From Prevotella sp. (lineage in GTDB: Bacteria; Bacteroidota; Bacteroidia; Bacteroidales; Dysgonomonadaceae): a DNA stretch of 40,782 nucleotides. The first letter of the stretch is position 1. The number at the start of each line of letters is the position of its first letter. The translations under genes and the position numbers were made by a program. The stretch spans positions 1 through 40,782 of the forward strand of contig JAITVH010000053.1 in NCBI GenBank assembly GCA_031285905.1. Reading direction: 5' to 3'. A model generated the notes under the pieces. The model was given only the letters and a program-made list of their open reading frames with translations. It had not been told where the DNA came from and ran no database searches. Below, in pieces: positions 1 to 40,782 of this stretch.

Positions 1-8
1 GAGTCTGC

Positions 9-28
9 GGGCGTAAGATATTACGCCC
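9..28. repeat. Perfect 8-bp palindrome at the window edge
   Basis: GGGCGTAA (9-16) and TTACGCCC (21-28) are perfect complements around a 4-nt GATA loop. No gene is visible on either side before position 198. No T-tract follows, so it is not an obvious terminator on the plus strand. It resembles the short GC-rich palindromes found in dispersed intergenic repeats of many bacteria. That assignment is inference, because the left side is cut by the window edge. Confidence 0.5.
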
Positions 29-60
29 CTACATGGCAAAGCCACGAACTCATTGTTAAC

Positions 61-120
61 TGTTACCTTTACATACGCTACGCTCCTGTGACTGTTGGTT
101 GTTACCTTTTAGTTAAAAAA
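61..120 (-). repeat. Interrupted copy of a short intergenic repeat
   Basis: TGTTACCTTT (61-70) and GTTACCTTTTAGTTAAAA (101-118) are separated by 30 nt. Joined, the two parts match the reverse complement of the repeats at 39234-39261 and 39352-39379 near the other end of the window. The 18-nt right part is an exact match to the 39352 copy. The copy therefore looks like the same repeat carrying a 30-nt insertion. The rest of 1-197 shows only the palindrome at 9-28 and a promoter-like box. Confidence 0.6.
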
Positions 121-162
121 CAAGTTTCAACTACTGATTCGAATTATTAAATAAATAATGTT

Positions 163-170
163 TATTTTTG
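163..170 (+). promoter_or_regulatory. Candidate -7 box for the GH109/GH35 genes
   Basis: TATTTTTG fits the Bacteroidetes -7 consensus TAnnTTTG. It lies 27 nt upstream of the GH109 ATG. TTCG at 138-141 sits 21 nt upstream of the box, where a TTTG-like -33 element is expected. The region is AT-rich, so a chance match is possible. Confidence 0.45.
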
Positions 171-197
171 ATTCTTTAAACCTTAAATAACATAACC

Positions 198-1616
198 ATG
201 AATCGTCGTAATTTTCTGAAAGGGTCACTCCTGGGCTCAGGTGCAATGCTATCAGTATTTGCCGGGGCATCTACTTATAAAGAAGTAGAAGAATCAATTA
301 AGAAAAACACAGAGTTAGCAAAAAAACGAAAACAATTATTTAATATGTGCGGTTATGCAGCACCCAAAATTCCTACGGTAAGAATTGGATATGTAGGTGT
401 AGGTAGTCGTGGAGGCTGGGCAGTAACCCGTATGCAGAATATACAGGAAATTGAAGTCACCGCCATATGTGACTTGAAAGAAGATGCCGTAAAACGCTCT
501 CAGGAAACATTGAAAAAAAACAATAAACGTCCTGCTAAAGAATACTTTGGTGACGATTATGCATGGAAAAAGCTTTGCGAGCAGGATGATATCGACCTGG
601 TATATATCGCTACGCCTTGGAAATGGCATGCGCCCGTAGCTGTATATGCCATGCAATGTGGCAAGCATGTGGCTATAGAAGTGCCTGCCGCCACCAGTAT
701 GGAAGATTGCTGGAAGTTGGTAGAAACCTCAGAAAAGACGAAAAAACATTGTATGCAGCTTGAAAATTGCTGCTACGACTTCTTCGAGATACTCACTGTG
801 AATATGGCTCAGAAAGGGATTTTGGGCGAAATAATGCACGGAGAGGGTGCGTATATCCATGATCTGTTGCGTGGCCTGTTCGGAAGTCCTGATCATCCGG
901 GTTGGCGGTGGACAGAAAATCATGAAAGCGGTAACCCATATCCTACTCACGGGTTAGGGCCTGTATGCTGGGCGTTGAACATTAACCGGGGTGACAAAAT
1001 GGACTATATGACTTCCATGTCTACAAACGATTTTATGCTCGGCGCACTGGCTAAAGAATTGGCCGCCAAAGACGACTATTACACGCCAATGGCGAAAATG
1101 AAATATAGGGGCAATATGAACACGTCCGTTATCAGAACCGATAAGGGAAAGACTATAATGCTTCAGCACGATGTCAGCAGTCCACGCCCATATAGTCGCA
1201 TTCATACATTGAGCGGGACGAAAGGTTACGTGCAAAAGTATCCTGAACCGGGAAAAATTGCTTTTGGACATGATTTTATAAGTGACGAAAAATACAGGGA
1301 ACTGGAAGAACAATATACACCCGAAGTTATCAAACATATATCGGATGCCGCAAAGGCCATAGGAGGTCATGGTGGAATGGACTTTATTATGGATTGGCGT
1401 ATGATCGATTGTTTACGCAATGGTCTGCCGCTGGATATGGATGTATATGATGTAGCAGCGTGGAGTTGTATTACTCCGCTGAGTATCTGGTCTGCGGCTA
1501 ACCGCTCCAATTCGGTTGAGGTGCCTGATTTCACAGGAGGTTCATGGAAAAATAATCTGCCTGTAGACCTGACTTTACGTGGTGGCGGAAACACAAATAT
1601 CATTAAACGCGGATAA
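198..1616 (+). CDS. GH109 alpha-N-acetylgalactosaminidase (Gfo/Idh/MocA fold)
   Basis: This 472-aa protein is predicted to remove terminal alpha-GalNAc from glycans by the NAD-dependent mechanism of family GH109. The N-terminus has a twin-arginine motif (RRNFLK, residues 3-8) followed by a hydrophobic stretch, so Tat export is likely. A Rossmann nucleotide-binding segment follows near residue 62 (RIGYVGVGSRG). Family signatures seen are ATPWKWHAPVAVYAM, HCMQLENCCYDFFE, the YPTHGLGPV segment and the C-terminal GGHGGMDFIMDWR and LPLDMDVYDVAAWS. Length is normal for the family. The broken GH35 gene starts 12 nt after its stop, so the pair looks like an operon for trimming GalNAc- and galactose-capped glycans. 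The substrate is inferred from the family. A generic MocA-type oxidoreductase is the alternative, but the signatures argue against it. Confidence 0.88.
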   Translation: MNRRNFLKGSLLGSGAMLSVFAGASTYKEVEESIKKNTELAKKRKQLFNMCGYAAPKIPTVRIGYVGVGSRGGWAVTRMQNIQEIEVTAICDLKEDAVKRSQETLKKNNKRPAKEYFGDDYAWKKLCEQDDIDLVYIATPWKWHAPVAVYAMQCGKHVAIEVPAATSMEDCWKLVETSEKTKKHCMQLENCCYDFFEILTVNMAQKGILGEIMHGEGAYIHDLLRGLFGSPDHPGWRWTENHESGNPYPTHGLGPVCWALNINRGDKMDYMTSMSTNDFMLGALAKELAAKDDYYTPMAKMKYRGNMNTSVIRTDKGKTIMLQHDVSSPRPYSRIHTLSGTKGYVQKYPEPGKIAFGHDFISDEKYRELEEQYTPEVIKHISDAAKAIGGHGGMDFIMDWRMIDCLRNGLPLDMDVYDVAAWSCITPLSIWSAANRSNSVEVPDFTGGSWKNNLPVDLTLRGGGNTNIIKRG

Positions 1617-1628
1617 AAAATACATATC

Positions 1629-3969
1629 ATGAAAAAAATATTAGGAACATTATTGGTTATTTGTATATCAGTGTTTTCCTTGCAGGACTGCTATGCTGAC
1701 GATGGCAAAGGAAAATTCGAGATTGGGAAAAACACTTTTTTGTTAAATGGTAAGCCTTTCATCGTTAAGGCTGCCGAAATTCATTACACACGTATTCCTG
1801 CCGAATATTGGGAACACCGCATCAGGATGTGTAAGGCTTTAGGGATGAATACAATATGCATTTATGTATTTTGGAATATACATGAACAGACTCCCGGAAA
1901 TTTCGACTTCACAGGGCAAAACGATGTGGCTCAGTTCTGCCGTCTGGCACAAAAGCATGGGATGTATATTATCGTTCGTCCCGGGCCATATGTATGCGCC
2001 GAATGGGAGATGGGAGGCTTACCTTGGTGGCTCCTCAAGAAGAAAGACATTAAGGTGAGAACCAATGATCCGTATTTCCTTGAAAGGACAAATATCTACT
2101 TGAATGAAATAGGAAAACAATTAAAAGATTTACAAATAACAAAGGGTGGCAACATCATCATGGTTCAGGTAGAAAACGAGTATGGATCATACAATACTGA
2201 TAAAGAATATGTATCCAATATACGCGATATGGTGAAAGGGTCGGGATTTACAGAAGTTCCTTTATTCCAATGCGACTGGAGTTCCAATTTCAAAAACAAC
2301 GGGTTGGATGACCTATTGTGGACAATCAACTTTGGGACAGGAGCCAACATAAAAGAACAGTTTAAGAACCTGAAAGAAGCACGTCCTGATATTCCTCTCA
2401 TGTGTAGCGAGTATTGGAGTGGATGGTTCGACCATTGGGGACGTGCGCACGAGACCCGTCCGGCTGCTGCCATGATAGCAGGGATGAAAGATATGCTCGA
2501 TGAAAAAATCTCATTCAGTTTGTATATGGCTCACGGAGGTACCACATTTGGCCATTGGGGTGGGGCTAACAGCCCTGCATACTCAGCTATGTGCAGCTCA
2601 ATGATTATGATGCACCGATTAGCGAGTCCGGATGGGTTACCGAAAAATATTATGCTCTGCGCGACATGTTGTCAAACTATCTGGATGAGGGAGAAGAGTT
2701 GATCGACATTCCGCAATCGATGCCGATAATAGAAATACCGGAGATAAGATTTACTGAATCGGCTCTTCTTTTCGATAATTTGCCTGAATCCAAAAAGACT
2801 GTTGACATCAAGCCGATGGAAGATTTCGATCAGGGATGGGGTAGTATCCAATATTTTGGACAACCCTTCCCGCGATAAAAGAAGAAACATCGCTGATAAT
2901 AACAGAGGTACATGATTGGGCTCAGGTGTTTGTCAATGGAGAATTGATTGCCCGTCTAGATCGTCGCCGTGGACAAAATACGGTTAAGTTGCCTGTGCTG
3001 GAGAAGAATGCGCAACTCGATATATTGGTTGAGGCTATGGGACGGGTCAATTTTGGAGAGGCGATCCTCGATTGGAAAGGTATTACCGAAAAGGTTGAGT
3101 TGATAGATAAGAAAGGAACTAAAGCGTTAAAAAACTGGCAGGTATTTAATCTTTCGGTCGATTATGATTTTGTGAAAAACAAAAAGTTTGCGAAGAATAA
3201 GGAGTCTGTCACTGCTCCGGCTTATTACCGCACTACATTTATTATCGATAAGCCCGGGGATGTTTTTCTCGATATGCAAACATGGAGCAAAGGCATGGTA
3301 TGGGTAAATGGTATTGCCATTGGCCGTTTCTGGGAAATCGGACCTCAACAAACCCTATTTATGCCAGGCTGCTGGCTGAAGGAGGGAGAGAATGAAATCA
3401 TTGTTCTCGATTTGAAAGGGCCTGAACAAACAATAATAAAAGGTCTAAAACAACCTATATTGGCTATGCTGCGCCCTGAGGCTGCATATACACACCGTAA
3501 CAAAGGGGAAACTCTTGAATTAACAAATGAAAGTTCTGTATATGATAATAGTTTTGCAGCCGGAAATGGTTGGAAAGAGGTAGATCTGGGCAAAACATAT
3601 AAGGCCAGATATGTATGCATAGAAGCGCTGAGTCCGTACAAAGAAGGGGATAATGCATCCATTGCAGAATTATATGTGACAGGTGCAAATGGAAAGCCTC
3701 TATCTCGCCAGTCGTGGAAAATAGTGTATGCAGACAGTGAGAATACGAGGTCAGGCAACCATACGGCTGATAAGGTATTTGATTTGCAAGAATCAACATA
3801 TTGGAGTACGCCATCCGGCGTTGATTATCCTCACCAGATTGTGATAGACTTGGGGAAAATAGAAGAAATTCGTGGATTCAGATACCTGCCTAGGGTAGAA
3901 GAAGGCGCGCCGGGACTGATAAAAGACTATAAACTTTACTTAAAAGAAGAACCTTTTATAATTAAATAG
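1629..3969 (+). pseudogene. GH35 beta-galactosidase broken by two frameshifts
   Basis: Three consecutive reading frames together encode one GH35 beta-galactosidase of about 780 aa, the usual Bacteroidetes length. Frame 1 (1629 to about 2606) has a signal peptide and the catalytic barrel, with acid/base E184 in VENEYG and nucleophile E261 in CSEYWSGW. It then runs out of frame to a stop at 2702. The next frame resumes with NDYDAPISESGW and stops at 2878. The third frame carries PAIKEETSLIITEVHDWAQVFVNGE, the galactose-binding-like domains and a C-terminal discoidin (F5/8 type C) domain, ending at 3969. Both shifts, near 2602-2608 and 2858-2863, are repaired by adding one base, apparently an A. 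Either the gene is decaying or the sequence has two base-call errors. The first fragment keeps both catalytic glutamates but lacks the accessory domains. Confidence 0.88.
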
Positions 3970-3992
3970 TAGGATAAATATATGTTAAAAAT

Positions 3993-4030
3993 ACATCTGT
4001 TTGCTAATTTGTAAGCAGATGTGTTTTTTT
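3993..4030 (+). terminator. Rho-independent terminator after the GH35 gene
   Basis: ACATCTG (3993-3999) pairs perfectly with CAGATGT (4016-4022), and an inner TTGC/GTAA helix with one GU pair extends it. A run of seven T follows at 4024-4030. It begins 23 nt after the GH35 stop and separates the glycosidase genes from the next cluster. Confidence 0.8.
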
Positions 4031-4145
4031 CTCTTCATGTATTGGAAAAATTAAAAATGAATCTGTAATTATTAATTCGATAAAAGAAACTTTAAATCTT
4101 AACAATTTCTTAACAATCATATGCCATAAATAAATTAACATATTT

Positions 4146-4153
4146 TATCTTTG
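4146..4153 (+). promoter_or_regulatory. Candidate -7 box for the secreted paralogue cluster
   Basis: TATCTTTG matches TAnnTTTG. Together with the terminator at 3993-4030 it makes the next three genes a separate transcription unit with a leader of roughly 115 nt. No good -33 element is visible. The rest of the 3970-4276 gap is AT-rich with nothing else I can identify. Confidence 0.5.
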
Positions 4154-4276
4154 TCTTCAAATAGTTTCGATATTTTTATAATTGAAACTCTAAAATGTCT
4201 GAAATTTCTTTTCAGGTATTCGCTTCCCTTTTATATGAAATTTGCATTATTGATATTCTAGTATTAATAAATGTAG

Positions 4277-5314
4277 ATGATTATGGTTTACTTCGTGAGA
4301 AGAGAGAATTGGATAAAATTAATTATTTTTTTATGTGGCATATCACTGCCCTATGTATTGTCTGCGCAAGTCGCTATTGGAGCATTGGATGCACCTCATT
4401 CCAGTGCTGTGCTGGAGTTGATAACAGAAGAAAGGGGCTTTCTTGGCCCGCAGGTTGCTTTAAAGGATATTTGGGACAAGGAGACTGTACCCAATTATAC
4501 AGATGGTCTTTTGGTACTCAATATGAATGATTAAGATACAGAAATCCCCGTTGGTGACAGGGTGGTATCAGGGAAATATTACTATTGGTCTAAAGACAGA
4601 TGGATACAAGTAGTAGGGCGGCAAACGATGGTGGAGAATATAGAGCAGGCGTTGGCTAACCTGGGGATACCCCGTCCGGCTATTTTTACCCTGAATGGAC
4701 AACAACGATTGTTTATCCGTGATCCACTCAATGAAGGATGGACCATGTATCCTGAGATGCTGGGTGTTGTTAACCTATTGAAAGGTATTATGCCCGATGC
4801 TGACGTGAATTATGCATATCTACCACTGAAAGAACGGGTGAATTATACATCGGGTACAGTAAAGCTTGACTCGGTCATTGTTAGCGGCAACAAGAAAAAG
4901 TTCTCAATAACATTCCAGCCCGGCATATACAGTCTGGTATTCACTTATGAGTTTATCCCAGCCGACACTGCCGGCCCGGGGATTTATCCGCCGGGGCCTG
5001 ACCGATGTTATTCGGCTACTTATTTTATGCGTTTTCCGGTAACGATAATAAATGATAACGGAACTATAACATCGGGAACCACCCGGGTGGAATCGAATTG
5101 TTATCATGGCCCCGGCACATATTTACCCAGAGAAGGAAGGTATGCCGATCATGGCAACACTATCAGTTATGTGGCGGTGCTGCTTACCGAAACAGTGTGG
5201 GATATTGCTTTGGGTACGGGCTATGGAGACGATTATTGCAATGGAGCAGAGGGGTTTTCTATGCCCAACAGGAGTACTTTTTTATACGTTTCGCGGCTTG
5301 GAGATGCCAATTAA
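4277..5314 (+). pseudogene. Secreted paralogue 1, interrupted by an in-frame TAA
   Basis: The first of three tandem paralogues. The frame opens at 4277 with a signal-peptide-like region ending near LPYVLSAQ, then the shared module VAIGALDAPHSSAVLEL, ERGFLGPQVAL, GLLVLN. It stops at a TAA at 4532-4534. The same frame continues without another stop to 5314 and encodes the rest of the protein: YYYWSKDRWIQ, GIYSLVFTYEFIPA, ISYVAVLL, GFSMPNRSTFLYVSRLGDAN. The two intact neighbours read straight through at this position. A single point change (for example AAA or GAA to TAA) therefore probably truncates a protein of about 345 aa to 85 aa. Translation could restart downstream, but that product would lack a signal peptide. 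The function of the family is unknown. Confidence 0.8.
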
Positions 5315-5327
5315 AAGATATCAGATT

Positions 5328-6224
5328 ATGGGAAAAAGTATTATTATATGTTTTTTGCTAATTTGGGGATTACCTGTTGGTAAATCAGCGCAGGTTACCA
5401 TAGGTGCAGATAAACCGCCCCACGAGAGTGCAATGCTGGATTTACAGGCGTCGGATAAAGGCTTTCTTGGCCCAAGGGTTAGCCTGGGCAGCAGATATGA
5501 TGTAGAAACGATACCCGATGCTGTTCCCGGGCTGATGGTGCTGAATATCTCTGAACCTGACATGGATCTGCCTGCTGACGAAAGGGTATATCCATACAGA
5601 CTATATTATTGGGTTGGAGGAGATCAGCCCGGCTGGGAAAGATTTATCGGACATGATGAACTCCAATATAAATTAGAAGAAGCTATTGCCAGCCTGTCGA
5701 TACCACTCCCTACAATGCTTTATATGAATGGGGAAGATATGTTGTCGGACAACAGGCCGGGCGTGCTTAACTTTATGAGTGGCGTTGCTCAGGGCTTCTC
5801 TAAAGAAATTCCTCTGATGGATAGCATCAACCATTCAGGAGGAAATGTTAAACTAAAAGATGGTACTGCTGGTACTATAATATTGGAACCCTGTATATAT
5901 AATATTGTTTTTGCCTATCTGTTTATACCGACTACCACTGGTAGTATCAATTGTAACTTGTCATCCTATTTTATGGATTTTCCTTTTCACCCAAATGAAA
6001 CGGATCCATTAAAATCCATCAGGGTATATTCGAATACATATCACAATACGAGAGAGAAATCGGCACATGCTGCCACTATCAATTTTGTATCGCCAATAAG
6101 GGAGACGACAGAATGGACGGTGAGACTGGGGGCAGGCCCTGCGGATTGCACCACTGTCAATGGTTTTTCTTTACCAAACAGGAATACTTTTTTTTATATA
6201 ACTAAAGTTGGAAGTTGGAACTAA
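5328..6224 (+). CDS. Secreted paralogue 2, unknown function
   Basis: This protein of about 298 aa starts at the ATG at 5328 (MGKSIIICFLLIWG), giving a compact signal peptide ending near KSAQ. An in-frame ATG at 5304 would add a basic segment, MPIKRYQI, and overlap the previous stop. The mature protein has an N-terminal module shared by all three copies (QVTIGADKPPHESAMLDL, KGFLGPRV, GLMVLN). A central part follows with GEDMLSDNRPG. The conserved C-terminal half contains YNIVFAYLFIPT, SSYFMDFPF, TEWTVRLGAG and GFSLPNRNTFFYITKVG. The KGFLGPRV...GL-VLN type N-terminus is common in secreted Bacteroidetes proteins of unknown role. The beta-rich C-terminus could be a small adhesin- or C1q/TNF-like jelly roll, which is speculation. 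It lies 13 nt after paralogue 1 and 10 nt before paralogue 3, so the three are probably co-transcribed. Confidence 0.75.
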   Translation: MGKSIIICFLLIWGLPVGKSAQVTIGADKPPHESAMLDLQASDKGFLGPRVSLGSRYDVETIPDAVPGLMVLNISEPDMDLPADERVYPYRLYYWVGGDQPGWERFIGHDELQYKLEEAIASLSIPLPTMLYMNGEDMLSDNRPGVLNFMSGVAQGFSKEIPLMDSINHSGGNVKLKDGTAGTIILEPCIYNIVFAYLFIPTTTGSINCNLSSYFMDFPFHPNETDPLKSIRVYSNTYHNTREKSAHAATINFVSPIRETTEWTVRLGAGPADCTTVNGFSLPNRNTFFYITKVGSWN

Positions 6225-6234
6225 ATATAAGAAG

Positions 6235-7170
6235 ATGAATTACGGAAAATTATTGCCATTGTTTATTGTGATAATATCAGGGTTGAATTTGCCGGCTCAG
6301 GTAACTATAGGTAGCTCCGATCCTCCTCATCTGGGAGCAGTGCTGGAACTGAAAAGCAATAATAAAGGCTTTTTGGGGCCGAGGGTACAACTAGAGTCTA
6401 CGACCAGTCCCAATCCGGTATCTAATCCGGCAACAGGACTCCTTGTGTTCAATACTGGAGATAGTGGAGAGGAAGATAAAAAAGTAGAAAAAGATAAATT
6501 TTACTTTTGGTCAGGCAGCGAATGGGTTGAGTTCGTTTATGAGGAAGTACTCGAGGCTGAGATTAATGATTGGTTAGAGAAACTTGGCATACCCCGTTCT
6601 GCTGTTTATCATCTTGACGGAACAGATATAATAGATAACCGGGACTCTGCTAATCCGGTTATGGGAATGTTCGATGTGATGAAAGATGCCGGGTTAGGTG
6701 TAAGAAGATGGCTTCGTTTCAAAGAAACTGATAATGAAACCGACGGTAAGGTGCGGCTTTCTATCCAGTCGGGGCAGTATTATTATCTGTATTTTATGAA
6801 GGGTGTTTACAGTATCACTTTCTCCTATCAGTTTATTCCTTCTACATATGCATATCCTAATGGGACTACACCACAACCGTCCTGTACTGCGTCGTCTTAT
6901 TTTGTAGACTTTCCTTTGGAGAGGAATGGTATATCGACCGATAGGGCCAGGATACATAATGTAGCTTACCATAAGCCCGGTAATGAGGCACACCATGGCG
7001 GAGCTATCAGTTATGTGCTGAAAATAGAGAACGATAATACATTTTGGGAGATGAGGCTTGGTGCCGGCCAATCAGGGTCTAATTGTAATTATCGTAGTAA
7101 TTTAGCTATACCCGGTTTTTCATTAGTGAATCAGAGTACTTTTATATTAGTATCCAGAATTGGCGACTAA
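6235..7170 (+). CDS. Secreted paralogue 3, unknown function
   Basis: The third and last copy, about 311 aa, starts at the ATG at 6235 (MNYGKLLPLFIV). A TTG at 6208 in the same frame is rejected because it lies inside paralogue 2 and precedes the signal peptide. The signal sequence ends near NLPAQ. The shared N-terminal module (VTIGSSDPPHLGAVLEL, KGFLGPRVQL, ATGLLVFN) is followed by a charged linker with EEDKKVEKDK. The conserved C-terminal region has YSITFSYQFIPS, SSYFVDFPL, a YHKPGNEAHHGGAISYV stretch, FWEMRLGAG and FSLVNQSTFILVSRIGD. The conserved YH, AH and RLGAG positions across all copies suggest a common fold. Unlike copy 1 it is intact. It converges with the PHP gene, only 15 nt between the two stops. 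Confidence 0.75.
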   Translation: MNYGKLLPLFIVIISGLNLPAQVTIGSSDPPHLGAVLELKSNNKGFLGPRVQLESTTSPNPVSNPATGLLVFNTGDSGEEDKKVEKDKFYFWSGSEWVEFVYEEVLEAEINDWLEKLGIPRSAVYHLDGTDIIDNRDSANPVMGMFDVMKDAGLGVRRWLRFKETDNETDGKVRLSIQSGQYYYLYFMKGVYSITFSYQFIPSTYAYPNGTTPQPSCTASSYFVDFPLERNGISTDRARIHNVAYHKPGNEAHHGGAISYVLKIENDNTFWEMRLGAGQSGSNCNYRSNLAIPGFSLVNQSTFILVSRIGD

Positions 7171-7185
7171 AGCTTGCTTTACATG

Positions 7186-8256
7186 TTAGAGCAAGGGTAA
7201 GTCAACCTCCAGATGTTCGTCCATTCCGGTAAAACAGTTGAGGATTTTTATTTTTCCTTCTTTGGGTAATGTGATGCGTCTTGTCTTTCCTGCCGGTAAG
7301 CTATATTGTTGCTTATTAACCAATATTTGATAGGTGATATCCGATATGTTGGCTATTTCGTAGATTCCTTTTTCGGCGTTTTTGGTTTCTATGGCTAACG
7401 ACGCTTTGAATAGTTCTGTCAGGTGTTCGGCCTTTCCGGCAAGCTGCCCGTTGAAGCAGGCTGCAGTCCGTTTGGCAAACAAGGCTTCTTTTATTCCTTT
7501 TTCAGAACGTTCTGTGGCAAAGACTAATGTGACCGGGCGTGCTGCTATATCGCTGCCGTAATCGTGTTTTACCAGTTCGTGTATATCCGAATTACCCATA
7601 AAGGCAAGTCCCCTGTTTTTGCACCAGTCGAAGGATACAGGATAATATGTCGTATGGTTGAATACTTCTACGCCATGTATTTTCTTTTCATTAATCAGAC
7701 TGTCGTGTATGGGGTATAGGGTAGATTTGTTGTCAGGCCATCCGGGATGATTCCACATGATAAATGCTCCTTGCGCTATTGCAATATCTATAGCCCCACG
7801 TGGGTCTTTTGTGTCCATAGGGTTAGCATCTGCTATAAATAAAGCGTTTAAATGCCCTATTGGCTTGGCGCGGGTGATCTCTGTACCTTGTATCACAATG
7901 AAGCCGAGGGCGTCACCTCTTTTCTTCGCTATTTTGAATGATTCGTTTAAGTCGCCTTTCACTGTGTTTTTCAATGGGCGGTATTCTATGTGGTCAGTAA
8001 TGGCAATAGCATCGAGGCCTTCTTTCCATGCTTCATTTACTCTCACATCCGGCCACACTTTTCCGTCAGAAAAAACCGTATGTGTATGAAAATCGCATTT
8101 CAGTGTTTTATATCCTTCTATATCGGGAATTCTGATAATGTCGCGGATACCCGATTCGTTCATTTCGGTTAGTTTATATACGTCATTATTTCTTAGTTGG
8201 CTATGTGCAGACAGGATACTGCAAAGAATGAGGATCAGAATAAGGGTGTTCTTCAT
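7186..8256 (-). CDS. Secreted PHP-domain phosphoesterase
   Basis: This 356-aa protein has a signal peptide (MKNTLILILILCSILSAHSQ). A PHP metal-dependent hydrolase domain spans roughly residues 50-290. Metal-site motifs are DFHTHTVFSDG (H57, H59, D64), ITDHIEY (D88, H89), the GTEIT glutamate, WNHPGW and GNSDIHE. The family hydrolyses phosphoesters with a multinuclear metal centre. Export suggests an extracytoplasmic substrate, which I cannot name. The C-terminal 70 residues look like a beta-sandwich extension and lack PHP motifs. The flippase-like gene lies upstream on the same strand with a gap of 117 nt, so co-transcription is possible. Similar exported PHP proteins are common in Bacteroidetes and usually annotated only as PHP-domain or histidinol-phosphatase-like. 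Confidence 0.85.
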   Translation of the reverse strand: MKNTLILILILCSILSAHSQLRNNDVYKLTEMNESGIRDIIRIPDIEGYKTLKCDFHTHTVFSDGKVWPDVRVNEAWKEGLDAIAITDHIEYRPLKNTVKGDLNESFKIAKKRGDALGFIVIQGTEITRAKPIGHLNALFIADANPMDTKDPRGAIDIAIAQGAFIMWNHPGWPDNKSTLYPIHDSLINEKKIHGVEVFNHTTYYPVSFDWCKNRGLAFMGNSDIHELVKHDYGSDIAARPVTLVFATERSEKGIKEALFAKRTAACFNGQLAGKAEHLTELFKASLAIETKNAEKGIYEIANISDITYQILVNKQQYSLPAGKTRRITLPKEGKIKILNCFTGMDEHLEVDLPLL

Positions 8257-8373
8257 ATTGAGCTGTTTTTATAATTACTTACAGCCCTAAAGTTATGACT
8301 TTTCTATAGAAAAATAGTGTTAGTCTATTAAGTTTATATTAAATATCAAGGAAATGCTTTTTATGCAGTTGCG

Positions 8374-9381
8374 TTATTTTTTCTTTACAGCCAGCATTGC
8401 CATACCGAAAAGACCGCATAAAATCACCCATAGTGATTGAATACCGAATACTCCTACAGCAAAAGCTTTGGCCTCCAGTACGGGAACCTGATATAGTATC
8501 AGGGCTGCTAAAACGGCAGCTTGCCATGGCCCCAGACCGCCATTGGATGGTACGCCCATGCTGACGCTACTAAAGGAAAAAGCGATCAGCCCGGCAGTGA
8601 ATCCCAAATCTTTAGTAAAATCGAAAGCAAAGAATGTGATGTAAAAATAGAGAAAATAAGATCCCCAAATACCGACCGTATAAAGTAACAGGCGAAATTT
8701 GGTTTTCATTTTCCATATAGTCTTCATATCATCTGCCATGCTTTTCAGAAAGTCAGTTACTTTTCTGACGATAAAATTTTCTTTAAAAAATTTGAAAACA
8801 ATATAGGTGGTGATAATAGCAGCTATAATAACAGCATATAATACAGGTGATTGTAAGATAGACAAAATGGCGTTCCATGTTTCCTGTCTTTCTTCCAGTT
8901 GTGAAATGAAAAATTGCATATTAAACAGGAACGCAATCAGGGTGATACAAAGCACGGTAATAGTGTCGAAGATACGGTCGAGTATCATTGTTCCAAATAA
9001 TTTAGTAAAAGGAACGTTCTCTTCTTTGGCCGCAACACCACATTTCCACAATTCACCGGCCCGGGGAAGGGCAAAGTTTACAGCATATCCTCCATAGGTT
9101 GCATAGTTGAGGGTAGATACTTTAGGTGAGTAGCCCAAAGGTTTGATGAATAATTCCCAACGATATCCCCTGATAGTATTACCCAGCAATCCGAATAAGA
9201 GAGAGAATGCAAGAATGCCCCAGTTAGCATCTTTTAGTATATTCCAAACATCCTTAAAATCGATATCCCTGAATAAAAAATATAGGATTAGGATGCCTAG
9301 GGCAAGAGGCAGTATGACTTTTATCAATTTATTTATCAGTGAGCTTTTTTTCGGTTGCGTTACATCGTTAGTATCTTTCAT
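8374..9381 (-). CDS. Flippase-like membrane protein (YbhN/UPF0104, LPG synthase TM family)
   Basis: This 335-aa integral membrane protein has about seven to eight hydrophobic helices starting at LPLALGILILYFLF (about residue 25). It has the hallmarks of the lysylphosphatidylglycerol-synthase transmembrane (flippase-like) family: GNTIRGYRWELFI, GYAVNFALPRAGELWKCG and TMILDRIFDTI. Members are thought to move or modify lipid-linked substrates. It lacks the cytosolic aminoacyl-transferase domain of MprF, so it is not a full LPG synthase. It is divergent from rsmA, and their candidate -7 boxes nearly abut at 9452-9473. The substrate is unknown. Confidence 0.85.
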   Translation of the reverse strand: MKDTNDVTQPKKSSLINKLIKVILPLALGILILYFLFRDIDFKDVWNILKDANWGILAFSLLFGLLGNTIRGYRWELFIKPLGYSPKVSTLNYATYGGYAVNFALPRAGELWKCGVAAKEENVPFTKLFGTMILDRIFDTITVLCITLIAFLFNMQFFISQLEERQETWNAILSILQSPVLYAVIIAAIITTYIVFKFFKENFIVRKVTDFLKSMADDMKTIWKMKTKFRLLLYTVGIWGSYFLYFYITFFAFDFTKDLGFTAGLIAFSFSSVSMGVPSNGGLGPWQAAVLAALILYQVPVLEAKAFAVGVFGIQSLWVILCGLFGMAMLAVKKK

Positions 9382-9451
9382 CCCTGTTTTATAAATTTAT
9401 ATTCTCTAAGCAAATAATATCCCTAAAAGCTTATTTTTGGTAATAAAACAC

Positions 9452-9473
9452 TACCTTTGCGGCTGCAAAGATA
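9452..9473. promoter_or_regulatory. Facing -7 boxes between the flippase gene and rsmA
   Basis: TACCTTTG (9452-9459, plus) and TATCTTTG (9473-9466, minus) both fit TAnnTTTG and are separated by 6 nt. The plus box would start rsmA transcription about 25 nt before its ATG. The minus box would give the flippase gene a leader near 80 nt. The predicted start sites would slightly overlap, so the promoters may interfere. No clear -33 element is seen for either one. Confidence 0.4.
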
Positions 9474-9489
9474 ATAGATAATTGTAAGT

Positions 9490-10287
9490 ATGCCAGCAGT
9501 TAGACCAAAGAAATTCTTAGGACAGCATTTTCTGAAAGATTTGGATATTGCCCGTCGCATAGCTGATACATTAGACGATTTTCCTAATGTACCTGTTATG
9601 GAGGTAGGTCCTGGCATGGGCGTGCTTACTCAATTTTTGATAGAAAAGGAGAGGGATTTAAAAGTAGTGGAGCTGGATAGGGAATCGATACCTTATCTCA
9701 ACGATCATTATCCGTCTTTGCATGGAAATATTATTGAAGGAGACTTCCTTACATTAGACTTGGCTGCTATCTATAACGAAAAGTTTTGTGTGATAGGTAA
9801 TTATCCGTATAATATTTCATCCCAGATATTTTTTAAAGTACTGGATTATAAAAATCAGATACCATGTTGTTCGGGAATGATACAAAAAGAAGTGGCTGAA
9901 CGGATAGCCGCTAAGCCCGGAGGAAAAATATATGGTATATTAAGCGTGCTGCTTCAGGCATGGTACGATGTAGAATACCTGTTCACTGTAAGCGAGAAGG
10001 TGTTTGACCCTCCTCCCAAAGTGAAATCAGCTGTGGTGAAACTGACCAGGAACAAGCGAACTAAACTTAATTGTGATGAGAAGCTGTTCAAAACGGTAGT
10101 GAAGACCAGTTTTAACCAGAGGCGAAAAACCTTACGGAATTCGATTAAACCGCTCTTGGGAAAAGAATGTGAGATATATTCGAACCCAATTTTCGGTGAA
10201 CGACCCGAAAGGCTCTCGGTTGCAGATTTCGAAGACCTGACAAATTTAGTCGCCGCCTTTCTGCCTGGGAGTTTGAGAGAGAGATAA
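9490..10287 (+). CDS. rsmA: 16S rRNA dimethyladenosine transferase RsmA (KsgA)
   Basis: This 265-aa enzyme dimethylates two adjacent adenines near the 3' end of 16S rRNA using S-adenosylmethionine, during late small-subunit assembly. Seen directly are KKFLGQHFLKD at the N-terminus, the SAM-binding motif VMEVGPGMGVLT (residues 36-47) and the catalytic NYPY motif at 104-107. Also present are QKEVAERI and the C-terminal FDPPPKVKSAVVKL and FNQRRKTLRNS segments. NYPY in place of NLPY occurs in Bacteroidetes members. The length is full. corA starts 29 nt downstream on the same strand. Confidence 0.96.
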   Translation: MPAVRPKKFLGQHFLKDLDIARRIADTLDDFPNVPVMEVGPGMGVLTQFLIEKERDLKVVELDRESIPYLNDHYPSLHGNIIEGDFLTLDLAAIYNEKFCVIGNYPYNISSQIFFKVLDYKNQIPCCSGMIQKEVAERIAAKPGGKIYGILSVLLQAWYDVEYLFTVSEKVFDPPPKVKSAVVKLTRNKRTKLNCDEKLFKTVVKTSFNQRRKTLRNSIKPLLGKECEIYSNPIFGERPERLSVADFEDLTNLVAAFLPGSLRER

Positions 10288-10316
10288 CAGAGTACACACG
10301 CTTAAAGAAAGAGCTC

Positions 10317-11261
10317 ATGTCAGAAATAAAACTATTTTATCATAAAGACAATGCTATAAGAATGAGCCGTAGCATTGAGTTTTTGAAAATTACACCGATC
10401 AAAAACTTCCTTTGGATTGACCTCAATAATGTAGATGAGGAGATCGAAAACGAGTTGGAAGACTATCTTAAGATATATATTCAGGAAGAGGAAGAAATGG
10501 TCGAGATTGAGATGTCATCCCGTTATATGGAGACAGCAGACTCGTTGGTGGTTAATTCCAATTTCCTGTTAAAAAATTATGAACGCGAACCGGTCTCGTT
10601 TATCCTTAAAAATAATATACTGATTACTGTTCGTGGCGAGGAACTTACTTCCTTTCAGGAAACGATAACCAAGATATTTGCCAATTCCCGTAACTATCCT
10701 ACCGGATACCATGTTTTAGTCGGTTTGCTGGAAACACGCGTGGAGATGGATGCCGATATGGTGGAGAATATGACACAAGAAATTACCACTCTGAGTAATA
10801 GTATCAGCTTGAAAGAAGCGGACGAGGAACTCCTGATGGAAATTAAGAACCTTCAGGAAAAAACAATGTTGCTCAGGGAGAATATTATAGATAAGCAACG
10901 TGTAGTTTCCAGTATGCTCAAGAGCGAGCTGATGCCAAGGGAACTACATGGGCGTATAACCATGCTTATCAAGGATATAAATTCATTGCTGGAACATATT
11001 CGCTTCGGATTTGACCGGCTTGATTATTTACAGGATACATTTCTCGGGTTTGTAAACATCGAACAGAACAAAATTATCAAGATGTTTACAGTGATCTCAG
11101 TGATCTTTATGCCGCCTACACTTATAGCTAGTGTGTATGGTATGAACTTTGAAGTTATGCCTGAACTGAAGTGGGAATACGGTTATGAGTTTTCTATTGC
11201 TTTAATGGTGGCTGCTGTAGGGATTATTCTCTTCTATTTCAGAAAGAAGAAATGGTTGTGA
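10317..11261 (+). CDS. corA: CorA-family magnesium/cobalt transporter
   Basis: This 314-aa inner-membrane channel carries Mg2+ (and often Co2+ or Ni2+). A long acidic, helical cytoplasmic domain fills residues 1-250. Two C-terminal transmembrane helices follow, joined by the signature YGMNF (GMN at 275-277) that forms the pore entrance. A short basic tail, FRKKKWL, ends the protein, as is usual for CorA. The family assembles as a pentamer. It lies 29 nt after rsmA and is followed by a strong terminator. Confidence 0.93.
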   Translation: MSEIKLFYHKDNAIRMSRSIEFLKITPIKNFLWIDLNNVDEEIENELEDYLKIYIQEEEEMVEIEMSSRYMETADSLVVNSNFLLKNYEREPVSFILKNNILITVRGEELTSFQETITKIFANSRNYPTGYHVLVGLLETRVEMDADMVENMTQEITTLSNSISLKEADEELLMEIKNLQEKTMLLRENIIDKQRVVSSMLKSELMPRELHGRITMLIKDINSLLEHIRFGFDRLDYLQDTFLGFVNIEQNKIIKMFTVISVIFMPPTLIASVYGMNFEVMPELKWEYGYEFSIALMVAAVGIILFYFRKKKWL

Positions 11262-11283
11262 TAAAATGTAAATGAAGAATATG

Positions 11284-11325
11284 AGAAAGGTTGACAGGAA
11301 ACTGTCAACCTTTCTTGTCTTTATT
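11284..11325. terminator. Strong hairpin between corA and ppk2
   Basis: AGAAAGGTTGACAG (11284-11297) and CTGTCAACCTTTCT (11302-11315) form a perfect 14-bp stem closed by a GAAA tetraloop. A loosely T-rich stretch follows (TGTCTTTATTCTTTA). It sits between the converging corA and ppk2 genes, so it may end transcripts from both sides, better for corA. Confidence 0.8.
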
Positions 11326-11340
11326 CTTTACTTTCGGATT

Positions 11341-12360
11341 TTACTTAGTGGTATTTTTGGGAGCGACAGGTTTTCGGAATTGAGTTTGTTTTGTCAATTT
11401 AGTTTCTCCTTCCGATTCATTAGATTGTATTTCTGCATTGCTGTTTCCTGTAGCCTCTGCTTGTTCTTCTTTTTCTTTTACCTTTTCGCCCAATTCTTTT
11501 TTGGCTTTCTCTATTTCATCTTTTGCCTCTTGTGTCAGGGTAGGGTAGTGTAGGTTCAGTTCTTCCATGCGGTCGCAAATTATCTCGCCTACAGCATATC
11601 GCATAAACCATTTCTTATCAGCCGGAATAACGTACCAAGGCGCACATTCGGTCGATGTATTAATAAGCATATCTGAATAAGCTTTCATATAATCGTCCCA
11701 ATAGGCACGCTCTTTCAGATCGGAAGAGGAAAATTTCCAGTTCTTAGCTTCATCATTTAGTCTTGCCAGAAAGCGTTCCTCCTGTTCTTCTTGTGATACG
11801 TTGAGAAAGAATTTCAGTACTATCGTTCCGTTTTCGACCAAATGTTGTTCAAAGTCATTGATTTGTCTGTATCGTTTTTCCCAGAATTTGTCGGTTATAT
11901 CTTTTTCTTTCTCTATACCCGGTATATTCCCATTCAATACTATCGACGGGTGTACTTTGGCCACCAATACATCTTCGTAGTGTGAACGGTTGAAGATACC
12001 TATTTTCCTTCTTTCCGGCAGGCATTTATTTATACGCCAGAGGTAGTCATGGTCAAGCTCTTCGCGCGATGGTTGCTTAAAGGAATAGACCTGGCAGCCT
12101 TGCGGATTGATGCCTGACATTACATGTTTTATAGTACCGTCTTTTCCGGCAGCATCCATTGCCTGGAAGATAATAAGGACGGAGTAACGGTCGTGCGCAT
12201 AAAGCATATCCTGTAATTTGGACAATTTCTCTGTATTTTCCAGCAAGAGTTTTTTTGCCTCTTTTTTGTCTAAATCTGCTGTATAATCTGTTTCGAAATG
12301 CGATGTCTTATGTTTATCCCCGGGTTTAGCTATTAGTTTTTTTAATACTTCTTTTTTCAT
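11341..12360 (-). CDS. ppk2: Polyphosphate kinase 2 family nucleotide phosphotransferase
   Basis: This 339-aa protein belongs to the PPK2 family, which moves phosphate between polyphosphate and nucleotides. The core spans residues 25-275. It has a Walker A-like loop AMDAAGKDGTIKHVM (GKDG at 72-75), FKQPSREELDHDYLWR and the Walker B/lid segment IGIFNRSHYEDVLV (about 121-133). RYRQINDFE and the closing APWYVIPADKKWF also fit the family. The one-domain layout matches class I or III, and I cannot tell ADP from AMP preference. The last 60 residues are a low-complexity charged tail (KAKKELGEKVKEKEEQ and onward) outside the catalytic core. It lies 155 nt after the nitroreductase gene with no clear box of its own. 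Confidence 0.9.
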   Translation of the reverse strand: MKKEVLKKLIAKPGDKHKTSHFETDYTADLDKKEAKKLLLENTEKLSKLQDMLYAHDRYSVLIIFQAMDAAGKDGTIKHVMSGINPQGCQVYSFKQPSREELDHDYLWRINKCLPERRKIGIFNRSHYEDVLVAKVHPSIVLNGNIPGIEKEKDITDKFWEKRYRQINDFEQHLVENGTIVLKFFLNVSQEEQEERFLARLNDEAKNWKFSSSDLKERAYWDDYMKAYSDMLINTSTECAPWYVIPADKKWFMRYAVGEIICDRMEELNLHYPTLTQEAKDEIEKAKKELGEKVKEKEEQAEATGNSNAEIQSNESEGETKLTKQTQFRKPVAPKNTTK

Positions 12361-12515
12361 AAATCTATATTTTGATATTTTATTATAGTAGATGTAATAA
12401 AAGAAACAATTAACTATTTGAAAAGGTTTATAATAATGGTAGTTGTACGTTGCTTATATTATTCTGTTTATCTCCGGCTGTATTAAAATAGAAAGGAGAG
12501 TTTCAAAAACTTACC

Positions 12516-13145
12516 TTATTTTATAATCTCAATCAGATCTTTAAGGTCTTTTCTTACTTTAGGCTGTCCGTTCATCCAGTCTTTTCCCGGATCTCTATAT
12601 CCTAATGGGAGTAAAATTCCGGAAGACAGATGCTGCGAAGGAAGATCAAGAATACGATTCAATGCATCTTTATCGAATCCTTCTATCGGAACGGAATCAA
12701 CTTCTTCATTGGCCGCCGCTACACAAGCTACCCCGAGGGCTATATAAACTTGCTTTGTAAGCCAGCTTTCAAAGTTGTTGTAATTTCTTTCCATGAAACC
12801 TTCTATTTTTGTACGGTACTTTTTGCTCCATTCTGGATCGGGATTTCGCTTCCTTTTTATCAGATCGAAATACTCATCCAGGTATTCGCTTGTGATTTGT
12901 GTAAAAGGGGCGAATAACAACAGATGAGAACAGGCTATTATTGGCTGTTGTGGACAAGCCTCATTATATATCTTTTGCTTTAAATCCTGATTCTCTATTA
13001 CGATGACTTTATAGGCCTGCATGCCCAGCGAGGTGGGGGCAAGGTTGATAGCCTCTAATATTCTGTCTACTTTTTCCTGTGGAACCTTACTTCCGTTCAT
13101 GCCTTTACATGCATGTCGCCAGTTTAAATTATGTAATAAGTCCAT
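12516..13145 (-). CDS. Nitroreductase-family NAD(P)H flavin oxidoreductase
   Basis: This 209-aa protein resembles the NfsB-like nitroreductase family, which binds FMN as a homodimer and reduces nitro compounds or quinones with NAD(P)H. Supporting segments are WRHACKGMNG near the N-terminus, INLAPTSLGMQAYKVIVIEN (residues 33-52) and a long helical middle. The C-terminal half has LGVACVAAANEEVDSVPIEGFD and GILLPLGYRDPGKDW. The usual S/R-x-R-x-F opening is replaced by WRHACK, typical of the YfkO/NfsB-like subgroup. It is the last of six close minus-strand genes, 17 nt after the GNAT gene. The natural substrate is unknown. Confidence 0.87.
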   Translation of the reverse strand: MDLLHNLNWRHACKGMNGSKVPQEKVDRILEAINLAPTSLGMQAYKVIVIENQDLKQKIYNEACPQQPIIACSHLLLFAPFTQITSEYLDEYFDLIKRKRNPDPEWSKKYRTKIEGFMERNYNNFESWLTKQVYIALGVACVAAANEEVDSVPIEGFDKDALNRILDLPSQHLSSGILLPLGYRDPGKDWMNGQPKVRKDLKDLIEIIK

Positions 13146-13162
13146 GCTTGCTGTTTTTTTGT

Positions 13163-13651
13163 TTAGTTTAAATATAAGACCATCAGGTAGTCGTGCTCAT
13201 TCTCGTGAATAATTTTAAAACCAAGTTTTGTGTACATTCTTACTGCATAGTTTTCTTTATTTACGCTCAAGGATGTTTGTTTATAACCTTGTTTTCTTAG
13301 ATGTTCTATCATTTTATTCATGAGCAGGGAACCGATCCCTTTATTGCGGTATTCCTTATAAAGTGATATGGCAAACTCCGGTGTGTTATCATCCATATTT
13401 CCAAATCCTTTTATTTCTCCGGCTAAGATTCTTACCCAAACAGCCCCGATTATTTTGTTATCATGTTCTGCAACAAAACAATGATCATTAGTATACGAAC
13501 CAAAGTTATTTATATATACATTAATTTCAGGTTCCTCTATTATCTTTCTGGGGAGAAGAGGTTTGTTTTCGGGTTGGAAAATAGCTTCGTATAACAGGTC
13601 TTCCAATATTGGAAAATCTTTCTCTTTTATTTCTCTGATTAGAATTTCCAA
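13163..13651 (-). CDS. GNAT-family N-acetyltransferase
   Basis: This 162-aa single-domain protein has the GNAT fold. MEILIREIKEKDFPIL opens it, followed by a central strand IIGAVWVRIL. The acetyl-CoA pyrophosphate-binding motif is YKEYRNKGIGSLLMNKMIEHL (RNKGIG core, about residues 110-128). The C-terminal part SLSVNKENYAVRMYTKLGFKII is typical. The acceptor cannot be predicted from sequence. It lies between the gamma-carbonic anhydrase gene (5 nt upstream) and the nitroreductase gene. Confidence 0.9.
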   Translation of the reverse strand: MEILIREIKEKDFPILEDLLYEAIFQPENKPLLPRKIIEEPEINVYINNFGSYTNDHCFVAEHDNKIIGAVWVRILAGEIKGFGNMDDNTPEFAISLYKEYRNKGIGSLLMNKMIEHLRKQGYKQTSLSVNKENYAVRMYTKLGFKIIHENEHDYLMVLYLN

Positions 13652-13656
13652 TTTGT

Positions 13657-14175
13657 TTATTCTTCTTTGAACCAGCCCGAATACATCAGGTAATTCTTGG
13701 CAATTTTCTGGTTTATTTCTTTGGCCTGATCCGGATCGACCTTTTTTACGAACTTGGCCGGAACGCCGGCATAGATGCTGCCCGGTTCTACCTGGGTACC
13801 ACTTAGTATGACCGAACCGGCGGCTACAATCGCTCCTTCTCCTATCACGGCATGATCGAGAATGATAGAACCCATACCTATCAGGGCACCGTTTTCTATT
13901 TTAGCACCGTGTATTACCACATTGTGCCCTACAGAGACGTCGTCACCTATTTCTACTACAGATTTTTGATATAATGTATGCAATACTGTGCCGTCCTGTA
14001 TGTTTACTCTGTCACCGATACGGATAGAATTGACATCGCCCCGCAACACAGCATTGAACCATATGCTACAATCTTTTCCTATTACCACATCGCCGATGAT
14101 AGTTGCATTATCGGCCAAGTATGTATTTTCTCCTATTTCGGGGATAAAGCCCCTTACTCCTTTTACTAATGCCAT
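13657..14175 (-). CDS. Gamma-carbonic-anhydrase-like hexapeptide protein
   Basis: This 172-aa left-handed beta-helix protein is of the YrdA/PaaY/gamma-carbonic anhydrase type. Hexapeptide repeats run through most of the chain (DNATIIGDVVIGKDCSIW, GALIGMGSIILDHAVIG). The three histidines expected to bind metal are present at H66, H84 and H89 (VLHTL, GHNVVIHG). The family forms trimers with active sites at the interfaces. Many members bind zinc, but carbonic anhydrase activity is not always shown. It sits 5 nt after the thioredoxin-like gene and 5 nt before the GNAT gene. Confidence 0.9.
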   Translation of the reverse strand: MALVKGVRGFIPEIGENTYLADNATIIGDVVIGKDCSIWFNAVLRGDVNSIRIGDRVNIQDGTVLHTLYQKSVVEIGDDVSVGHNVVIHGAKIENGALIGMGSIILDHAVIGEGAIVAAGSVILSGTQVEPGSIYAGVPAKFVKKVDPDQAKEINQKIAKNYLMYSGWFKEE

Positions 14176-14180
14176 TTTAC

Positions 14181-15578
14181 TTAATTTCCTATAATGTGTT
14201 TGAAGAGCTTTTCCAAGTTTACTTCATCTACTTTTTTTGCTATTATTTTCTTGTTTTTATCCAGTACATATATCATCGGAACGCCTGAGATGTCATAATG
14301 CAGCCAGTATTCTGATTTATAATCAGGATCACTACAATTAATCCAATCAGTCAGTTTATTGGTATCGATAAGTTCTTTCCATGCTTCCTCATCTGATGCT
14401 ACATTGATAGCCAATATCTCTAAGCCTTTATCCTTATATTTTTTATATAACTCATCATGGAGTTTTGGCGTTTCAGTTCTGCAATATCCGCAATCGGGAT
14501 CGTAGAAGTATAAAAGAAGATACTTAGCCTGTATTTCATCTGTGCTGATTGAATCTCCATCTACAGTGATGAGGTTGAGGTTAAACCCTTTCGATCCGAT
14601 AAGATTATTCTTTGCCTTTTCGTACATTGATTTCAATTCCGTCATTTCCGAATCTTTAATCCACGAGAGGTTCTTGTTCAGTATATAATCTTCGAATAAT
14701 CTAACCCAGATGTTCTCATCTCCCATGTGTACACTCTTTATCGCATCGTTTGTCAGCTTCGACAGCATTTCTTTGAAGCAGATTTCATTACCTTTCGTTT
14801 TGGCTACAAGTCTGCTTGCGGCTGCGGCCAGTGTGTCGGGTATTTGTTCTACCCATTGTTCCATATAGCTGTCTATATAACTGGTGAAGTAGTTGGTTCT
14901 CCACATGCGTGGATCAGAAAGGTTGATGTTGTCGAAGAAATGTATCTTTCCGTAGTCCCTGTTTTTGGTTGCTTCTTCTACAGTTTTTGGATTAGGATAG
15001 GGTATTTCTGCTTGATCCAGACCTTTGATGAATACTGAAGCCCATGTATCTTTATTCTGAGTAAAGAGAAGATTTTTATAGGCTTCAAATTTTGACTCCA
15101 GATTTTTCAGTGAATGTTCGGTTCGGGATAGAATGCTATCAGAATTTCCCGGTTCGGGATTTTTTACCATATCCCTGAATTTATCTATGTCCTGAATTAT
15201 AGCCAGATATTCCCACAATGTTTTAGAGTCATTACTTCCTGTGACTTTTTTTGTTGATAGATCATTCTCATCAATAAAAACACTGATCTGTTTGTCATTA
15301 TTGCCAATCAGCAAGTCTATCTGGAATGAAGAATTGGTATACAGAAAATATTGGCCTTCATCCAAATCTTTTTTTATTGAAAATGTGGCTTTTCCTTCAT
15401 CTGAGATTATTGTCGAATCCAGTGCATAGGTTGCGCCATTCCAATATTGCCCAAAGTAGAGTTTGTTGCCTTTTTGGGTGGGTATTTCGGCTTCTAATGT
15501 GAATACAGCATTATTATTTTGAGCCTCCATGTTCGAGAGAAACAGGAGGCTCAGTATGATAAGGATATTATATCTCAT
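14181..15578 (-). CDS. TlpA-like periplasmic thioredoxin-fold protein
   Basis: This 465-aa exported protein has a signal peptide (MRYNILIILSLLFLSNMEAQ), a beta-rich N-terminal domain of the DUF4369-like type (about residues 22-120) and a helical middle. The C-terminal thioredoxin domain has the redox motif DCGYC (C363, C366), followed by TETPKLHDELYKKY and the cis-proline loop ISGVPMIYVLD. Bacteroidetes carry many such proteins, thought to reduce disulfides or resist oxidative stress in the periplasm. Its start overlaps the end of the aminopeptidase gene by 11 nt, indicating translational coupling. Confidence 0.87.
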   Translation of the reverse strand: MRYNILIILSLLFLSNMEAQNNNAVFTLEAEIPTQKGNKLYFGQYWNGATYALDSTIISDEGKATFSIKKDLDEGQYFLYTNSSFQIDLLIGNNDKQISVFIDENDLSTKKVTGSNDSKTLWEYLAIIQDIDKFRDMVKNPEPGNSDSILSRTEHSLKNLESKFEAYKNLLFTQNKDTWASVFIKGLDQAEIPYPNPKTVEEATKNRDYGKIHFFDNINLSDPRMWRTNYFTSYIDSYMEQWVEQIPDTLAAAASRLVAKTKGNEICFKEMLSKLTNDAIKSVHMGDENIWVRLFEDYILNKNLSWIKDSEMTELKSMYEKAKNNLIGSKGFNLNLITVDGDSISTDEIQAKYLLLYFYDPDCGYCRTETPKLHDELYKKYKDKGLEILAINVASDEEAWKELIDTNKLTDWINCSDPDYKSEYWLHYDISGVPMIYVLDKNKKIIAKKVDEVNLEKLFKHIIGN

Positions 15579-17346
15579 TTGTTTTATCTTTTAACCATGC
15601 TTTCTCTTTATCTGTCAGCAAAGGAGAAAGCCTTTCGTAAACATATTTATGATATAAGTTGAACCAGAGAATTTCCTTCTCGGTGAGCATATCTTTTATG
15701 ATTGGTGTTTTGTCGATAGGGCAGAGGGTTAATGTTTTGAACGAATAGAATTCACCAAATTCTGTTGTTGTTTCGTGTTGGGTAAGGATGAGGTTCTCTA
15801 TGCGAATGCCATATTTTCCTACCCGATATATGCCCGGTTCGTTAGATGTTACCATCCCTATTTGTAATGTAGTAGGGTTCTCGTTCATCCTGATGCTCTG
15901 AGGCCCTTCGTGTACGTTGAGGAAATGCCCTATTCCGTGACCTGTGCCATGCAAGTAGTTGAGACCGTTGTCCCATAGGCCTTTGCGTGCAAGTATATCC
16001 AGTTGGCTACCCCTTGTACCTTGAGGGAAGATGGCAATAGCAAGTCCGATATGTCCTTTCAGCACCATTGTATAGTCTTTCTTCATTTGTTCGGTGAGCG
16101 GGCCTACCGAGATGGTGCGCGTGATGTCTGTAGTTCCGTCAAAATACTGTGCACCGGAGTCTACCAAAAGGAATCCTTCGGGTTTGATCGGCAGAGAGCT
16201 TTCTTCCGATACATGATAATGAACGATAGCGCCATTAGGCCCATATCCTGAGATAGTGTCGAAGCTTTCGCCTACAAAGTTGTCTTGCCGGCTACGGTAT
16301 TCTATTAATTTTCCGGGGATGGATGCTTCTGTAACATTACCTTCCGGTACTGCTTTTTCGAGCCACATCAAAAAACGGACTAAGGCCACACCATCGCGCT
16401 CCATTGCGCTGTTGAATCCCTGTATCTCCGTTTCGTTTTTGATGCTTTTCATCAAATCGGCAGGGGATGGCATATCAATGATCTTGTTTTCCCCCGGAAT
16501 GGTATTATATAATTTGAAAGTGACTTTGTTAGCATCTAAGCAAACAGAGTTTTTCAGCCTTGTTACATAATCATATATTTTGTCATATTCGGCCAGAATA
16601 ACACCTTCGCTCTTCAAATAGTCAGTTGTTTCAGCCGTTAGTTTCTTCGGGTTGATGAACAAAACTGTTTCATCTTTTGATATATATGCGTAGCTCACAG
16701 CCACAGGATTACATTTTACATCGTTTCCCCTGATATTGAATATCCATGCTATTGTATCCAGCGATGCAACCAGCAGAGACTGTGCTCCTGCTTTGCCTAT
16801 AGCTTCGTTTATTCGTTTGATTTTGCTTCTGGCTGATTCTCCTGTATATTTTTCGGGAAGGGCGAAAATCGGATTTGAGGGTATTTCAGGTCTGTCGTGC
16901 CATATGGTGCCGAAAGGATCGTAGTCACTGATCAGATGCAGCCCTTTCATGTTTAGCTTGTGTGTCAGGCTAAAAGCTTCCTTTGCGGCGTATACGCTTC
17001 CGTCTATTCCTACATATTCACCTTTGCCTAGCTCTTTACCCAGCCATTCGTCGATAGTAGGGGTGAGTGGCAGACCGCCTTTAAGTAAATAAATTTCTGA
17101 ACTGTCCAATTCATTTGCCGCCTGAAGAAAGTAGCGCGAGTCTGTCCATAATCCTGCTTTTTCGCGTGTAACAACTATGGTTCCAGCCGAGCCTGTAAAA
17201 CCACTGATCCATTGACGAGACTCCCAATGCGATGCAGGATATTCACTTAAATGTGGGTCTGTACTGGGAATAATAAAGGCGTGTAGTCCTTTTTCTTCCA
17301 TAAACTTGCGTAATTCCTGTATTCGTCTATGAATTGCACTACTCAT
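15568..17346 (-). CDS. Xaa-Pro aminopeptidase (M24B, APP1-like)
   Basis: This 592-aa metallopeptidase removes N-terminal residues preceding proline. It has the three-part layout of the long eukaryote-like aminopeptidase P: two creatinase-like N-terminal domains (about 1-300) and a pita-bread M24 domain. The dimetal ligands are D396 (LLVDSGAQ), D407 (GTTDITRT), H470 (HGTGHGIGHFLNVHEGP), E503 (SNEPGIY) and E517 (RIENL). There is no signal peptide, so it acts in the cytoplasm. It lies 34 nt after the bactofilin gene and overlaps the thioredoxin-like gene. Confidence 0.94.
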   Translation of the reverse strand: MSSAIHRRIQELRKFMEEKGLHAFIIPSTDPHLSEYPASHWESRQWISGFTGSAGTIVVTREKAGLWTDSRYFLQAANELDSSEIYLLKGGLPLTPTIDEWLGKELGKGEYVGIDGSVYAAKEAFSLTHKLNMKGLHLISDYDPFGTIWHDRPEIPSNPIFALPEKYTGESARSKIKRINEAIGKAGAQSLLVASLDTIAWIFNIRGNDVKCNPVAVSYAYISKDETVLFINPKKLTAETTDYLKSEGVILAEYDKIYDYVTRLKNSVCLDANKVTFKLYNTIPGENKIIDMPSPADLMKSIKNETEIQGFNSAMERDGVALVRFLMWLEKAVPEGNVTEASIPGKLIEYRSRQDNFVGESFDTISGYGPNGAIVHYHVSEESSLPIKPEGFLLVDSGAQYFDGTTDITRTISVGPLTEQMKKDYTMVLKGHIGLAIAIFPQGTRGSQLDILARKGLWDNGLNYLHGTGHGIGHFLNVHEGPQSIRMNENPTTLQIGMVTSNEPGIYRVGKYGIRIENLILTQHETTTEFGEFYSFKTLTLCPIDKTPIIKDMLTEKEILWFNLYHKYVYERLSPLLTDKEKAWLKDKTNEI

Positions 17347-17380
17347 AAATCATGTATTAATATGTTATGTTAAAATCAAC

Positions 17381-17761
17381 TCATTCCATCTGCGGTTCTA
17401 ATTGCTTTTGCTGATAATAAGTTGAACATTTTCCTTCAAATTTAGCACCGGGTTCTATTTCGATGACTTCTGTTTTTAAATCACCACTAATAATACATGA
17501 TGCTCTTAATACAACAGTATTGGAGCACAGAATGTTTCCTGTTACATTGCCCAGAAGTTCGATATTGGTGCATTCTATATTGCCAATAATAGTGCTGGTT
17601 GGGCCTACTATGATTTTACCTTTGCAAAAAATATTTCCTTCGATAATTCCATCAACACGGAAGTCTTCTTCGGAGGTGATTTCTCCTATTAGTTTTGTGC
17701 CAGAAGCCAGTACGTTGTGTGTGCCAGAGTTTGCAGATATAGCATCTTTGTTTTTTGCCAT
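17381..17761 (-). CDS. Bactofilin (polymer-forming cytoskeletal protein)
   Basis: This 126-aa protein is a single bactofilin domain, which forms nucleotide-free filaments that act in cell shape and localisation. The right-handed beta-helix is visible as repeated short hydrophobic strands with turns: GTKLIGEITSEEDFRVDGIIEGNI, CKGKIIVGPTSTIIGNIECTNIELLGNVTGNI, then ISGDLKTEVIEIEPGAKFEG. Flanking tails are short and polar, as usual. It is the first gene of the minus-strand run and has a candidate promoter 37-44 nt upstream. Confidence 0.93.
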   Translation of the reverse strand: MAKNKDAISANSGTHNVLASGTKLIGEITSEEDFRVDGIIEGNIFCKGKIIVGPTSTIIGNIECTNIELLGNVTGNILCSNTVVLRASCIISGDLKTEVIEIEPGAKFEGKCSTYYQQKQLEPQME

Positions 17762-17797
17762 AAATATTAGTTAGTTAATTAATGTCGTTTGGTGGAG

Positions 17798-17805
17798 CAA
17801 ACTTA
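17798..17805 (-). promoter_or_regulatory. Candidate -7 box for the bactofilin operon
   Basis: On the minus strand the sequence reads TAAGTTTG, a full TAnnTTTG match, 37 nt before the bactofilin ATG. A TTTG further upstream (17825-17822) is only 16 nt away, shorter than the usual 19-21 nt, so the -33 part is weak. Confidence 0.45.
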
Positions 17806-17984
17806 GTTAAAAATCAGCATACAAACATACATCTTGATTAAAATAGTGGCATTTTAAAATTTAATTAACATGTTTGTGGTTTTAAAACTAATATTTTGTT
17901 AAGATCAATCATTATAAATAGTTAAGAATGGTTTTCAATATCCTGATGCCTGTTTATGGGATTGGTTTTGTCCGAAATATATAG

Positions 17985-18029
17985 CAACTCTCCGAAACCA
18001 TTGATCGACATCAGTAATCTGGAGAGTTG
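17985..18029 (-). terminator. Long-loop inverted repeat downstream of the metal operon
   Basis: CAACTCTCC (17985-17993) pairs perfectly with GGAGAGTTG (18021-18029) around a 27-nt loop. It begins 24 nt past the stop of the DUF4625 gene, where a terminator is expected. No strong T-tract follows, so its role is uncertain. The rest of 17762-18052 is AT-rich with only the bactofilin promoter. Confidence 0.35.
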
Positions 18030-18052
18030 TTGTATATGATAATATTAAAAAT

Positions 18053-18538
18053 TTAATGGTAATGTTCCCCGTCTTCACCGTCATGGCTTAATATAATATT
18101 TCGGGCTACATGCGATTCGTTTCCGGCAGTATCCACACAATAAACAACCAGATGATAAGCGCCAGGAGTAGCGTTCTCAGTTATGGTGATATCATGGTGA
18201 TGCACCTTTTTGCTCTTTAGTCCATTGATATCATTCCAGGTATTTTGATAACTGAAATATTCTGTCTCATTTTCCCCTGTTTTACTTTTGTGGTCATGTG
18301 GATTACTCATATTTTCATGTATTTCCACTTTATATGATTTTAGCATTTCGTTATCAGATACTTCCATATCAAAATGTATATCCGATCCAATCTTTATGTT
18401 GGCTCCTTCTGCCGGAGCTATAAGGTTTATTACCGGAGGGGTGGTATCTCCATCATTATTACTACATGAGGTGAATGAAATAAAAAGTGCTGTTAAACTG
18501 ATAATTGATAAATACAGGATGTTAATTTTTGTTTTCAT
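18053..18538 (-). CDS. DUF4625 lipoprotein, histidine-rich
   Basis: This 161-aa protein has a lipoprotein signal with the cysteine in FTSCSNND. One DUF4625 domain follows, an immunoglobulin-like beta-sandwich (TTPPVINLIAPAEGANIKIGSDIHFDMEVSDNEML, ending GAYHLVVYCVDTAGNES). The function is not established. Histidine clusters stand out: NPHDHKSK, KKVHHHDIT and the C-terminal HDGEDGEHYH. Together with the upstream TonB receptor and the Fur-type regulator these suggest metal binding at the cell surface. Its ATG overlaps the receptor's TGA by 4 nt (ATGA), so the two are translationally coupled. A metal-gathering partner of the receptor is my inference. Confidence 0.85.
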   Translation of the reverse strand: MKTKINILYLSIISLTALFISFTSCSNNDGDTTPPVINLIAPAEGANIKIGSDIHFDMEVSDNEMLKSYKVEIHENMSNPHDHKSKTGENETEYFSYQNTWNDINGLKSKKVHHHDITITENATPGAYHLVVYCVDTAGNESHVARNIILSHDGEDGEHYH

Positions 18539-20691
18539 TTTATTTTATTGTTAAAAGGTATTTTAATTAATAATTGAAAGTTACGGCCCGGTTCGGGGAT
18601 TTCTACTTTTCTGTAAAAGCTCAGATGGTTATAGTATTTCGTATTGAGCAGGTTACGTAAGGTTAACCCAATATCAATAATCCTATTTCCTGTTGTTATT
18701 TTAATATTTCCTCCCAGATTAATGAGATTCGTCCCTTGAGTTTGACTCTCGTTCTTAGCCACTCTTTTTTGCGCAGCTATGCTATGTAATTCTGCATACA
18801 GTTGCAGTTTATTCATTTCCCATGTTATGGAATTTCGCATAGATGCCGGTGGTGAGAAACTCAGGGGTGTATTTTCGTCGAGATTGTATGTATATACATA
18901 ATCGCCGGTAAAAGAGTATTTTATCTGTGGAAGAAATTTTATACTGAATAATATTTCTGTTCCGGCAAAAATAACCTCGTTCCCTTTGTATCGATACATC
19001 TGTCCCGCATGAGGGAGTACTGACCATTCGCCCGTCGGATTCAGGAAAATATAATTGTTGAACCAACTGGCAAACGGACTAACGGAAAATGATATATTTT
19101 CATTTTCATAAAGATATGACACATCTAATTGCCAGCCATTTTCGGGATCAAGAGCAGGGTCGCCTTGTTCGTGTCTGAATGTACCGTGGTGAACCCCGTT
19201 TGCGGCTAGTTCATTTGCTCCTGGAAGACGAAAACTGTGTCCTATATTTGTTTTAAACAAATGGTGGTAGGCCGGATTCCATACTAATCCTGCTGAACCG
19301 GAAGAATTACTGAAACTTCGGTTTACAGCGTAACTTCGCTGTTTATACTGAGTTATCAATCCATTGTCATAGCCCATATTGTATAGATATTTTTCCAGAT
19401 ATGGATCTACAAATCCGGATATATCCATTGTACCGTAATCATAACGGATTCCTCCACTAAATGAGAAATTTTGTGTCAGTTGCCATGTCGCAATTCCAGA
19501 CAATCCTGTAGTCAAACGATTATATTGTGGTAAAAGAAATGAATATCCACCAATATTATTCCTTTGATATTGTATATCCCATCCGATTGTATATTCCCAG
19601 GCAGTATTATATATGGTTCTTATCTTGAAGGAAGAACTATAGGTATCGAGTGAAAACATTAGTTCCTTATCCGGATTGTTTTCGGGAGGAGACTGTGTGC
19701 CATAATGGGTATGGAATCTGCTCCATTCCTCTCTGTGGTTATTTTGATAACCAATGTCCCATGAACCAATTGTTTTGTCCCATATGTATTTTTGTCTGGA
19801 AGTAATTTTAAGATGATTTACCCTGCTATATGGGAATTCTATATTACGATCGTTGCCATCATCCTGAACACGGGATATATCCGGAATACCGTGAGCCCCC
19901 GGGAAAAAACCGGTTTTCTGGTAAACGTTACTAATATTATAATTGGAATAATATTTTCCTTTTCGATATTCTGTGTATAGATTCACATTTCTTTCCAGTC
20001 CGGCGGTATTTTTTAGCTTTCTATTATATACAGGAATCTTTTGGGTAAGATATATAATAGTGTCAGCCGGTATTCGGTAATCGCCAAAATGCTGTTCGGA
20101 ATAACGTAGTTTGGTATACCATGCGTCTTTTTTAATTCCCAGCAGGATTGAACCCGCCAAGGTGGAGTTTACACTTTTCCCAAGTAAAGATATTTCTCCA
20201 AAGACTTGATTCTCCAACGGCGGTGGCGGCTGGGAGATCTCAATGACACCACCCATAGCATCACTTCCATACAATAAAGATGACGGGCCTTTGCGAACGA
20301 TAACATGTTCAATATTAAAAGCATCCATTTCAAGTCCGTGGTCGCTTCCCCATTGTTGTCCTTCCTGTTTTATTCCATTTTCCGTTACCGAAATTCGATT
20401 AAATCCCATACCTCGGATCATTGGCTTGGAAAATCCGGAACCAATATCCATGGACTGTACCCCTGGTATATACTCTAATGCTTGTATTAGATTTCCTGTG
20501 AAATGCTCTCTAAGAAAGTTTTCATCTACTACTTCGACCGATAATGTCGAATTACGTTTATTTATTGTTTTGTAAGAAGAAGAGATTTCTATACTTTCTA
20601 ATTCTATTGTCTTTATAGAATCTTTTACCTGAGCATAACCAGATAATGCAGATACTAGCATGAACATACACAGAATAATTCTGATATGCAT
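18535..20691 (-). CDS. TonB-dependent receptor, probably for zinc or another metal
   Basis: This 718-aa outer-membrane receptor has a signal peptide (ending SALSGYAQ) and a plug domain (about 40-150) with IPGVQSMDIGSGFSKPMIRGMG, VRKGPSSLLYGSDAMGGVIEI. A 22-strand-type barrel follows, ending with a C-terminal strand in aromatic/charged alternation (FQLLIKIPF). The extracellular loops hold histidines, notably GAHG, RFHTHYG and GVHHGTFRHEQGDP. The last resembles a segment typical of ZnuD-like zinc receptors. It lies 65 nt after the Cys/His small gene and is coupled to the DUF4625 gene. A divergent Fur-type gene and a palindromic operator support metal-responsive repression. Zinc is favoured, but copper, iron or haem cannot be excluded. 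Confidence 0.85.
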   Translation of the reverse strand: MHIRIILCMFMLVSALSGYAQVKDSIKTIELESIEISSSYKTINKRNSTLSVEVVDENFLREHFTGNLIQALEYIPGVQSMDIGSGFSKPMIRGMGFNRISVTENGIKQEGQQWGSDHGLEMDAFNIEHVIVRKGPSSLLYGSDAMGGVIEISQPPPPLENQVFGEISLLGKSVNSTLAGSILLGIKKDAWYTKLRYSEQHFGDYRIPADTIIYLTQKIPVYNRKLKNTAGLERNVNLYTEYRKGKYYSNYNISNVYQKTGFFPGAHGIPDISRVQDDGNDRNIEFPYSRVNHLKITSRQKYIWDKTIGSWDIGYQNNHREEWSRFHTHYGTQSPPENNPDKELMFSLDTYSSSFKIRTIYNTAWEYTIGWDIQYQRNNIGGYSFLLPQYNRLTTGLSGIATWQLTQNFSFSGGIRYDYGTMDISGFVDPYLEKYLYNMGYDNGLITQYKQRSYAVNRSFSNSSGSAGLVWNPAYHHLFKTNIGHSFRLPGANELAANGVHHGTFRHEQGDPALDPENGWQLDVSYLYENENISFSVSPFASWFNNYIFLNPTGEWSVLPHAGQMYRYKGNEVIFAGTEILFSIKFLPQIKYSFTGDYVYTYNLDENTPLSFSPPASMRNSITWEMNKLQLYAELHSIAAQKRVAKNESQTQGTNLINLGGNIKITTGNRIIDIGLTLRNLLNTKYYNHLSFYRKVEIPEPGRNFQLLIKIPFNNKIK

Positions 20692-20756
20692 ATGAATATT
20701 TATTTCTGAGTAAAATAATTAGATAAACAGGGATAAAGATTATCCCGTTAGAATTG

Positions 20757-21089
20757 TTATCCAAAAGTAGGAGGTGCACGCAGATAAAAAGATTGGAAGA
20801 AAAAAGTATAGCTATTCTCTTTATACTTAATGAGAATCTTTTTACATGATCCTGTTATTTTTTTTGTAAAGGTTGATATGTCTTTATTTATAAAAAATGA
20901 TAATATATATTTACATACATCGCAAGTTTTGCAATCGTGTTTTGAATGGGGGTTGCTGTTTGAGTGTAAGTTTATTATTTCGTAATATATGTTTTTGTAG
21001 GTATGTATAGTCTTCGTTATTAATGGAATAGTAAAAATAACCAATAATAACCATCTCACAATAATTTTATTTACATTGCCTTTGTTCAC
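20757..21089 (-). CDS. Small Cys/His membrane-anchored protein of the metal operon
   Basis: This 110-aa protein starts at a GTG (21089-21087). An in-frame stop lies two codons upstream, so no longer start exists. A hydrophobic segment (IIVRWLLLVIFTIPLI, about 8-23) gives an N-terminal anchor. A metal-ligand-rich stretch follows: HSNSNPHSKHDCKTCDVCKY (about 42-61). The C-terminus ends FYLRAPPTFG. Short proteins with such an ending occur next to TonB receptors in Bacteroidetes, a recollection I cannot check here. It is the first gene downstream of the operator and promoter. I do not recognise a named family. A metal-binding accessory or sensor is inference. Confidence 0.65.
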   Translation of the reverse strand: MNKGNVNKIIVRWLLLVIFTIPLITKTIHTYKNIYYEIINLHSNSNPHSKHDCKTCDVCKYILSFFINKDISTFTKKITGSCKKILIKYKENSYTFFFQSFYLRAPPTFG

Positions 21090-21111
21090 TTTTTATAAAA
21101 TAATAATGCTG

Positions 21112-21119
21112 CAAATATA
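21112..21119 (-). promoter_or_regulatory. -7 box of the metal-uptake operon
   Basis: On the minus strand the sequence reads TATATTTG, matching TAnnTTTG, 22 nt before the GTG of the small Cys/His gene. A TTG at 21142-21140 lies exactly 20 nt upstream, as expected for the -33 element, and falls inside the 21131-21153 palindrome. Confidence 0.6.
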
Positions 21120-21130
21120 GAGTTTTTTTA

Positions 21131-21153
21131 CAAATGCAACAATGTTTCATTTG
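21131..21153. promoter_or_regulatory. Predicted Fur/Zur-family operator
   Basis: A 23-bp near-perfect palindrome with an odd centre: CAAATG at 21131-21136 mirrors CATTTG at 21148-21153, and AACA (21138-21141) mirrors TGTT (21143-21146) about the central A at 21142. Only the pair 21137/21147 does not match. The AAATG...CATTT ends resemble the ends of known Zur boxes. It lies between the divergent Fur-type gene and the metal operon and covers the likely -33 element of the latter. Binding there would block that promoter. Confidence 0.65.
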
Positions 21154-21190
21154 ATTAATTGTATTGTTTATCCTAATGAAGAATTTTGAT

Positions 21191-21198
21191 TATCTTTG
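21191..21198 (+). promoter_or_regulatory. -7 box of the Fur-family regulator gene
   Basis: TATCTTTG matches TAnnTTTG, 21 nt upstream of the ATG at 21220. It shows that the longer open frame beginning with TTG at 21196 cannot be the true start. The palindrome at 21131-21153 lies about 40 nt upstream, so autoregulation is possible but less direct. Confidence 0.55.
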
Positions 21199-21219
21199 CT
21201 ATTATTCTTTGTGAAATTT

Positions 21220-21627
21220 ATGAATGCAATAGAGTTACTTAAAAGTAAGGGGTTGAAGAAGACAGCTCAACGCATTATATTTATTAATATATTACAGAAG
21301 AATGTAGTCGCATTAACCGAAGATGATATAAAGCATGAAATGGGTGATTTGTATGATCGTATTACATTTTATCGTACAATTCAGACCTTGCTGGATTCAG
21401 ATCTTATACATCGTATAACAATCGATAATAGAACCATAAAGTATGCATTAAATGAAGTGTCTCTATACGGAAAAAATCATAGTCATTTTTTTTGTAAAAA
21501 ATGCTGTGGAGTGACTTGTATAGAGGGAGGACTGGAAATTGAAGAGATGCTTCCTGAAGGATATAAAGGAGAAGAAAGTGAATTGTTAATAAGAGGAATC
21601 TGTAAGAAATGTAATGATAAACTATAG
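21220..21627 (+). CDS. Fur-family metal-responsive repressor (Zur/PerR-like)
   Basis: This 135-aa protein uses the ATG at 21220 (MNAIELLKSKGLKKTAQR). Fur-family features are a winged-helix domain in the first 80 residues, with DRITFYRTIQTLLDSDLIHRI as the recognition region. A C-terminal dimerisation domain follows with KNHSHFFCKKC and GICKKC, the two CxxC pairs that hold structural zinc. Divergent orientation to a TonB metal receptor and a palindromic site between them suggest local repression in response to metal. Zur is favoured by the receptor type and by the operator ends. Fur or PerR cannot be excluded. Confidence 0.85.
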   Translation: MNAIELLKSKGLKKTAQRIIFINILQKNVVALTEDDIKHEMGDLYDRITFYRTIQTLLDSDLIHRITIDNRTIKYALNEVSLYGKNHSHFFCKKCCGVTCIEGGLEIEEMLPEGYKGEESELLIRGICKKCNDKL

Positions 21628-21671
21628 GCAAATAAGAAATCAGATTGTTTAGGATATCTATTGTTTTTTAA

Positions 21672-21679
21672 TAAATTTG
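21672..21679 (+). promoter_or_regulatory. Candidate -7 box for folB
   Basis: TAAATTTG fits TAnnTTTG and lies 28 nt before the GTG start of folB. No good -33 element is seen at the expected distance. Confidence 0.4.
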
Positions 21680-21707
21680 ATCCTCTAATATAATAAAGTT
21701 GTAAAGA

Positions 21708-22061
21708 GTGAAAAGCTATATCTTACTTGAAAACATTGTTTTTTATGCCAATCATGGTGTTTATCAGCAGGAAACGAGAGTCGGCAATGAATTTATAGTC
21801 AATCTGAAAATAGGGGTCGATTTAGGAAAATCCTGCCGGACTGACGAACTGGAAGATACGGTGAGCTATGCCGATATATATGAGGATGTGAAAACGGAGA
21901 TGATGGTGCCTTCAAGATTGCTGGAGCATGTAGCATACCGGATAATCAGCAGACTGAAGAGTAAATATCCATTGATTAATTCTGTGGAGATAAAGTTGTC
22001 GAAGCGCAATCCTCCGATAGGTGGCCAATTGGATTATGCGAGTGTGTTAATTTTAGATTGA
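21708..22061 (+). CDS. folB: Dihydroneopterin aldolase (folate synthesis)
   Basis: This 117-aa enzyme splits 7,8-dihydroneopterin to 6-hydroxymethyl-dihydropterin and glycolaldehyde in folate synthesis. The typical opening FYANHGVYQQETRVGNEFIVNL holds the active-site glutamate. DTVSYADIYEDV and the C-terminal VEIKLSKRNPPIGG with the catalytic lysine complete the family pattern. The start is a GTG at 21708. Five nt separate its stop from the ATG of the methyltransferase gene, so the two are likely co-transcribed. Confidence 0.93.
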   Translation: MKSYILLENIVFYANHGVYQQETRVGNEFIVNLKIGVDLGKSCRTDELEDTVSYADIYEDVKTEMMVPSRLLEHVAYRIISRLKSKYPLINSVEIKLSKRNPPIGGQLDYASVLILD

Positions 22062-22066
22062 AAGGG

Positions 22067-22594
22067 ATGCGCATAAAAAGAATTACGGAACTAAACAGGC
22101 TTTCTGTCGAGGAATTTAAAAAAACAGAGAAGCTTTCGTTGACAATAGTGCTTGATAATGTGAGAAGCCTGAACAATATAGGCTCTGTATTTCGTACATC
22201 CGATGCATTTCTCATCGGTTCTGTTTTTTTGTGTGGAATCACAGCTACTCCTCCAAATGTAGAGATACATAAAACTGCGCTAGGGGCTGAGGATTCTGTC
22301 AATTGGGTTTATTATGAAGATACCCGGCAGGCTATAGAGGAGTTGAAAGAACAAGGTTATATCATTTGTGCTATAGAGCAGGTTCAGGGTAGTGTGGCTC
22401 TGGATGAATTGAGTATGGAGAAAGGCGGAAAATATGCGGTGGTACTGGGCAATGAAGTAAAAGGCGTGTCGCAGCAGGTAGTAGATATGTGCGATTATTG
22501 CATAGAAATTCCTCAGCTTGGCACCAAGCACTCGTTGAATGTATCTGTTGCTGCAGGTATTGTGATATGGGAATTTTTTAAGCAGTTGAGCTAG
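22067..22594 (+). CDS. TrmH (SpoU)-family RNA 2'-O-methyltransferase
   Basis: This 175-aa protein begins at the ATG at 22067. An in-frame TTG at 22058 overlaps folB and is less likely. SPOUT-class motifs are LDNVRSLNNIGSVFRTSDAF (motif 1), VVLGNEVKGVSQ (motif 2) and CIEIPQLGTKHSLNVSVAAGIVIWEF (motif 3), which form the knotted SAM-binding site. The family methylates ribose 2'-OH in tRNA or rRNA. The target here is not clear. It lacks the N-terminal RNA-binding domain of RlmB, so a TrmH/TrmL-like role is more likely. Confidence 0.9.
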   Translation: MRIKRITELNRLSVEEFKKTEKLSLTIVLDNVRSLNNIGSVFRTSDAFLIGSVFLCGITATPPNVEIHKTALGAEDSVNWVYYEDTRQAIEELKEQGYIICAIEQVQGSVALDELSMEKGGKYAVVLGNEVKGVSQQVVDMCDYCIEIPQLGTKHSLNVSVAAGIVIWEFFKQLS

Positions 22595-22676
22595 GTTTGC
22601 AATATTTTTGTTAGTTTTGTAACATATTTTAAATTAAGCTGTCTGACAATTTTGACAATATATTAATAATATTACT

Positions 22677-24191
22677 ATGGTAGATTCAGATTTATCTATC
22701 CTTGAAGCTAAAGGTATAACCCTGGAGGAATTTCAAAAACAACTCGACCAATTTAAGAAAGGATTTTCATATTTAGATCTTTATGCCGCAGCGTCGATTG
22801 AAAAAGGGATCTTGGTAGTTTCATCTGACGATGAGCAGGACTATATAAATACTTGGAATGAGTACTGTAGCTCAGGCAGGAAAATTGTAAAATTTGTCCC
22901 TGCATCAGGTGCTGCCAGTCGTATGTTTAAGGACTTATTCGCTTTTCTGGATGCTCCATATGATGAGCCAAGTACAGAAACTGAGATAAAGTTCTTTGAG
23001 GGACTTTCCAAATTTGCTTTTTATGAAGATTTGAACAATGCCTGCCTGAAAAATGGAGGTAGGGATATACCAAGTTTGTTGTCAAAGAATAAGTATAAAG
23101 CCATTATACGAAATTTGTTGAGTCCCGAAGGATTGAACTATGGAAATTTGCCAAAGGGACTGCTGAAATTCCATAAATATGAAGAAGGCTCGCGCACTCC
23201 TGTGGAAGAACATCTGGTAGAAGGATGTTTGTATGCAGGAAATAATGATAATAATGTAACTGTTCATTTTACGGTTTCTCCGGAGCATCGCCCTCTTTTT
23301 GAAGAATTGGTGGAACGGAAGAAACCAGTATTTGAAAAAGAATTAAGTGCAAGTTTTGATATTAGCTTCAGCGAACAGAAACCCAGTACTGATACTATAG
23401 CAGTGGATGTCAATGATGAACCTTTCAGAGAAAATGGGAAGTTGTTGTTCCGTCCGGGAGGGCATGGAGCACTGATCGAGAATCTGAATGATCTGGATGC
23501 CGATATCATCTTTGTAAAGAATATAGATAATGTTGTTCCTGATAAACATAAAGTAATAGAAACTAAATATAAAAAGATACTGGCGGGTATTTTGGTGTCT
23601 ATACAGGTGGAGATATTCAGGTATCTTAAATTGCTGGACTCGGGTAAATACACGCATGACGAATTGATGGGGATTCTCTATTTTATGCAAAATACATTGA
23701 ATGTAAAGAATCCTGACACTAAGTTATTAGAAGATGCAGAGTTGGTTTTGTATCTTAAATATAAGCTCGACCGTCCGATTCGTGTCTGCGGGATGGTACG
23801 CAATATAGGTGAGCCCGGTGGCGGCCCTTTCCTTGCCGTCAATCCTGACGGAACGATCTCGCCTCAAATACTGGAGAGTTCTCAGATTGATATGTCTGAT
23901 CCTGTAAAGAAAGAAATGTTTATGCGAGGTACCCATTTCAATCCGGTTGATTTGGTTTGCGGCGTGAAAGATTACCGGGGATATCATTTTAACTTAAAAG
24001 ATTATGTTGATCCAAATACAGGTTTTATATCCATCAAGTCTAAGGGAGGAAAAGAGTTGAAAGCATTGGAACTCCCAGGATTGTGGAATGGTGCAATGTC
24101 TGATTGGAACACACTTTTCGTAGAGGTTCCCATTGAAACATTTAATCCGGTAAAGACTATAAATGATTTGTTGAGAGACCAACATCTGTAA
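22677..24191 (+). CDS. DUF4301 family protein
   Basis: This 504-aa protein matches the DUF4301 family known in Bacteroidetes, whose function I do not know. Recognisable parts are VKFVPASGAASRMFKDLFAFLD (about 76-97), a middle with LLFRPGGHGALIENLNDLDADIIFVKNIDNV, RVCGMVRNIGEPGGGPFLAV near residue 370, and a C-terminus with LPGLWNGAMSDWNTLFVEVP. The PASGAASRM and GEPGGGPF loops and the IFVKNIDN segment resemble sugar-nucleotide or phosphate-binding patterns of nucleotidyltransferases, but I see no full motif. No signal peptide is present, so it is cytoplasmic. It stands alone, 82 nt after the methyltransferase gene. Confidence 0.85.
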   Translation: MVDSDLSILEAKGITLEEFQKQLDQFKKGFSYLDLYAAASIEKGILVVSSDDEQDYINTWNEYCSSGRKIVKFVPASGAASRMFKDLFAFLDAPYDEPSTETEIKFFEGLSKFAFYEDLNNACLKNGGRDIPSLLSKNKYKAIIRNLLSPEGLNYGNLPKGLLKFHKYEEGSRTPVEEHLVEGCLYAGNNDNNVTVHFTVSPEHRPLFEELVERKKPVFEKELSASFDISFSEQKPSTDTIAVDVNDEPFRENGKLLFRPGGHGALIENLNDLDADIIFVKNIDNVVPDKHKVIETKYKKILAGILVSIQVEIFRYLKLLDSGKYTHDELMGILYFMQNTLNVKNPDTKLLEDAELVLYLKYKLDRPIRVCGMVRNIGEPGGGPFLAVNPDGTISPQILESSQIDMSDPVKKEMFMRGTHFNPVDLVCGVKDYRGYHFNLKDYVDPNTGFISIKSKGGKELKALELPGLWNGAMSDWNTLFVEVPIETFNPVKTINDLLRDQHL

Positions 24192-24284
24192 AAAAAACGG
24201 ATGGCTTTTTTTGCTGTTATTTTCTTAAAACTCAATTTTCTTTCAAAAAAAGTGCTAAAGTGTTCATTTTAATAAAAAAACAAT

Positions 24285-24292
24285 TATCTTTG
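24285..24292 (+). promoter_or_regulatory. -7 box for the large secreted-protein gene
   Basis: TATCTTTG fits TAnnTTTG and gives a leader of about 95 nt before the ATG at 24394. The rest of 24192-24393 is very AT-rich with no other recognisable signal. Confidence 0.55.
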
Positions 24293-24393
24293 TGTGTGCA
24301 TTATAATAATATGTTGTGTTTAATTTGCAGTTGTTTTCTGCCTTTTTTAAATAAAACAAATTGATTGTAACTGACTTTTTTCAAAACTACCGT

Positions 24394-27051
24394 ATGAAAT
24401 TTCGCGTAATACTGACGATATTAATAATCTTTCCTCTAATAGTGAAAGGACAGGCAGATGTAATATTTTACTCTGAAGGGCCTATGTATGTCAAATACAA
24501 AGAAGGGCAGGATACCGCAACAAAAGGAGAAAAAGAATCTACGACCCTGTATATTCAGGGTTCTGCTAAATTTGCCAATGGATCTGTCGTAGATCAGAAA
24601 GGGCGTACTGAGATTACCCAGGATTTTATAAATGCTAAAGATCCGGCTACAGAAGTAGCTGCAAATAAGCAATTATTTATAAATACAGCAGAAGCCGATC
24701 CGTGGAATACTGGTGTTGTTGCTTTTGTCGGAAAGGGAAATGCTTATGACGATAACGGAACTACGAAATACATGGCTACCCTTCAGCGTATTTATGGGGT
24801 GATACCTTCGGGATCATCTGCAACAATAGAACAACAGAAAACTGATCTATGGATGAAGTTCCCTACAATATCGGTAGAAAAAGGTTTGCCTACTGCTACA
24901 GGAGATGATTGGCGAGATGTGGGATATCTAATGGTCGATCATACAGCTGCTTTATCTGTTTTCAATGTCAATGCACCTAAAGGAGATCGGTTTGCTGTAG
25001 ATGTTGCACTTGATGGAAAGAGACGCATGGTAAGTGGTCATGCCAAAATATATAATACAACAGCTAATACTTATTTGCCGGGATACAGCCAGGTTAACTG
25101 GAATATGTATAATTATAATAAGGCTACTAGCGTAGATGACGGGAAATTTGATAATGCCACTAATAGTGCTGATCCGAGTACACATGATTCTTCCTTGAGG
25201 AATAGTGAAGGATGGAATTATCTGACAGGATTTACTTCTCCATTTGCAGAAATGGGAGCAGACTACTTGTTTTATCATGCTCTAACTAAGCCCAATGGCG
25301 GAAGTATGACATCATATGAGGGGCCGATCGTTAATCCGTTTTACAGATTGCAGAAAGGTGTAGGATATTTCCATAGTATGGAAGTGTCTAATCATGATGA
25401 TACCGAGATAGATCTACGCTGGGATTTTGATGGTGATGGTGGAGGCCCTAAGGGAGTTTACCACGATAAACGAGCCAGAGGTCGTCATATCTTAAACAGA
25501 ATGGTGTTTCTAGATTATCTATCATCTGACCTTGATGATCCTAATAAAATGGGAGACTTTAGTAGGTTTGTACATGGTAATACTGGAGATTACAATGTCA
25601 GTACTGATAATCATCCTTATTTTACAACACGTACGCTTAGAGGAACTAACGATCCAAAATGGATAGATGAAAAAATAGGAGACCGAAGCCGTTATGAAGT
25701 AATCGCGAATGAGAAGTTCAATACGAAGACAGAAAATGGCACGAATATTGAAGTAACTGTAGATCTGAAACATGGTCTTAATTTTCTTGGTAATCCATTT
25801 ATGGCGCCTATCAGTTTAAATCCTCTTTTAGGATATGATGTAAATAAAAATCCAACAGAGACAGATAATGATAAATTTAAAGATGGAGTTTCAATTCCTA
25901 TATTTACTCCTTCGGGAGGCCCTACTGTAACGGTTTCGAGTGAAAGTACGGCAGCTCATCTTCGTTCTAAATATTGGTTAATAAATGAAGCTCTTATCAA
26001 GTATGACAAGTCACAACATCTATTCTTGTATAGAGCAAAATATGATTTTATAAGTAGAGATGGTTCGTCTGCTACTAATACAATAGATCCGTTCACATCG
26101 GAAAATGGAGGGCAAGGTACAGAACTGTATAATATTAATCCGTTGGATTATCGTATAGCACCGATGCAAATGTTTTGTTTGCAGGCAAGCCGTGATGTTA
26201 CTATAAAACTGGATATGGACTTATGTGCATTCGGTAAAACAAACTTTTTGAAGAGTGGAAGTGTAGAAGATGCTGCTGGTGCAGAAGAAATAATGCGTGA
26301 CTGGTTTATTGTAGAAGTTGAGGGACAAAATAAGAGTGTAACGCCTGACAGAACATCTGTAATCTTTAGAGAGGATGCTTATGCTCAGTTTAATGAAGAT
26401 CCATATGATACCAGAAAAGGGTTGACCAAAGAAATTGAAGAATATATTCCTGAGTATAATGGACAACAGACTTTAACAAAAATGACAGCTAGCAGAGGGA
26501 TTGTTTATACCCGTTCCACAGAAGGGATTAATCTGTTAGGTAATGGGGTTCCCCAAAATACTAAAGAGTTGGGATTATATTTTGTGCCTCCGACAGAAAC
26601 ACAGGAAATGACATTACGATTCTATGGATTAGAAAATCTGGAATCAGTGGCAGGTGTATGGTTGATAGACAGGCATTTAAATAATAAGATAGTAAAAATT
26701 GATTCGGATTATGAATATTCATTTGTATCTAATCCTTCAGATTATAGTGATGCCGAAAACGAAAACAGGTTTATTCTTCGTTTCTATGAAACAGATACGG
26801 ACATTATAGGCGGAGAGGATGAAGGCATTACAGCTTATTATAAAGAATCGACTTTATACATAAAAGGACTTAATGAAGAAGATATAAACAGCAGCTTAGA
26901 AATCTATGATATGCAAGGACGCCTTATCGCAAGGACAAAAGTAGATAAGGTTCCGATGGATTATTTTAAACCTTTAAGCTTGGGAACATATATTGTGAAG
27001 ATTTCAGGAAAGAGAAACTTTACATCTAAGTTTGTGAATTTGCGAAACTAA
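24394..27051 (+). CDS. Large exported protein with candidate type IX sorting tail
   Basis: This protein of about 885 aa starts at ATG 24394 with a clean signal peptide (MKFRVILTILIIFPLIVKGQ). The frame upstream to a TTG at 24361 is rejected as start. Most of the chain is beta-rich without catalytic motifs I recognise: DVIFYSEGPMYVKYK, a segment with DLRWDFDGDGGGPKG, and VDLKHGLNFLGNPFMAPISLN. The last 75 residues look like a type A C-terminal sorting domain of the type IX secretion system: a beta-sandwich with STLYIKGL, SLEIYDMQGRLIARTKV, LSLGTYIVKISG and a lysine-rich end KFVNLRN. It would then cross the outer membrane and be attached or released at the surface. A small membrane-anchored partner gene follows by 74 nt. 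Whether this organism has the type IX machinery cannot be judged from the window. Confidence 0.7.
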   Translation: MKFRVILTILIIFPLIVKGQADVIFYSEGPMYVKYKEGQDTATKGEKESTTLYIQGSAKFANGSVVDQKGRTEITQDFINAKDPATEVAANKQLFINTAEADPWNTGVVAFVGKGNAYDDNGTTKYMATLQRIYGVIPSGSSATIEQQKTDLWMKFPTISVEKGLPTATGDDWRDVGYLMVDHTAALSVFNVNAPKGDRFAVDVALDGKRRMVSGHAKIYNTTANTYLPGYSQVNWNMYNYNKATSVDDGKFDNATNSADPSTHDSSLRNSEGWNYLTGFTSPFAEMGADYLFYHALTKPNGGSMTSYEGPIVNPFYRLQKGVGYFHSMEVSNHDDTEIDLRWDFDGDGGGPKGVYHDKRARGRHILNRMVFLDYLSSDLDDPNKMGDFSRFVHGNTGDYNVSTDNHPYFTTRTLRGTNDPKWIDEKIGDRSRYEVIANEKFNTKTENGTNIEVTVDLKHGLNFLGNPFMAPISLNPLLGYDVNKNPTETDNDKFKDGVSIPIFTPSGGPTVTVSSESTAAHLRSKYWLINEALIKYDKSQHLFLYRAKYDFISRDGSSATNTIDPFTSENGGQGTELYNINPLDYRIAPMQMFCLQASRDVTIKLDMDLCAFGKTNFLKSGSVEDAAGAEEIMRDWFIVEVEGQNKSVTPDRTSVIFREDAYAQFNEDPYDTRKGLTKEIEEYIPEYNGQQTLTKMTASRGIVYTRSTEGINLLGNGVPQNTKELGLYFVPPTETQEMTLRFYGLENLESVAGVWLIDRHLNNKIVKIDSDYEYSFVSNPSDYSDAENENRFILRFYETDTDIIGGEDEGITAYYKESTLYIKGLNEEDINSSLEIYDMQGRLIARTKVDKVPMDYFKPLSLGTYIVKISGKRNFTSKFVNLRN

Positions 27052-27125
27052 AGCATTATTTATTCAACTAATATTCGTTACTTGAGAGGATTTACATTAC
27101 ACGAACATGTGATAAAAACTATAAG

Positions 27126-27509
27126 ATGAAAGCGAAACTACAAATATTACTATTTCTGATGTTGATTTTTTGTTTGAACATCATCACTGTAGCACCAGTT
27201 ATGGCTGACACAGAGGTGCCTGTTGTATCGAGTGATGAGTTACCTTCTTCATCCTTTCTAAAGAAGGAGAAACGATCAATTGCAAATACGCTGGAGAGTT
27301 CATCTTTGATTATGCCAACCGTTGGTTTGCTTAGTGCCGGAGAATCATGGAAAGATCCATTCTTACCGGGATGGGAATCCTCTGATCCTGGAAATGTCGG
27401 CTCTACTGGCCCTATAGGAGATGCTTCATTGCCTATTATATTTTCGTTCTTACTACTTTATCTGATTTATAGGGGAGTGAGTACATCGAGAAGGAAAAAC
27501 CAATTTTAG
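27126..27509 (+). CDS. Small exported protein with C-terminal membrane anchor
   Basis: This 127-aa protein has an N-terminal signal peptide (MKAKLQILLFLMLIFCLNIITVAPVMA), a polar Ser-rich middle and a C-terminal unit. That unit is the GPIGDAS motif, a hydrophobic helix LPIIFSFLLLYLIYRGV and a basic end STSRRKNQF. This motif-helix-basic tail layout resembles a processing or anchoring signal, but I know no named family for it. It lies 74 nt after the large secreted protein gene on the same strand and is followed by a strong terminator, so the pair is probably one transcript. Function unknown. Confidence 0.7.
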   Translation: MKAKLQILLFLMLIFCLNIITVAPVMADTEVPVVSSDELPSSSFLKKEKRSIANTLESSSLIMPTVGLLSAGESWKDPFLPGWESSDPGNVGSTGPIGDASLPIIFSFLLLYLIYRGVSTSRRKNQF

Positions 27510-27542
27510 AGTAAAAAAAGAAAAGTTATAAAGAATATATAG

Positions 27543-27570
27543 AGCATCATGATATCCATGATGCTTTTTT
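27543..27570 (+). terminator. Rho-independent terminator after the small partner gene
   Basis: AGCATCATG (27543-27551) and CATGATGCT (27557-27565) form a perfect 9-bp stem with a 5-nt loop, followed by TTTTT. It ends the large/small protein transcript. Confidence 0.85.
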
Positions 27571-27611
27571 GTTTTATGCAAGTATCTGATCTGTAGTATT
27601 GGCTATTTGTA

Positions 27612-27655
27612 TAAAAAAAAGAACTCCCCCTTCCAAAATAGGAGGAGGGAGTTCT
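27612..27655 (-). terminator. Rho-independent terminator for the SusCDE operon
   Basis: AGAACTCCC (27620-27628) pairs perfectly with GGGAGTTCT (27647-27655). The stem continues inward by about five pairs after one mismatch, closing on an AAAATA loop. On the minus strand the hairpin is followed by eight T, so it ends transcripts from the SusE-like gene. It lies about 140 nt past that gene's stop. The remaining 27660-27794 sequence has a small hairpin (TACTAC/GTAGTA at 27704-27718) and no gene I would call. Confidence 0.75.
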
Positions 27656-27794
27656 GGGCATTCATTACAAATTACTAACTCTAATCTAACCTTTATGATT
27701 AATTACTACTATGTAGTATACTTCTTATCTGTAAAAGACTTAAGGCCATGATTTTAGTCTGTAAAAAAATATATGATAGTGGTTTTAAAATTTC

Positions 27795-28322
27795 TCATTG
27801 CTTTGCTGTATTATTGGTGATTTCACCTACTCTCTTATCTTTACTGAGTAATTTTGGCTGCGGGACAAACGTTTGTACAGCCACCTCACAATAGGCTATT
27901 TCGGGATAAATAAATTTAGGCCCGTTGATTTTTGCCACAACTCTGGCTTTCAGGTTGACAAACTCTCCAGGATACACCCCCCATTTTTCTATAATGGTTT
28001 TATTTAATTCCAGATTGGAATAGCTTTTCTTAAAGTGATTAATTGTATCGGGATCGGTAGATGCTTCGAAATTGTTGATTGCCATATCTAATCTGAAAAT
28101 GTACATTACGGTATTATACGCAGGCCTGTCAATGCCTTTGTTCCATATGAAGGTGATTACTTCTATTGGATATTCCGATTCTACTAATATTATTGTGTCT
28201 TCCGATGCTGTTAGTTTCAATGGAGTTCCACTGACCTTTTCTTCGTCAGCATCACAACAGGCATTGAAAGTAAGCCCGATGACCAATATTATTAAAAGTA
28301 GTATCTTATATAATGTATTCAT
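27795..28322 (-). CDS. SusE-like outer-membrane lipoprotein
   Basis: This 175-aa protein has a lipoprotein signal peptide ending near FNACCDADEE. A beta-sandwich domain like the N-terminal domain of SusE follows (PLKLTASEDTIILVESEYPIEVITFIWNKGID, YNTVMYIFRLDMAINNF). SusE-type proteins bind glycan at the cell surface next to the SusCD importer. This one has only about one domain, so it is shorter than canonical SusE and its ligand-binding residues cannot be assigned. It is the last gene of the operon, 28 nt after the SusD-like gene. Confidence 0.72.
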   Translation of the reverse strand: MNTLYKILLLIILVIGLTFNACCDADEEKVSGTPLKLTASEDTIILVESEYPIEVITFIWNKGIDRPAYNTVMYIFRLDMAINNFEASTDPDTINHFKKSYSNLELNKTIIEKWGVYPGEFVNLKARVVAKINGPKFIYPEIAYCEVAVQTFVPQPKLLSKDKRVGEITNNTAKQ

Positions 28323-28350
28323 ATTATCATTTTAACAGGTTTTCATCCCA

Positions 28351-30258
28351 TTACCAGTATGGTAATTGTTTCAAATTGAGATTTTTATCCATCTGATTTT
28401 GATGAATAGGCAAGAAATAATTCTTTGTAGAGAATCCACGGGTAATATAAGGCTTTCTTACATAAAAGGCCTTTCCGTTATTAGGATTATCATCTTTTTC
28501 CGTACCATAATAGTTCATTCCATAGTATGGCCCGCTCAGAATATCTATTTCTTTCCAGCGACGTATATCATCATAGCGAATAGCGTATTCACAATTGAAC
28601 TCTACGCGGCGTTCGCGTTTAATGGCTTCTTTCATGGCTTCTTTTCCCTTCGGAGCAGGTATCTGTTCCAATCCATCTCCATAGCCGGGGATTCCAGCCC
28701 TTTCTCTGATAGGGTTGATGTATTTCAATATCTCGGCTGTCTGAGATGGATCTACTTCATTCAGAGCTTCTGCATAGTTTAAATAGGCTTCAGCCAAACG
28801 GTATAATATGCCAGGGCGGTATATGTTTGCATTGGTAGGATCCTGATCAGGGTGTACTCTTTTTCTTAATAAGTATCCGTTTTGAGGTGCATCATGGGTT
28901 GGCCCGCCATCTGCTCCGTTCATATAGAAATTTACATTCTTTTTATATGTACGTAACCATGCTTCATTGTATAGTACCGAGATATAGAAGCGTGGTTCCC
29001 TGTTTACATACATGTTGAATGTTCCGGACGGAGCGACTATGTTGTCTGTCAGATTTTCATCTGCTTCTTTTACACCTTCTTTCCACTTTGTTTTTCTGAT
29101 ATCATCAGCTTGTGAAAATCCTGATTCTGTATTGATAATAGGATTTCCATTTGCACCATAGCCAGTTATAGCCGGTAACCCATTGCTCATGAAAAAAGCA
29201 TCAACCAAGCTTTGGGTAACGCCCAGTCCACCGTTTCCTCTAAATCCGCGAGGTAGCGCATGATTGTTATGCTGGCCATAATTGCATGATGAACGAGCCC
29301 ATAAGATTTCTTTGTTACCGTTCCGAAATTCGGTGAAGGACATGTTCATATATGACTGGAACGGATCAATCGTTCCATCGTCGTTATACTCATGGTATAA
29401 TGCATAACCATTATTGTGAGCCATATCTATCAAGGTTTTGCAAGCTTCTGCCGCACGAACCCATTTTTGGGGGTCATAGGTGGAATTGAAGATTTTTTCA
29501 CCTTTGTTATTTTCCATCTCAATGTATTTGGGATCGGTATTCCCATTAACCAGCGGACTGGCGGCAAACAATAACATTCGTGCCCTCACTGCATGACATG
29601 CTATAGATGTTATTCTTCCATATTTTTGGGTATTGGTGTAGTATGCTGGTAACATTTTGGCTACTTCCTTCAGCTCGTTGTCGATCCAGTTGATAACATC
29701 ATCAAAAGGATTCTGGCCTATCATCAGCGTCTCTGCCGGGTCATTATAGTCAGATAGCCACGTTTGCAACGGAATGGCTCCATACGTGTTTACCAGTAGG
29801 TAATAATAATATGCAACAAGAAAACGGGCTTCTGCTTTCATGAGGTTGACGTCTTCTACTGTAACGTTCTGGTCAGGAAGAGGTTTTACATGTTCCTGAA
29901 AGATTAGAGCAGCACGTATTCTGGTAGGAAGATCTCCCCAGAAATTGCCACTCCATCCTGTTTCAGAATTCCAGTCACCTTTTATTTTGCTGATACAGTC
30001 CCATTCATATACTTCCCATCCTGCAGACGGGGAATAATCGTCAGCATAGGCATCGTAGTTTTTAAGCATAGGAAAATAAGGGTCAGGGATGGCATTATAA
30101 ACACCTGCCAACCAATCTTCTGTTCGTGTTTTATCATTGAACACCATCTCTAAGGTCAGCTGGTCGTCCGGCGATTTGTCCAGAAAGTCGGAACAAGAAC
30201 CGACCAACAGAAGGATGATCAGTGATAAAATTATATATTTAATTATGTTCGAGTTCAT
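28351..30258 (-). CDS. SusD/RagB-family nutrient-binding lipoprotein
   Basis: This 635-aa surface lipoprotein (cysteine in LLVGSCSDFLDKSPDDQLT) is the lid of a SusCD-type importer. Family features are the DFLDKSP start and the TPR-containing N-terminal half (MKAEARFLVAYYYYLLVNTYGAIPL, ACHAVRARMLLFAASPLVNG). The C-terminal SusD domain has YRLAEAYLNYAEALNEV, IKRERRVEFNCEYAIRYDDIRRWKE and NYFLPIHQNQMDKN. Full length. Its gene starts 21 nt after the SusC gene ends. The ligand is unknown. SusCD importers mostly take oligosaccharides, some take peptides. Confidence 0.95.
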   Translation of the reverse strand: MNSNIIKYIILSLIILLLVGSCSDFLDKSPDDQLTLEMVFNDKTRTEDWLAGVYNAIPDPYFPMLKNYDAYADDYSPSAGWEVYEWDCISKIKGDWNSETGWSGNFWGDLPTRIRAALIFQEHVKPLPDQNVTVEDVNLMKAEARFLVAYYYYLLVNTYGAIPLQTWLSDYNDPAETLMIGQNPFDDVINWIDNELKEVAKMLPAYYTNTQKYGRITSIACHAVRARMLLFAASPLVNGNTDPKYIEMENNKGEKIFNSTYDPQKWVRAAEACKTLIDMAHNNGYALYHEYNDDGTIDPFQSYMNMSFTEFRNGNKEILWARSSCNYGQHNNHALPRGFRGNGGLGVTQSLVDAFFMSNGLPAITGYGANGNPIINTESGFSQADDIRKTKWKEGVKEADENLTDNIVAPSGTFNMYVNREPRFYISVLYNEAWLRTYKKNVNFYMNGADGGPTHDAPQNGYLLRKRVHPDQDPTNANIYRPGILYRLAEAYLNYAEALNEVDPSQTAEILKYINPIRERAGIPGYGDGLEQIPAPKGKEAMKEAIKRERRVEFNCEYAIRYDDIRRWKEIDILSGPYYGMNYYGTEKDDNPNNGKAFYVRKPYITRGFSTKNYFLPIHQNQMDKNLNLKQLPYW

Positions 30259-30279
30259 AATACTTTCCTTATTATTTCT

Positions 30280-33200
30280 TTAGAATGTAATTTCTAAGCC
30301 TACAGAGTATGTTTTCATAATCGGATATCTTAATCCATTGTCGTCAGGAGAATCTATTTCAGGATCCCATAGCTTAAACTTGGAAAAGGTGAGAAGATTG
30401 GTTCCCCGTAAAAATATCCTCGCATGGTTGATAGATGCCTGTCTTGTAAGTACTTTGGGAAATGTGTATCCAAATTCTATATTCTTCAACCTCAGCAAAC
30501 TCATATTCTTCAGCCACCAGCTAGAGGTTTTATGATTGTTGGCATTGTACCCATAATGCAATCGGGGATAGAATGCATCGTGCCGGGGATTCTCTATAGT
30601 CCATGCATCCGAAGCATTACTGTATATATTGCCTGTAGTGCCCATATTGGCGCCAGGCAAGAAATCGGTACCACGTCCTATCATCCGGTAAGTGCGTCCG
30701 TTACCCTGAAAGAATAGACCGAAATCAAATCCTTTGTATGTGGTATTCAGTATGAATCCGTATACAATTTCGGGGTTCTTTGTCCCTTTCAAGGCAGTCA
30801 TATCTTTATCTGTTATTTCTCCATCTCCATCCAGATCGACATATTTGATGTCTCCCGGATAAACACGATCACTATATTTGTGTACAGGGATATCATCCTT
30901 TAGTGTCCCGTTTTCGAGGTCAGCGAAATCTTCTTCTGTAAATAATCCGTCTGCTACTAATCCGAAGATTTGATCAACAGGTTTTCCTAATGAAGAACGG
31001 TGTGTCCCTACCTTACCTATATCTTCATCATTCTCGGTCACTTTATTTTTAGCATAGGTTACATTAGCTCTAGCGCTAATGTTCCAATCTTTATTGATCT
31101 GCTTATTGATATCCAAAGCTATTTCAAATCCCTGGTTGGTAACCTTACCAAAGTTTGCCCATGGGGTTTCTGCAAACCCGGCAGAATTAGGGAAGTTATT
31201 ACGCTTCATAAAGATATCTTTCCTTTTTTCCTGGAATACATCGACTTGTAATTCCATAAAATTGAAGAAGCCTAACTCCAGTCCAAAATTTGTTTTTGCA
31301 ACAGTTTCCCATGTTAAATTAGCGACACCGATATCGCCTTCTCTACGCCCATCTCTATGGTAAAAACCGGTTCCGACTCCCCAGTCATATCCTCCGGTGC
31401 TATTTATTGTTGTGATATAGGCAAAGCGCCTGCCTCCGGCTAATTGGTCGTCTCCGGCAAGACCGTGAGATACTCTGAATTTTATTTTGTGGATGGTATT
31501 CCTAATGCCTCTCATAAATGGTTCTTCGGACATGATCCATCCTGCGGAAACAGAAGGAAAAAATCCAAAGCGTTTGCCTTTCGCAAAATTCTCGGAGCCA
31601 TTGTATCCAAAATTGAATTCGCCAATGTAGCATCCTTTCAATGTGTATGAGGCACGACCTGCAAAGCCCTGATGGCGGAAAGGCAATGCTTCGCCTACGT
31701 CATAGTCTGTCTGGTTATATAATAGCAGACCATTGACGGCATGGTCGCCAAATGCATGGTCATAGTTTAAACTGGCTTCCAGATACATACTGTTGTTGCC
31801 CCAATCGTGGGTAGGAACAGTAACCAGAAATTCCTGTCCGATTGATCCGTCAGAGAGATTCAGTTCGCCTGTTTCGGGATTTCTGGTGGTTGCCGGAACA
31901 TAGTATATTGGTGTTTTGTGTCTTCTCACTCCGTTTTGTGAAAGATAATCGTAGGAGAATATTCCTTTGGCTTTTAATCCCTGAGTGATAATTCTTAGAT
32001 CTTGTTCTACAGAAAAAGAAGATTCCAGTTTGCTTTGTGTACTCCTGTCAAATCCCATCTGTGTAGATATTGCCCAAGGGTTACTCCTGTTTATTCGTTG
32101 GGGTATTTTGCCATTTTTGTATATAGTAGGATGCACAAACGGAGGTGTAGAAAATGCTTGCGAAAATATGTAATCGATCCCCTCTTCGTGTGCCGGGGCT
32201 ACTCTTCGCTGCAAATATCCTCCTATATTGAATCTCAATAGCGTGGAGGGAGTGATGTCCATATCGACATTTGAACGCATATTGAAACGATTGATGCGCA
32301 AGCTCGAGTCCCAAGATTGGTTTTTGTCTCTTTTCATTATCCCGTCTTCATGGAAATATGCTGCAACAAAGGAGTAGCGCAGTTTTTCCGTACCACCGCT
32401 GATATCTAGCGATACCCGGGTGTTGTTAGCTTGGTTTTTCGTTAATTCTTTCACCCAGTTTACATCCGGATATAGTTCTTCATCGTACCGGGTTCTGAAC
32501 ATGTTTATATACTCCTCGTTGTATGCCGATTGGGCACCATCCTGTATGGCAAGGTCTCTTACCAGTTGCAGATAATCTACCGAGTTCAGAAATTCCGGTA
32601 ATTTTACAGGCTGACTGACAGAGTGCTCAGCTTTTATGTTAATCACTGTTCTGCCTACTTTCCCTCTTTTGGTGGTAACCAGTATCACCCCGTTGGCTCC
32701 CCGCACTCCATATATTGCACTGGCAGCAGCGTCTTTTAATACAGAGAATGTTTCTATCTCATTTATATCGATGTTATTGATCGACCTTTCTATACCGTCT
32801 ACCAGAACTAGTGGTGTCCTGTTTGGCCCGAAAGTATTAATACCCCGAATCCAGAATTCCGAATTATCGTATCCGGGTTCCCCCGAACGTTGTACCCCGA
32901 TTATGCCGGCTACATTTCCGGCCAGATTATTACTCAGCGAGCGGGTGGTACCCATATTTAATTGTCTCGGGGTTATAGTTGTGATAGCCCCTACTACAGA
33001 CTCTTTCTTTTGTGTGCCATATCCTACTACTATGACTTCTTCTAACTGGCCAACATCTTCTTGTAATATAATATTGATGATTTTTCTTTCGCCAATGGTT
33101 TCTTCTCTAGCTATAAATCCTACATATCTGTATTCGAGTACACTATATTTTGGTTCGTCTACACTAATAATATAGTTCCCATCAGTGTCTGTTATCACAC

Positions 33201-33633
33201 CTATGGTTGGATTATCTTTCAACCTGACGGTGACTCCTATAAGTGGTTCCCCCTTCATATCTGTCACATTTCCCTTCACATAGAACTTGTCTGCTAGCAA
33301 AGAGGTGGGATGCGACGTGTTTTCACTTGCATCCTTTTGAGATATGAATATCTGTCTGTCAGATATTTTGTAGATGTTCCCTGTATTTTCGAATAATTTA
33401 TCCAAGATTTTATCTATAGTCTTATTTTCTACGTTTATAGACACCACTCTTTTGCTATCCAGCGTTTCATCATTATATAAGAATATATACTCACCTTTTT
33501 TCTCTATCTCTGTGAAGACCTCTTTTATTGTTTTGTTCTTCAAATTGAGGCTCAAAGATATAGTCTGTGAATAACTGTTATGAGCAAAAGAAATACCCAT
33601 CATAAGAATGAGAAAAAATGTCGTAAGCTTCAT
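30280..33633 (-). CDS. SusC/RagA-family TonB-linked outer-membrane importer with STN domain
   Basis: This 1117-aa TonB-dependent transporter has a signal peptide (ending NSYSQ). An STN domain (about 25-100, LNLKNKTIKEVFTEIEKKGEYIFLY) and a carboxypeptidase-like regulatory domain (FYVKGNVTDMKGEPLIGVTV, about 118-200) come next. The TonB-box region is EEVIVVGYGTQKKE, followed by the plug (NLAGNVAGIIGVQ, ASAIYGVRGANGVILVTTKRG) and a 22-strand barrel ending in VGLEITF. The STN domain is the part that signals to FecR-type anti-sigma factors, and the upstream sigma/anti-sigma pair fits this. It forms the channel for the SusD lid encoded next. Antisense signals lie between its start and the anti-sigma gene (33693-33786). 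Confidence 0.96.
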   Translation of the reverse strand: MKLTTFFLILMMGISFAHNSYSQTISLSLNLKNKTIKEVFTEIEKKGEYIFLYNDETLDSKRVVSINVENKTIDKILDKLFENTGNIYKISDRQIFISQKDASENTSHPTSLLADKFYVKGNVTDMKGEPLIGVTVRLKDNPTIGVITDTDGNYIISVDEPKYSVLEYRYVGFIAREETIGERKIINIILQEDVGQLEEVIVVGYGTQKKESVVGAITTITPRQLNMGTTRSLSNNLAGNVAGIIGVQRSGEPGYDNSEFWIRGINTFGPNRTPLVLVDGIERSINNIDINEIETFSVLKDAAASAIYGVRGANGVILVTTKRGKVGRTVINIKAEHSVSQPVKLPEFLNSVDYLQLVRDLAIQDGAQSAYNEEYINMFRTRYDEELYPDVNWVKELTKNQANNTRVSLDISGGTEKLRYSFVAAYFHEDGIMKRDKNQSWDSSLRINRFNMRSNVDMDITPSTLLRFNIGGYLQRRVAPAHEEGIDYIFSQAFSTPPFVHPTIYKNGKIPQRINRSNPWAISTQMGFDRSTQSKLESSFSVEQDLRIITQGLKAKGIFSYDYLSQNGVRRHKTPIYYVPATTRNPETGELNLSDGSIGQEFLVTVPTHDWGNNSMYLEASLNYDHAFGDHAVNGLLLYNQTDYDVGEALPFRHQGFAGRASYTLKGCYIGEFNFGYNGSENFAKGKRFGFFPSVSAGWIMSEEPFMRGIRNTIHKIKFRVSHGLAGDDQLAGGRRFAYITTINSTGGYDWGVGTGFYHRDGRREGDIGVANLTWETVAKTNFGLELGFFNFMELQVDVFQEKRKDIFMKRNNFPNSAGFAETPWANFGKVTNQGFEIALDINKQINKDWNISARANVTYAKNKVTENDEDIGKVGTHRSSLGKPVDQIFGLVADGLFTEEDFADLENGTLKDDIPVHKYSDRVYPGDIKYVDLDGDGEITDKDMTALKGTKNPEIVYGFILNTTYKGFDFGLFFQGNGRTYRMIGRGTDFLPGANMGTTGNIYSNASDAWTIENPRHDAFYPRLHYGYNANNHKTSSWWLKNMSLLRLKNIEFGYTFPKVLTRQASINHARIFLRGTNLLTFSKFKLWDPEIDSPDDNGLRYPIMKTYSVGLEITF

Positions 33634-33692
33634 AGTCAGGAGTGCTACTCTAGTATTAGCATTATTTTAAACTGAGTCTGTTATTTTTTTCA

Positions 33693-33786
33693 TACTTTTG
33701 TAATGATTTATTGGTTAACATTATACAACATATTGACTAATTAGATCATTGACCGGATGGTGTTTGGCGATGTCATCCGGTTTTTT
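33693..33786 (+). ncRNA. Candidate cis-antisense small RNA upstream of susC
   Basis: A plus-strand -7 box TACTTTTG (33693-33700) is followed 52 nt later by a Rho-independent terminator: ACCGGATG (33752-33759) pairs perfectly with CATCCGGT (33774-33781), then six T end at 33786. Transcription would give an RNA of about 80 nt (near 33707-33786) running against the sigma/anti-sigma to SusC leader. No plus-strand protein gene exists there to explain the terminator. Such antisense RNAs near SusC genes of sigma-regulated polysaccharide loci are known in Bacteroides. No clear -33 element is visible. Confidence 0.5.
33752..33786 (+). terminator. Plus-strand terminator between anti-sigma gene and susC
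   Basis: A perfect 8-bp GC-rich stem (ACCGGATG/CATCCGGT), 14-nt loop and six T (33781-33786). The T-tract is on the plus strand only. For the minus-strand anti-sigma gene the hairpin would be followed by CAATGATC, so it is a poor terminator in that direction. Confidence 0.75.
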
Positions 33787-33820
33787 GATTCCTGTACATC
33801 TGCGATTCTTCCCGAAGAAG

Positions 33821-35044
33821 TCACATCTGTTTTCGGGTTATATGGTAATTTTCATTTTCATTATTTATTTTGATAGGGAAGGAGAATGCCAACCCGTTTA
33901 ATACATCTGTGAGGTCATCTTTCAAATCCATCTTGCCGGAACACTTGAGGCTGGCTATACGGTCGTCGAATGTGATGCTGGTTCCATAGTATCTGGATAA
34001 CCTTTTCATTATAGCATCTAATCTTTCGCTATCGAAATAGTATATGCCGTCTTTCCATGAGGTATATTTGATAAGGTCTACTTTTGATATGTTTGTCTTT
34101 CCATTGTTATATTGGTACATTTCGGATGGCTTCAGGATTATGCCTTTTCCATTATCTTTATCGTTCGACAATATTTTTACCGACCCTTCTGCAAGGGTAA
34201 TCTGCTTATTATCGTCATCGTCGTAAGCCATCACATTAAATTGCGTGCCAAGAACCTGAATGTCAACTTGGGATGTTTTTACCACGAACGGGTGATGTGT
34301 ATCATGGTGTACGTCAAGATACGCTTCTCCATTGATATAGATGGTTCTTGTTTTTTCCGTAAACTCGACCGGATAGGATACTATTGTTCCTGAGTTTACA
34401 TATAGAAATGTACCATCGGATAACCTGAGTGTCGAACGTCTGCCCTTTGGTACCATCAACTGATGATATGCAGCGGATTTAGGCTCTTTACGTATGGTTT
34501 CTTTATCCGATATTATTATTTCGGCAGAGTCATATACTATGCTGGATTCTTTGTGGTCGAACCTTACTAACAATACCAGTTGTATGTCGGTCAGGCTGTC
34601 TAACGAGACAGGGTAGTTGTTGTCTACATATGTGAGGAATTCTTTTTCCTGTAGTTTTTGGGTGTCCGGCTTAAGAAAGGGAATGCTCATGAAAATCGCC
34701 GCTATTCCGGCTGCTACTCCTATCGCAATATATAATCGTTTTCTTATCCGTTGTTTTGCCTTAAGCTTATTTCTGGTAATAGAGACAGATATATTGTTCC
34801 AGAGGGATGATATATCTTCATCCGAAACCAGATTGTTTATATCCGAGGCTGATTTTATAAGGAAGGCTTTTGCTTCTTCAAAATCTTTTTCGTTGATCTT
34901 CTTATTCCTCAGCGTGTCTTCCCAAAATGCTGATGATTCTTCATTCGGACTGGTGACCGAGGATATGAAAAAATCATCCTGAAGAAAGTCTTCAAAAGTA
35001 TGATTGGAATAGTCCCTGTCAGAATGTCTATTATGGCTTATCAT
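33821..35044 (-). CDS. FecR-family anti-sigma factor
   Basis: This 407-aa protein has a cytoplasmic N-terminal part (about 1-100) that binds the sigma factor and one membrane helix (RLYIAIGVAAGIAAIFMSIPFL, about 104-125). A periplasmic FecR domain follows (LMVPKGRRSTLRLSDGTFLYVNSGTIVSYPVEF, GEAYLDVHHDTHHPFVVKTSQVDIQVLGTQFNV). The C-terminal DUF4974-like domain (SERLDAIMKRLSRYYGTSITFDD) is the part that touches the STN domain of the SusC partner. It is 38 nt after the sigma gene and precedes susC, the usual order for a transport-sensing cascade. Confidence 0.95.
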   Translation of the reverse strand: MISHNRHSDRDYSNHTFEDFLQDDFFISSVTSPNEESSAFWEDTLRNKKINEKDFEEAKAFLIKSASDINNLVSDEDISSLWNNISVSITRNKLKAKQRIRKRLYIAIGVAAGIAAIFMSIPFLKPDTQKLQEKEFLTYVDNNYPVSLDSLTDIQLVLLVRFDHKESSIVYDSAEIIISDKETIRKEPKSAAYHQLMVPKGRRSTLRLSDGTFLYVNSGTIVSYPVEFTEKTRTIYINGEAYLDVHHDTHHPFVVKTSQVDIQVLGTQFNVMAYDDDDNKQITLAEGSVKILSNDKDNGKGIILKPSEMYQYNNGKTNISKVDLIKYTSWKDGIYYFDSERLDAIMKRLSRYYGTSITFDDRIASLKCSGKMDLKDDLTDVLNGLAFSFPIKINNENENYHITRKQM

Positions 35045-35082
35045 AGTGATAGTATAAATGCTTTTCTGTAGAAAGGACTATC

Positions 35083-35673
35083 TCATCTATAATTTATACT
35101 CACTTTTTTGCTTTTTTTTATAAAATCTCTTATTTTTTTTATCGACCGTTGGAGTAGGTTTTGCACCGATTGGTAATTCATCGCCATCAGGTCGCTTATT
35201 TCATCGATGCTCATCGATTCTATAAAGCGGTAATATACAACCTCTTTCTGGCGGATGGTGAGTATGGATAATATTTCCTTGATAAAGTAATCCTGCCGCG
35301 ATTCTGTCTCTATGCGGATGAAGTCTTCCTCCACTGTTTTATAATCGGATGTGTTGGTGGTGCCTTCATCCAATTCGTCTATCCATATCTTTTGTTTTTT
35401 CAGGGCTGTTATGATGCTGTTTCTAAGCGCAACGAAGAGGTAGACTTTCAGGTTTTGTACAGGTTTCAGGTTCGCCCTGTTATCGTATATCTTTACAAAT
35501 ATATCGTGAATACAGTCTTTTACAAATTCTTTGTCAGATGAGAATTGTAACCCCTGGGCTATGAGATTTCTGGCATATTTTTCGTAAATATGGCAAAAAG
35601 CGTCATCGTCTCCTGCTAAAAAGCGATTCCACAATGAATTATCATGATCACTATCTCTTCTTATTATAAACAT
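35083..35673 (-). CDS. ECF RNA polymerase sigma factor
   Basis: This 196-aa ECF sigma factor contains region 2 (FCHIYEKYARNLIAQ, VKDCIHDIFVKIYDN) and region 4 (LTIRQKEVVYYRFIESMSIDEISDLMAMNYQSVQNLLQRSIKKI). It should drive the adjacent SusCDE operon once released from the FecR-type protein. The gene heads the cluster and has a -7-like box at 35691-35698 on its own strand. Confidence 0.95.
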   Translation of the reverse strand: MFIIRRDSDHDNSLWNRFLAGDDDAFCHIYEKYARNLIAQGLQFSSDKEFVKDCIHDIFVKIYDNRANLKPVQNLKVYLFVALRNSIITALKKQKIWIDELDEGTTNTSDYKTVEEDFIRIETESRQDYFIKEILSILTIRQKEVVYYRFIESMSIDEISDLMAMNYQSVQNLLQRSIKKIRDFIKKSKKVSINYR

Positions 35674-35690
35674 TTACAATAAGCTAATAA

Positions 35691-35698
35691 CAAAAATA
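35691..35698 (-). promoter_or_regulatory. Candidate -7 box for the sigma factor gene
   Basis: On the minus strand the sequence reads TATTTTTG, 17 nt before the sigma ATG. The region is very AT-rich, so the match may be chance. In the 35674-35948 gap I also see GAATAATAT (35863-35871) pairing with ATATTATTC (35881-35889), a possible weak terminator for the LytTR gene. Nothing else stands out. Confidence 0.4.
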
Positions 35699-35948
35699 AA
35701 ATGGGTAGAATAAGATAAAACCTGCTTTTGTGTATTATAATTACAATATAATTATGATAAATCTTTTAATTGCAATTGTTTGATTAAATACAAAAATATT
35801 CAAATAAATTGATTGATTCTTATTTTTTTTATATAAAAAACAAGAGGAAGATAAAATAAGAGGAATAATATAACTAAATAATATTATTCTTTAGGATGGT
35901 TTATGCTTGAAGGTGGTTGATTGGTGGATAGTCGGAGGATTAGCCTGT

Positions 35949-36752
35949 TTATAATCCTAGCTTTGCCTTTAGGTTGCGGTATCCGGCTTGGCTGATCTTT
36001 ATGTGTGTGCCGTCTTTTAGCTTTAGTAACTGACTTTGCTTGTCGAAAAGTTCGATCTGTGCAATAAAGTTGACATTGATAATGTTAGAGCGATGAATGC
36101 GGACGAATCTATCGGAAGGCAGGGTACTTTCCAGTGACTTCATAGTTTGCTCTTTCAAAAATTTGCCTTTCAGGGAATATATCATCACATAATCGCCTTC
36201 GGCCTGTATATGTACAATTTCTGAGATTGGTATGATTTCTATTTTTTGTCCGCTCTTTACGGTTATGCGTTCTACTATTTCCGGGATGGTAGATGTTTCC
36301 TTATTTTCGATTTTCGGATAGTCCTTCTCCATATTTATAGCCTCGTCGTCGGCTTCCTCCTCTTTACTGTAAATAATCTTGATTAGTATATATATAAGGA
36401 TGGCTATCGCTACCTTGAACGGAATAATGGTGAGAAGCATATTCCATTCATTGGTATCAAAAATAGTGTAGATGATAAGATATTCAACTCCCAGCCAGCA
36501 TATGACAAATAGGATAGCTAACGCTATTGTATTGATAATTTGCTGGCGGAAGTGAAGTAATGATGAATATGTATATTTTACAATGTTTTTTAAGATGAAA
36601 ATCAAGCCTGACAATATTACTCCCGATATGGCTACATCGGTAATGATAACCGACTGATTGATATCCAGTACAGGTTTTGTACATATATATAATACTAGAG
36701 CGGTAGCAATTGCAATAAAGATATGTATGTATATCAAGCGTTGATTTTCCAT
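35949..36752 (-). CDS. Membrane-anchored LytTR-domain transcriptional regulator
   Basis: This 267-aa protein has four N-terminal membrane helices (about 8-135: LIYIHIFIAIATALVLYI, VAISGVILSGLIFIL, TIALAILFVICWLGVEYLIIY, IPFKVAIAILIYILIKII). An acidic linker and a C-terminal LytTR DNA-binding domain (about 165-267) follow, with VERITVKSGQKIEIIPISEIVHIQAEGDYVMIYS and RIHRSNIINVNFIAQIE. It has no response-regulator receiver domain, so it may sense a membrane or ligand signal directly. It follows the LiaF-like gene by 12 nt, suggesting one transcript. Targets are unknown. Autoregulation is a common theme for LytTR pairs. Confidence 0.88.
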   Translation of the reverse strand: MENQRLIYIHIFIAIATALVLYICTKPVLDINQSVIITDVAISGVILSGLIFILKNIVKYTYSSLLHFRQQIINTIALAILFVICWLGVEYLIIYTIFDTNEWNMLLTIIPFKVAIAILIYILIKIIYSKEEEADDEAINMEKDYPKIENKETSTIPEIVERITVKSGQKIEIIPISEIVHIQAEGDYVMIYSLKGKFLKEQTMKSLESTLPSDRFVRIHRSNIINVNFIAQIELFDKQSQLLKLKDGTHIKISQAGYRNLKAKLGL

Positions 36753-36764
36753 TATCCGATTATA

Positions 36765-37574
36765 TTAGTTCTTTATTTCACCGCCTCCAAACATTGCGCT
36801 GCCTTTTACAATCAGTCTCGGAGCATTACTTTGGGGCATTTCACGGTGATGACGTTTGTCTTCGAATGACCCAAAGATACTACTACTCTTCAACTCTATA
36901 GCCCAATCATCAGGCACATACAAAACTATGCTTCCAAACATAACATTAAGCTCCAGTTGGTTTATCCCGTCAGCTAATTTAGCTTTCCGTAAATCTATTA
37001 TCAATTCGCCAAACATAATGTTTCCTTCTCCGCCTTTGAAATTGTCGGACAATACGATTTGATGCGAACTGCCAAACATTTTATTCTTGTCTATATAATC
37101 GGTGTCACTGAAGTTGGTACCGTTTGTTTGATCTCTGTCAGCGGCAGTCCATTCATGTCTTTCATTAATATGAAAATTCGTATTTTTTGAGGATGTTCTT
37201 TTAAAGATCAATATTACTCCTACCACAACTAATAATATAGGCCAGTATGTCCTGATGTCGATGCTTATACAACTCAGGTATTCAGGAAACAAGTGGCATA
37301 GTTTAGGATAGATAAAGAAGCCCCCTATCAATATTAATATTATGCCTGATGTGATATTCCTTTTTATCAGAGACCACAGCCCTATCACAATCAGCAGCAT
37401 TTGCCATGATATAAGTATAGGTTTGTAATCTCGAGGAATAATACCCAGATTGAATAATAGCAAGATGACTCCAAAGAGTACCAGAAAAAGAGCGAAGCCT
37501 ATCGCACCTCTGTCATGATAACTTCTCCCTCTTTTTAATAAGTCGTTTTTGTTAGTATCGGTTTCCATATTCAT
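36765..37574 (-). CDS. LiaF-like membrane protein (DUF5668 plus LiaF C-terminal domain)
   Basis: This protein of about 269 aa uses the ATG at 37574 (an ATG at 37568 is also possible). The frame extends upstream to a TTG at 37601, but that lies in the -7 box. The membrane part has about four helices (GFALFLVLFGVILLLFNLGII, SWQMLLIVIGLWSLI, SGIILILIGGFFIY, YWPILLVVVGVILIF) as in DUF5668/LiaF N-terminal regions. The C-terminal beta-helical part has FGSSHQIVLSDNFKGGEGNIMFGELIIDLRKA and repeated FGS/MFG turns, like the LiaF/VraT cell-envelope stress domain. Such proteins often control LytTR or two-component regulators. The LytTR gene follows by 12 nt, so an envelope-stress sensor/regulator pair is inferred. 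Confidence 0.85.
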   Translation of the reverse strand: MNMETDTNKNDLLKRGRSYHDRGAIGFALFLVLFGVILLLFNLGIIPRDYKPILISWQMLLIVIGLWSLIKRNITSGIILILIGGFFIYPKLCHLFPEYLSCISIDIRTYWPILLVVVGVILIFKRTSSKNTNFHINERHEWTAADRDQTNGTNFSDTDYIDKNKMFGSSHQIVLSDNFKGGEGNIMFGELIIDLRKAKLADGINQLELNVMFGSIVLYVPDDWAIELKSSSIFGSFEDKRHHREMPQSNAPRLIVKGSAMFGGGEIKN

Positions 37575-37598
37575 AGATGTTTTAATTTGTTCGTATAG

Positions 37599-37629
37599 CA
37601 AAAGTAGATGCTATGTTTGCTAATTACAA
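37599..37629 (-). promoter_or_regulatory. Promoter of the LiaF-like/LytTR operon
   Basis: On the minus strand TACTTTTG (37606-37599) fits TAnnTTTG, with TTG at 37629-37627 exactly 20 nt upstream as the -33 element. It is one of the two best matches to the two-part Bacteroidetes promoter in the window, and it sets the ATG at 37574 rather than the TTG at 37601 as start. The rest of 37630-37874 is AT-rich and holds the unidentified ecotin promoter. Confidence 0.65.
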
Positions 37630-37874
37630 CCAAAAATCGATGAACAAAGGATATTTCCCGATAAAACGAAATGTATAATTTGCCTACATTCTTCATTATT
37701 AGCTGCTTTTATCACTTTTCTTTTTTCTCATTTGAAGATAGAAATTTACACAATATTTAGATTGGAAGATTAAATTAACTTAAAAAATAAAGACGATTTG
37801 TACATTTTCGATAGAACATTCATCTATGAGATGTGTTATAATAGAAATATTATTGAATTTTAAAATAAGAAAAC

Positions 37875-38369
37875 ATGAAACAATTAACGAAAACAGCACT
37901 GATTCTCTTTTCAATGGGAATTCTAATTTCTTTCTCTACAATGATGAATGCACAGGAAAAACAATCGTTGGAAAAGATGCTTGAGCCGTTTCCTGCGGCA
38001 GCCGAAGGAATGGTAAGGTATGTGATAGAACTGAAAAAACAATCGGATGAGTCTTTATATAAGGTAGAAATAATACCAGGTAAAGTGATGAATGTAGACT
38101 GTAACCACCATTCTCTTATGGGCAAACTTGAAGAGAAAGACCTGCAGGGATGGGGATACAACTATTATGAGTTTACATCGGATGGACAGACACGTTCCAC
38201 TATGATGGCTTGCAACAAGCCTAAAGAAGACAGGTTTGTTTCGGGAGAAACCCAAATCATAAGGTATAACAGTAAGCTGCCTATCGTAATTTACGCTCCA
38301 CAAGGTTATGAAGTAAAATACAGGATATGGAAAGCCGATAAAAAGATGAAAACCGCTTTGGGTAAATGA
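37875..38369 (+). CDS. eco: Ecotin, periplasmic serine protease inhibitor
   Basis: This 164-aa protein has a signal peptide (ending TMMNAQ) and a full ecotin domain: [87 protein letters not shown]. The reactive loop keeps the Met-Met pair of E. coli ecotin (M110, M111), and C76 and C113 should form the conserved disulfide. The family forms dimers that block trypsin-, chymotrypsin- and elastase-like proteases, protecting the cell from host or neighbour proteases. It is a single gene, divergent from the LiaF-like operon and followed by a terminator. Confidence 0.95.
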
Positions 38370-38394
38370 TAGGATAATGAAGTTTGGTTTTAAA

Positions 38395-38433
38395 GAAGAG
38401 AGGTACTGATTAGCAGTGCCTCTCTTTCTGTTT
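38395..38433. terminator. Terminator between ecotin and the acidic protein gene
   Basis: AAGAGAGGTACTG (38396-38408) pairs with CAGTGCCTCTCTT (38414-38426), 13 bp with one GU pair and a 5-nt loop, followed by TCTGTTT. It lies between converging genes and can serve both, better for ecotin. Confidence 0.8.
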
Positions 38434-38437
38434 AGAC

Positions 38438-39169
38438 CTATTCATACATCGACTCAAATCTGTCATTCATATCTTTGGCCTTGTTCTCATCATCCGGATA
38501 GATCATCTCGGCTAATTCACCAAAATGGCCGAATCGAACGGAGTGCCCGTAGTCTAAGCCCCATTTCTCATCAAAGAATTGCCTGATTACATCAAAGAAG
38601 ACATCCATCTCGCCATCTTTCATCAAGGCTTCAGTTAAACCCGATTCGCAGAACCCTGCCCAGTCTTCCCTGCCATGTTGTCCCGGAGTAAATACCCGGG
38701 ATACCACTATCGGATAAATATCTTTATCCCATTCTTTTTCGTGAAGGATATCCCATATATCTTCACTTTGGTAGACTTCGTGATTCAGGTCGTTTGTTGC
38801 CAGGTACTGGGCATATAGTGGCGCATACTTTTTATTATATACAGCCAGTTCGCGCGCAAATCCGGCAGCGGCATGGTCTTCTTCATCATTCCATAGCTCA
38901 CCTATTTCATTTGCTATTCCAGTAACTTTCTCTACTATTTGCACCATCAGAGGATGCAGTTCGGGATGCTGTATCGCTTTTGCTGCTATCACATGTTCAC
39001 TTCCACGATATTCTTCATATTCATAATCTTCCACTTCGGGATAGAGCATGCAATACCAGTCATATTGCTCGGCATCTTCTGCGTTGAGGCCTTCCAGTAG
39101 ACTTTTTAATATTTCTCCTAGTTTTTCTTTAGACTCAAGGTCTCTCATTGTTGTTTCCTTATCCGACAT
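38438..39169 (-). CDS. Acidic protein of unknown function
   Basis: This 243-aa protein starts at ATG 39169. I do not recognise a family. It is strongly acidic, with helical stretches (LGEILKSLLEGLNAEDAEQYDWYCMLYPEVEDYEYEEY, HPLMVQIVEKVTGIANEIGELWNDEEDHAAAGFARELAVYNKKY) and aromatic-rich parts (WDILHEKEWDKDIYPIVVSRVF, FFDVIRQFFDEKWGLDYG). No signal peptide or membrane helix is seen, so it is probably cytoplasmic. It stands alone, converging with ecotin, and no promoter match is obvious. A clean long frame with ordinary codon use supports a real gene. The role is unknown. Confidence 0.75.
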   Translation of the reverse strand: MSDKETTMRDLESKEKLGEILKSLLEGLNAEDAEQYDWYCMLYPEVEDYEYEEYRGSEHVIAAKAIQHPELHPLMVQIVEKVTGIANEIGELWNDEEDHAAAGFARELAVYNKKYAPLYAQYLATNDLNHEVYQSEDIWDILHEKEWDKDIYPIVVSRVFTPGQHGREDWAGFCESGLTEALMKDGEMDVFFDVIRQFFDEKWGLDYGHSVRFGHFGELAEMIYPDDENKAKDMNDRFESMYE

Positions 39170-39233
39170 AGTTTTGTGCTTTTAGAGGTTATTATTTATA
39201 TGTATGATTTGCATACGTTATACTACCCATATT

Positions 39234-39261
39234 TTTTAACTAAAAAGTAACAAAGGTAACA
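39234..39261 (+). repeat. Short intergenic repeat, copy A
   Basis: TTTTAACTAAAAAGTAAC followed by AAAGGTAACA. It matches copy B (39352-39379) at 26 of 28 positions, in the same direction, 118 nt apart. Its reverse complement corresponds to the interrupted copy at 61-118. Confidence 0.6.
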
Positions 39262-39351
39262 GAAATTGAGAATGAAAAATGATGAATTTATATTCGACTT
39301 TGTCAATTTCTCTATTTCATTATTTACGACTCACTTACTTGTCAATTATAA

Positions 39352-39379
39352 TTTTAACTAAAAGGTAACAAAGGTTACA
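39352..39379 (+). repeat. Short intergenic repeat, copy B
   Basis: TTTTAACTAAAAGGTAAC followed by AAAGGTTACA. Its first 18 nt are exactly complementary to 101-118 at the other end of the window. The 433-nt gap 39170-39602 holds copies A and B, an AT-rich stretch and the serS promoter, and no gene I would call. Confidence 0.65.
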
Positions 39380-39571
39380 CTTTTTACTCAATTTTTTCAA
39401 AGACCTTTTTTATTTTCACTTCATTGGCACATCGGCATATTAGCTTGTTGACACATTCACTTATTATAGATAAATTTGAAAAAAATAATTCACCAAATCC
39501 TTTCCTGCTTACACAATAGTGATAAAGATATAAAAAAGCCGATATGTCCAGTAAGATTCTTGAATTATTTA

Positions 39572-39579
39572 TAACTTTG
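39572..39579 (+). promoter_or_regulatory. Candidate -7 box for serS
   Basis: TAACTTTG fits TAnnTTTG and lies 23 nt before the serS ATG. No matching -33 element is evident. Confidence 0.5.
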
Positions 39580-39602
39580 CGCTTTAAATAAAAATCAGAT
39601 AT

Positions 39603-40782
39603 ATGTTGACGCTGAAAACGATTAGTGAAAATCCGGAGCTGGTAATCAAAAAACTGGCTAAAAAACATTTCGAAGCAAAAGATATAATCGCAAAGGTTCT
39701 CGAGATTGACCAAACGCGAAAAAAGACACAAACGGCCCTCGATGCCAGCCTTTCGGAGGCTAATAGCCTTTCGAAGCATATAGGACAACTGATGAAAGAA
39801 GGTAAAAAGTCTGATGCAGAAGCTGCTAAAAACAAAGTGGCCGAAATGAAAGGCGAAAATAAAATATTAGAAGATGCATTGCGGCAGGCAGAACAGGATT
39901 TGCAGGATTTGCTTGTGCAAATACCCAATATCCCATCCGGTGAAGTGCCGGAAGGTCGTACGGCTGAAAACAATGTAGAAGAAAAGAACGGAGGCGTTAT
40001 CCCCGATTTGGGAGAAGATGCATTACCCCATTGGGAGTTGGCAAAGAAATACGATCTGATTGATTTTGAACTTGGCGTTAAGATATCAGGTGCGGGATTT
40101 CCTGTCTACAAAGGTAAAGGAGCACGTTTGCAACGGGCATTAATCAATTATTTTCTGGATAAGGCCCGTGATGCCGGTTATCTGGAAGTGCAGCCGCCAT
40201 ATGTAGTGAATGCGGAATCTGGCTATGGTACAGGACAGTTGCCTGACAAAGAAGGGCAAATGTATCACGCTACAGCAGACGATTTGTATTTGATACCTAC
40301 AGCAGAAGTGCCTGTGACTAACATATATAGGGACGTTATTTTGGAAGAAAAGGATTTCCCTGTGATGAATACGGCATATTCGGCATGTTTCCGCCGTGAG
40401 GCCGGGTCATACGGCAAAGACGTAAGGGGGCTAAATCGTTTACACCAGTTCGATAAAGTAGAGATTGTGCGGATAGATAAACCCGAACATTCGTATGAGT
40501 CGTTAAAGGAAATGGTTGCCCATGTTCAATCATTGGTCGAAGAACTTCAGCTTCCGTGGCGTATACTTCGCCTGTGTGGTGGCGATATGAGCTTCACATC
40601 GGCTCTTACTTTCGACTTTGAAGTGTTTTCCGCTGCTCAGAAGAGATGGCTGGAAGTGAGTTCTGTTTCCAACTTTGAAAGTTATCAGGCAAACAGGCTG
40701 AAATGCCGCTATCGCAATGCAGATAAGAAAATACAATTAGTTCACACGCTCAATGGTAGTGCGCTGGCCCTGCCTCGTATTG
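39603..40782 (+). CDS. serS: Seryl-tRNA synthetase (3' end cut by the window)
   Basis: The first 393 codons of a class II synthetase that charges tRNA-Ser with serine. MLTLKTISENPELVIKKLAKKH and the following helical coiled-coil arm (about 30-100) are the tRNA-binding N-terminal domain. The catalytic core shows GARLQRALINYFLDKA, EVQPPYVVNAES, LYLIPTAEVPVTNIYRD, the motif 2 region FRREAGSYGKDVRGLNRLHQFDKVE and EVSSVSNFESYQANRLKCRYR. The last visible residues, LNGSALALPRI, precede motif 3, which lies outside the window. The frame is open to the edge with no stop. Confidence 0.96.
   Translation, partial: MLTLKTISENPELVIKKLAKKHFEAKDIIAKVLEIDQTRKKTQTALDASLSEANSLSKHIGQLMKEGKKSDAEAAKNKVAEMKGENKILEDALRQAEQDLQDLLVQIPNIPSGEVPEGRTAENNVEEKNGGVIPDLGEDALPHWELAKKYDLIDFELGVKISGAGFPVYKGKGARLQRALINYFLDKARDAGYLEVQPPYVVNAESGYGTGQLPDKEGQMYHATADDLYLIPTAEVPVTNIYRDVILEEKDFPVMNTAYSACFRREAGSYGKDVRGLNRLHQFDKVEIVRIDKPEHSYESLKEMVAHVQSLVEELQLPWRILRLCGGDMSFTSALTFDFEVFSAAQKRWLEVSSVSNFESYQANRLKCRYRNADKKIQLVHTLNGSALALPRI

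Follow-up and report, generated by a model that had tools for sequence, protein, structure and literature searches.

A putative structured antisense RNA at the SusC start codon, conserved at SusC/FecR junctions beyond the order of its host

In the passages of earlier reports on which we draw here, the antisense RNAs of the DonS family are given a length of 78-128 nt (PMC7366714), 15 PULs of B. fragilis are stated to carry DonS-type RNAs (PMC9723704), and 32 PUL-associated asRNAs are described for B. thetaiotaomicron (PMC10994844). According to the same kind of excerpts, DonS represses its PUL by a mechanism described as unknown (PMC11697453), the DonS-like pairs of B. thetaiotaomicron are anti-correlated with susC in some cases and positively correlated in others (PMC10994844), and part of the antisense RNAs could represent noise (PMC7366714). 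Another small RNA, FopS of B. thetaiotaomicron, prevents translation of SusC by pairing beside the start codon and is stated to be deposited in Rfam (PMC11697453, in the part consulted).

The window, i.e. the whole stretch of 40,782 nucleotides analysed here, comes from a draft genome of 173 contigs that is 88% complete and 6% contaminated. A first-pass annotation, made from the letters alone, had placed in it, opposite the sigma, anti-sigma and SusC genes, a plus-strand TAnnTTTG box followed by a terminator with a T-tract on that strand only and with no protein gene between, and had read these as an RNA of about 80 nt. All these elements were recovered, the three genes being supported on the minus strand by Pfam and NCBIfam, and the RNA predicted from box and terminator coming to about 83 nt. 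The features are as follows.

27795..28322, minus strand: SusE-like protein (Pfam SusE)
28351..30258, minus strand: SusD-like protein (Pfam SusD_RagB)
30280..33633, minus strand: SusC/RagA TonB-linked receptor with STN domain, the presumed target (Pfam, NCBIfam TIGR04056)
33667..33693, minus strand: ATG overlapping the -7 box and opening the short frame MKKITDSV, then a stop (sequence reading)
33693..33700, plus strand: -7 box TACTTTTG, of the TAnnTTTG type (primary sigma), from the sequence
33704..33748, plus strand: 5' stem-loop of the predicted RNA (computed fold; covariation on the model-fitted alignment)
33705..33787, plus strand: predicted antisense RNA, about 83 nt (box spacing, terminator, model matches)
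33751..33786, plus strand: intrinsic terminator, hairpin and T-tract on this strand only (terminator scan; covariation)
33821..35044, minus strand: FecR-type anti-sigma factor (Pfam FecR, FecR_C)
35083..35673, minus strand: ECF sigma factor (Pfam Sigma70_r2 and r4; NCBIfam sigma70-ECF over cut-off)

No glycoside hydrolase was found among the neighbouring proteins scanned around 27795-35673, so that calling this a polysaccharide locus is an assumption. Further out, the region upstream of the sigma gene encodes a LytTR regulator and, beside it, a LiaF-like membrane protein (35949-37601, minus strand), and an 896-aa protein is encoded at 24361-27051 (plus strand), whose sole recognised part is a type IX secretion sorting tail.

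The predicted +1 of the RNA, G33705, is set by placing the -7 box at -12 to -5, a spacing taken from the consulted part of PMC9723704, and its 3' end is taken from the terminator, whose stem (33751-33782, plus strand) has 14 pairs and a loop of 4 and is followed by T's to 33786, the hairpin being followed by no T-tract on the minus strand. No ORF of at least 20 aa lies wholly within 33705-33787, and two plus-strand ORFs (38 and 50 aa) begin in the hairpin region and extend past the RNA. The plus-strand RNA 33704-33787 is predicted to form the 5' stem-loop followed by the terminator, with a folding energy of -24.6 kcal/mol and a z of -3.75, which none of 200 shuffles equalled. A generic scan of the window yields 8 terminator-like sites where 6.6 would be expected, and 36 sites of the sigma-70 type where the expectation is 36.7, the pattern alone thus being not above chance, and the case for the RNA therefore rests on comparison and conservation: chance as the origin of the site, which the generic scan alone leaves open, is ruled out by the conservation described below.

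The copy in the window is atypical, in that the ATG overlapping the box opens 8 codons only and in that no candidate susC promoter motif is present. The SusC frame begins at 33633, 60 nt further in, so that the RNA would end 72 nt rather than 12 nt away from the start. Mutation and assembly error are indistinguishable as the origin of the early stop after MKKITDSV, and a similar early stop occurs in L054, from another genome.

A DNA search of 61 genomes gave matches in 10, the own genome included. By reading, the whole site is present in the loci of six other genomes (L002-L005, L007, L009); of the remaining matches, L006 runs into a contig end, L008 is arranged differently, and L010 is a 29-base match at a SusC start with no recognised FecR in the 2.8 kb covered. 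A first covariance model, R1, made from seven sequences and used with a cut-off of E up to 0.01, gave 37 matches in 18 of the 25 genomes of the genus (own included) and none in the other 7. A second model, R2, was built from 31 full matches (30 of the 37 of R1, and L005) and one 30-base fragment; in the window, both models match 33690-33787. With R2, at E up to 0.001 and with the own genome counted each time, matches were obtained in the family (81 of 101 genomes), in the order sample (41 of 393) and in the phylum sample (7 of 296); these three large searches were run with stricter filters and with 10-42 candidates scored per genome, for which reason absence in them means little. The third model, R3, was made from 27 sequences starting after the -7 box and hence contains neither box nor start codon, the near-duplicates L057 and L052 and the long variants L053 and L065 being left out. 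It matches 33702-33787 in the window and gave 72 matches in 25 of 25 genomes, these having been chosen among R2-positive ones. A search for paralogues in the own genome gave, besides the window, only matches at E 5.0 and 8.0 (R1) and 7.3 (R3), and a search of the plasmid collection gave no match.

A sigma-factor scan of genome contigs provided 19 loci, by name mostly from Cytophagales, in 7 of which a total of 8 R2 matches were obtained at E up to 1; when genomes were searched from these sigma-factor loci, seven of nine were without a match at E 0.01. A Prolixibacteraceae MAG carries 16 matches, and Prolixibacter bellariivorans ATCC BAA-1284, a named species represented by a culture-collection strain, carries 2 (E 0.006-0.007).

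The surroundings of these matches were examined with profiles of FecR and of the SusC N-terminus made from the seven seed loci. Both proteins were recognised in 25 of the 29 genus loci (L037-L065, five of which are seed loci again), the exceptions comprising L048 and L052, cut at contig ends, and L049, without a recognised FecR. In the fourth, L065, stops interrupt the SusC frame, while the RNA site next to it looks intact. Among the family and order loci (L066-L111, best matches only, L067 repeating a seed site and L100 belonging to the genus), both were recognised in 42 of 46; L093, L095 and L109 are cut, and L081 is without a recognised FecR. The SusC frame of L096 starts at a distance of about 450 nt. 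L104 shows a broken SusC frame beside an intact-looking RNA site. In the phylum search, both were found in 10 of 11 loci, the other being L179, from the order of the host, with neither, and 9 of these 10 belong to a single family, represented by five genomes, of a different order within the class. The two genomes reached through named records, i.e. the Prolixibacteraceae MAG and P. bellariivorans, have both proteins at 18 of 18 matches (E 1.7e-4 to 0.007). In the same line, SusC and FecR flank the newly fetched R3 loci, with the RNA antisense, in 28 of 28 cases, although several of them are places that R2 had found, so that the outcome is a test of the model more than an addition of loci. Judged from these matches, the predicted antisense element extends beyond the order of the host, within the class. 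The comparison with related genomes that the first-pass annotation had proposed thus shows box, hairpin and terminator recurring at the same intergenic spot, and a short antisense RNA gene at the SusC start is very probably real.

The fold itself points to the strand on which selection acts. In the model-fitted alignment, two-sided changes occur in 27 of the 27 modelled pairs, including 13 of 13 in the 5' stem, 90.3% of the cells are paired, and covariation scores 0.62, compared with 0.08-0.18 when the partners are slid. On the alignment of 27 that was not fitted to the model, 11 of 11 predicted terminator pairs show two-sided changes, and RNAalifold does not recover the 5' stem. One could also imagine that the conserved hairpin is an element of the SusC mRNA leader on the minus strand, such as an attenuator or a protein site, a reading to which we give hardly any credence. 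It would be in keeping with the minus strand folding somewhat better than shuffles, both in the window (z -2.41) and in the 5' part folded alone (mean z -0.78; 18 of 31 below -1), for which the plus strand gives a mean z of -2.5 with 29 of 31 below -1, these 5'-part scores being partly circular since the loci were found with a model holding that stem. However, selection on a plus-strand RNA predicts an excess of G-U over A-C, and the pair cells contain 105 G-U and 8 A-C, besides 618 Watson-Crick and 71 other (fragment dropped), while the unfitted table of the terminator contains 30 and 3, respectively (manual count). Furthermore, the plus strand of the whole RNA is more stable than the minus strand in 31 of 31 copies, and the T-tract and the TAnnTTTG box are found on the plus strand only. 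On these comparative grounds, selection acts on the fold of the antisense strand, the terminator stem being under selection and the 5' stem likewise, though less firmly.

The position of the promoter is equally constant. All 31 aligned copies carry CAT, the reversed ATG, at positions 2-4 of the model, which means that the -7 box shares a base with an ATG in the SusC direction, and the aligned relatives have a TAnnTTTG-type box at the same place, a few with single-base departures. Over the stretch read, the frame from this ATG is free of stops in 28 of 31 copies (L052 being counted with only 11 readable codons), and the exceptions are the window after MKKITDSV, L054 after ten codons, and L065 with its stops. 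Since R1 and R2 contain the positions of box and ATG, R3 offers the fair test of the upstream box, and CATAnnTTTG lies just upstream in 23 of 28 R3 loci even though this model lacks the box, one of the five misses, L168, being unscored because the locus is cut. The RNA would accordingly be expected to have its first base some 12 nt upstream of the conserved ATG, and from there upstream to be complementary to the SusC leader. According to the consulted part of PMC7366714, adenines in the stretch from -11 to -15 favour translation in Bacteroidetes, and the predicted RNA start falls within that stretch.

On the far side of the RNA, an exact CATAGGC (GCCTATG on the SusC strand) is found 13-57 nt beyond the end of the match in 37 of 67 loci among L005-L110, compared with a mean of 0.03 and a maximum of 1 in 200 shuffled rounds and with none in the opposite orientation; cut loci (L048, L093, L095, L109), irregular ones (L066, L073, L074, L101, L111) and L067, the same site as L005, had been dropped before the count. 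This motif is a candidate for the ECF-sigma promoter element of this type of SusC/FecR locus, and as a promoter it would place the SusC leader across the whole RNA. No clear alignment of an upstream half of the SusC promoter was obtained among the loci. In the window, the best site has two mismatches to CATAGGC, which leaves the SusC 5' end unplaced there and makes the overlap with the leader an inferred one.

With such a geometry, the antisense promoter sits in the path of SusC transcription, and in the CATAGGC relatives the presumed promoters face each other across roughly 100-150 bp (an inferred distance). Both facts would suit transcriptional interference, in which converging polymerases collide and the RNA product is incidental. 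We consider this unlikely, as the two-sided changes in the fold and the plus-biased wobble indicate a selected RNA product, and as the terminator, which lies before the presumed SusC promoter, restricts how far the antisense polymerase can travel and favours an action of the RNA over promoter blocking.

The conserved site may also be more widespread than the models detect. A survey of 33 FecR-SusC junctions, made of four from the own genome and of 30 of 126 FecR matches in six genomes, L125 being left out as it has no SusC, revealed an antisense terminator at 25 and a sense one at 9, the mononucleotide-shuffled control giving a mean of 5.6 and a maximum of 10 in 20 rounds. At 12 of the 33, TAnnTTTG begins on the base pairing with the A of the SusC ATG, in the same register as in the model copies (according to the script indices). 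At least five junctions are already model matches (L033, L127, L128, L135, L137); the terminators and boxes outside the model matches make it likely that more divergent relatives of the antisense RNA exist. The other three FecR loci of the own genome show box and antisense terminator (L030), terminator (L032) and neither (L031), and L030 and L032 are perhaps among these relatives. In Cytophagales, four Dyadobacter loci have weak R2 matches (E 0.08-0.15), at the junction in L014 and L015 and across the beginning of the longest SusC frame in L011 and L012, suggesting a more divergent version in that group; L023 (E 0.008) and L025 (E 0.03) lie at the junction too.

Taken together, these data make it probable that the site encodes a short structured cis-antisense RNA limiting expression of the SusC operon. 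In the model that we propose, the antisense RNA would be driven by a promoter of the housekeeping type, the -7 box of which overlaps the place of the SusC start codon. As long as the sigma factor is held by its anti-sigma factor, this RNA would pair with stray SusC leaders, thereby blocking ribosome entry or promoting decay of the leader. Once the sigma factor is released, SusC transcription would pass through the antisense promoter and out-titrate the antisense RNA, the outcome being an expression threshold set separately for each locus. Such locus-specific action is what the computed duplexes would lead one to expect, cognate pairs (mean -134 kcal/mol for 19 RNAs, with full complementarity by construction) being far stronger than non-cognate pairs within a genome (mean -37 kcal/mol; 34 pairs, 7 genomes). 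The latter nevertheless exceed shuffled ones (-19 kcal/mol), as might be seen if the RNA acted in trans on other targets and its cis position were historical. That reading seems very improbable to us given the far stronger cognate pairing, even if full complementarity must give it, and given that nearly every fetched match keeps the SusC/FecR junction.

A broader proposal, which we put forward tentatively, is that one family of structured antisense RNAs, of which DonS would be an instance, runs through much of the class, with its promoter locked into the SusC start codon and with its own mutual-exclusion threshold switch at each such ECF-sigma/SusC locus. If this were true, SusC translation start and antisense transcription would share the same bases, and selection would maintain the threshold switch as a fold of the RNA, specific to the leader of its own locus. 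In any case, the common fold with its covariation support and the constant arrangement (the promoter within the start codon, the RNA upstream of it over the presumed leader and the terminator short of the presumed SusC promoter) make the mechanism of DonS-type repression directly testable, and the models find such predicted RNAs in genomes without RNA data, for example that of P. bellariivorans ATCC BAA-1284. From the comparison of genomes, the element looks like a widespread built-in brake of the kind known from Bacteroides.

As regards the known systems, ECF sigma and anti-sigma factors as neighbours are a mark of the DonS-type class, and both are present at the window locus. Classical cis-antisense RNAs, such as plasmid copy-number regulators, are likewise structured and lie over the leader of their target, but they have other targets and occur in other phyla than the window RNA. 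The latter resembles the DonS-type RNAs in lying at the 5' side of a susC homologue, divergently to it, and in its predicted length of about 83 nt, inside the 78-128 nt range given in the consulted part of PMC7366714; it differs by the organism and by the lack of a glycoside hydrolase found beside the locus, and its putative kinship to DonS is judged from descriptions of the class. With FopS it would share the design of a short, terminator-ended RNA antagonising SusC translation beside the start codon, whereas FopS uses a single-stranded 5' seed to act in trans and has RbpB as a binding protein (PMC11697453, in the part consulted), and the window RNA has a predicted 5' stem and cis pairing. 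The covariance search with known PUL antisense RNAs that the first-pass annotation had proposed was made against Rfam 15 and gave no match over the window at gathering scores; in a low-stringency search (E up to 10), only rseX, Six3os1_1 and P31 came up, at E 1.5-7.4 and far below gathering scores, and membership in a known Rfam family was rejected. In titles and abstract openings, neither a common covariance model nor a promoter embedded in the start codon was found described for DonS-type RNAs; the founding paper of the class, Cao et al. 2016, may contain part of this. The class being already known, the reading of the window RNA as a further DonS-type member, which the first-pass annotation had advanced, is supported by description: orientation, size, terminator and sigma/anti-sigma neighbours fit, and the comparison shows conservation of the element as an RNA of the antisense strand. 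What the present analysis adds to that class is a shared fold, a promoter lying within the start codon and a range that extends past the order.
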